The notes under the pieces were generated by a model. The model saw nothing but the letters and a program-made list of their open reading frames with translations, did not search any database and was not told the DNA's origin. A program made the position numbers and the translations under genes. Below are positions 1 through 64,000 of a stretch of 64,000 nucleotides of DNA, piece by piece. Position 1 is the stretch's first letter. The number at the start of each line of letters is the position of its first letter. Location of the stretch: the NCBI RefSeq assembly GCF_006538885.1, contig NZ_BJLY01000001.1, positions 372,001-436,000 of the forward strand, read 5' to 3'. Origin of the DNA: Gluconobacter roseus NBRC 3990. GTDB taxonomy: Bacteria > Pseudomonadota > Alphaproteobacteria > Acetobacterales > Acetobacteraceae.

Positions 1-341
1 GCCAGCCAGGCCCCGGCGAGGCCAAGCACGTCTGACAGATTGTGTCCCGCATCCGCCAGCAGAGACATGGAGTGGGCCCAGACGCCCCACAGGGCCTCCC
101 CCGCGACATAGGCCGTGTTTAAAAAAATGCCGACGGCAAAGGCCGTGCCAAAACTCGCAGGGGCATGAACATGGGCATGCCCGAAGCCGAACCCATGACT
201 GTGCCCGTCACAATGGTCGTGATCATGGTGATGGTCATCATGATCATGGTCCACATGATCATGCGCGTGATGCTCATGAGGAAGGGTGGTGCCATGATGA
301 TCGTGATCGCAGGCGCAGTCGTGATGGGGATCTGAGGTCAT
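1..341 (-). CDS. Cation diffusion facilitator (CDF) metal exporter, N-terminal part, truncated by window edge
   Basis: The visible 113 residues are the N-terminus of a CDF-family inner-membrane transporter, a group that exports divalent metals such as Zn2+ in exchange for protons. The first 59 residues hold 22 His and 3 Cys, a typical cytosolic metal-binding tail. A membrane segment follows, then WGVWAHSMSLLADAGHNLSD, which contains the HxxxD metal-site signature of CDF transmembrane helix 2. The ATG at 341 is the only sensible start. The rest of the gene lies left of the window. The family call is firm. The metal is not determined, although His-rich tails favour Zn, Co or Ni. Confidence 0.93.
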   Translation of the reverse strand, partial: MTSDPHHDCACDHDHHGTTLPHEHHAHDHVDHDHDDHHHDHDHCDGHSHGFGFGHAHVHAPASFGTAFAVGIFLNTAYVAGEALWGVWAHSMSLLADAGHNLSDVLGLAGAWL

Positions 342-501
342 GGAGGCCAGTGCTGTGAGAATTGAGGGACGACCTTACTGCATGTGAGGCGGTCGTCCCA
401 TATCTATTGCCGAACCGTGCGCGGCATGGTGTCGTGACTGATATGAACGGCAGCGCTCCTGATGCGTCAGGGGTGTGAACACGAAGAAGGATAAAGAGAC
501 G

Positions 502-1083
502 ATGGCTGAAAAGCGTATTCTCATGATCGCGGGTGATTTCGTCGAGGATTATGAAATCATGGTGCCGTTCCAGATGCTGCTTCTGGTCGGGCACAAGGTC
601 GATGTCGTCTCGCCGGGCAAGAAGGCCGGGGAGCAGGTCGCAACGGCCATTCATGATTTCGAGGGGCACCAGACCTATACCGAAAAGCGCGGCCATAACT
701 TCACGCTGAACGCGACCTATGCGGGTGTGACGGCCGACGCCTATGACGCGCTGGTCATTCCGGGCGGTCGCGCGCCGGAACAGCTCAGCACCGATGAGAG
801 TGTGCTGGATCTGGTCCGCGCTTTCGTCGAGAGCGGCAAGCCGGTCGCGGCTGTCTGTCACGGTCCGCAGCTTCTGGCGGCGGCAGGCGTTATCAAGGGG
901 AAGAAGATCTCGGCCTATCCGGCCTGCCGGGCGGAAGTGCTGCTCGCCGGTGCCGAATACCAGTCCGTTCCGATGGATGGTGCGGTGACGGACGGCCAGT
1001 TCGTGACGGGACCGGCCTGGCCCGCGCATCCCGCCTGGATCGGGCAGTTCCTCAAGGTTCTGGGCACGCAGATCACGCCGTAA
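502..1083 (+). CDS. DJ-1/PfpI family protein (class I glutamine amidotransferase-like)
   Basis: A 193-residue DJ-1/PfpI-fold protein. It has the N-terminal conserved acidic segment GDFVEDYE (Glu15) and the nucleophile elbow AAVCHGPQLL with Cys119-His120, the dyad used by PfpI-type proteases, glyoxalases and deglycases. The length is normal for the family. I chose the ATG at 502, preceded by AAGGA about ten bases upstream. A GTG at 475 would add nine Lys-rich residues and has no better ribosome site. It probably acts in the cytoplasm on stress-damaged proteins or reactive carbonyls, but the activity cannot be read from sequence. It stands alone between the divergent CDF gene and the UPF0114 gene. 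Confidence 0.9.
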   Translation: MAEKRILMIAGDFVEDYEIMVPFQMLLLVGHKVDVVSPGKKAGEQVATAIHDFEGHQTYTEKRGHNFTLNATYAGVTADAYDALVIPGGRAPEQLSTDESVLDLVRAFVESGKPVAAVCHGPQLLAAAGVIKGKKISAYPACRAEVLLAGAEYQSVPMDGAVTDGQFVTGPAWPAHPAWIGQFLKVLGTQITP

Positions 1084-1147
1084 GGGATTTGCGCTAAGCG
1101 TTCACAACACTGTGGCGAAACGTAGCCTGAAATCGTAGAGAGGGAGC

Positions 1148-1765
1148 ATGACGACTTCCTCTCATTCTCCCGATCCGCAGCCCAGACAACGCAGCGGCAG
1201 TTTTGGCCGTGCGGAAGGCCTCATGGAGCGCGCGTTTTTCGCGACACGCTGGATTGCGGCGCCGCTCTATTTTGGTCTGACGGTTGGCCTGCTTCTGGTG
1301 GCCTTCAAGTTCTTCCAGCAGCTGCTCGGGCTGGTACTGAAAGCCTCAGGGCTGGATTTCGACGACGTGTTCGTCGGCGTTCTGGACCTGATCGATCTGG
1401 TTCTGCTGGCCAACCTGCTGCTGATCGTCATGTTCTCGGGGTACGAAAATTTCGTCTCGCGCCTCGATATCCGCAGCCATGAGGATTATCCGAGCTGGAT
1501 CGGGCATGTCACGTTCGGGGACATCAAGATCAAGCTTATGGCCTCGATCGTGGCCATGTCCGCGATCCATGTGCTGGCAGACTTCATCCGCGTGGACGAG
1601 ACCTCGACGCGGGCTCTGGAATGGAGCGTAGGTATCCATCTCGCCTTTGTCGTTTCCGGCGTGCTGATGGCCATTATGGACCGGATCATGGAAGGCTCCC
1701 CGGACACGCATCATGCTGATCCGGCGCCGGCTGTCTCGAAAACGGCAGGGGACGGGCACCACTGA
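1148..1765 (+). CDS. UPF0114/YqhA family membrane protein (TIGR00645-like)
   Basis: A 205-residue integral membrane protein of the UPF0114 (YqhA) family, whose function is unknown. Residues about 30-60 and 75-102 form hydrophobic helices. The stretch GYENFVSRLDI is followed by another two helices around 135-180, which fits the usual topology. The N-terminal 25 and C-terminal 20 residues are polar extensions. An AGGGAG ribosome site lies just before the ATG. The stop codon shares one base with the start of the next gene, so the two are probably co-transcribed and translationally coupled. Confidence 0.85.
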   Translation: MTTSSHSPDPQPRQRSGSFGRAEGLMERAFFATRWIAAPLYFGLTVGLLLVAFKFFQQLLGLVLKASGLDFDDVFVGVLDLIDLVLLANLLLIVMFSGYENFVSRLDIRSHEDYPSWIGHVTFGDIKIKLMASIVAMSAIHVLADFIRVDETSTRALEWSVGIHLAFVVSGVLMAIMDRIMEGSPDTHHADPAPAVSKTAGDGHH

Positions 1766-3372
1766 TGATCCGTATTACCGAACTGCGCCTGCCCCTGGAT
1801 CATCCGGAAGAGGCGCTGCGTGAGGCTGTGCTTGCGCGTCTGAATATTGCCCCGGAAGGCCTGAAGGCCCTGCATGTGGCGCGTCGTGGATATGATGCCC
1901 GCAAGCGTGGCCATATCGTGCTGGTCTATAATGTGGACTGCGATGTTGCCGATGAAGCCACGGTACTGGCGGCGCATGAAGGCGACCAGCATGTGCGGCC
2001 GACGCCGGACATGACCTATCATCCGCCGGAAGCGACGCTGCCTGAAGGCATGCCGCGTCCCGTCGTGATCGGCGCGGGACCGTGTGGGATCATGGCGGCG
2101 CTGACGCTGGCACAGGCCGGATTGAAACCCATCATCATCGAGCGTGGCAAGGATGTACGTTCCCGGACGGTCGATACGTTCGCACTGTGGCGCAAATCCG
2201 TCCTGACGCCTGAAAGCAACGTGCAGTTCGGTGAGGGCGGGGCGGGGACGTTCTCGGACGGCAAGCTCTATTCCGGCGTTTCGGACCCGCGCCATCTGGG
2301 GCGGCATGTTCTGGAAGAATTCGTGCGCGCGGGAGCGCCGGAAGAAATCCTGACCATTTCCAAACCGCATATCGGTACGTTCCGGCTGGTCACGATGGTC
2401 ATGTTCATCCGCGCCGAAATCGAGCGTCTGGGCGGTGAGTACCGGTTCGAGACCCGCGTGGAAGGGTTCGACATGGAAGGCGAGGGTACGGAGCGGTGTC
2501 TGCGCGGCCTGCGTCTGTCCAATGGTGAAACGCTACCGGCGGAACGTGTCATTCTGGCTGTCGGACACTCGGCGCGCGATACGTTCGAGATGCTGCGTGA
2601 TGCTCAGATGGAAATGGATGCCAAACCGTTCTCCATCGGTGTGCGGATCGAGCATCCGCAGTCGGTGATCGACGTGGCCCGTTTCGGGGCGAGCGCCGGG
2701 CATGAAATGCTGGGGGCGGCGGATTACAAACTCGTCCATCATGCCTCGAATGGCCGTGCGGTCTATTCGTTCTGCATGTGCCCTGGAGGGCAGGTCGTGG
2801 CGGCGACATCCGAAGAAGGACAGGTCGTCACCAACGGCATGAGCCAGTATTCGCGGGCCGAGCGTAATGCCAATAGCGGTATCGTCGTTGAAGTGAAGCC
2901 GGAACTGGATTTTCCGGACGACGTGCTGGGCGGCATGGCTTTTCAGCGGAAATGGGAAAAAGCTGCGTTCGTCGCGGGTGGCAGCAACTACAACGCGCCG
3001 GCGCAGAGGGTCGGGGATTTTCTGGCAGGCCGTCCGTCTACATCGCTCGGTGCGGTCGTGCCGTCATACCAACCGGGTGTGACGCCGACGGATCTGACGC
3101 AATGCCTGCCGGCTTTCGTGACGGATGCCATCCGCGAGGCCCTGCCGCAGTTCGAGCGCAAGCTGCGCGGATTTTCGATGGAAGATGCGGTCATGACCGG
3201 CGTGGAAACGCGGACGTCCTCTCCGATCCGGCTGCGTCGTGACCGTGAAGGGCAAAGTCCGACGCTGCGGGGCCTGTTCCCAGCGGGCGAGGGCGCAGGA
3301 TATGCCGGCGGCATCCTCTCCGCCGGGATTGATGGTATCCGCGCGGCGGAGTGGCTGGCGGCCTCTCTTTAA
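1765..3372 (+). CDS. FAD-dependent dehydrogenase, COG2509 type
   Basis: A 535-residue flavoprotein. The first 90 residues form a small N-terminal domain. The dinucleotide-binding motif VVIGAGPCGIMAALTLAQAG follows near residues 100-118, then the ERGKDVRSRT segment and the FGEGGAGTFSDGKLYS stretch characteristic of COG2509 oxidoreductases. A C-terminal FPAGEGAGYAGGILSAGIDG closes the FAD site. Substrate and electron partner are unknown for this group. It is coupled to the upstream UPF0114 gene (TGATG overlap) and ends within four bases of the convergent MFS gene, so no terminator separates the two. Confidence 0.9.
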   Translation: MIRITELRLPLDHPEEALREAVLARLNIAPEGLKALHVARRGYDARKRGHIVLVYNVDCDVADEATVLAAHEGDQHVRPTPDMTYHPPEATLPEGMPRPVVIGAGPCGIMAALTLAQAGLKPIIIERGKDVRSRTVDTFALWRKSVLTPESNVQFGEGGAGTFSDGKLYSGVSDPRHLGRHVLEEFVRAGAPEEILTISKPHIGTFRLVTMVMFIRAEIERLGGEYRFETRVEGFDMEGEGTERCLRGLRLSNGETLPAERVILAVGHSARDTFEMLRDAQMEMDAKPFSIGVRIEHPQSVIDVARFGASAGHEMLGAADYKLVHHASNGRAVYSFCMCPGGQVVAATSEEGQVVTNGMSQYSRAERNANSGIVVEVKPELDFPDDVLGGMAFQRKWEKAAFVAGGSNYNAPAQRVGDFLAGRPSTSLGAVVPSYQPGVTPTDLTQCLPAFVTDAIREALPQFERKLRGFSMEDAVMTGVETRTSSPIRLRRDREGQSPTLRGLFPAGEGAGYAGGILSAGIDGIRAAEWLAASL

Positions 3373-4652
3373 GAGGCCGTCTCGTCGCCTTCCATGTGTT
3401 CGCCCGGAAGTTCTTTCGGGCGGATGAGAGCGATGGCACCGGTCACAAGGCTGGTGCCCAGCACGAAGATCTCCGCTGACAGAGGCAGGGTGAGGGCTGT
3501 GGGGCCGAACATGGGCACGAATTTCTGTGCCATGCCCTGCCCGATGGAGCCGAGCGCATAACCCAGTCCCATACCGAAGCTGCGTGTGTCAGACGGGAAG
3601 CGCTGTGCCAGATAATGTGGGACAAGGGCGAAGATGCCCGAAGCCGCCGCGCCCATGACGAAGGCGGCAATCAGCAGCATGTTCCAGCCAGGTGCACTCA
3701 GGAACGGCCATATTGTCAGCATCACGACAACCAGTGCACTGAGCATGACGCGGACTTCCCCGAACCGTTCGGCCAGCCAGCCGCAGAATACTTTTCCGCT
3801 GAATGATCCAAGGCAGTAGAGCGTGACGGGCCAGAAGACCGCCTGCTGCGTCAGATGATGGCTGCCGCGCAGGATCGTCGGATAATAGGTGTAGATCGCG
3901 GCTTTCTGGAATTCGAGAAAGCTCATAAACGCAATGGCCTGAAAGGCTGCGCCAGTCAGGCGGAATTTCGGACGCAGTTTCGGCTGGATATGTTCCCGGC
4001 GCCCCTGTGCCAGCCGGGCTTCGCGGTTGCGGAGCCAGACTGGGCTCTCGGGCACGCCAATCCGCACGAACAGCGCCAGAAGGGCCGGAGCCAGACCGAT
4101 AAAGAACAGGATGCGCCATCCATAATGCGGCAGCACCAGTGCCTGCACGGCTGCGGCAACAAAATACCCGACTTCGTAGCCGGACATCATGAGCGCCGAA
4201 GCCATCGGGCGCGTCCAGGCTGGCACACTTTCCATCAAAAGTGCGGCCGATGCGGTCCATTCGCCCCCAAAGCCGATTCCGAACATGAACTGCACGGCCA
4301 TGAGCACATAAAAGTGATGGGAGAGGCCTGTCAGAGCGGAAAAGACCGCAAACCACACCACGCCAAGCATGAAAGCAGGCTTGCGACCATAGCGGTCAGC
4401 CAGCCACCCCCAACCGGTATTCCCGACGGCACGTCCGATGGACTGTCCCATCAGAACAGCCCCCAGATCGGCAATCGTGCACCCGAAATCATGGGCGATA
4501 TCCGGCAGCGTGAACATGAGTGTCGTCTGGTCAAAAGCGTCCAGAAACCAGCCCAGAAAAGACGCAAAAGTGACCTGCCAGTAGGGCAGGAGGGCACGCA
4601 GCGAGCCTTGGGAAGAAGGAGGTACGGCGGAGCGGGTCGTGGCATCCGTCAT
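3369..4652 (-). CDS. MFS transporter, sialate/lactate-type (SHS-like) proton symporter
   Basis: A 427-residue major facilitator with twelve predicted helices. The N-terminal FASFLGWFLDAFDQTTLMFTL carries the D-x-x-D arrangement of organic-acid proton symporters. The loop 2-3 signature GWLADRYGRKPAFMLG and the helix 4-5 GIGFGGEWTASAALLME and RPMASALMMSGYEVG segments resemble the NanT, YjhB and Jen1 groups. It probably imports a carboxylic acid across the inner membrane; the substrate is inferred only. I chose the ATG at 4652 with AGGA upstream, because 5' extensions in this frame are Arg-rich and unlike the family. Convergent with the FAD oxidoreductase. Confidence 0.87.
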   Translation of the reverse strand: MTDATTRSAVPPSSQGSLRALLPYWQVTFASFLGWFLDAFDQTTLMFTLPDIAHDFGCTIADLGAVLMGQSIGRAVGNTGWGWLADRYGRKPAFMLGVVWFAVFSALTGLSHHFYVLMAVQFMFGIGFGGEWTASAALLMESVPAWTRPMASALMMSGYEVGYFVAAAVQALVLPHYGWRILFFIGLAPALLALFVRIGVPESPVWLRNREARLAQGRREHIQPKLRPKFRLTGAAFQAIAFMSFLEFQKAAIYTYYPTILRGSHHLTQQAVFWPVTLYCLGSFSGKVFCGWLAERFGEVRVMLSALVVVMLTIWPFLSAPGWNMLLIAAFVMGAAASGIFALVPHYLAQRFPSDTRSFGMGLGYALGSIGQGMAQKFVPMFGPTALTLPLSAEIFVLGTSLVTGAIALIRPKELPGEHMEGDETAS

Positions 4653-4912
4653 GCAGAAAGGTCCTGTCCCGGTCACGGAGAAAACCCGTGCCGAAGGGGT
4701 GTCACAGGCCCGGAAGAACATCCGGACGAGAAACCGTAACAGCTTTGTCCGGATTGATCGAACGAAGAGTTTGGAGGGGCACTGCAGAATAGGGCGGATG
4801 GGTATGAGACAGCGTATGTCCTTCAATGTGCATCAGAAAAGCCCACCGCATTAAGGAAAAATTAGGCTGTTGGGCGCCATTGTCCCTGACATGAAGAACG
4901 GAGGTGTCCGCA

Positions 4913-5914
4913 TTGGATGATCTAGGACAGGGAGCGACCTCGGTGCCGGCAGCCCCTCAGAACCTGCATGCCGGCCGGACAGTCATGGCAGATGGACTGT
5001 CTGAACTGCCGGAAGGTAGCGCCGGTTATGCCACAGCCATCACTGCATCGAGTGCAGGGATGTTTGCCACGACCCTGCGGAGCCGCAGGGCACGACAGAA
5101 GAGCGCACTGTCACCATTGCGGTGGCTGCCTCGTTTCGTGATGGGGCGCAGTAGCACAGACAAGGTAATCGGGGCACAGGTGGATATGAGCCAGCTCTGG
5201 CTCTCGGTTCCGCGCCGGACACTGCGCAAGAGCCGTCGCAAGAGCCTGGGGCAGCAGCAGCGGGAGTTTGACTCGGATCTGCTGGGAAATGCGTGTTCGC
5301 AGGCGGCGACATGGCCCGACGGTATGCGTCTGATGGTGTCTCTGGAAGATGATCAGGCGCCGGATGGGGATTTCAATGGCCGCCTGAATGCCGTTCTTCA
5401 GAACAGTGGTTTTCCGGTCAGTCGGCTCGATCTTGTATTCCAGGAAAGTGGTCTGGCGCAGGACGACAAGGAAACCTGTTACACCCTGTCTGCTCTGCGC
5501 GATCAGGGGTGTCAGATTTTTCTTGGGGGATTTGGTAGCGCGCCATCCAGCCTGAGCCTGCTGCGTGAACGCGCCATGGGCGGGTTGCTGGATGGGGTGC
5601 AGTTCGATGTGTCCATGCTCACCCCGTCCGGGATGTGCTGGCAACAGTCCGGCGATGCACCGGTTCTGGATGAAGGAGCCATGCTTTTTTATCGGGCGGC
5701 TCTGGATGCAGTCAAAGCGCTGGGTCTCAAGGTCAGGGGTGTCGGCGTGGATTCAGCTGATCTGCTTTCTTTTGTTCAGAAAGTTGGGTGTGTGGAAGCA
5801 TCGGGAACGGTGCTTGCCACGCCTGAAACGACGGCACAGATCACCGAACGTTTTGAAGAGACGGCGGGACGACCACGCCGTCGACGCATGGCAAGAACGG
5901 CGGAAGGTTTGTAA
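4913..5914 (+). CDS. Degenerate EAL-domain protein, probably non-catalytic
   Basis: About 333 residues. The first 115 are low-complexity and basic with no recognised domain. Residues about 130-320 follow the order of an EAL (cyclic-di-GMP phosphodiesterase) barrel. VSRLDLVFQESGL matches the strand normally written EIxESxL, and GCQIFLGGFGSAPSSLSLL matches the DDFGxGxSS loop with both metal-binding Asp replaced by Gly. A later strand and helix resemble KVRGVGVDSADLLSFVQKVGC. The leading EAL tripeptide is also absent. It is therefore likely a non-catalytic binding or scaffold protein. Start: TTG 4913 lies eight bases after GGAGG (4900-4904). GTG 4904 abuts that site and is less likely. Confidence 0.7.
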   Translation: MDDLGQGATSVPAAPQNLHAGRTVMADGLSELPEGSAGYATAITASSAGMFATTLRSRRARQKSALSPLRWLPRFVMGRSSTDKVIGAQVDMSQLWLSVPRRTLRKSRRKSLGQQQREFDSDLLGNACSQAATWPDGMRLMVSLEDDQAPDGDFNGRLNAVLQNSGFPVSRLDLVFQESGLAQDDKETCYTLSALRDQGCQIFLGGFGSAPSSLSLLRERAMGGLLDGVQFDVSMLTPSGMCWQQSGDAPVLDEGAMLFYRAALDAVKALGLKVRGVGVDSADLLSFVQKVGCVEASGTVLATPETTAQITERFEETAGRPRRRRMARTAEGL

Positions 5915-5959
5915 AAAGACCTCCCGCCATGTGCAGGACTTCAGTCTGGAACGGAGTGT

Positions 5960-6358
5960 TCAGTTGATCTTGCACTGATAACTGAACAGCCGTTCCGGGT
6001 TTTCCCGAAGCATGGAGGCGAGCATCGGCAGTACCTCGGTCAGCGCATTCTCGACCGCCTCGGGGGACTGTCCGGTTTCTTCACAGATGTGATTCAGACG
6101 TCTCTCTCCCATCAGATCTTCGACCTGTTCCGGCGAAAGGGGTGTGGAGGGGGGAAGCCGGATTTCACTAATCGCTGTGGCCAGCTGGCAGTCCTCTTTC
6201 ATCATCTTGATGGTGACTTCTGTCATGCCTGAACGATCCGTACTTGCACCACTCAGCCAGTCGCCGAAACGGATGAAGACGGATGTTGCAGCCTGGGCTT
6301 CGGTCTGGCCGGTGCCAGAGGCCGGAGACTTGGATGTGAATGTGTTCTGAGCGGTCAT
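5960..6358 (-). CDS. Small protein with YidB/DUF937-like C-terminus
   Basis: A 132-residue protein with a good ribosome site (AAAGGAG) before the ATG at 6358. There is no signal peptide or membrane segment. The C-terminal part, from PLSPEQVEDLMGERRLNHIC to VLPMLASMLRENPERL, resembles the tail of YidB/DUF937 proteins, where an IS/TPxQ helix and a G-S-P turn precede an LPxxV/L helix. The N-terminal Gly-rich half of YidB is missing. The similarity is by eye and modest, so the function is unknown. It stands between the convergent EAL-like gene and the pirin gene on the same strand. Confidence 0.6.
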   Translation of the reverse strand: MTAQNTFTSKSPASGTGQTEAQAATSVFIRFGDWLSGASTDRSGMTEVTIKMMKEDCQLATAISEIRLPPSTPLSPEQVEDLMGERRLNHICEETGQSPEAVENALTEVLPMLASMLRENPERLFSYQCKIN

Positions 6359-6521
6359 TGTCAGGCTCCTTTCGTCAGGAGAAAACGGGCCTCTGCCGGG
6401 CTGGTGGCCCTGCATCCAGAACGTTTTCTCTGACCAAAGGGTGCCGGCATCTGGAAACACCTTTCTGTGTTGTTTGTCACAGGAAATGGGCGTGTTGTCA
6501 CACTTCTGATGCAGACACGGT

Positions 6522-7226
6522 TCAACGCAAAGCGGCGCTTTCCACCAGAACAATTTCTGCATCTTCCCGCGCGGTGAGGGTAATGCTTTCCACGTCGCTC
6601 AGGGCCGCACCGTCCCTGTGTCCGACGATCTGACCATCGATCTCCACGCTTCCGGTCGCCGGAACGAGATAGGAGAACATGCTCCTGTCCGTCTCGAAGG
6701 TTAGCGTTTCACCGGCCTTGAGGGTCGCGCCCAGAACACGGCCACGGGTGCGGATGGGCAGGGCGTTGTCTTCCGGGAAACCCGAGGCAAGCGGGACGAA
6801 CCGGCCGTTGCGTTCATGGCGCGGAAACGGACGTGTGCCCCAGGACGGCTTGCCGCCTGTGCCATCTGGAATCAGCCAGATCTGGAAGAGTGTTGTGGCG
6901 TCGTCATCCCGGTTGAATTCGGAATGGACGATGCCGCTGCCTGCGGACATGACCTGCACGTCTCCCGCTTCTGTCCGGCCACGGTTGCCGAGGCTGTCCT
7001 CATGCGTGATGGCGCCGGTGCGGACATAGGTGATGATTTCCATGTCGCGATGAGGATGTGCACCAAAGCCGTTATGGGGTGCGATGCGGTCGTCATTCCA
7101 GACGCGCAGGCGGCCCCAATGCATGCGGTTGCGATCGTGATAATCCGAAAAGGAGAAATGATAATGGGCGTCGAGCCAGCCGTGATCGGCGTGGCCGAGA
7201 GAAGCGAACGGTCTGATGTCCAGCAT
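6522..7226 (-). CDS. Pirin family protein (bicupin, YhaK-like)
   Basis: A 234-residue pirin. The N-terminal cupin has the metal-ligand motif GFGAHPHRDMEIITYV and the second element HSEFNRDD. The C-terminal cupin, around 165-230, lacks ligands, as in short pirins. Related proteins bind Fe or other metals, and some have quercetin dioxygenase activity; the substrate here is unknown. The gene diverges from a LysR regulator across about 100 bases, the classic arrangement in which the regulator controls its neighbour, so its expression is probably LysR-dependent. This last point is inference. Confidence 0.92.
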   Translation of the reverse strand: MLDIRPFASLGHADHGWLDAHYHFSFSDYHDRNRMHWGRLRVWNDDRIAPHNGFGAHPHRDMEIITYVRTGAITHEDSLGNRGRTEAGDVQVMSAGSGIVHSEFNRDDDATTLFQIWLIPDGTGGKPSWGTRPFPRHERNGRFVPLASGFPEDNALPIRTRGRVLGATLKAGETLTFETDRSMFSYLVPATGSVEIDGQIVGHRDGAALSDVESITLTAREDAEIVLVESAALR

Positions 7227-7325
7227 GGGATCATGCTCCTGAATTGATGTCTTGTTGCAGATAATGGGGTAGGGAGGTCATGAAGAAAATGGAAAGGATG
7301 GAAATGTGAAGTTTCCAGAAACCAC

Positions 7326-8285
7326 ATGACCGGCCTGCCTGATCTGGAAGGCTGGGCCGTGTTTGCGCGGGTGGCGGAAAGCGGTTCCTTTGCTGCCGCC
7401 GCGCGTTCCCTCGGGCTTTCGGCGCCGACTGTCTCCAAGATCATGGGGCGTCTTGAGCATCGGCTTGGAACGACGCTGTTCCAGCGCAGTGCGCGTCATC
7501 TCTCCCTGACCGCAGAGGGAGCGGAATGTCTTGAGCGGGCGCGTCGCATCCTTTCGGAAGGTGAAGGGCTGGAAGCCGAATTGCGGGAAGGCACGGCCAC
7601 ACCGCGGGGTCTGATTAGGTTGGCGGCGCCTATGACATTCGGTCGCGAGGTGCTCGGGCCCGCCTTGCCCGGATTTCTGGAACGCTATCCGGACATCACG
7701 CTGGATATGAATCTGGATGACGGGGTTGTGGATCTACTTGCGGGGCGGTTTGAGGCGGCTGTCCGGATTACGTCCGGGTTGCTCCGTCCGGCCGTATCGG
7801 GGCAGGCGTTTCTGCTGTGCCGGTCCGTCACGCGGTTTGTCTGTTCGGAGCAGTTTCGTGCCCGGCTGGGCGAGGTGGAAAATCCCGAGGATCTGGCGGG
7901 GCAGCCGGGCCTTCTTTATGCCAATGCGCCGGTTCCGGATTTCCTGCGTCTGAAACATGAAGATGGCCGGCAGGCTTCCGTGAGACTGAAAGGGCGTGTG
8001 ACCGCCAATAGCGGGGATATGCTCCTGCCAGCCATCCGGGCGGGTCTGGGGATCGCGCTTCTGCCGGAATTCATGCTGCGGCCGGATCTGGAAAGCGGCC
8101 GGGTTGTAGAAGTGCTGCCCGGCTGGACGGGGGCCGAACTGTCTGTCTGGTTTATTGTCACGGGATGCGGGGCTACGCGGACGCAGATGTCAGCCCGGCT
8201 GCGGGTTCTGCTGGCTTATCTGGAGAGAGTGCTTGGCGAGATCGTGTCACAGGATTACAGTGCCGGGCAGGAGAAAACGCGATGA
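7326..8285 (+). CDS. LysR-family transcriptional regulator
   Basis: A 319-residue LTTR. The N-terminal winged helix (residues 5-65) reads [20 protein letters not shown] and continues with [20 protein letters not shown], the standard LysR layout. A periplasmic-binding-like effector domain fills residues 90-295. It most resembles LysR proteins beside pirin or quinone-related genes, and it is divergent to the pirin gene. Its stop codon overlaps the hemA start (ATGA), which ties its translation to heme synthesis. A short inverted repeat at 7300-7316, just ahead of the ATG, could be its own operator. The effector is unknown. Confidence 0.93.
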
Positions 8286-9499
8286 ACTATGATGCGATGT
8301 TTCAGTCCGCCCTTGACGGTCTGCATGCGGATGGCAGCTACCGTTACTTTGCGGATCTGGAACGCCGGGCCGGTAACTTCCCCAAGGCTTTCCATCATGG
8401 CTTGGGCCGTGATGTCACGGTCTGGTGCTCGAACGACTATCTCGGCATGGGGCAGCACCCCGAAGTCCTGACAGCCATGCATACGGCACTGGACGAAACG
8501 GGCGCTGGAGCAGGCGGAACCCGCAATATTTCGGGCACCAACCACTATCATGTGGAGCTGGAAAAAGAGCTCGCCTCCCTGCATGGCAAGGAAAGCGCGC
8601 TGCTTTTCAATTCCGGTTATCTGTCGAACTGGGTGACGCTGGGCACTATCGCGGGGCGTCTGCGTAACTGTGTTGTGCTGTCCGACGAGCTCAATCATGC
8701 GTCCATGATTGAGGGTATCCGTCATTCCCGCGCCGAGAAGCAGATCTTCCGTCATAACGATGTCGAGGATCTGGAGCGTCGTCTGAAAGAGCTTCCGGCG
8801 GATGTTCCGAAGATCATCGCTTTCGAGTCTGTCTATTCGATGGACGGTGATATCGCGCCTATCGAAGCCTTCTGTGATCTGGCCGACAAATATGGTGCCA
8901 TGACCTATCTCGACGAGGTTCATGCGGTTGGCATGTATGGCGATCACGGTGCGGGTGTGGCCGAAAAGCTGGGTCTGTCCCATCGCCTGACAGTGATCGA
9001 GGGTACGCTCGGCAAGGGTTATGGCGTTGTGGGTGGTTATATTGCTGCATCCGCCGCGCTTTGCGACTTTGTCCGCTCCTTCGGGTCTGGCTTCATTTTC
9101 TCCACAGCTCTTCCGCCGATGATTGCGGCTGGTGCCCTCGCCAGCGTGCGTTACCTGCGCAATAGCAGTGCCGAGCGTGAAGGGCAGCAGCGGGCCGTGG
9201 CCTATCTGCGTCAGGCTCTGGACAAGGCCGGCATCCCGCATGTCATGAACCCGAGCCATATCGTTCCGGTCATGGTGGGTGAGGCGGAACTGTGCCGCAA
9301 TCTTTCAGATGAACTGCTGAACCGGTTTGGTAACTACATCCAGCCGATCAACTTCCCGACTGTCCCGCGTGGCACGGAACGTCTGCGCATTACGCCGACG
9401 CCGCTGCATACGAACGAGATGATCGACGAACTGGTCGAGGCTCTGGCGACCTTGTGGCAGGAGCGTCAGCTCAAGACGTCCAAGTCCGCTGCAGCCTGA
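8282..9499 (+). CDS. hemA: 5-aminolevulinate synthase
   Basis: A 405-residue PLP enzyme that condenses glycine and succinyl-CoA into 5-aminolevulinate, the first step of heme synthesis by the C4 (Shemin) route used by Alphaproteobacteria. Visible features are the substrate loop [15 protein letters not shown], the Gly-rich [20 protein letters not shown], the [10 protein letters not shown] cofactor strand, and [14 protein letters not shown] with the Schiff-base lysine at about residue 245. The ATG overlaps the LysR stop. A strong bidirectional terminator follows. Heme demand is high in this organism, and the window also contains the cytochrome c maturation genes. Confidence 0.97.
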
Positions 9500-9551
9500 G
9501 AAGGGGGGGAGCTTTGATGGCTCCCATCGTCCCTCTTTAAGAAGCGATTAC

Positions 9552-9590
9552 TAAAAAAGGCAGACCCTTTCGGGGCCTGCCTTTTTTTAG
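9552..9590. terminator. Bidirectional intrinsic terminator between hemA and the Hint-domain gene
   Basis: Inverted repeat AAAAAAGGCAGACCC / GGCCTGCCTTTTTTT around a TTTCGG loop. The stem is GC-rich, with a run of A on one side and T on the other, so it can stop transcription from both convergent genes. Confidence 0.9.
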
Positions 9591-9615
9591 TGTTAATCAA
9601 CGGTGCAGATGACGC

Positions 9616-11478
9616 TCAGGCCGCAGCCTGGGTCTGAATACCGTGACCGAGGATCTGGAGGCTGAGGATGCCACCAGACGTCTTCAGTGCCGACCCCAGA
9701 TCCAGACGGGCGTTACCACCGGTCCAGCGGGCACTGCTGTTTTCAATGCCCCACCAGCCATCGGCATACGGGTCTGAAAGATGCGTCGAAAGACGGTGCG
9801 TCTGCTCGCCGCTCCACAGAGTGGCTTCACCCACGAGAACGCCCAGTGTGCGACGGTCATCGACGAAGGGGCCGATGCGGTCAGCCGGACGGCCAGCTGC
9901 GCTGATGATGCGAACGCTCGTGCAGCCTTCGGGAAGCATGAAGACGAACTGTTCGCCGCGCACACGGATCGGATACAGGGCTGTTCCATCTTCAAGAACG
10001 AGATGGGTCGCGTCTGCAGCCTGTGTGGTCAGATCGGTCTTTACGGGAGCATAACCGAGCTTTTCCGCACGCAGGGCAAGTGCCGCAAAAACGGGCTCAA
10101 CATGCTTGCGGTCGGTGACCAGCGGTACGGCTGCGTCTTTCTCCCAGCTCAGGCCGTGCAGGCGGCTCACCGTATTGCCCTGCATCAGGGCAGAGGGGCG
10201 ATGACCGGCGTCCATAAAGCTTTCCGACAGCGCACCATTTGCAACCAGAACCGAATGCCGTTCTGTTTCCACGTGGTAGTAGTCGTACTCCGTAATCGCA
10301 TGGTCATAGACAATGCTCATGCCATTGACGAGCATGCGGACCGGAATGAAGCTGTTCTCAAGCATCATGCAGTGCTCGGGCGTGATCAGCAGGTCCCGGC
10401 TGGGAACGCCATCGGCCAGTGCTCCGGCACGGATACGCACGGGAACGGCATCCATGTCCGCATGTCCGGTCGTGCCGGTTGTCGCATGGGCATGGCCGAC
10501 GCGCAGAATGGTCTGCGTGCGGGTGGCACCGTTTTCATGGACCGTGATCTGATCACCAGCCGTCAGCGTTTCGATGGCGCGTTCACCGTCAGGCGTCAGG
10601 ATCATGGTCCCGGCCAGATAGCAGATCTGCCCGTTATATCCGGTCGCACCATTGACGACGCTCCAGCTTCCGTCGGCATTCGTCACGATGCTTGGGGTGC
10701 CGACACCGGAATTCGGACCAAAGGAGACGTTCGTAAGCGTAATGTTGTTCCCACCCGGATTGGTGGTGATGGTCAGCGTGTAATTCGAGCCCGCATTCTT
10801 GGTGAATGTGGCACTGACAGGGGTGTAGTTCCCCTTTTCGATGGTGATGACGGAATTCGCGTCATACCCTGTGATCGGGGTCTGGACCGTCTGCTGGTAA
10901 TCGGAAAAGACAAGCTGACTGGGCGTACCATTGACTGCGTCACGGCCAAAGATGATCTCTTTGCCGGCAACGGCATTGTTGACGTACAGCGATGCGCCGT
11001 TCTGCAGGACGGTCGTCAGTGACGATCCCATCTGGAACATGGCATTAGCGTTGCCCAGAGACGTTCCGTCAAGGATCAGGGTTCCCGCGCCGCCGACACT
11101 ATGGCTGTTGATCGTGACGGTCGGATTGCCGCTGATCTGCAGGGTTCCGTTAACGGTCGGATTGCTGCCAAGGCTTACCGCACCAGACGTGGCGATATTC
11201 ATCGTTCCACCCGGCTTGACCGTCAGCTGGTTGGTGTTGAAAACCGTGGCGCTGGCGTCGGAAGACGTAACCGTGACGTTCAGTGTCGCATTGGGATTGA
11301 CCGTCAGTGTGCCAAAGTTCTTTGCATTCGCCTGCGTAGCAGTGATCGTGACCGTCTGGTTGTCGGCCGTACCGGCGACTACATCATCCCAGTTTGCACT
11401 TTGGGGGACAGTGTTTGTGGTCCAGTTTGCAGCAACGAACCAGTCGCCGGTTGCGCCGCCCATCCAGTAGTTTGTCAT
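9616..11478 (-). CDS. Hint-domain protein with repetitive beta-rich passenger, surface or secreted
   Basis: A 620-residue protein. Residues 1-280 are Asn/Thr/Gly-rich with alternating strands typical of a beta-helix or adhesin passenger, beginning MTNYWMGGATGDWFVAANW. Around residue 285, ICYLAGTMILTPDGERAIE starts a Hedgehog/intein (Hint_2-type) domain, which continues with AGDQITVHENG and RDLLITPEHCMML. A C-terminal region of about 170 residues follows. Such proteins are frequent in acetic acid bacteria and are thought to self-process or be secreted, but no classical signal peptide is visible. Start: ATG 11478 after AGGA. In-frame upstream codons lack a ribosome site. Confidence 0.85.
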   Translation of the reverse strand: MTNYWMGGATGDWFVAANWTTNTVPQSANWDDVVAGTADNQTVTITATQANAKNFGTLTVNPNATLNVTVTSSDASATVFNTNQLTVKPGGTMNIATSGAVSLGSNPTVNGTLQISGNPTVTINSHSVGGAGTLILDGTSLGNANAMFQMGSSLTTVLQNGASLYVNNAVAGKEIIFGRDAVNGTPSQLVFSDYQQTVQTPITGYDANSVITIEKGNYTPVSATFTKNAGSNYTLTITTNPGGNNITLTNVSFGPNSGVGTPSIVTNADGSWSVVNGATGYNGQICYLAGTMILTPDGERAIETLTAGDQITVHENGATRTQTILRVGHAHATTGTTGHADMDAVPVRIRAGALADGVPSRDLLITPEHCMMLENSFIPVRMLVNGMSIVYDHAITEYDYYHVETERHSVLVANGALSESFMDAGHRPSALMQGNTVSRLHGLSWEKDAAVPLVTDRKHVEPVFAALALRAEKLGYAPVKTDLTTQAADATHLVLEDGTALYPIRVRGEQFVFMLPEGCTSVRIISAAGRPADRIGPFVDDRRTLGVLVGEATLWSGEQTHRLSTHLSDPYADGWWGIENSSARWTGGNARLDLGSALKTSGGILSLQILGHGIQTQAAA

Positions 11479-11804
11479 GTCATTGAGTCCTGATGAGGTC
11501 AGGAGCCATGCCGCTGGAAAGCGGGGGAAAAGTCCTTGACCTAACTTGTGACGCGTTGTCTCAGGAGAAGAGTTAATTATTGGGTAATTCGAGTGCAACA
11601 TCATTCGTGTTTCAAAAATGAAAACGACAATTACAAAATATTAAATGGTGATTTTCCAATCACTTGCCGGAATGATTTTTGGAGCCAACTGTCATGTGAA
11701 TCGGCGCTGAAATGCTTCCTCCATGAAGAAAACAGCGCAGGATCGCATCAGGAAAAGACGGTGACCGGGTTGCCTGCCAACGGTCTTCCGCTCATCATGT
11801 TGTA
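11479..11804. other. AT-rich intergenic region, presumed promoter region of the Hint-domain gene and the HisE-like gene
   Basis: These 326 bases carry no convincing gene. The middle (about 11590-11660) is clearly more AT-rich than its surroundings and probably holds the minus-strand promoter of the Hint-domain gene. It also contains a perfect 6-bp inverted repeat, GTGATT-TTCC-AATCAC, at 11648-11663. No riboswitch or RNA gene is recognised. Confidence 0.4.
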
Positions 11805-12107
11805 ATGGCATCACAGGAAAAATCGGTTCCTTTCCGGAAGAACCGGAAAGCCACGAAGCTTTCACAGCGGCTGGGGGTCGCTGGTGCCTCCTGTGTGCTT
11901 GATGTCATGATCAACGACCGGCCGGCCCTTGTGCGGGACAGTGCAGCGTTCATTGTGCTTCTGGAAAGAATTTGGAAGGCGCGCGATATTGATGCCGCGC
12001 TGGTCTGGGAAGAGATCGACGAACGCATCCGTCTGGCGGACGAGTTGCGCGCCAATGGCATCCGTCCCTACAAGGGGGGCCGTTTCCGCTCGACGAAGCT
12101 GCCGTGA
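11805..12107 (+). CDS. HisE-like protein, degenerate (phosphoribosyl-ATP pyrophosphohydrolase fold)
   Basis: A 100-residue protein. Residues 20-78, from KLSQRLGVAGASCVLDVMI to VWEEIDERIRLADE, follow the helices of HisE (all-alpha NTP pyrophosphatase, histidine step 2). However, the metal-binding acids do not line up: the usual GEExxE is GVAGASCVL, and the later ExAD-type motif is RDSAAF. It is therefore probably inactive as a pyrophosphatase, or has a new role. It lies just upstream of cvpA and purF with one base between genes, suggesting an operon linked to purine or PRPP metabolism. The assignment is by eye; hypothetical protein is the safe alternative. Confidence 0.6.
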   Translation: MASQEKSVPFRKNRKATKLSQRLGVAGASCVLDVMINDRPALVRDSAAFIVLLERIWKARDIDAALVWEEIDERIRLADELRANGIRPYKGGRFRSTKLP

Positions 12108-12108
12108 C

Positions 12109-12672
12109 ATGCCGCCTTTGCCAGACCTGTCCCATATCAACCCTGACGATCTGACCCGTCTCGACATCGCAGCCCTGGTCATCATGGGGCTTTCGGCGTT
12201 GTGGGGGCTGACACGGGGTTTTGCGACCGAACTGGCCGGATTGCTGGCCTGGGTCGGGGCGATTGTCCTGACCTATCGGTTCCATGGACTGCTCGAGCCC
12301 TATCTGGAGCCTTATCTGCATCAGGCCGCGCTGGCTGGCAGCGCGAGTACGGCGATTCTGTTCGTGATCGTGCTGCTGGTCTTCACCATGATCGGCGCGC
12401 GGATCGGTATGGCGGCGCGGGGTGTGCTGTTCGGGGGCGTGGACCGTATTCTGGGGGCCGTGTTCGGGGTGGCGCGCGGTTATGTGGCCCTGATCGTGCT
12501 TTATCTTCTGGCGGGGTCTTTTTTCGGGTCCTGGATGACCTATGTGATGCAGGGAAGCCTCATTGGGCCTTACATCGCCGCCGGGGCGACCCATCTGACA
12601 GGTTATCTGCCTCATTTCCTGCAACCACATCTTGCGTCTCCGGCCACAAGCGGCCATGACGCGTCCTTGTAA
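12109..12672 (+). CDS. cvpA: CvpA family membrane protein
   Basis: A 187-residue inner-membrane protein with four hydrophobic helices. The N-terminal stretch from LTRLDIAALVIMGLSALWGL through RGFATELAGLLAWVGAIVL is the CvpA family hallmark. The second half has the GGVDRILGAVFGVARGYV loop and helix. CvpA is required for colicin V export in E. coli and is genetically tied to purF, its neighbour there as here. Its biochemical role remains uncertain, with envelope homeostasis likely. The ATG at 12109 follows the upstream stop by one base. Confidence 0.92.
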   Translation: MPPLPDLSHINPDDLTRLDIAALVIMGLSALWGLTRGFATELAGLLAWVGAIVLTYRFHGLLEPYLEPYLHQAALAGSASTAILFVIVLLVFTMIGARIGMAARGVLFGGVDRILGAVFGVARGYVALIVLYLLAGSFFGSWMTYVMQGSLIGPYIAAGATHLTGYLPHFLQPHLASPATSGHDASL

Positions 12673-12698
12673 AACCAGTCCGGAAAGGCCGCAGCCGC

Positions 12699-14138
12699 AT
12701 GACCCAGTCCGACAGTCTCAACCGCCCGTACGAAGAGTGTGGGGTTTTTGGCGTCTGGGGTGTGCCTGATGCATCGGCCCTGACAGCTCTGGGCCTGCAT
12801 GCCCTGCAGCACCGCGGACAGGAAGCCGCCGGTATCGTCAGTTTCGATGGTGAACGGTTCCACCAGCACAAAGGTCTGGGGCTAGTCGGCGACGTGTTCG
12901 GTGACAGTCGCGTCATGGCGACGCTGCCCGGCACGGTGGCCATCGGTCACAACCGCTATGCCACGACGGGCGGCACGCATGTCCGTAACGTGCAGCCGCT
13001 TTATGCCGATTATGAGTTCGGTGGCTTGGCCGTCGCGCATAACGGCAATCTGACCAATTCCGCGACGCTCAAGCAGGCGCTGGTCAAGCGCGGGTGTATC
13101 TTCCATTCCTCGACGGATACGGAAGTCTTCATCCATCTGATCGCGATTTCGCTCTATACGACCGTGCTCGATCGCTTCATCGATGCCGTCAAGCAGGTGA
13201 AGGGTGCGTATTCGCTCATTACGCTGACGCCGGATGACGGCCTGATCGGCATGCGCGATCCGCTCGGGGTGCGTCCGCTCGTTCTTGGCCGGATGCCGGG
13301 CTATGAGCAGGGTAATGGTGGCTGGGTACTGGCCAGTGAGACCTGCGCGCTGGATATCATTGGTGCGGATTATGTCCGGGATATCGAGCCCGGCGAGATT
13401 GTAGTCATCAATAATGACGGGCTGCGTTCCCTGCGGCCTTTCGGGGACAAGGGCGGCCGGTTCTGCGTCTTTGAATATATTTACTTTGCGCGGCCTGACT
13501 CCGTGCTCGAGGGACAGCCGGTTTATGAAGCCCGGCGGCAGATTGGCTGTGAACTGGCGCGAGAAAGTGCGGTCGAGGCTGATGTTGTCGTGCCGGTGCC
13601 GGATTCCGGCGTGCCGTCTGCGATCGGCTATGCGGCAGAGAGCGGGATTCCGTTCGAGCTTGGCATCATCCGCAACCATTATGTGGGCCGGACCTTCATT
13701 GAGCCGACGGACCAGATCCGTAATCTTGGCGTGAAGATGAAGCATTCCGCCAACCGGCCGGTTCTGGCGGGCAAGCGGGTCATCCTCGTGGATGATTCGA
13801 TTGTCCGTGGGACGACGTCCCGCAAGATCGTGGATATGGTGCGCGCGGCTGGTGCGACGGAAGTGCATATGCGCATTACGTCTCCGCCGACGAAACATGC
13901 CTGCTTCTATGGCATCGACACGCCGGAAGAGAGCAAGCTGATGGCGGCGACGCATACGCTTGAGGAAATGGCACAGGCGATTGGTGCGGACAGTCTGGCC
14001 TTCGTCAGCTTTGACGGACTTTACCGGGCGCTGGGTCATGCCAACCGGGCCGAGGGTGCGCGCCGTTACTGCGATGCTTGTTTTACCGGGGATTATCCGA
14101 TCGAACTGGTGGACAAGGAAGGCAATCTGGTCGCGTAA
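12699..14138 (+). CDS. purF: Amidophosphoribosyltransferase
   Basis: A 479-residue enzyme that makes 5-phosphoribosylamine from PRPP and glutamine, the committed step of purine synthesis. The N-terminal Ntn glutaminase has YEECGVFGVWG with the catalytic Cys14, so a short propeptide of 13 residues would be removed. HNRYATTGG and VAHNGNLTN line the glutamine site. The phosphoribosyltransferase half has the PRPP loop VILVDDSIVRGTTSRKIV. The C-terminal YCDACFTGDYPIE region has cysteines of the B. subtilis-type enzyme. The gene follows cvpA by 26 bases and ends at a strong terminator. Confidence 0.97.
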   Translation: MTQSDSLNRPYEECGVFGVWGVPDASALTALGLHALQHRGQEAAGIVSFDGERFHQHKGLGLVGDVFGDSRVMATLPGTVAIGHNRYATTGGTHVRNVQPLYADYEFGGLAVAHNGNLTNSATLKQALVKRGCIFHSSTDTEVFIHLIAISLYTTVLDRFIDAVKQVKGAYSLITLTPDDGLIGMRDPLGVRPLVLGRMPGYEQGNGGWVLASETCALDIIGADYVRDIEPGEIVVINNDGLRSLRPFGDKGGRFCVFEYIYFARPDSVLEGQPVYEARRQIGCELARESAVEADVVVPVPDSGVPSAIGYAAESGIPFELGIIRNHYVGRTFIEPTDQIRNLGVKMKHSANRPVLAGKRVILVDDSIVRGTTSRKIVDMVRAAGATEVHMRITSPPTKHACFYGIDTPEESKLMAATHTLEEMAQAIGADSLAFVSFDGLYRALGHANRAEGARRYCDACFTGDYPIELVDKEGNLVA

Positions 14139-14161
14139 GGTTACTTCCTGTTCAGGATATG

Positions 14162-14199
14162 AAAAAAGGCGCCGGACCAGTGGTCAGGCGCCTTTTTTG
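14162..14199. terminator. Bidirectional intrinsic terminator after purF
   Basis: Stem AAAAAAGGCGCC / GGCGCCTTTTTT with an intervening GGACCAGTGGTCA loop that can itself pair. T and A tracts on both sides let it serve purF and the convergent phytochrome gene. Confidence 0.9.
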
Positions 14200-14221
14200 T
14201 ATCCGAAGACTGAAGGGTGTC

Positions 14222-16495
14222 TCAGGGATATGGGTAGGGGATCTGGGACAGTGCGGCTTCCGTACTGGCATCGGCTTCCGTGGGAAGCACTGAGTCCAGA
14301 GGCAGGGTCATGACGGCTTCGAGGCCCGGATTCAGGGTCGTGTAGGTGAGTGTGCCGGCAAGACTGCTGACTACGGCATTCATCATGCGTGTGCCGAAGC
14401 CCGTGCCCTTGAGCTGGGGCGTACATTCCCCCTGGTCCGAGACGGTCAGGATCAGGCGGTCGCTGGTCTGGGCCAGACCGACATGCAGCGGGCCTGCGTT
14501 GCCGTCATAGGCGTATTTGCTGGCATTGATGACCAGTTCGGTCAGGACGAGGCCGATATTGATCGCACGGTCCGCTGAAATCATGATCGGGAAGAGCGCG
14601 AGGCGCAGTTGCTGGTGCCAGTCTTCGCCAAGGGACGAGCACAGCTCTTCCATCAGTTCTTCAAGATAGCGCCCGAGATCCACGACACCGAAATGCTCGT
14701 CGCGGTACAGGCGGCGATGTACGAGACCGATGGCCGCGATGCGGTGCTGCGCTTCGGTCAGCGCGGTTGTGGTTTCCTCGTTCGCGGCACTGCGGGCCTG
14801 GAGCTTGAGAAAGGAAGCAACCATCTGCAGGGAGTTCTGGACGCGGTGATTGACTTCGCGGATCAGGAAATCCTTCTGGCGCAGCAGGCTTTCGCGCTCT
14901 TCCAGCGTGGCGGCGAGCGTTGCATTGAGCTCGCGGAGTTGCTGGGTCTGGTAGTCCGCGATCAGAACGCGACGGAGGCGACGGGCGGCCTGCTTCTGTT
15001 CGTTTGTCCAGCGCAGGCTGTGACCACGAATGGTCTGCTCCCAGGTCTTGAACGAGGTTCGGGGACGCAGGACGCCGTCGTCATCCTCATCGCCCTTGTG
15101 CGGGTTGCCGGCCCATTCGATGGTCTGGATGATTTCGACACGGCTCCAGATAAGGCACATCGGTGTCCGGAAGGGGAGCGTAATGGCCAGGATGCCGGCA
15201 GAGCGTTCGGGCCAGTCGGCTGCGGGCGGGTAGTCCTTGCCCAGCATGGCGCTGGTGAAAATGCCGCCATTGGTGCCCATCCTCAGCCAGTCATGCAGCT
15301 TGTGCAGGTTCTCGCTATCCGGCAGGACACCGGTTGCCGTGATGGTCTCGCCGCTGATCACGGCAAAGCCGTTGCAGGAGAACAGGGACTGCAACTCGCC
15401 CATGAAGCTGCGCAGATTGCTCTCGATGGGGTGGCGCACGTCGAAATGGGACGTGACGAACTCCATCGCATTGCGCAGGCGCAGACGCTCCTGATAGGTA
15501 ACCAGCTCTTCCTTGTTCCGCAGCTGCCGTGACATGACGCCTGCCAGCGTGCGGCAGGCAGCGCGGACGTCTTCGGAGAGGCGACGCGGCGTCGCATTAT
15601 GGCAGGCGATCAGACCCCACAGGACACCATCCACGACCAGTGAGACCGAGGCCGAGGCCCGCACGCCCATATTGGCCATGTATTGCAGATGGATCGGCGA
15701 GACACTGCGGAGCTGGACATCGCTGAGGTTGAGCCCCGCAAGCCCGGCTTCGGGCGGGCGGATGGAGGCGGCCTCGTAGGTGATGTCCGGGATGACGCGG
15801 ATGCGGTTGCGCAGATAGAGCGCCCGGGCCTGCGCGGGGATGTCGCTGGCCGGGAAGTGATGGTTCATCAGGGACGGGAAGGCGTCGTTGCGGCTTTCCC
15901 CGACAACGCGGCCGGTGCCGTCCTCCATGAAACGGTAGACCAGAACGCGGTCGAAGCCGGTAAGGCGCTGGAAGATCGTGGCGCCCTGACGGCAGACGGA
16001 TGCCGTATCGGGGCACCGTTCGAAACGGTCGGCCGTGCGGTCGATCTCGCCGAAAATATCCCAGGTCAGCAGGTTATGCGGTTCGACCGGTTCGAGTTCG
16101 ATGAGGATATGCGTGTCCTGATCGTGTCGCAGGACGCTGAAGGTCTCGCCTTTCAGGCCCGGCACGCGCAGATCGGACAGGGAGGGATGTTTTTCGTCGT
16201 GAAAACGGCTTGTCGGGACTTCCAGGATCGCGGGGAGGGGACGTCCCAGCCAGTCCGGTGCAAGACGCCCTTCGATATCACCTGCGCCACCGATGATGGT
16301 CAGGGTCGTGCTGTCAGCGACCAGCAGCAGTCCGTAAGGCTGGATGGCATCAGGACGGTGGATCGGCTCACGGTCACAGGAGGTCGTGACGGCGTGTTCC
16401 AGCGAGTAGCCCGGCTCGGAGGCGGCTGTGCGCTGGACGGTCAAGAGGAGGTCCGCCTGAAAGAAGAGACTGTCCGCAGGGCAGACTGTCTGCAA
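14222..16495 (-). CDS. Bacteriophytochrome-type light-sensing histidine kinase
   Basis: Up to 757 residues with PAS-GAF-PHY photosensory domains and an HWE/HisKA_2-type kinase. SCDREPIHRPDAIQPYG holds the biliverdin-binding Cys (residue 40 from this start). HHFPASDIPAQAR is the GAF pyrrole-contact motif, and RPRTSF is the PHY tongue. The kinase has EVNHRVQNSLQMVAS (His550), LTELVINASKYAY (N box) and GTGFGTRMM (G box). No response-regulator or heme oxygenase gene is adjacent. The start is unusual: no ATG or GTG lies between the upstream stop (16496-16498) and the Cys. TTG 16444 would put the Cys at residue 23, as in known phytochromes, and is my preferred alternative to TTG 16495. Confidence 0.9.
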   Translation of the reverse strand: MQTVCPADSLFFQADLLLTVQRTAASEPGYSLEHAVTTSCDREPIHRPDAIQPYGLLLVADSTTLTIIGGAGDIEGRLAPDWLGRPLPAILEVPTSRFHDEKHPSLSDLRVPGLKGETFSVLRHDQDTHILIELEPVEPHNLLTWDIFGEIDRTADRFERCPDTASVCRQGATIFQRLTGFDRVLVYRFMEDGTGRVVGESRNDAFPSLMNHHFPASDIPAQARALYLRNRIRVIPDITYEAASIRPPEAGLAGLNLSDVQLRSVSPIHLQYMANMGVRASASVSLVVDGVLWGLIACHNATPRRLSEDVRAACRTLAGVMSRQLRNKEELVTYQERLRLRNAMEFVTSHFDVRHPIESNLRSFMGELQSLFSCNGFAVISGETITATGVLPDSENLHKLHDWLRMGTNGGIFTSAMLGKDYPPAADWPERSAGILAITLPFRTPMCLIWSRVEIIQTIEWAGNPHKGDEDDDGVLRPRTSFKTWEQTIRGHSLRWTNEQKQAARRLRRVLIADYQTQQLRELNATLAATLEERESLLRQKDFLIREVNHRVQNSLQMVASFLKLQARSAANEETTTALTEAQHRIAAIGLVHRRLYRDEHFGVVDLGRYLEELMEELCSSLGEDWHQQLRLALFPIMISADRAINIGLVLTELVINASKYAYDGNAGPLHVGLAQTSDRLILTVSDQGECTPQLKGTGFGTRMMNAVVSSLAGTLTYTTLNPGLEAVMTLPLDSVLPTEADASTEAALSQIPYPYP

Positions 16496-16648
16496 TCAGC
16501 AGGGGCAGTTTGAAGAGCAGCGGACATAGAGAGCACTCGGTTTGTGGATGCCTTCCGCGTTCGGGAAGGCCCGACCAGCGGAGGTCCAGATATCATTCTG
16601 TCCATTATCTGTTCCTCTACCGGGGCTGTCAATTTATGACGTTCTGTT

Positions 16649-18133
16649 TCAGGGCTGTCGGCTGTCAGCCTGGATCCAGGAGGCGACATCCGCAGAGAGG
16701 GCATGGCGGCTGGCCGGGCGCGTATAGAGCATGTGGCCGCCCTGATAGAGATGCAGCGACACGCGATCTGCACCCACCGTCAGATGATCCTTCATCCAGT
16801 GTGCCGTTCCGAATGGGCAGGCCACGTCATAATAGCCATTGGCCACGAAGACGCGCAGGCCGGGATCGAGCGCCAGCAGGCGGTTGAGGACCGGGATCTG
16901 GTGGATCGGCGAGGGACCACCCGAACTCCACTTCCAGCTTCCGTTCACCTTAAGGGAGAGCAGGTCGTAGGTCAGCGGGGTCTTGAAGCCGAGTTCATTG
17001 GCCGCGTAGCCGGAAAAAGCATTGCCATAGGCGCGGCCGAAGCCGAACAGCGTCGGATCAGGGCTTTCGTCCAGACCATCGGCGGCGGGGTCGGCGATGG
17101 ACTGGGTAAAGTCGTACAGCCCGTACAGGCGGCCGTCGCGGGACATGATGTCATGCGAGCCGATGGCGGGGATGCCGTGCTGACGGGCGATCACATCCTG
17201 CGGCAGACCGGTCCGCTGGGCGATCTCGGCGTAAAGCGCCTGACCTTCGGTGCCGGACGGGAGCTTGCCGGCGATTTTCGGCAGATAGGTGTTCAGGGAC
17301 CACTGATAGGCGTCTTCGGCGGTCTTTTCCGTCACGTTCGGGCTCTGATGCGATGTGATCAGGCTTGGCATCATGAGGGCGGCGGAGAGCGGGTTTTCGT
17401 CCGTGTCGAGCAGAGGCATCTCGATGGCCGGGGAGATCATCACGATGCCGTTGAGCAGGATGCCCTGTTCCATCTGCAGCGCATTCGCAACCTGGATGGA
17501 GCGGATGCCGCCATAGCTTTCGCCCACGAGATAGTGCGGCGAGGCTTCACGACCGTTTGCCGACGTCCACAGGCCGATGGCCTTGGCGAAGGCGCTGGCG
17601 TCCTGTTTGACGCCGTAGAACTGGTCCCCGGCCTTGGCCGTATCGGCGGGGCGGGAATAGCCCGTGCCTACGGCGTCGATGAAGACCATGTCCGTGACGG
17701 GGAGCCAACTGTCGGGGTTGTCACCCATCGTCGCGTGGGTGCCGTCCGTCGGGTCCTTGGCGGGCATGGTCAGGGCCTTGGGGCCAGCGGCACCGAGGTT
17801 CAGATAGGCCGTGGCCGCACCCGGACCGCCATTGAAGAAATACGAGACCGGGCGGGTTCCGGCCGGAACGCCGTCCTTGGTGTAGGACACGTAGAACATG
17901 CGGGCAGTTGGCTTGCCGTCATGGTCGCGCAGAATGAGCGTGCCGGCATGGGCGGTATAGGCGATGCCGCCCAGATGATGGTGCGTGACGGAATCCGCGG
18001 GAAGGAGCGCTGCTTCGCCGGTCAGGGTATCGGACGGCTTGGCGTTTTCGGTTTTGGGAGCGTCGGCCGCCGCGGCCGTACAGATGGGGGAGAGGAGCGT
18101 TAAAGCGAGCAGGGCTGCGCGGCGGGTCATCAT
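16649..18133 (-). CDS. S10-family serine carboxypeptidase, secreted
   Basis: A 494-residue alpha/beta-hydrolase. The N-terminus MMTRRAALLALTLLSPICTA is a signal peptide. VSYFFNGGPGAATAY supplies the oxyanion hole, YLVGESYGGIRSI the nucleophile Ser206, ANGYYDVACPFG the Asp, and LYQGGHMLY the His. This matches bacterial S10 peptidases, periplasmic enzymes that remove C-terminal residues. It lies downstream of fumC on the same strand with a hairpin between them. Start: ATG 18133 with GGAGA upstream; a longer in-frame reading has no signal-peptide logic. Confidence 0.9.
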   Translation of the reverse strand: MMTRRAALLALTLLSPICTAAAADAPKTENAKPSDTLTGEAALLPADSVTHHHLGGIAYTAHAGTLILRDHDGKPTARMFYVSYTKDGVPAGTRPVSYFFNGGPGAATAYLNLGAAGPKALTMPAKDPTDGTHATMGDNPDSWLPVTDMVFIDAVGTGYSRPADTAKAGDQFYGVKQDASAFAKAIGLWTSANGREASPHYLVGESYGGIRSIQVANALQMEQGILLNGIVMISPAIEMPLLDTDENPLSAALMMPSLITSHQSPNVTEKTAEDAYQWSLNTYLPKIAGKLPSGTEGQALYAEIAQRTGLPQDVIARQHGIPAIGSHDIMSRDGRLYGLYDFTQSIADPAADGLDESPDPTLFGFGRAYGNAFSGYAANELGFKTPLTYDLLSLKVNGSWKWSSGGPSPIHQIPVLNRLLALDPGLRVFVANGYYDVACPFGTAHWMKDHLTVGADRVSLHLYQGGHMLYTRPASRHALSADVASWIQADSRQP

Positions 18134-18201
18134 CTGACGGGCATCTCCGGGGAAAGAAACAGGAATATTCCGCCGTATCAGTCCTGAGACGCAACGGCTA
18201 C

Positions 18202-18239
18202 CGCTGCCGCATGAAGTTTTCGTCATGCAGCAGCGTTTT
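18202..18239. terminator. Hairpin between fumC and the S10 peptidase gene, possible terminator
   Basis: A 13-bp stem with one mismatch, CGCTGCcGCATGA (18202-18214) against TCATGCaGCAGCG (18223-18235), with a TTTT run only on the plus side. For the minus-strand genes it lacks a T tract, so it may only attenuate or stabilise the fumC mRNA end. Confidence 0.4.
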
Positions 18240-18256
18240 GTAGGCCGGAAGCGCGA

Positions 18257-19660
<1,404 letters not shown>

Positions 19661-19785
19661 TGTCTGTTTTCGGCTTTCCTGCGGGTGGTCCGGCTCATTC
19701 CACGGGGGAAATTATCGCACAATCGCCGCAGGACAAAGGAAGACAGCCATAGAAAATCCGGATGCCGTCACAGGGAAAATGCCGT

Positions 19786-20682
19786 TCAGGATTCGACGGT
19801 CTGGGCGACCGGATGGCGGCCGTAAGTGTTGGTCAGGATTACACCCGCCATCACGATTGCACCGCCGAGCAGGGTGCGCAGGGACGGGACTTCGCTGGTG
19901 AGGATGTATGCCAGGACCATCGTGACGGGGGGCAGAAGATAGAGCAGGGCGGCTCCCCGGGATGCACCGAGATGGCCGATCACAAAGCCCCAGGCGGCGT
20001 AGCCGAACGCGGCCGGGAAGATGCCGAGTTCGAGCACGGAAACCTGCCCCTGCCATGAGGCGTGCGCGAAGCTCTCCAATCCCTGTGGAAGCCAGGGCGC
20101 AAGAAAGACCGCACCGGAAATCAGGACATAAGCAATCGTGGGCAGGGCCCCGTAACGGTGGATCAGGCGTTTTTGCAGGATCGTATAGAACGCTGCGCAG
20201 ACGGCGGCGCCGAAGACCAGTGTTGCGCCTGAACCAAAGGCCAAGCCGCCGCTCTGTCCCATGGCGATAAGGGCAACTCCGCTGAAACTCAGGAGTGATC
20301 CGACCCAGCCCCAGGGGGACATGCGCTCTCCGAGGAAGACCATCGCCAGAAGCCCGGCCATCAATGGCGCGGCACTGATGACGAAGCTGGCAGCAGCGGA
20401 GGAGACGGTCATTTCGCCGCAGTTGAAAAGGATATTATAGAGCGTGATCCCGAGGAGTCCGCAGGCGAGGATCTGCGGGATGTCCCGGGTCTGCGGTCGT
20501 TGCGGGCGTTTCCAGCACAGCCACAGGGCTGCCATGACTGCTGCCACCGCATAGCGTAGTGCTGCCAGCGGGACGGGCGCCAGATCATGCAGCGCAATCC
20601 GGACGACAGGGTAGGCGCTCGCCCATGACAGGATGGCCACGGCGACGAAGAACGGCAGGAAACGCCCGGAAGAATGTGTCAT
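19786..20682 (-). CDS. DMT superfamily transporter, EamA family
   Basis: A 298-residue inner-membrane protein with ten predicted helices in two EamA repeats. The first begins FLPFFVAVAILSWASAYPVVR, and GEMTVSSAAASFVISAAPLM is a hallmark of repeat one. The second repeat runs from about residue 150 to 285 and includes LGASRGAALLYLLPPVTMVLA. Such proteins export amino acids or other small metabolites; the substrate cannot be inferred here. It lies upstream of fumC in the same direction's reading order with 125 bases between, and downstream of the outer-membrane protein gene. It is not obviously in an operon. Confidence 0.9.
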   Translation of the reverse strand: MTHSSGRFLPFFVAVAILSWASAYPVVRIALHDLAPVPLAALRYAVAAVMAALWLCWKRPQRPQTRDIPQILACGLLGITLYNILFNCGEMTVSSAAASFVISAAPLMAGLLAMVFLGERMSPWGWVGSLLSFSGVALIAMGQSGGLAFGSGATLVFGAAVCAAFYTILQKRLIHRYGALPTIAYVLISGAVFLAPWLPQGLESFAHASWQGQVSVLELGIFPAAFGYAAWGFVIGHLGASRGAALLYLLPPVTMVLAYILTSEVPSLRTLLGGAIVMAGVILTNTYGRHPVAQTVES

Positions 20683-20737
20683 GATTGCCCATTATCAGGA
20701 ATATTTCCCGAACGGGAGACGGAGTTTATGCGGGGCT

Positions 20738-21736
20738 TCAGAATGTATGTTCGAAGGCCAGCGTCCCGATGACCTGACGGGTTGTGTCGCGGCCTGAAAG
20801 GGTCAGACCGACGCCGCCGAGAATGGAAGTGCTGGCGTTCCAGTTATATTCGATGGCAGGTGCGGCGAACCAGTCGTCTTCCGCGGGCGTGTTGAATGAC
20901 AGGTTCTGGGCGGCTGGTGCGGTCTGGAGGATCTGGCGTCCCTGCACATGGGAGCCGCTTGACCAGTCCCGGATCATGTCGAGTGCGAGGACGAGATGAC
21001 GAGTCAGGGAAAACTCGACGGATCCGCCGAAATTGCCGAAGGCTTCGCCGTGGGCGCGGCCGGAAAATCCTGTGCCGGTTCCGTAAACGCTCTGTCCGTT
21101 CAGGGATGTCGATGCAACGGGCTGGATTCCGGTGGCCCAGAGGCGGACGCGAAAGGGTCGCATGGAACCGAATTTGAATCCTGTCTGGTCGATCAGGCCG
21201 TAGCGGAAGGAATAGACGCCCGATCCGCTGCCATCCTGCGCGCGCGACAGCCGGTCGTAGCTTCCCGTTGGAAAATTCATGCCGAGATCGACGGTCAGGG
21301 TCGTGTGCTGCCAGCTTCCGGGCCAGAGCCTGCTCTGTCGATCCAGTGCCACGCCTTGCAACATAAAGGGCAGATCCGTGAATTTCAGACCGGACGGTGT
21401 TGCGGATCGCTGCCAGGAATACTGGACCTGTGGCGTGATATAGACCGAGATGCGGTTGGTGATGCCGTATTTCAGAATGACAAGTGAGCTGACGGAGCGC
21501 TGGACGCCGGGCAGGGGATGATAGTCTCCCTGCGAGCCAAACTGCCCGACGGGCGAGCCGACATAGAGATAGGGCTCGACATAGAATGCGCCGGCTTTTG
21601 GCAGCGGCGTGGGCGGGGAGAACAGGGAGCCTGAATAGGCCTGTTCATCTCCCGGAACGGCGCTGGCACGGGACGTGGGAACCAGTACGGTCGCGGTTAT
21701 GGACAGGCACAGGACAAGATCCAGCGGAAAGCGCAC
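20738..21736 (-). CDS. Outer-membrane beta-barrel protein, phenol-pathway MetA-like (PF13557 type)
   Basis: A 332-residue protein with a cleavable signal peptide (about 27 residues ending SRASA) and a C-terminal Phe, as expected for BAM-inserted barrels. Alternating aromatic strands run from AFYVEPYLYVG to GTLAFEHTF. It resembles the family labelled putative MetA-pathway of phenol degradation, whose members have no proven function. Start: the codon at 21736 is GTG with GGAAG 12 bases ahead. The region in front contains palindromes (21780-21860) that may include a promoter or the end of the ccm operon. An outer-membrane channel role is inference. Confidence 0.75.
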   Translation of the reverse strand: MRFPLDLVLCLSITATVLVPTSRASAVPGDEQAYSGSLFSPPTPLPKAGAFYVEPYLYVGSPVGQFGSQGDYHPLPGVQRSVSSLVILKYGITNRISVYITPQVQYSWQRSATPSGLKFTDLPFMLQGVALDRQSRLWPGSWQHTTLTVDLGMNFPTGSYDRLSRAQDGSGSGVYSFRYGLIDQTGFKFGSMRPFRVRLWATGIQPVASTSLNGQSVYGTGTGFSGRAHGEAFGNFGGSVEFSLTRHLVLALDMIRDWSSGSHVQGRQILQTAPAAQNLSFNTPAEDDWFAAPAIEYNWNASTSILGGVGLTLSGRDTTRQVIGTLAFEHTF

Positions 21737-21838
21737 GGCTTCACAGACTTCCAGACAGTGACGGATAAAACGGAAACGATCGTTTTCCCTTTCGGGTTCA
21801 CGGAACCTGATCGTCTGTTTTTGTCTGAAAGTTTGTCT

Positions 21839-21858
21839 CAGCCCCTGATGCGGGGCTG
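21839..21858 (-). terminator. Hairpin at the 3' end of the ccm operon
   Basis: Perfect 7-bp stem CAGCCCC / GGGGCTG with a six-base loop, just after the stop of the zinc-ribbon gene. No clean T tract follows, so it may need Rho or act only as an mRNA-end stabiliser. Confidence 0.45.
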
Positions 21859-21866
21859 ACGGGAGG

Positions 21867-22148
21867 CTATTTCAGCCAGCGATCGCCGCTGAAACGGTTG
21901 TGGGAGAACAGGAAACCGGCCACGAGCCCGATGGCGGCGAACAGGATGGTCCACAGCGAAATCGGCAGTAGCAGGGTTGAGACCGCTGCAAGCAGGACCA
22001 TGCCGGCAAAGGCGCAGACGGCGGATTCGATGATCCTTGGGCCGTAATGACGCTCGGCACCGCAGTTCGGGCATTTCTCCGATGTCGGACGCATGGGCTG
22101 GCGGCAGACGGGGCACAGCGCGATGGCGTTGGCTTCGGGTTTTCTCAC
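21867..22148 (-). CDS. Zinc-ribbon small membrane protein at the end of the ccm operon
   Basis: A 93-residue protein. CPVC and CPNC pairs (Cys12, 15, 26, 29) form a zinc ribbon, followed by two hydrophobic helices (about 40-60 and 65-83) and a short basic tail. Its GTG start overlaps the ccmI stop (GTGA), so it is translationally coupled to cytochrome c maturation genes. I do not recognise a named family. A role in heme or apocytochrome handling is only suggested by position. Metal or redox sensing at the membrane is an alternative. Confidence 0.75.
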   Translation of the reverse strand: MRKPEANAIALCPVCRQPMRPTSEKCPNCGAERHYGPRIIESAVCAFAGMVLLAAVSTLLLPISLWTILFAAIGLVAGFLFSHNRFSGDRWLK

Positions 22149-22885
22149 TGGCCGTTATTCTCCTGATGTTCGCCAACGGCGATACGCGCTTCCACAGCCA
22201 TGCGCCAGGGCGCGTCGGCCGGTGCCGCAGCAAGGGCGCGGCGATAGAGGTCAAGGCTTTCACCAGAGATATGGCTGCCGTTGCGACTTTCAAGCTCGGC
22301 GAGGCGGATAGCAAGTTCGGGCTCGAAATGGGCGTCGAGCGCGGCCTTCCAGTCGCGGATCGCAGCATCCGTCATACCGGATTTTGCTTCGACCTGTCCC
22401 AGAAGAAAGTGTCCGGTCGCATAGGTCTGCGATCCGGGAGGGATGGTGGCCACTTCGGTCTGGAGCTTGTGGATCATCTGCAGGCCCTTCGCGTCCGGGC
22501 CCGTCTGCCGTCCACTCAGGGGCTGGGGCGGCAGGGAGGGATGACCGTTGACGATATAAAGCGCGAAGGCCAGCACCGGGATACCGAGCCCGACGGCTGC
22601 GACCGGCAGGACGCGGCTGCGCTTGGCCGGTTCCGTGTTCAGGTCCTCGACGGCGGCTTCGCCATCCGTGGCCAGCAGGCGGCGCTGAACTTCCAGACGG
22701 GCGGCCTTGTATTCTTCGTCGTTGATCAGAGCGAGGGCGTGGTCGCGCTCTAGATCGCCGAGCTGTCCACGATACAGGGTGAGGGCGGAGTCACGGGCGT
22801 TGACGCGCCGGCGCAGGGTGCGCAGCCCCAGAAATGCGGGACACAGGGCCACCGCCGCGATTATCAGGATTCCCAACCAGAACAA
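22145..22885 (-). CDS. ccmI: Cytochrome c maturation protein CcmI (apocytochrome chaperone)
   Basis: A 246-residue membrane protein. The N-terminal helix FWLGILIIAAVALCPAFLGL is followed by RVNARDSALTLYRGQLGDLERDHA, a coiled segment typical of CcmI/CycH. A second helix (about 78-92) leads to a periplasmic TPR-like domain, including YATGHFLLGQVEAKSGMTDA. It holds apocytochromes for heme ligation. The start is TTG 22885 with GGGAG eight bases upstream; the ccmH stop TAG lies within this leader. Confidence 0.9.
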   Translation of the reverse strand: MFWLGILIIAAVALCPAFLGLRTLRRRVNARDSALTLYRGQLGDLERDHALALINDEEYKAARLEVQRRLLATDGEAAVEDLNTEPAKRSRVLPVAAVGLGIPVLAFALYIVNGHPSLPPQPLSGRQTGPDAKGLQMIHKLQTEVATIPPGSQTYATGHFLLGQVEAKSGMTDAAIRDWKAALDAHFEPELAIRLAELESRNGSHISGESLDLYRRALAAAPADAPWRMAVEARIAVGEHQENNGQ

Positions 22886-22890
22886 AAAGT

Positions 22891-23361
22891 CTACTCCCGG
22901 CCCGAAAGGGCATCCAGACGCGCGCGCTCGTCATCCGTGAGCGGCGCAGGCGTGACGACGGTGCGGCGTCTCGTCGCACGCCATGCAATGACAAGTCCGG
23001 CCACCAGCGCGAGCGCCGGCATCAGCCAGAGCAGGGCGGTGGACCATGAAAACTGTGGGGCCAGACGGATGAACTCGCCGTAGCGTTCGGTCATCCAGTC
23101 CATGATCTGCTGATCGGATTTTCCGGCCGAGACCTGCTCGCGCACGACCTTGCGCAGATCGCGGGCGAGGGGCGCGCTGCTGTCCTCAATACTTTCGTTC
23201 TGACAGACGAGGCAGCGCAGATGCGCACCGATGGCTTCGGCACGCTTTTCCTGCGCCGGGTTCGGCAGCATCTCGGCGGGATCGTCCACGGCGAGGGCTA
23301 CGCCACCGCCGATCAGGCCAGCGGCGAGCAGCAGCGCCGGAAAGCGTCTGGATGCCTTCAT
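22891..23361 (-). CDS. ccmH: Cytochrome c maturation protein CcmH (thiol reductase/heme lyase subunit)
   Basis: A 156-residue periplasmic, membrane-anchored protein. The signal helix at 8-25 is followed by the mature segment with HLRCLVCQNESIEDSSAPLA, whose Cys50-Cys53 pair reduces apocytochrome CXXCH motifs. The C-terminal helix LLWLMPALALVAGLVIAWRA anchors it. The tail of about 25 residues is longer than in E. coli CcmL-type proteins and is rich in Arg and acids. The ATG overlaps the stop of ccmG (ATGA). Confidence 0.95.
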   Translation of the reverse strand: MKASRRFPALLLAAGLIGGGVALAVDDPAEMLPNPAQEKRAEAIGAHLRCLVCQNESIEDSSAPLARDLRKVVREQVSAGKSDQQIMDWMTERYGEFIRLAPQFSWSTALLWLMPALALVAGLVIAWRATRRRTVVTPAPLTDDERARLDALSGRE

Positions 23362-23912
23362 AATCCGGCCAGCCTCGGACGGATTTCCGCCTCGTAGATC
23401 TGGGGATCGAGGGCCGCACTTCCATGCCAGATGATCCGGCCGCCGGGTGCGACCAGAAAGCTCTCTGGCACGCCGGTCACGCCCCAGTCGATCGCGACGC
23501 GGCCATGACGGTCGGACGCGACGCGGGCATAGGGGGAGCCGTCGCGCTGGATGAAGGCGCTGGCGTTTTCGGGCTTGTCTTCATAGGCGATGCCCCAGAT
23601 CGGCATGTTGCGCGAAATGGCGCGCAGGCCGGGCATTTCCGCCACACAGGGGATGCACCATGAGGCAAAAAAATTGACCAGAACCGGGCGGTGCTGGGCC
23701 TTGAGTTCCGCATCGGTGAAGCCGTCGCCGAGGCCGGGGAGGCCCGGCATGGCGAAGCTCGGGATGGGCTTGCCGACATTGGGGTTCTTGATGGCGCGCG
23801 GGTCGAAGGCGCCGCTGCGCATGTCGCTCAGCATCCGCCAGAAGCCGACACCGAGGACGCCTGCGCCGATGATGGGAACGGCCGTGAGGATGCCGCGTCG
23901 TGTTGCGTTCAT
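23358..23912 (-). CDS. ccmG: Thiol:disulfide interchange protein CcmG/DsbE
   Basis: A 184-residue thioredoxin-fold protein tethered by an N-terminal helix (RGILTAVPIIGAGVLGVGFW). The active site FFASWCIPCVAEMP has Cys86 and Cys89. The VTGVPESFLVAPGG strand carries the cis-Pro. It keeps apocytochrome cysteines reduced in the periplasm, feeding CcmH. A strong ribosome site (GAGGAGAGAGGG) precedes the ATG. It is fully normal for the family. Confidence 0.95.
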   Translation of the reverse strand: MNATRRGILTAVPIIGAGVLGVGFWRMLSDMRSGAFDPRAIKNPNVGKPIPSFAMPGLPGLGDGFTDAELKAQHRPVLVNFFASWCIPCVAEMPGLRAISRNMPIWGIAYEDKPENASAFIQRDGSPYARVASDRHGRVAIDWGVTGVPESFLVAPGGRIIWHGSAALDPQIYEAEIRPRLAGL

Positions 23913-23924
23913 GTCCCTCTCTCC

Positions 23925-25904
23925 TCAGGCACGGGCCATGTTGCGGGCGGCGGCGCGCTTGGGGGCGCCGATCCGCATCCGGCGGTCGGACAGCGAGAAC
24001 GCGCCGCCAATGGCCATGACCAGTCCGCCCAGCCACATCCAGGGCGCGAGCGGATTGCGGTGCAGACGCAGAACGTAGGTCGTGTACTTACCCGTACCGT
24101 GCCGGTCACCGACCACGCCGTACAGATCGGTGATGAAGTTGGTGTGGATGGCGACTTCGGTCGTGGTCTGGCTCTGCGTCGTGAAGTCGCGCTTTTCGGG
24201 ATGCAGGATCGTCACGAGCTTGCCGTTATGGCGGATGGCGATGTCGGCCTGCATGGCCTTGTAGTTCGGGCCGATATAGTCGTGCACGTCGAGCAGCGTC
24301 CAGTCGTCGCCGGCCAGCGAGCGGGTCTCGCCGATATGGACTTCGACGATGGCGTGCTGCGCCTGCGACATGCCGCACAGACCAAGCACGGTGATGCCCG
24401 CGCCGATATGGGCGAGAGCCGCGCCCCAGCTTGAGCGCGGCAGGTGCTTCATACGCTCCCACACGCCCTGTGCGGACGTATGGCCAATGCCGATCCGGCG
24501 CAGGACGTCAGACGCGGAGGCTGCGATGACCCAGATGGCGAGCGCGCCGCAGGCGATGGGCAGGACACCGGAGAGCTTCCAGAAGCACAGAACCAGACCG
24601 ATCGCGGCGATGCCGGCGGCGGCATAGAGATGCGAGAAGGTCCGGGCGAGCTGCGCGCGCTTCCACGGCAGGGCCGTGCCGACGCCCATGGCCAGCAGGA
24701 GCGGCAGGGTCAGCGGGATCGTGGCGGCGTCGAAGAACGGTTTGCCGACGGAAATGGTGCGGCCAGCCAGAAGCTGCATGAAGGGCGGGTACATCGTGCC
24801 GGTCACGACCACGGCGCAGATCGAGCAGAGCAGGATGTTGTTCAGGACCAGCGAGCCTTCACGCGAAATCGGCGAGAACAGGCCGGTCGAGGTGAGGGAG
24901 GGCGCGCGCCATGCGAACAGGGCGAGTGAGCCGCCGATGACGATGGCGAGCAGGGCCAGGATGAACACACCACGGGCGGGATCGTTGGCGAAGGCGTGGA
25001 CCGAGTTCAGGATGCCCGAGCGGACGAGGAAGGTGCCGGACAGTGAGAACGAGAAGGTCGCGATGGCCAGCAGGACCGTCCAGATTTTCAGGCCTTCGCG
25101 CTTTTCCACGACGATGGCGGAATGCACGAGGGCCGTGCCCGTCAGCCAGGGAATGAGAGAGGCGTTTTCCACCGGATCCCAGAACCAGTAACCGCCCCAG
25201 CCCAGCACATAATAGGACCACCAGGAGCCCAGCGCGATGCCGCAGGTCAGGAAGCACCAGGCCGCCACGGCCCAGGGACGGACCCAGCGGCCCCATGCCG
25301 CATCGACGCGGCCTTCGATCAGGGCGGCGACGGCGAAGGCGAAGGGGACAGCGAAACCGACATAGCCGGTGTAGAGAATGGGCGGATGGAAAGCGAGGCC
25401 CGGATCCTGCAGGAGCGGGTTCATGCCCTGACCGTCCATCGGAGCCGGGAAGACGCGGTCGAACGGATCGGATGTCAGAAGGCAGAACATCTGGAACCCG
25501 GCGGAGACGCCGCCGAGAATGGCCAGAACGCGTCCACGCAGGATGTCCGGCAGGTTGCGGCCGAACAGCGAGACCGCGCCGCCGCAGACAGCGAGGATCA
25601 GCGTCCAGAGCAGGACAGAGCCTTCATGGTTTCCCCAGATGCCGGTGATCTTATAGAGCAGCGGTTTGGAGACGGCGGAGTTGGCTGCGACGTTCTGGAC
25701 CGAGAAATCGTCGCTGACAGCGCACATGACGAGGCACAGGAACGAATAGCCCAGCGCGATAAGCTGCGAGACCGCGAGATAGGGCGCGAGCCCCACGAGG
25801 CGGGCATCGCGGCGGTTTGCGCCCCAGAGCGGGACAGCGAACTGCACGAGGGCAAGCACGCAGGCGAGAGCCAGGGCAAAATGGCCCTGTTCAGGTCCGA
25901 ACAT
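23925..25904 (-). CDS. ccmF: Cytochrome c heme lyase subunit CcmF
   Basis: A 659-residue polytopic membrane protein with about 15 helices. The WWD heme-handling segment reads GWGGYWFWDPVENASLIPWL. Conserved His-bearing periplasmic loops include GNHEGSVLLWTLIL and AFHPPILYTGYVG. The C-terminal periplasmic domain (about 550-620) has KYTTYVLRLHRNPLAPWMW and an SDRRMR tail. It attaches heme delivered by CcmE to apocytochrome. The stop is 12 bases ahead of ccmG; the start follows ccmE by seven bases. Confidence 0.97.
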   Translation of the reverse strand: MFGPEQGHFALALACVLALVQFAVPLWGANRRDARLVGLAPYLAVSQLIALGYSFLCLVMCAVSDDFSVQNVAANSAVSKPLLYKITGIWGNHEGSVLLWTLILAVCGGAVSLFGRNLPDILRGRVLAILGGVSAGFQMFCLLTSDPFDRVFPAPMDGQGMNPLLQDPGLAFHPPILYTGYVGFAVPFAFAVAALIEGRVDAAWGRWVRPWAVAAWCFLTCGIALGSWWSYYVLGWGGYWFWDPVENASLIPWLTGTALVHSAIVVEKREGLKIWTVLLAIATFSFSLSGTFLVRSGILNSVHAFANDPARGVFILALLAIVIGGSLALFAWRAPSLTSTGLFSPISREGSLVLNNILLCSICAVVVTGTMYPPFMQLLAGRTISVGKPFFDAATIPLTLPLLLAMGVGTALPWKRAQLARTFSHLYAAAGIAAIGLVLCFWKLSGVLPIACGALAIWVIAASASDVLRRIGIGHTSAQGVWERMKHLPRSSWGAALAHIGAGITVLGLCGMSQAQHAIVEVHIGETRSLAGDDWTLLDVHDYIGPNYKAMQADIAIRHNGKLVTILHPEKRDFTTQSQTTTEVAIHTNFITDLYGVVGDRHGTGKYTTYVLRLHRNPLAPWMWLGGLVMAIGGAFSLSDRRMRIGAPKRAAARNMARA

Positions 25905-25911
25905 CAGGCGG

Positions 25912-26415
25912 TCAGCCCCCTGCTTTCTTTGCGGTCATGGTGTCCCAGCTCGACGCGTCCGGAGCCTTGCCGAAGCGCGGGTCCCATTTTCCGGTGCGCT
26001 TGAGTTCGTCCGCGACTTCCTTGGGCATGTAGGTCTCGTCATGCTTGGCGAGGACTTCGCTGGCCGTGAAGCCGCCATTCTTCTGGACGGTGCCCAGGGC
26101 GACGACGCTCTGTCCTTCGCGGAACAGGTCGGGGAGGATGCCAGTGTAATGGACCTCGACCGCGGCCTGCCCGTCCGTGACTTCAAAGGCGTTCACGGGG
26201 GTGCCGTTCTCGTTGATGCGGTGCAGGCTGCCGGCCATGACCATGCCGCCGAGGCGGATGGTGCGGTCGGGCGAAGGCGGGTTGGCCTTCACCTGCGAGG
26301 GCGCCATGAAGAACACGATATTGGACGAGAACGCCCGCAGCGTCAGGGCGGCGGCGGAGCCGACACAGGCCAGACAGGCGATGACGATCCAGAGGCGACG
26401 GGTCTTGCGGGTCAT
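25912..26415 (-). CDS. ccmE: Heme chaperone CcmE
   Basis: A 167-residue protein with an N-terminal membrane anchor (RLWIVIACLACVGSAAALTL) and a beta-barrel OB-fold domain. EVLAKHDETYMPKEV carries the heme-binding His125 and Tyr129. It receives heme from CcmC/CcmD and passes it to CcmF. The tail after residue 145 is short and Ala/Lys-rich. The ATG at 26415 overlaps the ccmD stop (ATGA). Confidence 0.97.
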   Translation of the reverse strand: MTRKTRRLWIVIACLACVGSAAALTLRAFSSNIVFFMAPSQVKANPPSPDRTIRLGGMVMAGSLHRINENGTPVNAFEVTDGQAAVEVHYTGILPDLFREGQSVVALGTVQKNGGFTASEVLAKHDETYMPKEVADELKRTGKWDPRFGKAPDASSWDTMTAKKAGG

Positions 26416-26579
26416 GATGCTGACCTTTCACGACGGCGGGCATGGCCCTCAACGGCGGCCAGACGGGCCTTGGATTTCCGCAGGCGCAGGGCGGCACCGA
26501 CACCGAGGACGAGCGAGCAGCCCAGCGTCAGGCCGTATGAGGCCGCAATGTAGGGCCAGTGGTTCGGGAGATGCATCAT
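26412..26579 (-). CDS. ccmD: Heme exporter protein CcmD (small)
   Basis: A 55-residue protein, MMHLPNHWPYIAASYGLTLG followed by one membrane helix and the basic tail LRLRKSKARLAAVEGHARRR. The order YIAASYGLT-helix-basic tail is diagnostic for CcmD. It helps release holo-CcmE from the CcmABC complex. Start and stop both overlap neighbours by four bases (ATGA), so it is tightly coupled between ccmC and ccmE. It is easily missed because of its size. Confidence 0.93.
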   Translation of the reverse strand: MMHLPNHWPYIAASYGLTLGCSLVLGVGAALRLRKSKARLAAVEGHARRRERSAS

Positions 26580-27337
26580 GCGACTTGGCTGTCCCTGCGG
26601 TCGAGGCGCGAACGGGCCAGAAGCTGGCGCGCGCGGCTTTCATGGATGGCGGCGCTGAGCCGGGTGAAGATGACGGCCGCGACACCGAGCGTGAAGCCGA
26701 TCGTGCAGATCAGCAGCGGCCAGAGCATCATCATGGACATGGTGGGTGCGCCGGTCAGGGTGATGCTGTCGGGCTGGTGCAGGGTGTTCCACCACTGGAC
26801 GCTGAACTTGATGATCGGCAGGTCGATCACGCCGGCAAGGGCGAGGATCGCGGCGGCGCGCTGGCCCCGGGCGGGTTCATCGAAGGCGCGGATCAGGGCG
26901 ATATGGCCCAGATACAGGAAGAACAGCACCAGCATCGAGGTCAGGCGCGCGTCCCAGACCCACCATGTGCCCCACATCGGCTCACCCCAGAGCGAACCGG
27001 TAATCAGGCACAGGGCGGCAGCGCAGGCGCCGACGGGTCCGATTTCGATGGCAGCGAGATCCGCCAGCGGATGGCGCCAGACCAGCGAGAGCACGCCGCA
27101 GACCGCAAGTCCGAGGTAGCAGGAGGAGGCCAGCCAGGCCATCGGGACATGCACATACATGATGCGCACGGTGTCGCCCTGCTGCCAGTCGGCCGGAGCG
27201 ATGAACAGGCCCCAGATGACGCCGACGATCAGAAACAGGATGGCGCCGCTGCTCAGCCAGGGCAGGAGCGCATGCGCCAGACGCAGGAACTGCCCCGGAT
27301 TGGCATAGCGATGGAGCAGGTTGGGGGTAGGGCGCAC
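26576..27337 (-). CDS. ccmC: Heme exporter CcmC
   Basis: A 253-residue membrane protein with six helices. The tryptophan-rich WGTWWVWDARLTSMLVLFFL is the WWD heme site. Periplasmic His ligands lie near VRIMYVHVPMAWLAS and IKFSVQWWNTLHQP. It loads heme onto CcmE. The start is GTG at 27337; the first 24 residues are cytosolic and polar. It is the first gene of the run, and no ccmA or ccmB lies upstream in this window: the next gene points the other way. Confidence 0.96.
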   Translation of the reverse strand: MRPTPNLLHRYANPGQFLRLAHALLPWLSSGAILFLIVGVIWGLFIAPADWQQGDTVRIMYVHVPMAWLASSCYLGLAVCGVLSLVWRHPLADLAAIEIGPVGACAAALCLITGSLWGEPMWGTWWVWDARLTSMLVLFFLYLGHIALIRAFDEPARGQRAAAILALAGVIDLPIIKFSVQWWNTLHQPDSITLTGAPTMSMMMLWPLLICTIGFTLGVAAVIFTRLSAAIHESRARQLLARSRLDRRDSQVA

Positions 27338-27499
27338 AGGGACACGGACCTCGGCAGATTGGTAACGCGGCGATTAGTTCCCTATTGAAATAGTCCGAAG
27401 CAATCATATTCGGAAGAGGCGCGTTGTCCCATTATTCCGATCACTGTTATCACGTTTCACGGAATTGAGCGTTAAATGCCCATGCGGCAGGAGTGGACC

Positions 27500-27916
27500 G
27501 TGGCGTACTGGCTGGTGAAATCGGAGCCCGAAGCGTTTTCATGGGCGGAGCAGGTCCGGAACGGCGTCGAGCCCTGGACCGGGGTGCGCAACTATCAGGC
27601 GCGCAACAATCTCTCGGCCATGAAGACCGGCGATCTGGCGCTTTTCTACCATTCGGTAAGCGAGAAACGCATTGTCGGCGTGGTGGAGGTTGTGCGGGAA
27701 GCCTATCCGGATCCGACGGCGGATGATCCGCGCTGGGTCTGTGTGGATGTGAAGGCGAGGGGGGCGTTTGCCCATCCCGTGAGCCTCGCGGACATCAAGG
27801 CTGATCCGGCTCTGTCGGAAATGGCGCTGCTGAAACAGTCCCGACTGTCCGTGGCGCCGGTGACGGATGCGGAGTTCCGCCACCTGACAGGGACCGGGGG
27901 CTGGACACGCGCCTGA
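27500..27916 (+). CDS. EVE-domain protein (PUA-like, modified-base-binding fold)
   Basis: A 138-residue single EVE domain. YWLVKSEPEAFSWAEQV and GVRNYQARNNLSAMKTGDLALFYHS are the standard N-terminal half, and VGVVEVVREAYPDPTADDP the middle strand. EVE proteins bind modified DNA or RNA bases; the bacterial stand-alone role is unclear. I chose GTG 27500, six bases after AGGAG (27489-27493). ATG 27476 would add eight residues and is not preceded by a ribosome site. The 138 bases before it separate it from the divergent ccmC. Confidence 0.9.
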   Translation: MAYWLVKSEPEAFSWAEQVRNGVEPWTGVRNYQARNNLSAMKTGDLALFYHSVSEKRIVGVVEVVREAYPDPTADDPRWVCVDVKARGAFAHPVSLADIKADPALSEMALLKQSRLSVAPVTDAEFRHLTGTGGWTRA

Positions 27917-27928
27917 AAACGCGTGTTG

Positions 27929-28447
27929 TCAGTGAATGGCGGAGGAGTCGCCGTTCACGAGCATGTTGGTCTGACCGTTGACCGGATGGCCGGCATAGCT
28001 CGTTGGGGAGTCTTCGTCTTCATAAGGTGACTGAACCGGTGCGTTGAACTTCACCGGCATGCCGAAGATCGAGAAATGGGACGGCAGGTTGTTGGGGCCG
28101 TTGGTTTTCTGCTGGGCGTTGGTGCCGGGCATGCCGACGGGAAGATGCGTGCGGACGCGGTCGCTGTAGCTGGCGAGGGCTGCTTCCGAGTCTTCCACCT
28201 CCGTATAGCCATGCGGCGGAGGCGGGGCGCCTTCGTCGGGCAGGGCGGCCTGTTGTGCCGGGGTCAGGGGTTTGGCGGGTGCGCCGACGATCTGGCCTGC
28301 GCTCGGCCCCATCTGCGGAAGATTGGCCGTGCCGTGCGATGCGTGATGGCGGGTATGGGTCGTGGCGGCATGGGCCGAAAAACCGGCCGGGATGAGGAGG
28401 CTGGCTGCCAGCGGAGCAGACAGGATCCAGCGCGATAATACGGTCAT
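27929..28447 (-). CDS. Secreted His/Pro-rich protein of unknown function
   Basis: A 172-residue protein with a clear signal peptide (RWILSAPLAASLLIPAGFSAHA) followed by TTHTRHHASHGTANLPQMGP. The rest is Pro/Ala-rich with no recognised domain and carries a VEDSEAALASYSDRV helix. AGGAG precedes the ATG at 28447. The His-rich mature start resembles that of the secreted protein at 46682-47221. Possibly periplasmic metal binding. It is convergent with the EVE gene by 12 bases and divergent from the EcsC gene. Confidence 0.72.
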   Translation of the reverse strand: MTVLSRWILSAPLAASLLIPAGFSAHAATTHTRHHASHGTANLPQMGPSAGQIVGAPAKPLTPAQQAALPDEGAPPPPHGYTEVEDSEAALASYSDRVRTHLPVGMPGTNAQQKTNGPNNLPSHFSIFGMPVKFNAPVQSPYEDEDSPTSYAGHPVNGQTNMLVNGDSSAIH

Positions 28448-28576
28448 TGTTGTAATTCTCCTCACCCTACCAGTGGCCTCATGGAGCCGATATCCCCATG
28501 ATGGCGCCATGTTAGGATATGAAACCTGCTATCCGGTAAACGGTTTCGGGTCTTACGAACAGGAGTTTTGATCGTC

Positions 28577-29416
28577 ATGACCGCAGTGAATGACACGCAG
28601 CTTCCGACCAGCGAATTCGCTTCGATGGCGCTGGACGGGGATTCCCTTGCCCAGCTTCAGTCGGTTCTCGAAAAGGTGGAACAGGGCCGCGGCGTGCTCG
28701 TGCGTCTTGCAGACCTGATGGGCGGCGCCGTCGGACAGGCCACGCGACTCGGTATGCAGGGACTGGGACTTGCGCCGTCTGTGCAGGAGAAGTTCCACAA
28801 GACGGCGGAAGTCGCGATCGAACGCGCTTTCAAGGTCGCCATTCTGGGCATCGATAATGATGCGCCTGCCGTCCGCGATCCGTTACGTGAGAATATGGGG
28901 CAGGCTGCCGTTGCCGTCTCCGGTGCGCTGGGTGGCTTTGGAGGAATCTTCGGTCTGGCGCCGGATGTTGGCTTCACGACGCTGACGATCATGCGCGAAA
29001 TTGCGCGCATTGCCCGTGAGGAAGGCGAAGACCTTCGGAACGAAGATACGCGTCGGGCCTGTCTGGAAGTCTTTGCGCTGCGCAGTTTCCCGGCACGCCA
29101 GAATGATGACGAAGGCGAACTCGGGTTCTTCTCGGCGCGGGCGCTGCTGCGGGGACGGCCGATCGTGATGCTGATGGCTGAAGTCGCCTCGCATTACGGG
29201 ATCGGGCTGTCGCGCAAGTTCGCGCTGCAGATGGTGCCGGTGGCGGGTGCGCTGTGTGGTGCATCGCTCAATGCGGCGTTCCTTGCACATTATCGTGCGC
29301 TGGCGCGGGCACATTTCACGATCCGCCGTCTGGAACGCACGCATGGACTGGCCGTTAAGGAAGCGGCCGCCGACCTGCGTGCAGGGGGAACGGGCACATC
29401 TGAAACATTTTCCTGA
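28577..29416 (+). CDS. EcsC family protein
   Basis: A 279-residue protein with the EcsC-family core: helices of AIERAFKVAILG, a Gly-rich GALGGFGGIFGLAPDVGFTTL, a catalytic-looking EEGEDLRNEDTRRACLEVFAL segment, and a C-terminal RKFALQMVPVAGALCGASLN-AAF helix pair with membrane-associating character. EcsC in Bacillus is linked to an ABC transporter (EcsAB), which is not present here. The function is unknown. ATG 28577 was chosen eleven bases after AGGAG; TTG 28568 is too close to it. The MAPEG gene follows at 27 bases. Confidence 0.85.
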   Translation: MTAVNDTQLPTSEFASMALDGDSLAQLQSVLEKVEQGRGVLVRLADLMGGAVGQATRLGMQGLGLAPSVQEKFHKTAEVAIERAFKVAILGIDNDAPAVRDPLRENMGQAAVAVSGALGGFGGIFGLAPDVGFTTLTIMREIARIAREEGEDLRNEDTRRACLEVFALRSFPARQNDDEGELGFFSARALLRGRPIVMLMAEVASHYGIGLSRKFALQMVPVAGALCGASLNAAFLAHYRALARAHFTIRRLERTHGLAVKEAAADLRAGGTGTSETFS

Positions 29417-29443
29417 TTTTCAGGAACTTCCGGGGAAAAGCCC

Positions 29444-29833
29444 ATGCCGATCGGTCTTGTCTGGCTTGGATGGACACTGGTGCTGGCAGTCGTCCAGCTT
29501 TTCCTGACCGCCGCGGCCTGCCGCCAGCAGGACGGTCTGCAATGGGCGAGCAGCAACCGCGACGGTGACCCGCCACGTTATACGGGAATGGCGGCGCGTC
29601 TGAAGCGTGCGCAGGCCAATCTGGCGGAGACGCTGCCGATCTTCATCGGCGCCGTGCTTCTGGCATGGGTGTCGGGCCATTACAGCCCGCTGACGGGCTG
29701 GGGGGCGGGGATCTATTTTCTGGCCCGCGTCGTCTATATTCCGGCCTATGCCTTTGGCTGGGGGCCGGTGCGCAGCCTGATCTGGGGCATTTCGATCGCC
29801 GGGCTTCTGCTGGTGCTGATCAGTCTGCTGTAA
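29444..29833 (+). CDS. MAPEG-family membrane protein
   Basis: A 129-residue protein with four hydrophobic helices. ARLKRAQANLAETLPIFIGA and AGIYFLARVVYIPAYAFGWGPVRSLIW match the R-x-x-N-x-x-E and R-x-x-Y blocks of MAPEG proteins (membrane-associated proteins in eicosanoid and glutathione metabolism). The bacterial members probably use glutathione to detoxify lipid electrophiles. It follows the EcsC gene by 27 bases, likely in the same transcript. Its end overlaps a small convergent gene. Confidence 0.87.
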   Translation: MPIGLVWLGWTLVLAVVQLFLTAAACRQQDGLQWASSNRDGDPPRYTGMAARLKRAQANLAETLPIFIGAVLLAWVSGHYSPLTGWGAGIYFLARVVYIPAYAFGWGPVRSLIWGISIAGLLLVLISLL

Positions 29834-30023
29834 ACGACGCCTCTGTCATGGACGGAGGCTCGCTTCCCTCACGCATCATCCACAGATCCACGAGTGCCGA
29901 TATTACGAGACAGCCGGCGCTGATCTTGGCGAGCACCATCAGCAGGCCATGCGCTTCCGGCATCGCAAGGCGCAGGGCGCCAAGAATGACGAGAATGATG
30001 GCATAAATGAAAGCTAGCGGCAC
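29820..30023 (-). CDS. Small two-helix membrane protein (67 aa), unknown
   Basis: A 67-residue protein that begins with GTG 30023, six bases after an AGGGAG site. Two hydrophobic helices (about 4-19 and 24-46, LAFIYAIILVILGALRLAM and LMVLAKISAGCLVISALVDLW) precede a short acidic tail. No family is recognised. It overlaps the end of the MAPEG gene by 14 bases on the other strand. Ribosome site, reading length and membrane character support it being real, but homology could not be checked. Confidence 0.5.
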   Translation of the reverse strand: MPLAFIYAIILVILGALRLAMPEAHGLLMVLAKISAGCLVISALVDLWMMREGSEPPSMTEASFTAD

Positions 30024-30128
30024 TGGCGATCTCCCTGTCGGTGGTCCACTCCTATCATGGGCGCTATCAGTACGGCCATGTTTTCCCTTGCGGTTTCGCA
30101 TCAGGCTCCACGTAAAGACTGTACCATC

Positions 30129-30791
30129 ATGGACGAGATAACCCCGGATCTTCTGCTTCAGGCCTATGCCGGGGGGATCTTTCCCATGGCGCCCGATGCC
30201 GAAAGCACGGAGCTGGCCTGGTATCTGCCGGAAGAGCGCGGGATCATGCCGCTCGACGGGATGCATGTTCCGAAGAAGCTGATGCGGCTGGTCATGTCGG
30301 GGCGAATGCTTGTGACGGCGGACCAGGCTTTTGATGAGGTCATGCTGGCCTGCGCCGAGCCTGCGCCGGGGCGGGAGACGACCTGGATCAGCGAGCGGAT
30401 CCGCAAGCTTTACGGTGCGCTTCACCGTCAGGGAAACGCCCATTCCATCGAGGTCCGGGAAGGCGGAAAGCTGGTTGGTGGGTTGTATGGTGTGTCCCTG
30501 CGGGGGGCTTTTTTCGGCGAGAGCATGTTTTCGCGCGAACGTGATGCTTCTAAGGTGGCGCTGGTCCATCTTGTCGCGGGGTTGCGCAAGGGACGGTACA
30601 CACTGCTGGATACACAATACACGACGCCCCATCTGACGGGGCTGGGCGGTATCGGGATTTCGGCGGCGAACTATCAGTCCCTGCTTCATCAGGCGCTGAC
30701 CGTGCGCGCGGTCTGGCCTGAGGATTTCAGCCTTCAGGCCCTGCGGGAGTCCATTGCGTCACTGCGCGCGCCTGCCGGAGATCCGCCATGA
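30129..30791 (+). CDS. aat: Leucyl/phenylalanyl-tRNA-protein transferase
   Basis: A 220-residue cytosolic enzyme that adds Leu or Phe to proteins with N-terminal Arg or Lys, feeding the N-end rule (ClpS-ClpAP) pathway. The family blocks present are LLLQAYAGGIFPMAPD, AWYLPEERGIMPLDG, and the GGLYGVSLRGAFFGESMFSR motif with YTLLDTQYTTPHLTGLG. Length and order fit GCN5-fold aat. ATG 30129 lies directly at the conserved start; ATG 30057 would add 24 atypical residues. The next gene overlaps its stop by four bases. Confidence 0.93.
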   Translation: MDEITPDLLLQAYAGGIFPMAPDAESTELAWYLPEERGIMPLDGMHVPKKLMRLVMSGRMLVTADQAFDEVMLACAEPAPGRETTWISERIRKLYGALHRQGNAHSIEVREGGKLVGGLYGVSLRGAFFGESMFSRERDASKVALVHLVAGLRKGRYTLLDTQYTTPHLTGLGGIGISAANYQSLLHQALTVRAVWPEDFSLQALRESIASLRAPAGDPP

Positions 30792-31714
30792 CTGTTTTCT
30801 CGCGCCCCGCTTTCCTACACGCCGCGCTTGCCGTGCCACTGGCCGCGGGGCTGTATGCTGGCGCTCTGCCGGAACAGGCTCATGCGGACGATCATCCGCG
30901 CCTGACGCCAACGCGGGATGTAACAGTCGTCTATCAGCTTTCCACGCCGTCGAGCACGACCAAGGGTGGTCCCGATACGGTAAAGGTCGCCTTCTCGGGT
31001 GCGGGCGATCTGCTGCGGATCGACTCGCAGGATGGCAATGGCGTGACCATTCTCGATCGTCCGGCGCAGCAGGTGACGCTCGTGATGATGAAGCAGCAGG
31101 TCTATACGCGCCTTCACCCCAATCATGGGCTGCATAATCCGTTCATGCTTGATCTGGACATGCAGTACACGGCGGCAGGTCATGAAACCGTGGCGGGGGT
31201 GGCCTGCGAACGCTGGAACATCCAGAGCAGCCACGGCAAGGCGACTGCCTGCGTGACGGATGACGGTGTCATTCTGGCGGAAAACGGTGTCGATGCGGAT
31301 GGCGTCGAAGGCTCCATCAAGGCCGTTTCGGTGACCTATCAGGACATCCCGGCCTCAACGTTCGAGCCGCCGGCAGGCTTTCATGTGCTGGAGCCGAAAG
31401 CCCGTCCTGCGCATCAGAGCGAAGCGGGGAGCGCGACGCCGTCGCCGGTTCCCGAGGCTTCAAGCAATGATATGAAGACGACAACGCCTGAGCCGACATC
31501 TCCTGACAATTCGGACTCCGATAATTCTGTCATCGGCAGCCACGACACGCCAGCACCTGAAACAGCAATGCCGGGCCCTGCCGCGCCTCTGCCCGGCCAG
31601 CCTGTGCAGCCCGATACGACGCAGCCTTCCGTTCCGAACGATTCTTCGGGAGATGGGTCCGTGTCTGCCCCGGATCAGCCGCCCAGCGGCCCTGCGGATG
31701 GAAACCGGAAGTGA
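30788..31714 (+). CDS. Secreted DUF4412-like protein with Pro/Ser/Thr-rich tail
   Basis: A 308-residue periplasmic or surface protein. A signal peptide spans about residues 1-32 (ending EQAHA). The folded domain (about 45-200) includes LRIDSQDGNGVTILDRPAQQ, two Cys (GVACERW and TACVTDDG) that likely form a disulfide, and FEPPAGFHVLEP. This resembles DUF4412-type domains, whose ligand is unknown. The last 110 residues are low-complexity Pro/Ser/Asp. Its start overlaps aat (ATGA), and the next gene is its paralog, so the pair is a tandem duplication. Confidence 0.75.
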   Translation: MTVFSRPAFLHAALAVPLAAGLYAGALPEQAHADDHPRLTPTRDVTVVYQLSTPSSTTKGGPDTVKVAFSGAGDLLRIDSQDGNGVTILDRPAQQVTLVMMKQQVYTRLHPNHGLHNPFMLDLDMQYTAAGHETVAGVACERWNIQSSHGKATACVTDDGVILAENGVDADGVEGSIKAVSVTYQDIPASTFEPPAGFHVLEPKARPAHQSEAGSATPSPVPEASSNDMKTTTPEPTSPDNSDSDNSVIGSHDTPAPETAMPGPAAPLPGQPVQPDTTQPSVPNDSSGDGSVSAPDQPPSGPADGNRK

Positions 31715-32319
31715 AAATGCCGTTCGTGCGCGTCGTTGGTGGTGCGGTCTGTCTTCTGCTGGGTGCCGTCTTTGGATCTGCGGCGAAAGCGGATGTGCCG
31801 TCAGTGACGCCGCCTCCGGTTCAGGCTCCGCTCGTAACGCCACTGCATGACGCCGATATCGTCTATGTTCTTACGGGGCCGAACGGGCAGCATCTGCATC
31901 AGCGGATGCGCTGGACGTCCGCGCTGTGGCGTCAGCGGGTGGAGCCGGAGGGTTCGGCGACAATCATGTTGACGGATTATCGCACACATACCCTCATGGT
32001 GCTGGATAGCACGAACCACACGGCGACCGTCACATCCGCGCCGGGTAGCGACAGCTTTGCGACGCCCGGCACACCTGCGGCCGGGTTCTGGCGCAATCTG
32101 GGGCAGGGCAGGATTGCAGGAGAGCCCTGCACGATCTGGGAAAGCGCGGACAGCGACAGCCAGACGACTGCTTTCTGTTACACGGATGACGGGCTGATGC
32201 TGGGTGCGACGCATGGTGGCCGGCCGGTTCTGGAGGCAGTATCCGTCAGCCGCGTGCCGCAGCCCGTCGAGATTTTCGATCCGCCGCCGGGCTATCACCG
32301 GGTCGATCCGCCGCGCTGA
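31711..32319 (+). CDS. Secreted DUF4412-like protein, paralog of the preceding gene
   Basis: A 202-residue protein with signal peptide AVCLLLGAVFGSAAKA. The same domain as in the upstream gene is present: EGSATIMLTDYRTHTLMVLD, the paired Cys in GEPCTIWE and TAFCYTDDGLML, and FDPPPGYHRVDP. It lacks the long low-complexity tail. GTG 31711 overlaps the upstream stop; ATG 31717 is also possible. Retention of both cysteines and the FxPPxGYH motif in the two copies suggests the domain is functional. The role is unknown. Confidence 0.72.
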   Translation: MKMPFVRVVGGAVCLLLGAVFGSAAKADVPSVTPPPVQAPLVTPLHDADIVYVLTGPNGQHLHQRMRWTSALWRQRVEPEGSATIMLTDYRTHTLMVLDSTNHTATVTSAPGSDSFATPGTPAAGFWRNLGQGRIAGEPCTIWESADSDSQTTAFCYTDDGLMLGATHGGRPVLEAVSVSRVPQPVEIFDPPPGYHRVDPPR

Positions 32320-32484
32320 AACCGGCGGGTAGGCGTGTTACAGGGTGCTGTTACAATTTGTCCGCCTCCTGCCATGATTGACGCCTCTTGCTGCCATTTT
32401 CGGCGGGCATGATCTTTCTCATGGACGAAGGGAGTTCCTGTTCGCAGGGGCTTCTGGTCCATATGTTTTGAGGAGAAAGATGCC

Positions 32485-32862
32485 ATGCGTCGCATCACAC
32501 GTGCAGTTCTTATGGCCGCTCCCCTGCTGATCGGCTCCGCTATTGTTCCGAACGCGATTGTGCCGCAGGCACAGGCGCACTGGCATGGTGGCGGGCGTGG
32601 TCCGGGATATGGATATGGCGGTCCGCGCGGAGGCTGGCATGGTGGGTACCGCGATCATTCCGGCGCGATTGTCGGCGGGATTCTCGGTGGTCTGGCACTC
32701 GGGGCCGTGGGCGGTGCGCTTCTGACGCAGCCTTATGCTCCTCCGCCGCCTCCGCAGGTGGTCTATGCCCCGCCGCCCGTTGTCTATGCGCCTCAGCCAC
32801 GGGTGGTTTACGGCCCGCCGCAGCCGGTTCCGGCCTATCCGGGCATGTATCCGGGTTACTGA
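32485..32862 (+). CDS. Small secreted Gly/Pro/Tyr-rich protein
   Basis: A 125-residue protein with a signal peptide (VLMAAPLLIGSAIVPNAIVPQAQA). A Gly/His/Arg-rich stretch (HWHGGGRGPGYGYGGPRGG) comes next. A glycine-rich hydrophobic hairpin, AIVGGILGGLALGAVGGALL, precedes a Pro/Tyr/Val tail with repeated YAPPP units. This layout matches a common group of alphaproteobacterial envelope proteins with a Gly-zipper. Function unknown. GAGGAGA lies eight bases before the ATG. Confidence 0.82.
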   Translation: MRRITRAVLMAAPLLIGSAIVPNAIVPQAQAHWHGGGRGPGYGYGGPRGGWHGGYRDHSGAIVGGILGGLALGAVGGALLTQPYAPPPPPQVVYAPPPVVYAPQPRVVYGPPQPVPAYPGMYPGY

Positions 32863-32925
32863 TCTCGGGATACTGAACGGTTTCCGTCCGGTTTGCCTTG
32901 ATCGTGCCGGACGGGTCAGGCAATC

Positions 32926-33432
32926 ATGCCGCTCATGACAGCCACTTCCCAGCCTTCCGGCCTTCAGCCGGGCGATCGCGCGCCAGATTTCACGCTTCCA
33001 GCTTCGGGCGGGCGCACTGTCAGCAGCGCGGGGCTGAGCGGGAAGCCTTATCTGCTGTATTTCTATCCGAAGGCGGATACGCCGGGCTGCACGACGCAGG
33101 CCTGCGGGTTGCAGGAAGTCTTGCCGAAGTTCGAGGCTGATGGTCTGACCATTATCGGTGTCAGCCCCGACCCGGTGGCGAAGATCGAGAAATTCGCCAC
33201 GAAATACGGTCTGGAGTTTCCGCTGGCCTCGGACGAGGATCATGCCGTGGCCGAGGCTTACGGAACATGGGTTGAGAAATCCATGTACGGGCGGACCTAT
33301 ATGGGAATGGAGCGCAGTTCATTCCTGGTCGATGGCAAAGGCATCATCCGGCATGTGTGGCGCAAGGTGAAGCCTGCGACCCATGCCGAACTGGTGGCTG
33401 AAGCCTTCCGGGATCTCTCTTCAGAAGCCTGA
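32926..33432 (+). CDS. bcp: Thioredoxin-dependent peroxiredoxin, Bcp type
   Basis: A 168-residue peroxiredoxin Q/Bcp. PYLLYFYPKADTPGCTTQAC has the peroxidatic Cys55 and the resolving Cys60 of the alpha2-helix, as in two-Cys Bcp. PDFTLPASGGRTVS and FPLASDEDHAVAEAYGTW are family blocks. It reduces hydroperoxides with electrons from thioredoxin in the cytoplasm. Start: ATG 32926 or ATG 32935; the conserved region begins at residue 14 either way. Useful for an aerobe with intense oxidative metabolism. Confidence 0.93.
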   Translation: MPLMTATSQPSGLQPGDRAPDFTLPASGGRTVSSAGLSGKPYLLYFYPKADTPGCTTQACGLQEVLPKFEADGLTIIGVSPDPVAKIEKFATKYGLEFPLASDEDHAVAEAYGTWVEKSMYGRTYMGMERSSFLVDGKGIIRHVWRKVKPATHAELVAEAFRDLSSEA

Positions 33433-33492
33433 CGGCTTCATCTGAAAACTTTTTACGAGGGAGACTGGCCGGAAACGCGCCGATGACCGTCT

Positions 33493-36400
33493 ATGGCCGT
33501 CCCCGACTTCCCGCGCCCTCCTCACAGGCGTTTTCGTCCGTTCCGGCCGGGGCCTCATATGCCCCGGCATTTCCATATTGCGCGCTGGGTTGCGCTGATC
33601 TGCATGACGCCCGTTGCACTCGCGGCTGCTGCGGGCAGCGTGTTCCTGTGGGAGCTGGCGCATGGACCGGTGGATATCACCCGCGTCTCCCGTCTTGTGG
33701 AGCCTGTGGCCATTGCGGCGGGCAAGCGTCCGGGGCATCCGGCCGGCCGGCTGAGCTGGGAGACGCTGCGCATTCAGTGGCAGCCCTCCGCTGGCGGCGT
33801 TCCTGCCGGGCTGGTGCTGATGGCGCGCGGGCTGAAAGTCACCCGATACGATAATCTGATTGCGGAGCGGGCTGACGAGGCTGATGCCGTCCTGTCGCTG
33901 AGCACCCTGTTCAAAGGGGTGATCGCGCCCCGGACCCTGCGTCTCGAAAACGCCACGCTGGCCCTGCGACGACTGCCCGATGGCGATGTGGACATGGACC
34001 TGCCGGAGCAGAAGCGCGGTGGGCGTGGCGTTCCGACACGGCTGGATCGTCTCCGCGCCGTTGATGTTCATAACGTCGCCATTACGCTTGCCGGTCTGCC
34101 ACAGGACCGGACCGCCGTGATCGGGCCTGTGGAAATGCATGCGCGCCGTCTTCGTATGGTGCCGCATGGGCAGGATTTCGTCTGGACGGGAACGGGGCAG
34201 GCCGGGATCATGCTCGACGGTTTCCAGACCACGCTGACGGCGCAGGCACGGCAGGTCGGAAAACTTGGTGAGCTGCATCTGAACAGTACACCATTTGAGC
34301 CCGCCCAGCTTGGCGCTCTCAATCCGCTGGCTGCGGACTGGCATGTTCCGGTGGCGCTCGACGCACGGGCGATATTCTTGCCTCAGGGTATGGACGAACA
34401 GCCTTTGGACCTCGTGCTGAAGCTGTCCTTGGGCGATGGTAAGGTTTTTCAGAAAACCGCCGATCCGATCCATCTTCATGCCGGGCAGGCGACCGTGCAT
34501 CTGCGGATGGACCATCCGGGCGTGCAGGGCGGGGCCACGGTTGAGGTGCCGTCCGCCGGGCTTGATGTGGCTGATAGCGGGGAGGCGCTGACGCATGTTC
34601 ATGCCTCAGCCAGTCTGAGGCTGGATGATCTGCAGAAACCCAAGGTCATGGATGGAGATGCGGAAGCCGGGCTGGACGGCATCCGCTTTGCCACGCTGGG
34701 CTCCATCTGGCCCGCTGCCATCGTTAAGGGTGGCCGGCGCTGGATTTCAAAGAACATCACGGACGGAACCGGGCGCGATCTTGAGGTCAAGGCCCATCTG
34801 CACAGTGATAAGGGTCCGGATGGAATCATGCCGGTCTCGGTTCAGGGGCAGCTGAGTGGGCATGGCCTGACGGTGCACTGGCTGCGGCCCGTTCCGCCTG
34901 CGACAGGGCTGGAGGCCTCGCTGCATTTCGATGGGCCGGACACGCTGGTCATTGATCTGGGCAAGGGTGTGCAGTCCACGGGTGTGAAGGAAAACGTGCT
35001 GCTGCCGGATGGGGAAATCCGGATTGGCGACCTGTATGCCAAGGACCAGACCGGGGATATTTCCACGCATCTGACGGGGCCGTTACAGGGGTTTATGTCC
35101 GCGCTGGCGCATCCGCGGCTGCATCTTCTGGCGCGGCATCCGCTGCCGTTCACGCAGCCTTCGGGGATGGTGGATGCGCATGTTCATATGACGCTGCCGC
35201 TTGTCGCACATATTCCGGACGGGGCGCTCCATGTTTGGACACAGGCCACGTTCTCCGGCGTGCATCTGGGCAATGTTCTGATGGGGCAGCCGGTGGACGG
35301 GGCGTCGGGGACGATGTCTGCCACCGAGGATGCGCTGGATCTGACGGTGGACGGGCGTCTTGCGGGGATTCCCACGCATGTCGTGCTGCATGAAAACTTC
35401 CAGGGCGGGGCGCCGTCTCGGGTGTTGCAGACGATTGAGGCGCGTTCGGTTCTGGACCCGGTGTCTGCTGCGAAGGCCCGGATTGCGCCGGGCGGACTGT
35501 TTGACGGACATGCGGTTCTGAATGCGCATTTTGTGCAGCAGGCCAATGAGACGTCCGATCTGAAGCTGTCGCTGGACATGGCCCAGGCGGCGCTGACCGT
35601 GCCGATCTGGGCCAAGCCGCTGGGCGAGCCTGCAACAGCCATGGCTCATATCGGCTTTCAGAACGGCCGGATGGTGGTTCTGGACGGATTACAGGCGCAT
35701 GGGACCGGGCTTTCGGTCGCGGGGCGGGGTGTCACGCGTGCGGGCAAGCTGACGGGGATCGTGCTTGAGGGCTTCCGGATCGGCCGGACGGAGGGCGATG
35801 CGCGCATTGCCCTGCCGCAGAGTGTGGAGCAGCCGATCGGCGTGACGGTCGATGCCGATCCGCTGGATCTGGCGCCGATGTTCGCACCGCATCCCCAGAC
35901 GGCGGCCCCGCCTGCACCGCCAGGTGGTGCGAAGGCAAAAGGCGCATCGATGGGAGACAACTGGTCCATCAGTCTCAATGCACCGCATGTCTATTATGGT
36001 CCCAAGGCGCAGGTTGGGGGTGTCGTCTCGCAGATCGAACTGCGGAACGGGCATCTGACATCGGGGCGGTTTGCACTGGATGCGCCAACAAGGGTCCGGG
36101 CGGTACTGGCCGATACGGGACGTGAGCATCCGTTCGTGCTGGATATCGACAATCTGGGAACGCTGCTTGAGGGCCTGGGGCTGTATGACCGTATCCGGGG
36201 CGGGCAGACGCATCTGGATGGGGTGTTTACGCCGGACGAGACGACAGTGCGGAAGATTCCGGAAGGGCGGAACACGAAATCGGCCGGGCTGTGGGGCGGG
36301 CTGCCGCCGTTCCGTGGGCATGTGGAAATGGGGCCGTCGCAGTTCCTGCGGCCGCCTCTGAGCCTGACCGCGGTGTCGGATCTGTCGCCGCTGCACTGGC

Positions 36401-36759
36401 TGACCAATCATCTGGACCGGTTCGAGATCGGTCATCTGGCCACCCGGCTCAGTCTGGCGGGGAACCTGCTGGTGCTGCATGACGGGGTGATCGGCAATCA
36501 GGCGCTTGGGGCCACGATGGAAGGGCCGATCGACCTGACAACGTCTAAGTTGAACCTGAACGGGACGATCGTCCCGCTGTTCGGGCTCAATGCGCTGCCG
36601 GGACGGCTGCCGGTTCTGGGGCATCTGCTGTCTCCCGAAAAGGGCGGCGGCCTGCTGGCGGCGACGTTTGAACTGCACGGGACGGTCGAGAGGCCGGATC
36701 TGTCGGTCAATCCGCTATCGATGCTGCTGCCCGGTGTGCTGCGGCGCATTCTTCATTAA
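33493..36759 (+). CDS. Large AsmA-like/YhdP-type envelope protein (DUF3971)
   Basis: A 1088-residue membrane-anchored protein. A Pro/Arg-rich cytosolic start precedes one helix (WVALICMTPVALAAAAGSVFLW); the rest is periplasmic and beta-rich, with DUF3971 features around 250-700 (for example YAKDQTGDISTHLTGPLQGFM) and the AsmA-like C-terminus TSKLNLNGTIVPLFGLNALP-GRLPVLGHLLSPEKGGGLLA. YhdP/TamB-like proteins carry phospholipids between membranes in a groove. Start ATG 33493 is uncertain; ATG 33559 is the alternative. Length fits the family. Confidence 0.85.
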   Translation: MAVPDFPRPPHRRFRPFRPGPHMPRHFHIARWVALICMTPVALAAAAGSVFLWELAHGPVDITRVSRLVEPVAIAAGKRPGHPAGRLSWETLRIQWQPSAGGVPAGLVLMARGLKVTRYDNLIAERADEADAVLSLSTLFKGVIAPRTLRLENATLALRRLPDGDVDMDLPEQKRGGRGVPTRLDRLRAVDVHNVAITLAGLPQDRTAVIGPVEMHARRLRMVPHGQDFVWTGTGQAGIMLDGFQTTLTAQARQVGKLGELHLNSTPFEPAQLGALNPLAADWHVPVALDARAIFLPQGMDEQPLDLVLKLSLGDGKVFQKTADPIHLHAGQATVHLRMDHPGVQGGATVEVPSAGLDVADSGEALTHVHASASLRLDDLQKPKVMDGDAEAGLDGIRFATLGSIWPAAIVKGGRRWISKNITDGTGRDLEVKAHLHSDKGPDGIMPVSVQGQLSGHGLTVHWLRPVPPATGLEASLHFDGPDTLVIDLGKGVQSTGVKENVLLPDGEIRIGDLYAKDQTGDISTHLTGPLQGFMSALAHPRLHLLARHPLPFTQPSGMVDAHVHMTLPLVAHIPDGALHVWTQATFSGVHLGNVLMGQPVDGASGTMSATEDALDLTVDGRLAGIPTHVVLHENFQGGAPSRVLQTIEARSVLDPVSAAKARIAPGGLFDGHAVLNAHFVQQANETSDLKLSLDMAQAALTVPIWAKPLGEPATAMAHIGFQNGRMVVLDGLQAHGTGLSVAGRGVTRAGKLTGIVLEGFRIGRTEGDARIALPQSVEQPIGVTVDADPLDLAPMFAPHPQTAAPPAPPGGAKAKGASMGDNWSISLNAPHVYYGPKAQVGGVVSQIELRNGHLTSGRFALDAPTRVRAVLADTGREHPFVLDIDNLGTLLEGLGLYDRIRGGQTHLDGVFTPDETTVRKIPEGRNTKSAGLWGGLPPFRGHVEMGPSQFLRPPLSLTAVSDLSPLHWLTNHLDRFEIGHLATRLSLAGNLLVLHDGVIGNQALGATMEGPIDLTTSKLNLNGTIVPLFGLNALPGRLPVLGHLLSPEKGGGLLAATFELHGTVERPDLSVNPLSMLLPGVLRRILH

Positions 36760-36876
36760 GGCCGTGGTCAGGGTTATGCTCCGGTAAGGTGAAGCCGGGG
36801 ATTTTCCTGACCGGCAGGGCTCCCTATCTTGGAAGGGCAGACCTTCTGATGATGGACCGGGGAGCGGGAGACGCCA

Positions 36877-38295
36877 GTGACCGACATGACAGATCTTTTC
36901 GGCGGCGCTCCGGAAGCGAACCGTGCTCCGGGACAGACTTCAGGCCATGGCCCGTCCCGCGCTCCGGAGAACATGCGGCAGCAACGCCCGATCGAGGCGC
37001 CGCAGGTGCAGCGCCGGCCGCCTTCCCGGACGCAGCCTCTGGCGGATCGTCTGCGGCCGAAGCGGCTGGAAGACGTGCGGGGGCAGGATCATCTGCTCGG
37101 GCCTGAAGGAACACTCATGCGGATGCTGGCGCGGGGCACGCTGTCCAGCCTGATCCTCTGGGGCGGTCCGGGATGTGGCAAGACGACGATCGCACGGCTT
37201 TTGGCCGGGCGGGCAGGCCTGTTCTATTCGCAGATCTCGGCTGTCTTTTCTGGCGTTGCGGATCTGCGACGGGCGTTTGAGGAAGCGGACAAGAAGCAGG
37301 CGGCGACGGGTAAGGGGACGCTGCTGTTCGTGGACGAGATCCATCGCTTCAACCGCGCGCAGCAGGACGGGTTTCTGCCCTATGTGGAGCGCGGGACGGT
37401 GGTTCTGGTGGGGGCGACCACGGAGAACCCGTCCTTTGCGCTGAATGCGGCGCTGCTCTCGCGGTGCCAGGTTCTGGTGCTGAACCGGCTGGATGATGCG
37501 AGCCTTGAGAGCCTGCTGGTGCACGCGGAAGAGGAAGTCGGCCGTCCGCTCCCGCTTGATCCGGAAGCGCGGGCCAGTCTGCGCGCCATGGCGGATGGGG
37601 ACGGGCGGTATCTGCTGAATATGGTCGAGCAGCTTGTGGCGCTTGATCCATCAAAAGTGCTCACGCCGCGCGATCTGGCGGCAATCCTGTCGCGCCGGGC
37701 GATCCTGTATGACCGGGACCGGGAAGAGCATTACAATCTCATTTCCGCGCTGCATAAATCGCTGCGCGGCAGTGATCCGGATGCGGCATTGTACTGGTTC
37801 GCGCGGATGCTGGAGGGCGGGGAAGACCCGCGCTACATCGCCCGGCGCCTGACGCGGTTTGCGGCCGAGGACGTGGGGCAGGCCGATCCCTCCGCGCTGC
37901 CGATGGCTGTGGCGGGATGGCAGACCTATGAGCGTCTGGGCTCTCCGGAGGGGGAACTGGCGCTGGCGCAGGTTGTGGTGCATCTGGCGACCGCACCGAA
38001 ATCCAATGCGGTCTATGCGGCCTATAAGGCGGCGCGTGCTCTGGCGCGCGATACAGGCAGTCTGATGCCGCCATCGCATATCCTGAATGCGCCGACGAGT
38101 CTGATGAAGGATATCGGGTACGGCAAGGGCTATGAATATGACCACGACAGCGAGGACGCGTTTTCGGGTCAGAACTACTTTCCGGACGGGATGCCCAGAG
38201 CGTCCCTTTATCATCCCACGGACCGCGGACATGAGGGGCGTATCAGAAAACTTCTGGACATGCGGGCCGCCAAGAGGGCATCCCGCGAACCATGA
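36877..38295 (+). CDS. rarA: Replication-associated recombination protein A (AAA+ ATPase)
   Basis: A 472-residue RarA/MgsA/WRNIP1 family protein. The N-terminal 60 residues are polar. The AAA+ core includes GGPGCGKTTIARLLA (residues about 96-110), LLFVDEIHRFNRAQQD (Walker B), and sensor 1 VGATTENPSFALNAALLSRC. The C-terminal part (about 330-460) has the family signature YWFARMLEGGEDPRYIARRL and the AYKAARALARD. It acts at stalled replication forks. Start: GTG 36877 after GGGAG; ATG 36886 is alternative. The downstream RluA gene overlaps its stop by four bases. Confidence 0.95.
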   Translation: MTDMTDLFGGAPEANRAPGQTSGHGPSRAPENMRQQRPIEAPQVQRRPPSRTQPLADRLRPKRLEDVRGQDHLLGPEGTLMRMLARGTLSSLILWGGPGCGKTTIARLLAGRAGLFYSQISAVFSGVADLRRAFEEADKKQAATGKGTLLFVDEIHRFNRAQQDGFLPYVERGTVVLVGATTENPSFALNAALLSRCQVLVLNRLDDASLESLLVHAEEEVGRPLPLDPEARASLRAMADGDGRYLLNMVEQLVALDPSKVLTPRDLAAILSRRAILYDRDREEHYNLISALHKSLRGSDPDAALYWFARMLEGGEDPRYIARRLTRFAAEDVGQADPSALPMAVAGWQTYERLGSPEGELALAQVVVHLATAPKSNAVYAAYKAARALARDTGSLMPPSHILNAPTSLMKDIGYGKGYEYDHDSEDAFSGQNYFPDGMPRASLYHPTDRGHEGRIRKLLDMRAAKRASREP

Positions 38296-39299
38296 CAGTT
38301 ACCAACCGCATCGTGACCGAGGATGAGGCCGATATTCGCCTCGACCGCTGGTTCAGACGTCACTACCCCAATCTGACGCAGGGCGCGCTCCAGAAACTGT
38401 GCCGCAAGGGACAGATCCGCGTGGAGGGAGGGCGTGTTCAGACCAATACGCGCCTGATCCCCGGACAGAGCGTGCGCATCCCGCCGCTGCCGGATGTGGA
38501 CAAGCCCGCGCCCCTGCCGCCGCCGGATCCGATGCTGGCGCGCGAGATCCAGAAGATGGTGATTTACGAGGACGAGCATCTGCTGGTTCTCGATAAGCCA
38601 TCGGGCCTTGCGACGCAGGGCGGTCCGGGCATTACCAAGCATGTGGACATGATGCTCGATGGTCTGCGGACCGAGGGTGGGGACCGGCCGCGTCTGGTGC
38701 ACCGCATTGACCGTGATACGTCGGGCATTCTGCTGATTGCGCGCACGCCGGGTGTGGCGGCGAAGCTTGCGGCGGCGTTCCGTGGGCGCGATGTGGAGAA
38801 AACGTACTGGGCTGTGGTTGTCGGGCGGCCTTCGCCGGAATCCGGCATTATCGATCAGCCTCTGGCGAAGATCGGTGCGGGTGGCGCGGCTCTGGTGATT
38901 GCGGCGTCACGCGATGAGGAAGACGCGGCTTCAGCCAAGACGGAATATGAGACGCTCGATGCGGCGGGCAAGAAGCTGAGCTGGCTGAAGCTGTCTCCGC
39001 TGACCGGGCGGACGCATCAGCTTCGCGTGCACACCGAATCCATCGGGACGCCGATCGTTGGTGATCCGCGCTATGGCGGGAAGGCCGCGCATCCGGAAGG
39101 GTTCATCGACCGGCTGCATCTGCATGCGCGCCAGCTTGATATTCCGCATCCTGCCGGGGGGCGCCTGATCGTGACGGCACCTCTGCCGCCGCATATGCGC
39201 GAGACGTTCCGCACGCTGGGCTTCGTGCCGGGTGAGACGCCGGCGCCCAAGCGCGTCCGGGGTGGGAGCAGCAGCAAGGGCCGGGGGCCTGCAAAATGA
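38292..39299 (+). CDS. RluA-family 23S rRNA pseudouridine synthase, RluC-like
   Basis: A 335-residue enzyme. An S4 RNA-binding domain fills residues 14-75 (LDRWFRRHYPNLTQGALQKL). The catalytic domain carries HRIDRDTSGILLIAR with the catalytic Asp140, and TGRTHQLRVHTESIGTPIVG. The family makes pseudouridines in 23S rRNA; RluC-like specificity (positions 955, 2504, 2580 in E. coli numbering) is inferred from the S4 domain and overall length. The C-terminal 25 residues are basic and Gly/Ser-rich. Its ends overlap both neighbours by four bases. Confidence 0.93.
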   Translation: MTVTNRIVTEDEADIRLDRWFRRHYPNLTQGALQKLCRKGQIRVEGGRVQTNTRLIPGQSVRIPPLPDVDKPAPLPPPDPMLAREIQKMVIYEDEHLLVLDKPSGLATQGGPGITKHVDMMLDGLRTEGGDRPRLVHRIDRDTSGILLIARTPGVAAKLAAAFRGRDVEKTYWAVVVGRPSPESGIIDQPLAKIGAGGAALVIAASRDEEDAASAKTEYETLDAAGKKLSWLKLSPLTGRTHQLRVHTESIGTPIVGDPRYGGKAAHPEGFIDRLHLHARQLDIPHPAGGRLIVTAPLPPHMRETFRTLGFVPGETPAPKRVRGGSSSKGRGPAK

Positions 39300-41836
39300 A
39301 GAAGCTGACCGGCGTTCTGATTGCCGTCATCGTTGCCATTGTGGGTGTGAGTGTGGCCACGCATGTCCTGATCGATCAGGACGCGCTGCGCGAGCGTGTG
39401 GCTGTGGCGCTGAAGCACCAGACAGGGCTTACGATGCAGGTCCGTCATTCGTCGGTACAGCTTCTGCCCTGGCCGGCCTTTGAGGCGTCTGACGTCGTGC
39501 TGACGCGCGATGGACAGACGCCGGTTCTCAAGGCCCATACGATCCATGCCGGGATCGCCGTCTTTGCCCTGCTGCACCGGGAAGTGCGGTTTCAGGACTT
39601 CGTGGTCGAAGGGGCGACGGTGAATCTGGTGCGCGGTCTGGACGGGCAGGCGAACTGGTCCCTGACGCCGGATCGTGAGAACGAGGACGCCTCGCTCCCT
39701 GTGCGTGGACGGAGCGGGCAGCGGATTCATGCGCACTGGGATCTGTCTCTGGACGGGTTGCATGTCGCGCAGGCTGCCGTGCTCTGGAACGACCGTCTGA
39801 CCCGTACGAGCGGTTCGTTCGGTGTCGATACGCTGGATCTGGACGGGCTGCGCAGTCCGAGCCCGTGGATCAGCCTTCAGGGGCATCATGCGGGCACGCC
39901 GTTCACGCTCAAGGGACATGTCGGCAATCTGTCGCAGATCCGGGGAACGGACCCCTGGGCGTTCAGCATCGGGACGACGCTGGGCGATGGCGAAAAGCGC
40001 GACTGGCTGAATCTGGACGGGCGGATCGGCAATCCGTCACGGATGGAAAACGTGGTTCTGACGGCGCAGGGCGAGTGGCCCAATCTTCAGGATGCGCACC
40101 GTCTGTTCCCGCATGCCAATCTTCCCAATGTCCCGGCCCTTGGCGGGGATGTGGCGGTTCAGGGTAGTCCCGGTCCGCTGACGGGACTGACTGGAGATGC
40201 GCTACTGCATCAGGTTCTGGGCAGCATGAATCCGACGCGGGTACATCTGCATGCCGGTTATGTCGGGCTGCGGCAGGGCGCGTTGCAGAACCTGCATGTC
40301 GATGCGACGGGGCCGGATGCGGCACTGACCGTCACGGCGGACACGCAGTGGCGGGACACGGCCTGGCATGTTGAAGGCGGGGCGGGGACGATGCAGCAGG
40401 CGCTTGCGGCCTGGCGCGACGGGTTGAAGACCGCTGTTCCGCTGACGGTGCAGCTGCGGAGCCAGACGACGCTTCTGTCCGGTGCGCCTGCGCTCAATGC
40501 ACAGGACAGCGCCCGTTTTGCCCTTTCGGGGACGATCGGAGCGGAGAACGGGCATCTCGTGGCGGAAGGAAGCAGCAAGACGCTCTATCTGCCGGGTGCG
40601 GTTCTGCATGACGTCAGTCTGCATGGTACGCTGGACGGGCATGACCGCGAAAACATGACGCTCGACGGATTGCAGTTCAGCAGTCAGGAAGTAGCGCTGG
40701 ACGGAGCTCTGGCGCTGGTTCTGGGGCATGACGTGCCACCGGTTGTGAGCGGAAAGCTGCATTCTGCGCGGATGGATCTGGATGCGCTCAAGGGGCTGTG
40801 GCTCCAGCCTGCACCATCTGCTGCGCCCGCTCCCGCAGCGCCGGCGGCACTTCCGGGAGCGGGCATTGCCGCGCCAAAGCCTGTGTCGCCGCAGGATGAG
40901 AGCGCCGTTCCGAGTGCGCCGGATCATTCGTCCGCCGCATCGGTGGCTGCCAGCACACCTGATCTGACACCGTCCTGGGTCCGGCGACTTCGGGCGCAGG
41001 ATCTGAATCTGCATCTTTCCGCAGACAGGGTTGTGTATGCGGGCCGTGAATACACTGATCTTGCGACGCGTCTGACACTGTCGGGCGGGCATCTGCGTCT
41101 GGACCCGATTTCAGGGCAGGCACAGGGGCTGCCGCTTTCGGGCATGGCGGAACTGGATGCCAGCGCGCTTCCGGTGACGGGCAGCGTGACGTTCCAGCCG
41201 CTGATGCTTCCGGCTGGGCTGCTGGAGAAACAGCTGGGCATGCCGCAGCTTCTTCAGGGGCCTGTGCAGATCGTGGGACAGCTTTCTGCCAGGGGAAACA
41301 GTTCCGACGAGCTGCGCCGGTCGCTGGACGGGCATCTGGGTGTGTCGCTTGTGGATGGTCAGGTGCAGAGCGAGCTGCTCGGGCAGCTGGCCGGGTCTGC
41401 GGCGAGTGTGGTGCTGGGGAAAGGCGCACGGTCGCTCCGCTGTCTTGGGCTGCATATGAACATTGCCAGCGATGTGGTGCATCTCGATACGCTGGGGCTT
41501 CAGTCCGGCCGGTTCTCCACATCGGGAAGCGGCACGGTGGGGCTTGGGACGCAGGCTCTGGACCTGCACCTTCTGCCAGTGGTGGATTTTGAAGGGGCCG
41601 GGGCCTCCACGCCGGTTGTGGTCACGGGGACGCTGGATGCGCCGCATGTCGAGCAGGATCGTGATGCGGGCGGGCGCTTTCATGTGACGATCGGTGGGGA
41701 CAGCAATGCGGCCGATCCCTGCACCGCACCGCTGGCTGCGGCACGGGAAGGGCAGGCAGGTCCGGCTCCTGCGGCGGTCAAGGTTCATCATTCGAAGGCC
41801 GGGGATATCCTGCGGGCTCTGGGAGTTCTGCATTGA
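39296..41836 (+). CDS. AsmA family outer-membrane assembly/lipid transport protein
   Basis: An 846-residue protein, one N-terminal helix (LTGVLIAVIVAIVGVSVATHV) then a periplasmic domain. The AsmA N-terminal block (residues 30-130) includes HSSVQLLPWPAFEASDVVLT and VEGATVNLVRGLDGQANW. The C-terminal AsmA block has HLGVSLVDGQVQSELLGQLAG. An Ala/Pro-rich insertion lies at about 500-545. Proteins of this kind influence lipid and LPS traffic. It is the second AsmA-like gene in the 9-kb run and is coupled to both neighbours. Confidence 0.88.
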   Translation: MKKLTGVLIAVIVAIVGVSVATHVLIDQDALRERVAVALKHQTGLTMQVRHSSVQLLPWPAFEASDVVLTRDGQTPVLKAHTIHAGIAVFALLHREVRFQDFVVEGATVNLVRGLDGQANWSLTPDRENEDASLPVRGRSGQRIHAHWDLSLDGLHVAQAAVLWNDRLTRTSGSFGVDTLDLDGLRSPSPWISLQGHHAGTPFTLKGHVGNLSQIRGTDPWAFSIGTTLGDGEKRDWLNLDGRIGNPSRMENVVLTAQGEWPNLQDAHRLFPHANLPNVPALGGDVAVQGSPGPLTGLTGDALLHQVLGSMNPTRVHLHAGYVGLRQGALQNLHVDATGPDAALTVTADTQWRDTAWHVEGGAGTMQQALAAWRDGLKTAVPLTVQLRSQTTLLSGAPALNAQDSARFALSGTIGAENGHLVAEGSSKTLYLPGAVLHDVSLHGTLDGHDRENMTLDGLQFSSQEVALDGALALVLGHDVPPVVSGKLHSARMDLDALKGLWLQPAPSAAPAPAAPAALPGAGIAAPKPVSPQDESAVPSAPDHSSAASVAASTPDLTPSWVRRLRAQDLNLHLSADRVVYAGREYTDLATRLTLSGGHLRLDPISGQAQGLPLSGMAELDASALPVTGSVTFQPLMLPAGLLEKQLGMPQLLQGPVQIVGQLSARGNSSDELRRSLDGHLGVSLVDGQVQSELLGQLAGSAASVVLGKGARSLRCLGLHMNIASDVVHLDTLGLQSGRFSTSGSGTVGLGTQALDLHLLPVVDFEGAGASTPVVVTGTLDAPHVEQDRDAGGRFHVTIGGDSNAADPCTAPLAAAREGQAGPAPAAVKVHHSKAGDILRALGVLH

Positions 41837-42528
41837 GCGGGCACAAGCGTTTCTGGAAAGCAGTTTCGGTCGCGCAGGAGAACGGGCTGTTCGAGCCGCG
41901 TCTGGACGGGCGTCCCATCCGGCTGCCGCAGGGAAAGGTTCTTGCCGTGCGTTCCTCTGCGCTGGCCGAGGCCATTGCGGGGGAGTGGGGGCAGATTGCG
42001 GAAGGGGCATCCTTCACGCCGGACTCGCTGCCTCTGACGCGGATGGCCGGGACGATGATCGAGCGCATTGCGCCTGATCCGCAGGCGACGCGGGACATGC
42101 TTCTCGGATTCGGGGTGGATGATGGTCTGTGCTATTGCGCGGACGGCATCAGCCCGGTTGCAGAGCAGGTTTTTGCCTGGCTTTCAGGTTACGGGATCCA
42201 CCCGATTGTAACGGATGGTCTCATGCCGGTTGTGCAGCCTGAGGGCTATCTGGAGGCTCTGGGGCAGCTTCTGGCGATGCAGAGCGATCTGGAACTCGCG
42301 GTTCTGGGCGTTCTGGCGCAGGCGACGGGCAGTCTGCTTCTGTCGCTTGCGGTCGTGGGTGGTGCTGTGAGCCTCGTGGATGCGGTGCTCTGGGCCAATA
42401 ATGATGAAAAATCCCAGCTTGCGACCTGGGGGCAGGATGATGAACTCGTCCGCACCATGGAAAACCGCGAGAAGGATATTCTCGATGCGGGCATGTTTCT
42501 GACACTGGGGCGACAGGTTTCGATCTGA
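41833..42528 (+). CDS. ATP12-family F1-ATPase assembly chaperone
   Basis: A 231-residue protein of the ATP12 family, which binds the F1 alpha subunit before assembly with beta in mitochondria and Alphaproteobacteria. RFWKAVSVAQENGLFEPRLDGRPIRLP is the N-terminal signature; AIAGEWGQIAEGASFTPDSLPLTRMAGTMIE is the middle; WANNDEKSQLATWGQDDE the C-terminal helix. TTG 41833 overlaps the asmA stop; a TTG start is unusual, but the family begins here. No atp genes lie in the window. Confidence 0.92.
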   Translation: MSGHKRFWKAVSVAQENGLFEPRLDGRPIRLPQGKVLAVRSSALAEAIAGEWGQIAEGASFTPDSLPLTRMAGTMIERIAPDPQATRDMLLGFGVDDGLCYCADGISPVAEQVFAWLSGYGIHPIVTDGLMPVVQPEGYLEALGQLLAMQSDLELAVLGVLAQATGSLLLSLAVVGGAVSLVDAVLWANNDEKSQLATWGQDDELVRTMENREKDILDAGMFLTLGRQVSI

Positions 42529-42682
42529 GAGGAAAATGCCCTGAATGGGGCATGATCTTGCCATATTCGGGGATCATTGAAGCTCCTGCCATGTGACAGA
42601 ACGAGATGATTGGTGACTCGCCCCGGCTCAGGGACAGGCGCTATCTCCGGATCTGTCGAACACTGTCAGATTCGAGGAAGAT

Positions 42683-42814
42683 ATGTCCGTATCCGTTCGT
42701 AGGCCGTTGCTGCGTCACATGGGTACCCGTGTTGTGAAGACCTGCTCCATCGGGGCATGGCTCTTTCTGGCAGCCACACCGCTGATTGTCGTGGTCTGTG
42801 CCATTCACGGCTGA
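42683..42814 (+). CDS. Small single-helix membrane protein (43 aa), putative
   Basis: A 43-residue protein, basic at the N-terminus (SVSVRRPLLRHMGTRVVKTC), then one hydrophobic segment (IGAWLFLAATPLIVVVCAI). GAGGA lies four bases before the ATG. An intrinsic terminator starts 22 bases after its stop, which supports a real short transcript. No family is recognised; below the size normally called. A toxin-like or regulatory membrane peptide is possible but unproven. Confidence 0.5.
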   Translation: MSVSVRRPLLRHMGTRVVKTCSIGAWLFLAATPLIVVVCAIHG

Positions 42815-42835
42815 GCCCCGGCACAATCAGATATG

Positions 42836-42874
42836 AAAAAGCCCGGCCTCCTTTGTGAGTGCCGGGCTTTTTTG
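42836..42874. terminator. Bidirectional intrinsic terminator
   Basis: Stem AAAAAGCCCGGC / GCCGGGCTTTTTT with a 13-base loop. It can end the small membrane protein transcript on the plus strand and the LprI-like gene on the minus strand. Confidence 0.9.
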
Positions 42875-42894
42875 TGTCTTCAGGGCTGGAATGT

Positions 42895-43329
42895 TCAATT
42901 CCGGGAGCTGATTGCGGGTTCGGGAAGGATCGGGGTTGCCCGGTCCGGAGCAGTCAGCCAGTTCTGCCAGAGTTCGTAGGTCCGCTCTTCCGTGAGTTTC
43001 AGGCGGCAGGACAGTTCCATGGACGTCCTGATTGTGCCGTCTGACCAGCGGTCTGATACCGCCTTGCACTCTGCCTCACGGAAAGCCCACCAGGCTGATT
43101 CAGCTTTGTGGAAGTCCGCCTGTGTCCGGGCTGCAGTGCCCGGACCCTGCATCCGCCGCAGCGCCGCTTCCGTGTATCGCTTCAGCTGTGCCTCGGCCTG
43201 GGCCAGACGGGAGCTGAAGCAGGACTGGATTTCTGGCGTCGTTTTGCTGGAGCATATCGGGGCCGCCAGTGCCGGCTGGGCCAGCAGCAGGGCCGTGACG
43301 TAACAGACGGGCAGGTGGCGGATCCTCAT
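42895..43329 (-). CDS. LprI-like (DUF1311) periplasmic protein
   Basis: A 144-residue protein. Signal peptide of about 22 residues (VCYVTALLLAQPALA). The mature part has four Cys (PICSSKTT, QSCFSSRL, EAECKAV, LSCRLKL) in the DUF1311 pattern, and the helical FHKAESAWWAFREAECKAVSD that is typical. LprI of Mycobacterium inhibits lysozyme; the wider family's role is unknown. It faces the terminator at 42836-42874 and lies 34 bases downstream of ispDF. Confidence 0.87.
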   Translation of the reverse strand: MRIRHLPVCYVTALLLAQPALAAPICSSKTTPEIQSCFSSRLAQAEAQLKRYTEAALRRMQGPGTAARTQADFHKAESAWWAFREAECKAVSDRWSDGTIRTSMELSCRLKLTEERTYELWQNWLTAPDRATPILPEPAISSRN

Positions 43330-43363
43330 GGCGATGCTCCGTATATGGGCAGTGAAATGAAGG

Positions 43364-44530
43364 TCAGGCTTCTCCGGTATCGGGAACCATAATGCTCACT
43401 GTGGCGGTGGCGGCAATCCCTTCTTCGCGGCCCGTGAAGCCCAGACGCTCGGAGGTCGTGGCCTTGACCGAGATGCGGCTGACGCTGACCTTGAGAAGCT
43501 CGGCGAGGCGGTTGCGCATGGCTTCGGCGTGCGGGCCGATCTTGGGGCGTTCGCAGATCAGCGTGACGTCGGCATTCACGAGGAAGCCGCCGCGCTCGCG
43601 GATGCGCTCGCCGGCATGGACCAGGAAGCGGGCCGAATCCATGTCCTTCCATTCGTTGTCGGAAGGCGGGAAGTGGCGGCCGATATCGCCTTCGGCCAGC
43701 GCGCCGTAAATGGCGTCGCACAGCGTGTGGATGCCCACATCGGCGTCGGAATGTCCGGCGAGGCCCTTCGTATGGGGCACCTCGATGCCGCACAGGATCA
43801 GTTTGCGGCCTTCCTCGAAGGCATGGACGTCATAGCCCAGTCCGACGCGGGGCAGCAGGTTCCGGTCAATCACACCTTCAAGACGCATCAGGTCCTCCGC
43901 AACAGTCAGTTTGATATTGTCTTCCGACCCTTCGACGATTGCGACCGGATGGCCAGCCTGTTCGAGCAGGGCGGCATCGTCGGTGCGGGCATCGCGATGG
44001 GTGCGGTGAAGTTCGAGCAGGGTGCCAAAGCGGAAACCCTGCGGGGTCTGGGCGCGCCACAGCCCGTCACGCGGGACGGTATCGATGATAATGCCGTCTT
44101 TGGCCTTCTTGATCGTGTCGATGACGGCGACGGCCGGGATCACGCCCTCATGGGTTTTCAGGGCGTTGATAACGTTTTGCACGACTTCTGCCGGAACGCA
44201 GGGGCGGGCGCCGTCATGGACCAGCACCAGATCGGGCGGTTCAGGCAGTTTCGCCAGGGCTTCGAGGCCGTTGCGCACGCTGTCATGGCGTTCCGCGCCA
44301 CCGCTGACGGGCGGCATGACATCCAGTCCTTCGAGGCTGTCGGCCAGCAGGGGATCGTCCCCGACCGGCAGGAGCACGTCCACATGCGGCAGGAGGGCTT
44401 CGGCAGCGCGGCGGATCACGGGTTTGCCCCGCAGCATCCGGAACTGCTTGGAAGAATTTTCCCCGCTCTGCGAGGAGGCGTCAAAGCGCCGGCCACGACC
44501 GGCAGCAAGAAGGAGGGCAGCGATACGCAT
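43364..44530 (-). CDS. ispDF: Bifunctional IspD/IspF of the MEP isoprenoid pathway
   Basis: A 388-residue fusion. Residues 1-230 are IspD (MEP cytidylyltransferase): [46 protein letters not shown]. Residues about 231-388 are IspF (ME-cPP synthase): [19 protein letters not shown] with metal ligands Asp and His, [20 protein letters not shown], and [20 protein letters not shown]. Fused ispDF is usual in Alphaproteobacteria. It supplies isoprenoids, including hopanoids and ubiquinone. Start: ATG 44530. Longer readings add 26 atypical residues. Confidence 0.96.
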
Positions 44531-44615
44531 GGGGGAGGAATGGGCCGGGACGGCGGGAACGTCAAGCTTGTGTGACTGTTCCTCTGCGTGTCCGTGTGGC
44601 CCGCCCACGGCCCGG

Positions 44616-45089
44616 TCAGTGCACCAGTGTGCTGTCGTGGGGGCTGTCGAGGCTGAAAACGGGGATGCTGACGTCGAAGCGATGGCCCGAGCGCGGCTCG
44701 ACCATGTGATAGGTGCCGCGCATGAAGCCGGTCGGCGTTGTGAGCATGGCGCCGGACGTGTAGTCGAACTGTTCGTTGGGCGCGATCACCGGCTGTTCGC
44801 CAACGACACCATCGCCGTGGACATGTTCTTTCCGTCCAAGCCCGTCCACGATTTCCCAAGAGCGGGAGAGGAGCTGGAACGTGTCTTTCCGCTCGTTCTC
44901 GATGCTGATGTGGTAGGCCCAGGCGTATTGATGGTCTTCGGGGTGGGACTGGTCGTCCAGCCAGAAGGTCCGGACCGTGACCGTCACGTCGTCCGTGGTT
45001 TCGCTGAAGCGGGGTGCGCTTTCCATGGCTTCGGCGAGTGCCGTCTCGGGATCGGCGTGCAGATGGGGGTGGGATGACTTGTCAGGCAT
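44616..45089 (-). CDS. apaG: ApaG domain protein
   Basis: A 157-residue ApaG. The Ig-like beta core runs from residue about 33: [67 protein letters not shown], and [18 protein letters not shown]. The N-terminal 30 residues are an acidic and His-containing extension beyond the usual 125-residue length. ApaG affects Co/Mg resistance, and its biochemical role is unsettled. It lies upstream of ispDF in the same direction by 85 bases. Confidence 0.94.
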
Positions 45090-45130
45090 GACGCCATTGT
45101 AAAGCCATCCCGGGCATTTGTCAGGAAAAC

Positions 45131-46324
45131 TTATGCGAGGGCCGCGACAGCTGCCGCACCACGCTTGAGATCATCGATCAGGTCTGCAGGATCTTCCAGA
45201 CCGACTGAGAGGCGAATGGCGCCATCGGTGATGCCGAGACGGGCGCGTTCCTCCTCGCTGACGCGCATATGCGTCGTCGTGGCGGGATGGGTGGCCAGGC
45301 TGCGGGCATCGCCGAGATTGTTGGAAATCGCGATGACCTTGAAGGCGTTCATGAAGGCGAATGCGCCCTCACGGCCTTTGTCCACCACGAACGCGACCAT
45401 GGAGCCGCCATTGTTCATCTGCGTTTTGGCCAGCTCATGCTGCGGATGGTCGGCGCGACCCGGATAGCGGACCTGAACGATTCCCGGCAGTTCGGCCAGC
45501 GCATCGGCTACAGCAGCGGCATTGCGGGCCATGGCATCCGTGCGGAGCTGGAGCGTTTCCAGACCCTTGAGCAGAACCCAGGCATTGAACGGCGACAGGG
45601 CGTTGCCGGTATTGCGGGTGAAAGGCTGGAGCGTCTCGCTGATCCATTTGCTGGAACCGAGCACCGCACCGCCGAGGACGCGGCCCTGACCGTCGATATG
45701 TTTCGTACAGGAATAGACGATCACGTCTGCGCCGAGCTTGAGCGGAGACTGGCCGAGCGGGGTGGCGAAGACGTTGTCCACGATCAGCAGACCGCCGGCC
45801 TTGTGCGTCAGTTCGGCAACGCGGGCGATGTCGAGGACGTCGAGCATCGGGTTGGACGGGCTTTCGATCAGCACGGCGGCTGTCGGCTTGGACAGGGCGC
45901 GCTCCCAGGCGTCGTAATCCGTGCCGTCCACCAGTTCGGTCTCGATGCCGTAGCGGGGCAGGAGGTTGGTCACGATCCAGTAGCAGGAACCGAAAATGGC
46001 GCGGGAGGCCACGACGCGGTCGCCAGCCTTCACAGATGACAGGATGGCTGAGGAGACGGCACCCATGCCGGTCGCGGTGGCGACGCAGGCTTCGGCGCCT
46101 TCGAGCAGGGCAAGGCGTTCCTGAAGCGTGTCGACCGTCGGGTTGCCGAAGCGGGAATACTGGAAATGCTGGACGTCGCCCGTGAAGGTGGCGGCGGCCT
46201 GTTCGGCGCTGTCATAGACGAAACCGGAGGTCAGGAAGAGCGCCTCGGACGTTTCGCCGAATTCGGTGCGGTTCGGGGCTTCGTGCAGGAGACGGGTGGC
46301 TGTGCGCCAGTTTTCTGAAGACAT
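45131..46324 (-). CDS. metZ: O-succinylhomoserine sulfhydrylase
   Basis: A 397-residue PLP enzyme of the Cys/Met metabolism family that makes homocysteine from O-succinylhomoserine and sulfide. SALFLTSGFVY-type N-terminus (SEALFLTSGFVYDSAEQAAA), FQYSRFGNPTVDTLQERLAL, and the Schiff-base lysine in YSCTKHIDGQGRVLGG (Lys208) are clear. Alphaproteobacterial metZ is normally controlled by a SAM riboswitch, and one lies upstream here (46411-46468). GGAGGG is seven bases ahead of ATG 46324. Confidence 0.95.
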   Translation of the reverse strand: MSSENWRTATRLLHEAPNRTEFGETSEALFLTSGFVYDSAEQAAATFTGDVQHFQYSRFGNPTVDTLQERLALLEGAEACVATATGMGAVSSAILSSVKAGDRVVASRAIFGSCYWIVTNLLPRYGIETELVDGTDYDAWERALSKPTAAVLIESPSNPMLDVLDIARVAELTHKAGGLLIVDNVFATPLGQSPLKLGADVIVYSCTKHIDGQGRVLGGAVLGSSKWISETLQPFTRNTGNALSPFNAWVLLKGLETLQLRTDAMARNAAAVADALAELPGIVQVRYPGRADHPQHELAKTQMNNGGSMVAFVVDKGREGAFAFMNAFKVIAISNNLGDARSLATHPATTTHMRVSEEERARLGITDGAIRLSVGLEDPADLIDDLKRGAAAVAALA

Positions 46325-46343
46325 GATGTGTCCCTCCATAAAA

Positions 46344-46362
46344 CGCCCTGTTGTGCAGGGCG
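46344..46362 (-). terminator. Hairpin in the metZ leader, possible attenuator or ribosome-site blocker
   Basis: Perfect 7-bp stem CGCCCTG / CAGGGCG with a CACAA loop, followed on the minus strand by TTTT and then the metZ ribosome site. It lies between the SAM-II aptamer and the ATG, so it may be the riboswitch expression platform (terminator). The T run is short, so strength is uncertain. Confidence 0.55.
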
Positions 46363-46410
46363 CATGTGGCGGGCCGTGGAAGTCCTGGAAATCGTTCGAT
46401 AACGACGCAG

Positions 46411-46468
46411 GGCCTCTTTAGCGCAGTTCTTTAGCCTCGCCGCAAGCCGGCCGCTCAAATCACGAGGG
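46411..46468 (-). ncRNA. SAM-II riboswitch in the metZ leader
   Basis: On the minus strand, the order CCTCG - TGATTTGAG-CGGCCGG-CTTGC-GG - CGAGG - CTAAAGAACTG-CGCTAAAGAGG fits the SAM-II consensus. P1 is CCTCG (46467-46463) with CGAGG (46439-46435). TGATTT and CTTGC make the P1 loop, and GCTAAAG is the pseudoknot strand near 46416-46422. SAM-II binds S-adenosylmethionine and represses methionine genes, here metZ, in Alphaproteobacteria. The aptamer ends about 90 bases before the ATG. Confidence 0.9.
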
Positions 46469-46585
46469 TCAGGCACGCCATGACGTTTCTGACGGGCAGG
46501 ACTATGAGCCGTATTTCGGTTTTGCGTCAACACCTTGAAGGCGGATTGCGAAGGGATCGCGGAGCGGTTATGCTCGGGGCCGTTA

Positions 46586-46659
46586 GCGGGCGTAGTTCAA
46601 TGGTAGAACGGCAGCTTCCCAAGCTGCATACGGGGGTTCGATTCCCCTCGCCCGCTCCA
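46586..46659 (+). tRNA. tRNA-Gly (anticodon CCC), CCA encoded
   Basis: Acceptor stem GCGGGCG (46586-46592) pairs with CGCCCGC (46649-46655). The D arm has GTTCAATGGTAGAAC, the anticodon stem GCAGC / GCTGC frames loop TTCCCAA with anticodon CCC, and the T arm has GGGGGTTCGATTCCCC. T is the discriminator base and CCA is encoded. It reads GGG codons. Confidence 0.95.
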
Positions 46660-46681
46660 GAGTTTCCTGAAAAATCAGTGG

Positions 46682-47221
46682 TTATTTGGGCATCGGCGGT
46701 GCGCTGAGCGTGTCCTGATATTCCTTGCCGTTCCAGACCCATCGGTCATTCGGGCTGACCAGCAGGTCATGCATGCCCTTGTGGCGCGTGGGCAGCACGG
46801 AAATGTCGCCGTTCACGGAGTCCAGAACCGTGTTCCAGGTGTCGTTGTGCTTCAGATAGACGGATGTCGTGCAGCCTGCGGAACCGCAGAGGCGCGCGGA
46901 CTGGAGCTGTACGAACAGGGCTTCGTCATTCTTGCCTGAAGACAGCGGGGCGGAGCCGACGAGCACGACCGGCTGGTCATGGTGTTTGGCTGCGTCCTGA
47001 AGATCGTCTTCGTTCAGTTTGCGGGCCTCTTCATCCAGCTTCGTGCCCGGATGGGCCGTGAGGATGACGGGGGCCGCACCGGCATTGGCCGACTGCGCCG
47101 TATGCCGCGTGTGATGGCGGGTCTTGCCTGTCGCGGCATCCGCACAGGACAGGGCTCCGGGGAGCATGAAGGACAGGGCCAGAACCGCCACGGGGCGGGA
47201 AAGAATCTGCTGGATCGACAT
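46682..47221 (-). CDS. Secreted protein with His-rich mature N-terminus, unknown
   Basis: A 179-residue protein. Signal peptide about residues 1-30 (PVAVLALSFMLPGALSCADA), then a basic, His-rich ATGKTRHHTRHTAQSA. The C-terminal part has two Cys (LCGSAGCTTSVYLKHND) and the RWVWNGKEYQ strand; the overall shape is of a small beta-rich periplasmic domain. No family is recognised with confidence. ATG 47221 follows ACAGG; ATG 47233 would add four residues. Its mature start resembles that of the protein at 27929-28447. Confidence 0.75.
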   Translation of the reverse strand: MSIQQILSRPVAVLALSFMLPGALSCADAATGKTRHHTRHTAQSANAGAAPVILTAHPGTKLDEEARKLNEDDLQDAAKHHDQPVVLVGSAPLSSGKNDEALFVQLQSARLCGSAGCTTSVYLKHNDTWNTVLDSVNGDISVLPTRHKGMHDLLVSPNDRWVWNGKEYQDTLSAPPMPK

Positions 47222-47273
47222 GAGACCTGTCATAACACGAAATTGAAGAAGAACATCTGTGAAGCTTCGGGTG

Positions 47274-48023
47274 TCATTCGTGACGGAGCGTCACCACCAG
47301 CACGTCCCGATAGGCTGGTTGTGAGGGATCAACGGGCTGGACGGCCGTGACGCCATGATAGACGCGGTGGTCGTCCACGATGGCGGCGTCCAGCGGGTTG
47401 GTCAGCGTGAAAGAACCGAGCGGTTCCCTGCGCATGTCATGGATCGTGGTGACGCCCTGTTCCACGTTGTGGCGGGCGACCATCAGCACGAGAACCCAGT
47501 CCACACCGTCGCGATGCAGGCCTTCCGGAGTAGGGCGGCCTTCATTGCCGGTGCGGGCTTCAATGCGGAACTGGTGGACTTCCACATGCCAGACCGGGGG
47601 CTTTTCCGTCGGCGGTGTCAGGGCATCCGCGATCCGGCTGATCGTGCGGATTGCGGCTGTCATGGCCGGGTGTGTCGCAATGGAGTCAGTGACGGCGGGG
47701 AACCAGCGTTCGACACCGCCATTGAGCAGGTTATAGTCCCGGCTCTGATAATGGGGCTGGTGCTTTTTGCGGGTGATGGTGTCGGCCGAGACGGCGAATG
47801 TCGCGTAACGGCGGCGGCGGTAACGGCCTCCATCCGCCATGTAGCGGTCAAGACCGAGATGGTTCCAGCTTTCGGCAAAGCCCTGCCAGTCGGTCAGGCC
47901 TTCCTGTTCCAGAAGGGGGCGGGAGGTGTCGGCCTGAAGGAAGGAAAAACCTTTTTCCAGCAGCGTGTCTTCGATGCCGGTCAGAACCCTGTCAAAGGGA
48001 GGGGGAAGATCGGTAGGACTCAT
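47274..48023 (-). CDS. 2-oxoglutarate/Fe(II)-dependent dioxygenase family protein (PF10014-like)
   Basis: A 249-residue enzyme of the 2OG-Fe dioxygenase family that includes BsmA and L-isoleucine-4-hydroxylase types. The facial triad is visible as EGLHRDGVDWVLVLMV (His and Asp) and the distal HRVYHGVTAV (His). Upstream blocks are RRRRYATFAV and HQPHYQSRDYNLLNGGVERWF. Amino-acid hydroxylation is the best-known activity in the family; the substrate is unknown here. The gene is convergent with nothing and has 50 bases to the secreted-protein gene downstream. Confidence 0.87.
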   Translation of the reverse strand: MSPTDLPPPFDRVLTGIEDTLLEKGFSFLQADTSRPLLEQEGLTDWQGFAESWNHLGLDRYMADGGRYRRRRYATFAVSADTITRKKHQPHYQSRDYNLLNGGVERWFPAVTDSIATHPAMTAAIRTISRIADALTPPTEKPPVWHVEVHQFRIEARTGNEGRPTPEGLHRDGVDWVLVLMVARHNVEQGVTTIHDMRREPLGSFTLTNPLDAAIVDDHRVYHGVTAVQPVDPSQPAYRDVLVVTLRHE

Positions 48024-48102
48024 GAGTTCTCGAACCAGAGGGCGCAGGATCCGATGATGCTGCGCCCCTTATTTCCCTTTTGGCAAGGCTCTGAAAAGGA
48101 TT

Positions 48103-49332
48103 TCAGGCGCCCAGATCGGGTTTGACCGGCGAAAGATGTTCGCGGAGCGTACTGCAGGCTGTGGGGGTGATGCCAAGGATGCCTGCGAGATGCTGGCGGT
48201 ACAGGCCCTCATGGATCAGGCGGGCGGCCAGACCGGACAGAACGCCGCCGCCGAAGCTGCGCTTGGCGTCCAGCATGCCCCAGCCGTTGTAATCTCCGAG
48301 TGCCACGACGGCACCGCGGTCGTTGTAGACGAAGGGGGCAGGGGTCTTGCCAGCGATGACTTCCGGCAGGGCGCGACCGATATACTGGCCCTGCTGGCGT
48401 GCGGCCTGAGCCGTAGGGGCGATCGGGGCGGCGTCGATGCGGGAGCAGTCGCCGATGGCGAAGACTGCCGGGTCCTGCGTGGTCTGAAGCGTGGTGGTCA
48501 CGCCGAGCTGACCGGAGCGGCCACGTTCCAGACCTTCAAGAAGGTTCGTGGCATCCGAAGCGCGCACACCAGCGGCCCACACACGAAGGCTGGCCGTGAT
48601 GTGCTCACCGGATTTGAGATTGAAGCCGGTGTCATCCGCACCAACGACCATGGCGCCGGTGAGCACGGAGATGCCGAGCTTTTCGAGCTGCCGTGTTGCG
48701 GCTGTCGAGACGGCTTCGGGAAAGGCCGGGAGAATGCGCGGGCCTGTTTCGATGAGGACGGCATCCAGCAGGGACTTGCGGACAGCCGGACCCAGACCGC
48801 GGGCGTCATCGATGGACTTGCATAGCTCGGCGATCAGCTGAACGCCGGTTGCGCCGCCACCGACGATGCCGACGGACAGCTTTTCGCCAGCAGCACGGGC
48901 CTTCTGTACGGCGTCGCGGAACGTGGCGAACAGCGCGTCGGCGTCCTTGAGGCTGTCGATGAACATGCAGTGATCGACAATGCCCGGAATGCCGAAATCA
49001 TTCGCACGTGAGCCCAGAGCGACCACAAGGTAATCGTAAGGGAGCGTCGTGCCGTTCTCGAGCGAGACGGTCTTAGCTTCGCGATTGACCGCGACCGGGC
49101 TGGACTGAACGAAGGTGAACCCGAATTTGGCGGCTGTATCGGTAAAGGGGATGCAGTTGCCTTGATGCTGCATGGTTCCCGCAGCGAATTCGTGAAGGGA
49201 CGGCTTCCAGTAATGGACGGGGCTGCGGTCAACGAGGGTCAGGGAAATATTCTGGCGACGGCCCAGCGCGGCGGCAGCCTCAAGCCCTCCAACGCCACCG
49301 CCAAGAACAAGCACGCGAGCTGCAGCAGACAT
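48103..49332 (-). CDS. ndh: Type II NADH:quinone oxidoreductase-like flavoprotein (NDH-2)
   Basis: A 409-residue pyridine nucleotide-disulfide family protein. FAD binding is ARVLVLGGGVGGLEAAAALG, NAD binding LSVGIVGGGATGVQLIAEL, second FAD contact AVFAIGDCSRIDAAPIAPTAQAARQQGQYI. This is the NDH-2 architecture: non-proton-pumping NADH oxidation feeding quinone, an important electron entry in Gluconobacter. The C-terminal amphipathic region is short. Start: ATG 49332 after GAGGAAAAAG. Sulfide:quinone oxidoreductase was considered but lacks the active-site Cys pattern. Confidence 0.85.
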   Translation of the reverse strand: MSAAARVLVLGGGVGGLEAAAALGRRQNISLTLVDRSPVHYWKPSLHEFAAGTMQHQGNCIPFTDTAAKFGFTFVQSSPVAVNREAKTVSLENGTTLPYDYLVVALGSRANDFGIPGIVDHCMFIDSLKDADALFATFRDAVQKARAAGEKLSVGIVGGGATGVQLIAELCKSIDDARGLGPAVRKSLLDAVLIETGPRILPAFPEAVSTAATRQLEKLGISVLTGAMVVGADDTGFNLKSGEHITASLRVWAAGVRASDATNLLEGLERGRSGQLGVTTTLQTTQDPAVFAIGDCSRIDAAPIAPTAQAARQQGQYIGRALPEVIAGKTPAPFVYNDRGAVVALGDYNGWGMLDAKRSFGGGVLSGLAARLIHEGLYRQHLAGILGITPTACSTLREHLSPVKPDLGA

Positions 49333-49430
49333 GGACTTTTTCCTCATATCAAGTGCGAAACGGCACTCGGGTTTGCTAACGGCAGAGGCGGGGACGCACA
49401 AGCCCCGCTCTCGGTGACGTGTTGGGGTGC

Positions 49431-50666
49431 TCAGCTGCGATAGGAGCCGTTGATGTCGATGTAGCCATGCGTCAGGTCACAGGTCCAGACACGGGCCTGT
49501 CCGTCACCGAGGCCGAGATCGACGGCAATTTCGATCTCCTGACCCTTCATATGGGCGACCACGGGAGCTTCGTCATAATTCTCGACGACGCCGCCATCTT
49601 TCGCGATCCACGTGCCGCCAATGGCGACAGAAAGGCGGTCTCGGTCCGCGGGTTCGCCGCTTTTGCCAACGGCCATGACCACGCGGCCCCAGTTGGCATC
49701 CTCGCCTGCGATTGCGGTTTTGACGAGCGGAGAATTGGCGATGCACAGGGCAATGCGGTGTGCCGAGAAATTGGACTCAGCGCCTGTCACAGCGATGCGG
49801 ACAAGCTTTGTCGCACCTTCACCATCGCGGACCACCATCAGCGCGAGCTCCAGAAGGAGATCGTTCAGCGCAAGGGTAAACTCGGCGAGAGCGGGATCGC
49901 TGACGTCGTCGATCTCGGGATTATCGGCCTGTCCGGTCGCGAAAATCATCAGCATGTCCGAAGTGGACGTGTCCGAATCGACGGTAATGGAATTGAAGCT
50001 CTGGGCGCAGCCGGAGGCCAGCAGGGACTGCAGCACGTCCTGCGGCAGTCTGGCATCTGTTGCGACGTAGGCCAGCATTGTGGCCATGTCGGGGGCCACC
50101 ATCCCCGATCCCTTGGCAATGCCTTGGATACGGACGGGGGTGCCACCGATCGTCACGTCACGGCGTGCAGCCTTGGGGAAGGTGTCTGTTGTCATGATGG
50201 CGCAGGCTGCATTGGCCCAGCCATCTTCGCTCAGCCCGGCTTTTGCAGCGGGGAGGGCGGCGATGATCCGGTCCTGGGGCAGTTTTTCGCCGATAACGCC
50301 CGTGGAGGCGAGAAAGACATCCTGCGGGGGGCAGTCGAGAAGCTGTGCGGTTGCGTCCGCGCAGTCTTCGCAGGCCTGCATTCCGGCGCGGCCGGTAAAG
50401 ACATTTGCGTTGCCTGCATTGACGAGCAGGGCGCGGGCATAAGGGGTCGTCAGGGCGCTACGGCACCACAGGACCGGAGCACCCGGGCAGGCATTCTTCG
50501 TATAGACGCCTGCCGCAACCGTGCCGGGGACGAACTCCGCAAGCATCAGGTCCGTACGGCCCTGATAGCGGATGCCCGCGGCGACGGCGGAAAGCCGCAC
50601 GCCCGCAATCGTTGCAAGATCCGGAAGCGGACGAGCGAGCGGAGAGACGGGGAGCGGCTTTGCCAT
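49431..50666 (-). CDS. argJ: Glutamate N-acetyltransferase/amino-acid acetyltransferase ArgJ
   Basis: A 411-residue Ntn-type enzyme that cycles the acetyl group between acetylornithine and glutamate in arginine synthesis. It self-cleaves at GIAKGSGMVAPDMATMLAYV, with Thr196 becoming the nucleophile of the beta chain. VLWCRSALTTPYARALLVNAGNANVFTG and the SFNSITVDSDTSTSDM block match. C-terminal VWTCDLTHGYIDINGSYR is typical. It lies directly downstream of the parvulin gene with four bases between. Confidence 0.96.
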   Translation of the reverse strand: MAKPLPVSPLARPLPDLATIAGVRLSAVAAGIRYQGRTDLMLAEFVPGTVAAGVYTKNACPGAPVLWCRSALTTPYARALLVNAGNANVFTGRAGMQACEDCADATAQLLDCPPQDVFLASTGVIGEKLPQDRIIAALPAAKAGLSEDGWANAACAIMTTDTFPKAARRDVTIGGTPVRIQGIAKGSGMVAPDMATMLAYVATDARLPQDVLQSLLASGCAQSFNSITVDSDTSTSDMLMIFATGQADNPEIDDVSDPALAEFTLALNDLLLELALMVVRDGEGATKLVRIAVTGAESNFSAHRIALCIANSPLVKTAIAGEDANWGRVVMAVGKSGEPADRDRLSVAIGGTWIAKDGGVVENYDEAPVVAHMKGQEIEIAVDLGLGDGQARVWTCDLTHGYIDINGSYRS

Positions 50667-50670
50667 GGAC

Positions 50671-51609
50671 TTACTTCTTTGCAGGTGCGGCAGCCGGAGC
50701 TGCATTCGGGATGGCCTTGCCCTGTGCGTCGTAGTGAACGACCTTCACCTGGGACTCAGCGGACTGAACGATGTCACGCACCTTGTCGCGGATCAGCTCC
50801 TGACGGACCTGGTCGTGGACCTGATCGAAGGTCGGGATCGGGGCCGTACGGGTCGCGAGGACCTGGATCACGTGCCAGCCATACTGGGTGTGAACCGGGG
50901 TCTGGGAGATCGTGTTCGGCTTCATGGCGAAAGCAGCTGCGGAGAAAGCCGGCAGCATGTCTTCCTTCTTGAACCAGCCGAGATCGCCACCGTTCGCGCC
51001 AGCCGAACCCTTGTCCTTGGACAGCTGGGCAGCAAGCTTGCCGAAATCAGCGCCCTTGCCGAGCTGGGCAATGATGTCCTTGGCCTGCGCTTCGCTGTCC
51101 ACGAGGATGTGGCGGGCGTGGATCTCTTCTTCCGGCTTCTTGTTCGCGTAATGCGACTGGTAGAAGTCATGCATTGCGGAATCGGTGACCAGCGGGCCGA
51201 CTTTCTCTTCGAGATAGGCGTTCTGCAGCGCATTCGCGGCAGCGGCGTCCATGGCAGCCTTCACGTCCGGCTTGTGGTTCAGGCCTTCCTTCTCGGCGGC
51301 GAACTGCACGGCCTTCTGGTCAACGAGCTGGTTGACGATCAGCGGAACCAGGACGGACGGCTGGATCTGGCGGGCCTGCGGCGGCAGGTTGCCGGCTGCA
51401 CGCTGCACATCACCGAGGGTGATCTTCGCACCGTTCACGGTGGCGATCAGCATATCCGGGTTGGGAGCGGCGGCCGGAGCGGCTGCACCGGGAGTTGCTG
51501 CGACAGGAGCTGCAGGGGCTGCAGCCGGAGCGGCGAAAGCCGTGGATGCTGCAACCGACGTACCGGCCAGAAGGGCGGCAAGAGCGAAAGTGGAGCGGGA
51601 AAGCCGCAT
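50671..51609 (-). CDS. Periplasmic parvulin-type peptidylprolyl isomerase (PpiC/SurA-like)
   Basis: A 312-residue protein. Signal peptide of about 24 residues, then an Ala/Pro-rich linker (about 25-50). A SurA-like N-terminal helical region runs to about 140. The parvulin domain (about 150-250) includes EIHARHILVDSEAQAKDIIA, GADFGKLAAQLSKDKGS, GGDLGWFKKEDMLPAF and VHTQYGWHVIQVL. It assists folding of outer-membrane proteins. ATG 51609 with GAGGT upstream; longer readings lack a signal peptide. Confidence 0.93.
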   Translation of the reverse strand: MRLSRSTFALAALLAGTSVAASTAFAAPAAAPAAPVAATPGAAAPAAAPNPDMLIATVNGAKITLGDVQRAAGNLPPQARQIQPSVLVPLIVNQLVDQKAVQFAAEKEGLNHKPDVKAAMDAAAANALQNAYLEEKVGPLVTDSAMHDFYQSHYANKKPEEEIHARHILVDSEAQAKDIIAQLGKGADFGKLAAQLSKDKGSAGANGGDLGWFKKEDMLPAFSAAAFAMKPNTISQTPVHTQYGWHVIQVLATRTAPIPTFDQVHDQVRQELIRDKVRDIVQSAESQVKVVHYDAQGKAIPNAAPAAAPAKK

Positions 51610-51923
51610 GTGGGAACTACCTCGGATGTGACCTGAAAATAAGGATGGCCTGCACCATGACAAAGGCTGGTCCGCCCTGCAAGGGTGCGGTCTGTTACCA
51701 TTCCTTCACGCAGGGCCGCCCGGGTCGGAAAGCGGGGCGCGGATGTGACACCACGATGACAATGAGGACATTTCATCGGGGTTCGCGACGGGCTCTCCAT
51801 TGACCCTTCGCGGCCCGGGTCCTATCTCCAGCAGACGTGAAAATCCTGACGGCCCGGTGTGGCGGGTCTTTCCGGTTGTGGAAAGAGCTGGCGCTTCGGG
51901 TCTTCGGCATCTCAAGGTTCAGC

Positions 51924-54695
51924 ATGTTCGCACGCCTCGCCCGCGCCCTTTTCGGTTCTGCCAACGATCGCACGCTCAAGGCGTATCAGCGCCGTGTGCC
52001 CGAGATCAATGCACTGGAGCCTGCGGTCCAGGCCCTGTCTGACGAGCAGCTCCGGCACAAGACGACCGAGTTCAAGGAGCGGCTGGAAAAGGGCGAAACC
52101 CTCGATGGCCTGCTGCCGGAAGCCTTTGCGGTCTGCCGCGAAGCGTCGCGCCGCGTGCTGGGCAAGCGCCACTTTGATGTGCAGCTGATCGGCGGCATGG
52201 TTCTTCATGCCGGCCGGATCGCGGAAATGCGGACCGGTGAGGGCAAGACCCTTGTCGCGACGCTTGCGGTCTATCTGAATGCGCTGAGCGGCAAAGGCGT
52301 GCATGTCGTCACGGTGAACGATTATCTTGCGCGGCGTGACGCGGAAGAGATGTCCATCCTCTACAGCTTCCTCGGGCTGACGACGGGTGTGATCGTCCCG
52401 AACCTGTCGGATGGAGAGCGTCGTGAGGCTTATGCCGCTGACATCACCTACGGCACGAACAACGAGTTCGGTTTCGACTATCTGCGCGACAACATGAAAT
52501 ATTCGCTCGCCGACATGGTGCAGCGTCCGTTCAACCACGCGATCGTGGATGAGGTGGACAGCATTCTGATCGACGAGGCGCGGACCCCGCTCATTATTTC
52601 CGGTCCTGCGGATGACAGCTCCGACCTGTACCGCTCTGTCGATGATGTGGTCGTGAAGCTCGTGCAGGAGCCGGATGTCTACGACAAGGACGAGAAGCTT
52701 CGCTCTGTCACGCTGACCGAGCATGGTTCCGACCGGATCGAGGCGCTTCTGGCCGAAGCCGGCGTGCTTCAGGAAGGCGGGCTGTACGACATTCATAACG
52801 TCGCCGTCGTTCATCACGTCCAGCAGTCCCTGCGGGCGCATACGCTGTTCACGCGGGACGTGGATTACATCGTACGGGACGGCAAGGTCGTAATCATCGA
52901 CGAGTTCACGGGTCGTATGATGGACGGGCGCCGGTATTCGGATGGTCTGCATCAGGCGCTGGAAGCCAAGGAGCATGTGGAGATCCAGCAGGAGAACCAG
53001 ACGCTCGCCTCCATCACGTTCCAGAACTATTTCCGTCTCTATCCGAAGCTGTCCGGCATGACCGGTACGGCCATGACCGAGGCTGATGAATTCGCGGAAA
53101 TCTATCACCTCGATGTGGTGGAAATTCCGACGAATCTGCCGGTCAAGCGGATTGATACGGATGACGAGGTCTATCTGACGGCGGCCGAGAAATTCAACGC
53201 CGTGGCTGATCTGATCCGGGATATTCACAAGACCGGCCAGCCCATTCTCGTGGGTACGACGTCGATCGAGAATAGCGAATATCTCTCGCATATCCTGACG
53301 CAGCGCGGCATTCCGCATAATGTCCTGAATGCGCGCCAGCATGAGAAGGAAGCGATCATCGTGGCGCAGGCGGGTGCGCCGGGGGCCATTACGATCGCGA
53401 CGAACATGGCGGGCCGTGGAACCGACATCAAACTCGGCGGCAATATCGAGATGCTGGTCAAGGCCAGCACCGAGGGCGTCGAGGACGAGGCGCAGCGTGA
53501 CTCCGTCGAGCAGAATATCCGCGCGATCGTCGAAGAGCATCATGACGAAGTTCACAAGGCGGGCGGTCTGTATGTGATTGGCACGGAGCGGCATGAAAGC
53601 CGCCGCGTGGATAACCAGCTTCGTGGCCGTTCGGGACGTCAGGGTGATCCAGGCAACTCGCGGTTCTTCCTGTCGCTTGAAGACGATCTGATCCGTATTT
53701 TCGCCAGCGACCGCATGGGCGCGATGATGCAGAAGATGGGGCTCAAGGAAGGCGAGGCGATTGTTCATCCCTGGCTGAACAAGGCTCTGGAGAAGGCGCA
53801 GAAACGGGTCGAGGCGCGCAACTTCGACATGCGCAAGAACACGCTCAAATATGACGATGTCATGAATGACCAGCGCAAGGAGGTTTACGCCCAGCGCCGG
53901 GAATACATGGCGACGGACGATCTGTCGGGTGTGATCGCCGAGCTGCGCGAGCATACGATCGAGGATCTGGTGCATGCGCATATTCCCGAGAAATCCTTTG
54001 CCGAGGCCTGGGATACGGAAGGGCTGACGAAGGAAGTCTCCCGCATCCTGAACCTGGATCTGCCGATTGCGGACTGGGCCAAGGAAGACGGGATGGATTC
54101 CGAAGGTGTGATCGAGCGGATCGAGGCGGAAGCCGCGAAGGCGCAGGCAGCACGGACGGCCAATATGGGCCCCGAGCTGATGCGTCTGATCGAGAAGCAG
54201 GTCGTGCTGACGACGTTCGATGCGGTGTGGAAAGAGCATCTGCATGGGCTGGACCAGCTGCGTCAGGGTATTGGTCTGCGGGCTTACGGTCAGCGTGATC
54301 CGCTGAACGAGTACAAGCAGGAAGCCTTCCAGATGTTCACGGCGATGCTGGACGACATGCGCATCCGCGTGACGGAGACGATGTGCCGCATCCAGGCTGT
54401 GTCTGAGCCGCCACCGTTCCCGGTCATCAACACCGAGATGTCCGGTCCGTCCGAGGAGCCTGCGGGACTGTTCGCGCAGGGAACAACGGGAACGGGGGCC
54501 GATATTCCGGCGCCGCAGCCGATGGCGGGTTTTTCGTCTGCTGCTCCTATGCCGCCGCGTCCGCAGCCCGTCCCGACGGGTGTGGAGCCTGATGCGGCGA
54601 CGCTTCAGCGCTGGTATGCGGAGACGCCGCGCAACGCCCTTTGCCCGTGTGGATCGGGTCTGAAGTTCAAACACTGTCATGGCAGGCTCGCCTGA
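51924..54695 (+). CDS. secA: Preprotein translocase ATPase SecA
   Basis: A 923-residue SecA, the motor that pushes unfolded precursor proteins through SecYEG. Walker A lies in [20 protein letters not shown] (near residue 105); [20 protein letters not shown] is the DEAD box; [16 protein letters not shown] precedes the second nucleotide-binding domain with [11 protein letters not shown] and [24 protein letters not shown] zinc motif, [13 protein letters not shown], closes the protein. Start ATG 51924 after AAGG; a 29-residue longer GTG reading is not family-like. It precedes yebC by 34 bases. Confidence 0.98.
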
Positions 54696-54729
54696 GCCTC
54701 TGACACGACGATAGAGGAAGGAGCGACCG

Positions 54730-55479
54730 ATGGCCGGTCATTCACAGTTCAAGAACATCATGCACCGCAAGGGTGCGCAGGATGCCAAGCGGGCCAAACA
54801 GTTCGCCAAGGTCCTGCGTGAGATCACGGTTGCGACGCGCTCGGGCCTGCCTGACCCGGCGTCCAACCCGCGTCTGCGTGCGGCGATTTCCATGGCGCGT
54901 GAAGTCAACATGCCCAAGGACAATGTCGAGCGTGCCATCAAGAAGGCCTCCGGTGCTGCCGGTGGCGATGATTATGTGGAAGTGCGTTACGAGGGCTATG
55001 GCCCGGCCGGTGTTGCGCTGATCGTCGAAGGTCTGACGGACAACCGTAATCGGACGGCGGGCGAAGTCCGTGCGGCGTTCTCCAAGCATGGCGGTTCGCT
55101 GGGTGAGACGAACTCGGTGTCCTTCATGTTCCAGCGTCTGGGCGTGATCAGCTACCCGCTGGATGTGGCTTCCGAGGACGAAATGCTGGAAGCCGCGATC
55201 GAAGCCGGTGCGGATAATGCCGAGACGACCGAAGAAGGCCACGAAGTGACCTGCGCGATGGAGAATTTCTTCGCCGTGCGGGATGCGCTTGAGAGCCGTT
55301 TTGGTGAGGCGCAGTCTTCCAAGCTCGACTGGCGTCCGGAAAACAGCGTGACGCTGGACGAGGACAAGGCACGCTCGGTTATGAAGCTGATCGACGTGCT
55401 GGAAGACAGCGATGACATCCAGGCCGTCTATGCAAACTTCGATATTCCCGACGACGTGGCTGAGGCGCTGGCTGCTTGA
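54730..55479 (+). CDS. yebC: YebC/PmpR-family regulatory protein
   Basis: A 249-residue YebC. The N-terminal block is [20 protein letters not shown], followed by [25 protein letters not shown] and [21 protein letters not shown]. It was long called a transcriptional regulator; recent work on relatives links YebC to ribosomes and proline stretches. It is the usual leader of ruvCAB clusters, as here: its TGA overlaps the TTG of ruvC. Confidence 0.97.
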
Positions 55480-55982
55480 TCCGTCTGATGGGCATTGACC
55501 CCGGCCTGCGTTTCATGGGCTGGGGCATCATCGACGTGAACGGCAATCACCTGAAGCATGTGGCTTCGGGTGTGATCGGGACCGATGGGTCCGAATCCGT
55601 GCCATTGCGTCTGTGTGAGCTGCATGGCGCGCTGAAAAAGCTGATCCGTGAATATGCTCCGGCCGAGGCGGCCGTTGAGGAGACTTACGTTAACCGCAAC
55701 GGCTCCTCGACGCTCAAGCTCGGCTATGCACGTGGGGTGGCTCTGCTGACACCCGCCTATGAAGGGCTGCCGGTTGCGGAATACGGGGCGATGACAGTCA
55801 AGAAATCCGTTGTCGGGACCGGGTCTGCGACCAAGGAACAGGTGACGATGATGGTGAAGCGGCTTCTGCCGGGCGCTGAGATCCGCAAGGCCGATGCGTC
55901 CGATGCGCTGGCGGTTGCGATCTGTCATGCCCATCACCGGGCAAGTGCGGCCCATGTCGTGGCCGGAAAGCGCATGGCATGA
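55476..55982 (+). CDS. ruvC: Holliday junction endonuclease RuvC
   Basis: A 168-residue resolvase that cuts four-way junctions. The catalytic acids lie in [15 protein letters not shown] (Asp), [19 protein letters not shown] (Glu pair), and [17 protein letters not shown] (Asp). TTG 55476 is the family-consistent start (IRLMGIDPG) and overlaps the yebC stop; ATG 55488 would remove the leading residues of strand one. Coupled to ruvA by a four-base overlap. Confidence 0.96.
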
Positions 55983-56581
55983 TCGGGCAGCTGACCGGAC
56001 TTGTCGGGCAGATCGAAGGCGAGCGCTGCATCGTGGACGTCAATGGTGTGGGGTATGTGGTCTCGGCCTCGATCCGCACGCTGGCGGCGCTGCCGCAGCC
56101 GCCTTCCGTGGCGCGTGTGCTGATCGAGACGATCGTGCGCGAGGATGCGATCCAGCTTTTCGGTTTTGCGACGACGGATGAACGCGACTGGTTCCGGCTG
56201 CTGACGACCGTGCAGGGCGTGGGCGCAAAAGTGGCGCTGGCGATCCTCTCGGCGAACAGTCCGGGTGAGCTTCTGCTGGCCATCAATGCCGGGGACAAGG
56301 GGGCGCTGACGCGTGCGGCCGGTGTCGGGCCGCGTCTGGCGGACCGGATCCTGAGCGAGCTGCGCAACAAGGTCGCGAAAATGCCGGGCGGGGGCGGGAC
56401 CGTATCTGCACCGGGGATCGTTTCGGGGCCTAGTGTCGAGAATGATGCGCTGCTGGCGCTGGCGGGGCTTGGGTTCCGTCGGGCCGAGGCCTGGCCTGTG
56501 CTGAGCAAGGTGCTGGCCGAGAACGAGAATGCGACGCTTGATCTGGCGATCCGGCTGAGCCTGAAGGATCTCGCGCGATGA
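55979..56581 (+). CDS. ruvA: Holliday junction DNA-binding protein RuvA
   Basis: A 200-residue tetramer subunit that holds the junction for RuvB. Domain I is the OB-fold ([20 protein letters not shown]), domain II has the helix-hairpin-helix pairs [19 protein letters not shown] and [19 protein letters not shown], and domain III (about 155-200) contacts RuvB. It overlaps ruvC and ruvB by four bases each. Confidence 0.97.
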
Positions 56582-57627
56582 GCGACGACTACCGCGAAAC
56601 CGATCCGGCCCGTCAGCCCGAGGATATGGGTGAGGGCAGTCTGCGGCCTGAAACGCTTGCAGACTTTACGGGCCAGAAGGCCAGCCGCGAAAATCTGGCG
56701 ATCTTTATCGAGGCCGCTCGGGCCCGGAATGAAGCGCTGGATCATGTGCTGCTGCATGGGCCACCGGGGCTGGGTAAAACGACGTTGGCGCAGATCGTGG
56801 CGCGTGAACTGGGTGTGGGGTTTCGGGCGACGTCCGGGCCGGTCATCCAGCGTGCAGGCGATCTGGCGGCGATCCTGACGAATCTCCAGCCGCGCGATGT
56901 GCTGTTCATTGACGAGATCCATCGCCTCCAGCCGGCGATCGAGGAAGTGCTCTATCCGGCGATGGAAGACTTCCAGCTCGATCTGATCATCGGCGAGGGG
57001 CCGGCTGCGCGGTCCGTGCGGATTGATCTGGCGCCGTTTACGCTTGTGGCTGCGACCACACGGGCCGGTCTGCTGGCGACGCCTCTGCGGGACCGGTTCG
57101 GGATTCCGCTGCGGCTGGTGTTCTATACGCCGGAAGAACTTCGGGCGATCGTCTCGCGCGGGGCTCTGAAGCTCGGGATGCGCCTGACGGATGACGGGGC
57201 GGAAGAAATCGCCCGCCGGTCCCGTGGGACGCCGCGTATTGCGGGGCGTTTGCTGCGACGGGTGCGGGATTTTGCGCTGGTGTCGAAGCATGCGGTCGTG
57301 GACCGGGCGCTGGCGGATGCGGCTCTGGGGCGGCTTGAGGTTGATGAACGCGGGCTGGATGCGATGGACCGGCGCTATCTCAAGCGGATTGCCGAGCATC
57401 ATCATGGTGGGCCGGTCGGTGTGGAAACGCTGGCGGCGGGGCTTGCCGAAGCGCGCGATACGCTGGAAGACGTGATCGAGCCCTACCTGATCCAGGAAGG
57501 GCTGGTTCTGAGAACGGCCCGCGGGCGGATGCTGGGTGAGGCGGGATGGCGTCATCTCGGCCTGACGCCGCCGGCGAGTCAGGTGGATCTGCTCTCCTCG
57601 CTGGAGCAGGACGATTCCGCGCCCTGA
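56578..57627 (+). CDS. ruvB: Holliday junction branch-migration ATPase RuvB
   Basis: A 349-residue hexameric AAA+ motor. Walker [18 protein letters not shown] (about 58-74), Walker [26 protein letters not shown], sensor 1 [20 protein letters not shown], and the winged-helix tail with [32 protein letters not shown]. Standard length. Its GTG-free ATG overlaps the ruvA stop. It ends the ruvCAB part; ybgC follows by 52 bases. Confidence 0.98.
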
Positions 57628-57679
57628 AAGGCCCTGAACACGGTTCGGGGTCCGGGCGCACCATGACTGGAGAAACAGT

Positions 57680-58105
57680 ATGGCCACGCACAAGATCAGG
57701 TTCCGGGTTTATTACGAAGACACGGATGCGGGCGGTATCGTCTATCACGCGCGCTATCTGGGCTTTGCCGAGCGTGCGCGGAGCGAGGCGATGCGGGATG
57801 CGGATGCGTCCGTCACCGAGCTTCTGAACGATTTCGGACTGGTCTTCGTCGTGCGTCAGGCCGCACTTCGGTATCGCTCGCCGCTCCGACTCGATGACGA
57901 GATGGAAATCGAGACGGCGCTGGAGGCCATGACTCCGACGCGGCTGAAACTTTGTCAGACCGTCCGGAATTATTCCGGGGGTGGCGAAACAGCTACGGTT
58001 ATCGACGTTGAGCTGGCCTGTCTGAACGCTGCGGACATGAAACCTGCCAAAATTCCGCCCCGGTGGCGTGATGCAGTAAGAAAACTGGAGGCAGGAGAGG
58101 TCTGA
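57680..58105 (+). CDS. ybgC: YbgC-type acyl-CoA thioesterase of the tol-pal cluster
   Basis: A 141-residue hot-dog-fold thioesterase. FRVYYEDTDAGGIVYHARYL-GFAERARSEAM holds the catalytic Asp and the YbgC signature. LRYRSPLRLDDEMEIETALE is the second block. YbgC lies at the head of tol-pal operons in many Proteobacteria and hydrolyses short acyl-CoA or interacts with acyl carrier protein. GGAGAAACAGT precedes the ATG. Confidence 0.95.
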   Translation: MATHKIRFRVYYEDTDAGGIVYHARYLGFAERARSEAMRDADASVTELLNDFGLVFVVRQAALRYRSPLRLDDEMEIETALEAMTPTRLKLCQTVRNYSGGGETATVIDVELACLNAADMKPAKIPPRWRDAVRKLEAGEV

Positions 58106-58182
58106 CCCACTTTCCTGTTTCGTCATGAAGTGCAATGGAGAGTCCTGACCCGCAAGGGACAGGATCTGTACAGGAGAGAACA

Positions 58183-58926
58183 GTGGATCATGAGGTAAGT
58201 TCGAGTGCGCTTGGGGCGGTCGGTGCGGCCGGTCTTTCGCCTCTGGACCTGTTCCTGCACGCCTCCATCGTTGTAAAGCTGGTGATGCTGGGTCTGCTGC
58301 TGTGCAGCGCCGGCGTATGGGCGATCATCGCGGAAAAAATCATTCTCATCCGTCGCGTCAACCGTGAGGCGACCGAGTTCGAGGACCGTTTCTGGTCGGG
58401 CGGATCGCTTGACGATCTCTACGAATCCGATGGGGCGCGTCCGACGCATCCGATGGCGGCCGTGTTTGGTGCGGCCATGGGTGAGTGGCGCCGTTCGGCC
58501 CGGATCGGCGGGATCGACCTGTCGCGGGGTGGCGTGCGCGAGCGCGTGGACCGTGCGATCGACATCACCATCATGCGTGAGAACGACCGTCTGACGCGCC
58601 GTCTGATCTTTCTGGCGACGATTGGTCCGGTGGCACCGTTCGTCGGTCTGTTCGGAACGGTCTGGGGCATCATGCATTCCTTCGCGTCCATCGCGCAGAT
58701 GCACAACACGAACCTTTCGGTCGTGGCACCTGGTATTTCCGAAGCCCTGTTCGCCACGGCGATCGGCCTCGTGACGGCCATTCCGGCCTATATCGCCTAT
58801 AACGGTCTGAGCAATTCCTTCGAGAAGTTTGCTGACCGCATGGAAGCCTTCGGCACCGAGTTCGCGGCCATCCTGTCGCGTCAGTCCGAGGAACGTGCGG
58901 ATGATACGACCGGCGGGAAGGCCTGA
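58183..58926 (+). CDS. tolQ: Tol-Pal motor subunit TolQ
   Basis: A 247-residue inner-membrane protein with three helices: about 25-45 ([20 protein letters not shown]), 145-170 ([23 protein letters not shown]) and 180-205 ([27 protein letters not shown]). With TolR it turns the proton gradient into force on TolA and Pal during cell constriction. GTG 58183, six bases after AGGAG, is the likely start; ATG 58135 would add 16 residues without a ribosome site. Confidence 0.96.
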
Positions 58927-58929
58927 ACC

Positions 58930-59370
58930 ATGGGAATGTCTGCGGGAGGACGGGCTGGAGGTGGCGGACGCCGTAAGCGTCGGCCCGCGTCGGAAATCAA
59001 CGTCACGCCACTGGTGGACGTCATGCTGGTGCTGCTCATCATTTTCATGGTGACAGCGCCGATGCTGACCAGCGGTGTTAATGTGGATCTGCCGAAGACG
59101 GATGCCAGCCCGGTCAATTCGGATTCCAAGCCGATCACCGTGTCCCTGAAAACGGACGGATCGCTCTATCTGGGGGACCAGCCGGTCACGTCCGACCAGC
59201 TGATCGACCAGCTCAAGGCGCAGTCGCAGAATGATCCGACCCATCGTATTTTCGTCCGGGCCGATGCACATATCGACTACGGGCAGGTGATGCAGGTCAT
59301 GGGACAGATTACGTCGGGTGGCTTCACGCATGTTGCGCTTCTCGCGCAGCAGCCCCAGAGCGGCCAGTAA
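58930..59370 (+). CDS. tolR: Tol-Pal motor subunit TolR
   Basis: A 146-residue ExbD/TolR protein. One helix ([22 protein letters not shown]) carries the proton-coupling Asp (LVDVML). The periplasmic part includes [20 protein letters not shown] and [25 protein letters not shown]. Gly/Arg-rich N-terminus ending in [14 protein letters not shown] is family-typical. Three bases separate it from tolQ. Confidence 0.96.
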
Positions 59371-59382
59371 GAGGCCGCTGCC

Positions 59383-60378
59383 GTGGTGCGTCCACGCCGC
59401 TCTGACAACAGGCGCTTTCGTCATGCGCTTTACGGATCAGCCGCCATTCACCTGGGGCTGATCGCGTATCTGCTTGTGCAGCTTCCACCCGAAAAACCGC
59501 CCGAGCCGCCTGAGCCTCCCACGGTTCAGATGGAATTCGAACAGGCAGGACCACCGACCCATCCGGTCAAGGGCGATCATCCGGCGCCTGCGCCCGCTCC
59601 GGCCCCCGCACCCGTAAAGAACGAGGCCCCTCCCGCCCCGACGCCACCTCTGAAGGCGCCGACGGAAGAGCCGCCTCCGCCACCACCGCCGCCTCAGCCC
59701 GTGCCGCCTCCGCCGGAGACGCCGCCGCAGAAGCTGCCGGACATCAAGCTGCCGCCAAAGATGACGGATGAGTCGCCCGAGCCTGTGCCGGCGTCGCCGC
59801 CCAAGCCGTCACCGCCGTCGAAATCGACGATGGTTGCACCGCCGAGCCCGCAGACGCAGAAGGCCGACAAGCTGCCGGATATGCCGAAATTCTCGCATAT
59901 GACGCAGCCGAATGCGGCGAAGAAAACCGAAGCGGACAGTCATTCGCTGCTGGCGACGCTGGATAATTTCCGCGCTGACCAGAAGCAGACCCATGCGCCG
60001 ACCGCGAAGGCCAACCCGCCGCAGGGTGGTGCGCCGAACGGAGGTGGGGTGCCGAATGGTGACATCACAAAGTCCCTGTCCATGGCGGATCAGAAGGCCA
60101 TCGGTGGGTCCGTGCGCCGCTGCTACACCGAAGACACCGAAGCGCGGAACTATGCGAGCTTTGTCGCGCATATGGTTGTGACCGTTGACGCGACCGGCGA
60201 GGCGCGGATCGTCAAATTTGCGCCTGAAACGGCTGCGAAAATGGCGTCTGACCCGTCCTATCGCGTTCTGGCGGAGCGGGCGCGGGATGCGGTGCTGAGC
60301 CCCACCTGTGCCCATCTGCCGATCCCCTCCAAGATGCTTGGTCAGACGCATGAACTGCGTTTTGTCTTCAGGCCGTAA
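59383..60378 (+). CDS. tolA: TolA-like (TonB-C type) linker protein of the Tol-Pal system
   Basis: A 331-residue protein. A basic start and one helix (AIHLGLIAYLLVQL) anchor it. Residues about 30-160 are a long Pro/Glu/Lys-rich stalk, and about 225-331 is a TolA/TonB-like C-terminal domain with YASFVAHMVVTVDATGEARIVKF and the Cys-containing RRCYTEDTEA and SPTCAHLPIPS. It reaches from the inner membrane to Pal and TolB. Start GTG 59383; the E. coli-type three-helix stalk is replaced by a Pro-rich rod. Confidence 0.88.
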   Translation: MVRPRRSDNRRFRHALYGSAAIHLGLIAYLLVQLPPEKPPEPPEPPTVQMEFEQAGPPTHPVKGDHPAPAPAPAPAPVKNEAPPAPTPPLKAPTEEPPPPPPPPQPVPPPPETPPQKLPDIKLPPKMTDESPEPVPASPPKPSPPSKSTMVAPPSPQTQKADKLPDMPKFSHMTQPNAAKKTEADSHSLLATLDNFRADQKQTHAPTAKANPPQGGAPNGGGVPNGDITKSLSMADQKAIGGSVRRCYTEDTEARNYASFVAHMVVTVDATGEARIVKFAPETAAKMASDPSYRVLAERARDAVLSPTCAHLPIPSKMLGQTHELRFVFRP

Positions 60379-60394
60379 TCCACGAGGAAGTCTC

Positions 60395-61756
60395 ATGTCC
60401 TTCATTCCCGATACCGAAGCCGAGGCCCTGAGCGCGCTGTTCTCGCGCCGCTCCGTTCTGGGAGCCACCGCCGCAGGTGGTTTCCTGGCGACGCCTCTGG
60501 CGGCTTTTGCACAGTCCGGTGCGGCTTCCGGCCCCGGTGAAGCCGAAATTACTGTCGATCAGGCCCGTCAGGAGCCGATCCCCATTGTCATCCCGAATTT
60601 CGGTGCGGGACTGGGTGAGCAGATTTCCGGCGTGATCTCGTCCGATCTGAACGGCACCGGTCTGTTCAAGGTCATGAGCGGCAGTGTACCGCCGGGCTCC
60701 ACGCCGGATTTCAGCGCGCTCAAGGCTCAGGGCGCCCGTGCGGCTGTGGCCGGTCAGGCAATTGGTTCTGGCAGTGTGCGCGTCGAGATGCGTCTGTGGG
60801 ACGTGCTCTCCGGCCAGCAGCTTCAGGGCACGGCCTATACGGCTTCGACGTCCAACTGGCGCCGGATCGCGCATATCATTGCTGACGTGATCTATGAGCG
60901 GATGCTGGGCGAGAAGGGCTATTTCGACACCCGCATCGCCTATATTGCCCGGACCGGCCCGCGCCATCACCAGATCACCCGTCTGGCCCTGATGGATCAG
61001 GATGGCGCCAACGAGCGCATGCTGACGGGCGGCGAGTGGCTGACGCTGACGCCGCGCTTCAACCCGGTGCGCGATCAGATCGCGTTCATGTCCTACGCCA
61101 ACAACCGTCCGCGCGTGTATCTGTTCGATCTGGCCTCTGGCCGTCAGCAGATCCTGGGTGAGTTCGCGGGCATTTCCTTTGCGCCGCGTTTTTCGCCGAC
61201 GGGTGGCTCGGCGGTGCTGTCCGCAACGCGTGGTGGCGGGTCTGACATCTTCGTGGTCGATCTGGCCTCGCGTGCGAAGCGGCAGCTCACCAACTCCAAT
61301 GGCGCGATCGACACCAGCCCGTGCTTCAGCCCGGATGGCAGCCAGATCGTGTTCAACTCCGATCGTGGTGGCAGCCCGCAGCTTTACATCATGAGCGCAT
61401 CCGGCGGGGCGGCAAAGCGGATTTCCTATGGCAGCGGCCAGTATGGATCCCCGGTCTGGTCCCCACGTGGAGACCTGATCGCCTTTACCCGGATCGGTGG
61501 CGGCGGCTTCTCGCTGGGCGTCATGAATCCGGACGGTACAGGCGAGCGTATCCTCACGCAGGGCTTTACGGTAGATGGCGCCACGTTCTGTCCGAACGGT
61601 CGTGTGCTGGCATTCTGCCGTCAGAGCGCATCGGGTGCGGGTGGTGCAGGGTTTGCCTCCGGTATCGGCACGATCGACATCACGGGCTTCAACGAGCGTC
61701 CAATCCGCATTTCCACCGGGGCGTCCGACCCGGCCTGGTCTCCGCGTAACGGATAA
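60395..61756 (+). CDS. tolB: Tol-Pal periplasmic beta-propeller protein TolB
   Basis: A 453-residue TolB. The N-terminal SALFSRRSVLGATAAGGFLA is a signal peptide with a twin-arginine look (SRRSVLG). The mature N-terminal domain (about 50-190) precedes a six-bladed propeller with repeats such as FSPDGSQIVFNSDRGGSPQLY, FSPTGGSAVLSATRGGGSDIF and WSPRGDLIAFTRIGGG. TolB binds Pal and colicin partners. ATG 60395 after GAGGAAG is clear; a longer reading breaks the signal peptide. Confidence 0.95.
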   Translation: MSFIPDTEAEALSALFSRRSVLGATAAGGFLATPLAAFAQSGAASGPGEAEITVDQARQEPIPIVIPNFGAGLGEQISGVISSDLNGTGLFKVMSGSVPPGSTPDFSALKAQGARAAVAGQAIGSGSVRVEMRLWDVLSGQQLQGTAYTASTSNWRRIAHIIADVIYERMLGEKGYFDTRIAYIARTGPRHHQITRLALMDQDGANERMLTGGEWLTLTPRFNPVRDQIAFMSYANNRPRVYLFDLASGRQQILGEFAGISFAPRFSPTGGSAVLSATRGGGSDIFVVDLASRAKRQLTNSNGAIDTSPCFSPDGSQIVFNSDRGGSPQLYIMSASGGAAKRISYGSGQYGSPVWSPRGDLIAFTRIGGGGFSLGVMNPDGTGERILTQGFTVDGATFCPNGRVLAFCRQSASGAGGAGFASGIGTIDITGFNERPIRISTGASDPAWSPRNG

Positions 61757-61796
61757 GGTCATGGTCCGCGCTTCCGGTCCGGGAGCGCGGATTTGC

Positions 61797-61818
61797 AAAA
61801 GGGTAGGGAACCCTTTTT
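61797..61818 (+). terminator. Intrinsic terminator between tolB and the GH32 gene
   Basis: Stem AAAAGGG / CCCTTTT with loop TAGGGAA, followed by a T tract (61814-61818). A stronger 10-bp GC hairpin without a T tract lies just upstream at 61766-61790 (CCGCGCTTCC / GGGAGCGCGG). Together they likely end the tol operon before the GH32 gene. Confidence 0.7.
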
Positions 61819-61861
61819 CCTGTAAGGCGTCGCAAGGACGGTTTTGACAGGAGAATTCCCC

Positions 61862-63373
61862 ATGTCCCCTCAGGAGACACGGCAGTGGCGCCCGCTGCTG
61901 CACTACGCCCCGGCCCGGAACTGGATGAATGATCCGAACGGGCCGATCCTGATCAACGGGGTGTATCACCTCTTTTACCAGCACAATCCGGTTGAGCCTG
62001 TCATGGGCTATATTTCCTGGGGGCATGCCACCAGCCGCGACCTGCTGCACTGGGAAGAGCAGCCGATTGCCCTGCCGTCCACGCCGCAGGAGCAGATCTA
62101 TTCGGGTACGGTGATTTATGACCGTGACAATCGCAGCGGGTTGGGCACGCTGGAAAAGCCGCCGCTTCTGGCGCTTTATACCAGCGTGTTCCGGGACATG
62201 CCCGGGGTGCAGGAAGACGGGACACAGGCGGTTTCGGTGGCTTTCAGTCTGGATGGTGGGGCGAACTGGGTCCGCTATGGGCATAACCCGGTTCTGACGC
62301 TTGATCCGGCCTCGCAGAATTTCCGTGACCCGGCGCTGTGCTGGTACGAAGAGGGTGGATACTGGGTGCTGACGGCGGTTGAAGCCGAGCAGCAGGTGGT
62401 CAAGCTTTTCCGCTCCACTGATTTCCTGAACTGGGAGTTCCTGAGCGATTTCCGTCCGCCCGGCTATCATACGCCGGATATGCTCTGGGAAGTGCCGGTT
62501 CTGGTGCGTCTGCCTATTGAGGGTAAGGGCGGGCGTACCGGTTGGGTGATGATCGTCAGTGTCAATCCTGGAGGCCTGACGGGCGGATCGGGCACGTTCT
62601 ATTACGTGGGTGACTTTGACGGTACGGTCTTCACGCCTGCTCACCAGCCAGCGGCGACGGATGATCCCTGGCAGTATCGCTGGATGGATTACGGGCCGGA
62701 CAATTATGCGATCGTCTGCTTTGCGGGTACGCCCCAGCCGCTCAGCATCGGCTGGATGGGAAACTGGAACTACGCCAACCACGTGCCGACGTCGCCCTGG
62801 CGCGGACAGATGACCCTGCCGGCACATCTGTCTCTGGCCCGGCAGTCGGATGGCACGCTGGTCGTGAGACAGCAGCCGATCAGTCTGGGTACTCCGGAAG
62901 AAGTCTTTGCGGCAGGTGAAATCCGTCCCGAGGCGGGGAAACCCTGGGTTCTGCCTGATGGTGTCATGGGCTGTACGGCTTTCGCAAATGCCGTTCTCGA
63001 CCTGCAACTGGTCATTGAGCCAGGGACGGATGTGGCGGTCCTGACTGTCGCGGCAACCGGGGACGGCCGGTTTGGTACGGAAATTCTTTACGATCCGGGG
63101 CGGCAGGAACTGGTCGTGGATCGTAGTCGTTCCGGCGTTCCGGTGCCTGACGAAACCTTTACGACGCGGCATGTCGCACCCCTTTCAATGGTGGAGGACC
63201 GGGTGCGTCTGCGGGTGATCGTGGATCGGAGTTCCGTCGAAGTTTTTGCCAGTGATGGCCTTGTGAGGATGACGGAGGTCATCTTTCCGCCGTCCCATGC
63301 CACGACCGTGACGCTGGGCTGCTACGCAGGCAGCGCATGTTTCAAAGGTGTGAAAGCGCAATGGTTCCGATGA
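61862..63373 (+). CDS. Glycoside hydrolase family 32 beta-fructosidase (sucrose/levan hydrolase)
   Basis: A 503-residue GH32 enzyme. The nucleophile lies in YAPARNWMNDPNGPIL (Asp24). NFRDPALCWYEEGG supplies the transition-state Asp156, and MLWEVPVLVRLP the acid-base Glu210. The N-terminal five-bladed propeller runs to about 330, and the C-terminal beta-sandwich (about 350-503) ends with RVIVDRSSVEVFASDGLVRM. No signal peptide, so a cytosolic sucrose or fructan hydrolase. It lies between tolB and pal, behind a terminator. Start ATG 61862 after AGGAG. Confidence 0.94.
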   Translation: MSPQETRQWRPLLHYAPARNWMNDPNGPILINGVYHLFYQHNPVEPVMGYISWGHATSRDLLHWEEQPIALPSTPQEQIYSGTVIYDRDNRSGLGTLEKPPLLALYTSVFRDMPGVQEDGTQAVSVAFSLDGGANWVRYGHNPVLTLDPASQNFRDPALCWYEEGGYWVLTAVEAEQQVVKLFRSTDFLNWEFLSDFRPPGYHTPDMLWEVPVLVRLPIEGKGGRTGWVMIVSVNPGGLTGGSGTFYYVGDFDGTVFTPAHQPAATDDPWQYRWMDYGPDNYAIVCFAGTPQPLSIGWMGNWNYANHVPTSPWRGQMTLPAHLSLARQSDGTLVVRQQPISLGTPEEVFAAGEIRPEAGKPWVLPDGVMGCTAFANAVLDLQLVIEPGTDVAVLTVAATGDGRFGTEILYDPGRQELVVDRSRSGVPVPDETFTTRHVAPLSMVEDRVRLRVIVDRSSVEVFASDGLVRMTEVIFPPSHATTVTLGCYAGSACFKGVKAQWFR

Positions 63374-63659
63374 TATGGCAGAATTCTGCCACATTCGTCA
63401 GGACAGCTGTGACATTTATGCCGAAATTTCTGGTTCCGAATCTGAATCGAACTTTCCGTGCCTGAGCGGCGTTAACACGACACTTGACCCATGATTTGAG
63501 TCATGAGTATGGGCGCTTATGGCCACTGTTTTTCAGGGGATGCACCGCAGGATCGCAACCGATTCCTGAGTGTTCCGATCTGAAGGGGAGTGGTCCGGAA
63601 TAACGCGGCATTTTCCGCATTCGGTTCCAGTTGTGGGGCCGTTCTCAGGATTGAGACAC

Positions 63660-64000
63660 ATGAAGTTCAAGGTATTTGGCGCGCTCGGTCTGGCGCTTGT
63701 TCTCGCAGCCTGTTCCAACGGCAACACCAACAAGGGTGACAGCAACGGCGCAGGCGCCGTCGCTCAGGAAGCTGGCCCGACGCCCGGCAGCGAAGCCGAT
63801 CTGGTCGCCAATGTCGGTGACCGCGTCTTCTACGAGCTGAACCAGTCCCAGCTCACTGAAGAAGCCCGCGCAACGCTGGACAAGCAGGTTGCATGGCTCG
63901 CCAAGTACCCGCAGGTCAGCATCCAGGTTGCTGGCAACTGCGATGACCGCGGCACGGAAGAGTACAATATTGCTCTCGGCCAGCGTCGTGCAAACGCAGC
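63660..64000 (+). CDS. pal: Peptidoglycan-associated lipoprotein Pal, truncated by window edge
   Basis: The first 113 residues of Pal. LGLALVLAAC is a lipoprotein signal with the lipidated Cys18 (residues 15-18, LAAC). A Gly/Asn/Ser-rich linker leads to the OmpA-like domain: DRVFYELNQSQLTEEARATL, and the peptidoglycan-binding VAGNCDDRGTEEYNIALGQR. It is the outer-membrane end of the Tol-Pal bridge. It has its own 287-base leader after the GH32 gene, implying an independent promoter. Confidence 0.97.
   Translation, partial: MKFKVFGALGLALVLAACSNGNTNKGDSNGAGAVAQEAGPTPGSEADLVANVGDRVFYELNQSQLTEEARATLDKQVAWLAKYPQVSIQVAGNCDDRGTEEYNIALGQRRANA

Follow-up and report, generated by a model that had tools for sequence, protein, structure and literature searches.

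A bacteriophytochrome kinase of Gluconobacter roseus with a non-ATG start and a probable, divergent BphO encoded far from it

The bacteriophytochrome locus

We analysed a 64-kb window (G000:C1:372001-436000) of the 2.88 Mb genome of Gluconobacter roseus NBRC 3990. An open frame on the minus strand (14222-16495; 757 aa counted from TTG 16495) contains five domains, all above the Pfam cut-offs: PAS_2 (16085-16378; PF08446, E 1.1e-8), GAF (15533-16000; PF01590, E 7e-12), which can be aligned to solved bacteriophytochromes, PHY with the PRxSF tongue motif (14954-15433; PF00360, E 5.9e-38), HisKA_2 (14633-14857; PF07568, E 1.2e-23), and HATPase_c (14294-14560; PF02518, E 3.7e-6). Based on the open frame, the Pfam matches, and a comparison of starts, the bphP coding sequence spans 14222-16444 on the same strand (740 codons plus stop). 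The PAS-GAF-PHY core is accompanied by a Cys upstream of the PAS fold, which is the predicted biliverdin attachment site (codon 16376-16378; residue 23 from TTG 16444), and the HisKA_2 kinase features comprise the ATPase domain and the H-box His, the phospho-acceptor by sequence (codon 14846-14848). The best relatives with solved structures are bacteriophytochromes (E down to 2.1e-87), and the closest named protein is the BphP of Gluconobacter vitians (98% identity). Judged from its sequence, the open frame is a real, ordinary bacteriophytochrome histidine kinase, of the type carried by nearly all Gluconobacter species, as an initial sequence-only reading had proposed from the full PAS-GAF-PHY-HisKA_2 architecture and the Cys.

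The gene is flanked by a convergent gene for a purF-type amidophosphoribosyltransferase (12699-14138; named from its domains) and by a serine carboxypeptidase (S10) gene (16649-18226). The gap between purF and bphP holds a hairpin, AAAAAAGGCGCC...GGCGCCTTTTTT (window 14162-14198), which was found by eye, is absent from the scan listing, and looks like a two-way terminator.

Conservation of BphP

Nineteen BphP sequences were tried for alignment and 18 were used, as G. thailandicus lacked a whole frame. The Cys, the DIP Asp, two pocket Tyr, two pocket His, the PRxSF motif, the PHY Arg/Ser/Trp, the H-box His, and the N-box Asn were invariant in all 18. We take the DIP Asp, the pocket His and Tyr, and PRxSF to have functional roles in bacteriophytochromes. 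For six further genomes of the genus we inspected only the start region, where the Cys is visible. The dN/dS values of 0.027-0.135 (15 of 16 pairs; the sixteenth required G. thailandicus) showed purifying selection at the sequence level. The values for G. sphaericus against its close relatives were 0.085-0.135, compared with 0.033-0.053 among those relatives, so constraint on its BphP may be relaxing. Frameshifts interrupt BphP in two genomes, G315 (L107; just past the Cys) and G. thailandicus (L024), and could reflect decay or sequencing errors.

A divergent BphO-like gene elsewhere in the genome

The sequence-only reading had noted that no bphO lies in the window, regarded the chromophore source as unclear, and proposed a genome-wide search for the gene. 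The Pfam model PF01126 detected no heme oxygenase in the whole genome and matched above its cut-off in only 7 of the 26 Gluconobacter genomes. As the sole test for bphO this negative result was misleading: two sub-threshold PF01126 matches in relatives, each about 200 aa long, proved homologous to heme oxygenases and led to a divergent family. Other sub-threshold matches (L064, L065) were unrelated proteins of 673 aa. A BphO-like protein query then found a single relative in the G. roseus genome, on another contig (G000:C4:373424-373966), where its neighbours are an AsmA-family gene and, on the other side, a glycosyltransferase gene with lepA beyond it. The same query matched 25 of the 26 Gluconobacter genomes, with full-length genes in 24, all of which have a PHY match, and only a fragment in G180; G. 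sphaericus (G314) gave no match.

A profile of the 24 members matched Neisseria meningitidis HemO (1j77) with E 5.9e-11 and Pseudomonas aeruginosa HO (1sk7) with E 1.7e-7; the six other listed matches, kinase chains with E 0.84-0.97, were attributed to chance. The homology extends over nearly the whole 1j77 chain and includes a GxLYxxEGSxLG-type motif. His26, invariant in 24/24 members, aligned to a His of HemO and is presumably the proximal heme ligand. Compared with these characterized enzymes the family is divergent, with 6 of the 24 members matching PF01126 at E up to 10. Against 13 Acetobacteraceae proteins detected with PF01126, the profile gave an hhalign probability of 97.4. The G. roseus protein by itself matched no Pfam or NCBIfam model and did not reach the PF01126 gathering score, and a BphO-like relative that adjoins bphP also fell below it (16.5 bits against a cut-off of 23). 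The PF01126 model thus seems too narrow for this branch.

Association of the BphO-like gene with bphP

The distribution of the two genes was compared across 299 Acetobacteraceae genomes. The PHY domain occurs in 134 of these, including 25 of the 26 Gluconobacter genomes, so the view that a red-light sensor is unexpected in an acetic acid bacterium is not supported. Adding the divergent profile raised the number of PHY-bearing genomes with a heme oxygenase from 80 to 120 of 134. Both genes were found in 120 genomes, PHY alone in 14, heme oxygenase alone in 9 (one being the G180 remnant described below), and neither in 156; the species are related, so a P value for this table would not be fair. 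Among the BphP-bearing Gluconobacter, 24 of 25 have the BphO-like gene. In six genomes of one genus (g41; G040, G122, G173, G214, G246, G276), heme oxygenase is matched and PHY is not; the enzyme there probably has another role.

The gene order in relatives points in the same direction. The two best profile matches outside the genus, G048 and G025, which represent two genera, show the unlinked layout of Gluconobacter. The BphO-like gene adjoins an AsmA-family gene in G. roseus, G025, and G048, with lepA near it in G. roseus and G025; because G025 and G048 share the AsmA neighbourhood, the separation of bphO and bphP seems older than the genus. Among the next 14 matches (G179, G249, G248, G278, G107, G269, G293, G001, G016, G162, G205, G239, G225, G086), at least 13 have a PHY match no more than about 2 kb away; for G001 the adjacency was taken from the BphP open frame, and G086 is the one without adjacency among the PHY places listed. 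In G001, from a sister genus, the heme oxygenase and bphP frames overlap by 4 bases (L179:1063-3273 and 3270-3839, counted from the earliest possible start), and in Phenylobacterium haematophilum (L021) the heme oxygenase frame overlaps the start of the bphP frame. The two genes are thus genetically associated: non-adjacent in G. roseus, but co-inherited, and adjacent in relatives.

G180 is the single Gluconobacter genome without PHY. Its slot between the purF and peptidase genes is retained and bphP is gone, leaving a BphP remnant of 37 residues (45-81 of the 757-aa frame; E 1e-9). In its other slot, bounded by the AsmA-like and glycosyltransferase genes, an IS4/5-type transposase fragment is flanked on both sides by oxygenase remnants. 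The remnants of both genes (L100:6200-7300, G180:C5; L174:300-1170, G180:C22) therefore indicate that two unlinked genes decayed in the one species that lacks the receptor. In G. sphaericus, the glycosyltransferase and permease genes adjoin at the corresponding slot (L136:2000-2450, G314:C5), from which the AsmA-like gene and bphO are therefore gone. BphP is still open there; searches with PF01126 and the BphO-like query detected no heme oxygenase, and the gap contains only weak BphO-like stretches (best E 0.015).

A heme oxygenase homologue could also serve iron release, with BphP lacking a dedicated endogenous pigment source and using an imported bilin or none. The unlinked position of the two genes in this genome, the retention of BphP in G. 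sphaericus, and the nine family genomes with a heme oxygenase and no PHY would fit such an arrangement. Co-inheritance and co-decay with BphP, together with adjacency to a PHY gene in most of the best relatives outside the genus, argue against it. An iron role would also better suit the second, Pfam-detectable heme oxygenase that seven Gluconobacter genomes (L056-L062) carry besides the BphO-like one, and which possibly functions in iron acquisition. We consider supply from elsewhere, or none, improbable. Co-inheritance, co-decay, and adjacency in relatives suggest that the contig C4 gene is probably a BphO rather than any heme oxygenase, and that it probably makes the light-absorbing pigment of BphP. 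A candidate chromophore source is therefore predicted by the divergent gene on the other contig.

Position of the translation start

From the in-frame stop to the Cys, ATG, GTG, and TTG codons are limited to TTG 16495 and TTG 16444, 39 and 22 codons ahead of the Cys, respectively. As the sequence-only reading had stated, no ATG or GTG is available and a TTG must serve, which agrees with the comparison of the genus. Of the 26 Gluconobacter genomes searched, we examined every one that has a PHY match, 25 in all. The codon at -22 from the Cys is TTG in 17 genomes (G. albidus, one of these, was read separately) and GTG in 3; a TTG stands at -21 in 3 more and out of frame in 2. Thus, 23 of the 25 genomes have a non-ATG start 21-22 codons ahead of the Cys (TTG 20, GTG 3), and none has an ATG at either position. 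In 13 close species among the 25, the differences at the first, second, and third codon positions from TTG to Cys were 247, 250, and 537, compared with 141, 250, and 169 over the 27 bases upstream. Coding appears to start at about TTG 16444 because the third-position excess begins there. Based on this comparison, the most likely start of BphP is TTG 16444 (16442-16444, minus strand).

The reading frame remains open up to 16495, and the N-terminus would be longer if translation began at TTG 16495 or, through a frameshift, at an out-of-frame ATG. The clade of the window comprises 14 species; in 12 of them, an upstream frame that begins with ATG at a common site ends at the TGA of TTGAC; in the other two, in-frame ATGs for it occur only farther upstream. 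TTG 16495 is poorly conserved, being present in only the window, L001, and L005 among 17 aligned Gluconobacter rows, and the region upstream of 16444 carries no codon-position signal. The upstream frame stands at -1 relative to BphP in most species, at 0 in G. morbifer, and at +1 in G. aidae, which therefore speaks against programmed frameshifting. Loss of an ATG through a frameshift is unlikely because the start layout is conserved and the coding signal begins at the TTG. An upstream ATG lost by sequencing error, as the initial reading had allowed, was rejected, as the assemblies of other species have the same layout. We regard a longer N-terminus as highly improbable.

The start could also lie closer to the Cys, with the conserved TTGAC as a -35 promoter box. 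TTGAC is retained despite poorly aligned flanks, even in the two species where the TTG is one base out of frame with BphP (G. morbifer, L106; G. aidae, L113), and an in-frame ATG lies 3 codons ahead of the Cys in six species (G. aidae and five relatives), with a TTG at -4 in one more. This reading is scarcely credible. In 10 of the 17 rows, including the window, no ATG, GTG, or TTG occurs from the TTG (or its place) to the Cys, and the base after TTGAC can be A, C, G, or T, as expected of the third position of a Thr codon. In three basal species the site reads GTG GCC or GTG GTT instead of TTGAC, and a promoter scan gave none with TTGAC as its -35 and found one farther upstream.

Leader, ribosome binding, and promoter

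That promoter is sigma-70-like (TTGACA-17-GATAAT, 16604-16632, minus strand; 11 of 12 in the scan, with one found against 0.7 expected by chance). Such elements also occur in the alignment rows of several close species, and G. sphaericus (L007) lacks the TTGACA. A Shine-Dalgarno-like AGGCGGA (16452-16458, minus strand; by sequence) lies 7 nt ahead of TTG 16444, with a duplex energy of -5.8 kcal/mol that 7% of the sampled positions in the 140-nt leader match, and AGG(C/T)GGA occurs 7 bases upstream of the TTG in most of the 13 close species. We scored the pairing in 22 in-frame genomes, G. albidus being left out: it was equalled at 2 to 15% of the sampled positions in 17, at 18.5 to 26% in 4, and at 52.5% in G250. 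The pairing exceeds the leader average only by a moderate margin.

A putative upstream frame of 28 codons (16441-16527, minus strand) ends in a TGA that overlaps the start as TTGA; it has no codon-position signal, and 14.7% of shuffles gave an in-frame upstream frame of at least 20 codons. A leader peptide under selection was rejected: over the 9 codons before the TTG, differences are fewest at third positions of the leader frame (141, with 250 and 169 at the other two), so the leader shows no constraint at the peptide level. A general bias toward A as the fourth base, described in an excerpt of PMC5850271, may be all that the TTGA overlap reflects. It is conceivable, though doubtful, that the genus keeps a weak TTG or GTG start on its sole phytochrome on purpose, in many cases with the stop codon of a short leader frame overlapping it as TTGA, and thereby holds receptor synthesis low, perhaps coupled to leader translation, to match the biliverdin from a distant bphO.

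Signalling output

The search for a partner regulator that the initial reading had suggested yielded a candidate elsewhere in the genome and nothing in the window: none of the 25 receiver-domain matches of the genome falls within it. PhyR (L172), which has a sigma-like domain, adjoins an ECF sigma gene. Three proteins exceed the HisKA_2 cut-off, with strong matches for BphP and for a kinase near phyR, and a third just over the threshold whose gene adjoins a short receiver protein. The gene for the kinase near phyR (L180, G000:C2:446648) starts some 1.8 kb away from phyR, and its product is probably the main stress-response kinase. According to an excerpt of PMC12148442, HWE/HisKA2 kinases co-ordinate the PhyR-type stress response in alphaproteobacteria. 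The strongest candidate for a partner of BphP is the general stress response regulator PhyR, to which we would give about an even chance. As in the PhyR-EcfG systems outlined in the portions consulted of PMC12148442 and PMC5964349, PhyR and an ECF sigma gene are present and BphP is a strong HisKA_2 kinase; bphP lies on another contig than phyR, and the other strong HisKA_2 kinase is the one encoded near phyR, so a link from BphP to PhyR is putative.

Comparison with known systems and interpretation

The G. roseus protein shares the PAS-GAF-PHY core, the Cys ahead of the PAS domain, the pocket residues, and the PHY tongue motif with the solved bacteriophytochromes 4r70, 6bap, and 8u4x; Gluconobacter differs from these by the conserved non-ATG start and the unlinked bphO. 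In the bphO-bphP-bphR operon of Deinococcus radiodurans, as described in an excerpt of PMC8363230, the heme oxygenase supplies biliverdin to the BphP kinase. The predicted pairing of a heme oxygenase with a BphP kinase is alike here; unlike in the operon described in that excerpt, oxygenase and kinase genes lie on separate contigs and the window has no receiver-domain match. Our literature searches found no relevant paper on a Gluconobacter bacteriophytochrome (unrelated mentions only), and none on phytochrome with heme oxygenase in Acetobacteraceae or phytochrome with light in acetic acid bacteria.

Comparison across genomes showed the gene anatomy, the start codon, purifying selection, and a BphO-like gene that is present and inherited together with bphP. 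We consider it very likely that BphP is a functional kinase translated from TTG 16444. The divergent heme oxygenase encoded on contig C4 would cleave heme to biliverdin, which would attach to Cys23, with all contact residues checked being retained. Red and far-red light would then switch the HisKA_2 kinase, which perhaps feeds the PhyR stress response.

Of the earlier interpretation, the intact BphP, the TTG start, and the lack of an adjoining bphO stand; the lost ATG, the unclear chromophore source, and the unexpected sensor are not supported. The apparent orphan photoreceptor is thereby removed, as a probable pigment-making gene is present, too divergent for the Pfam model and far from bphP. 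G. sphaericus, with its BphP and no detectable bphO, offers a natural test case. For the family, these results suggest that calls of BphP without bphO made from PF01126 or from the gene neighbourhood are often false.
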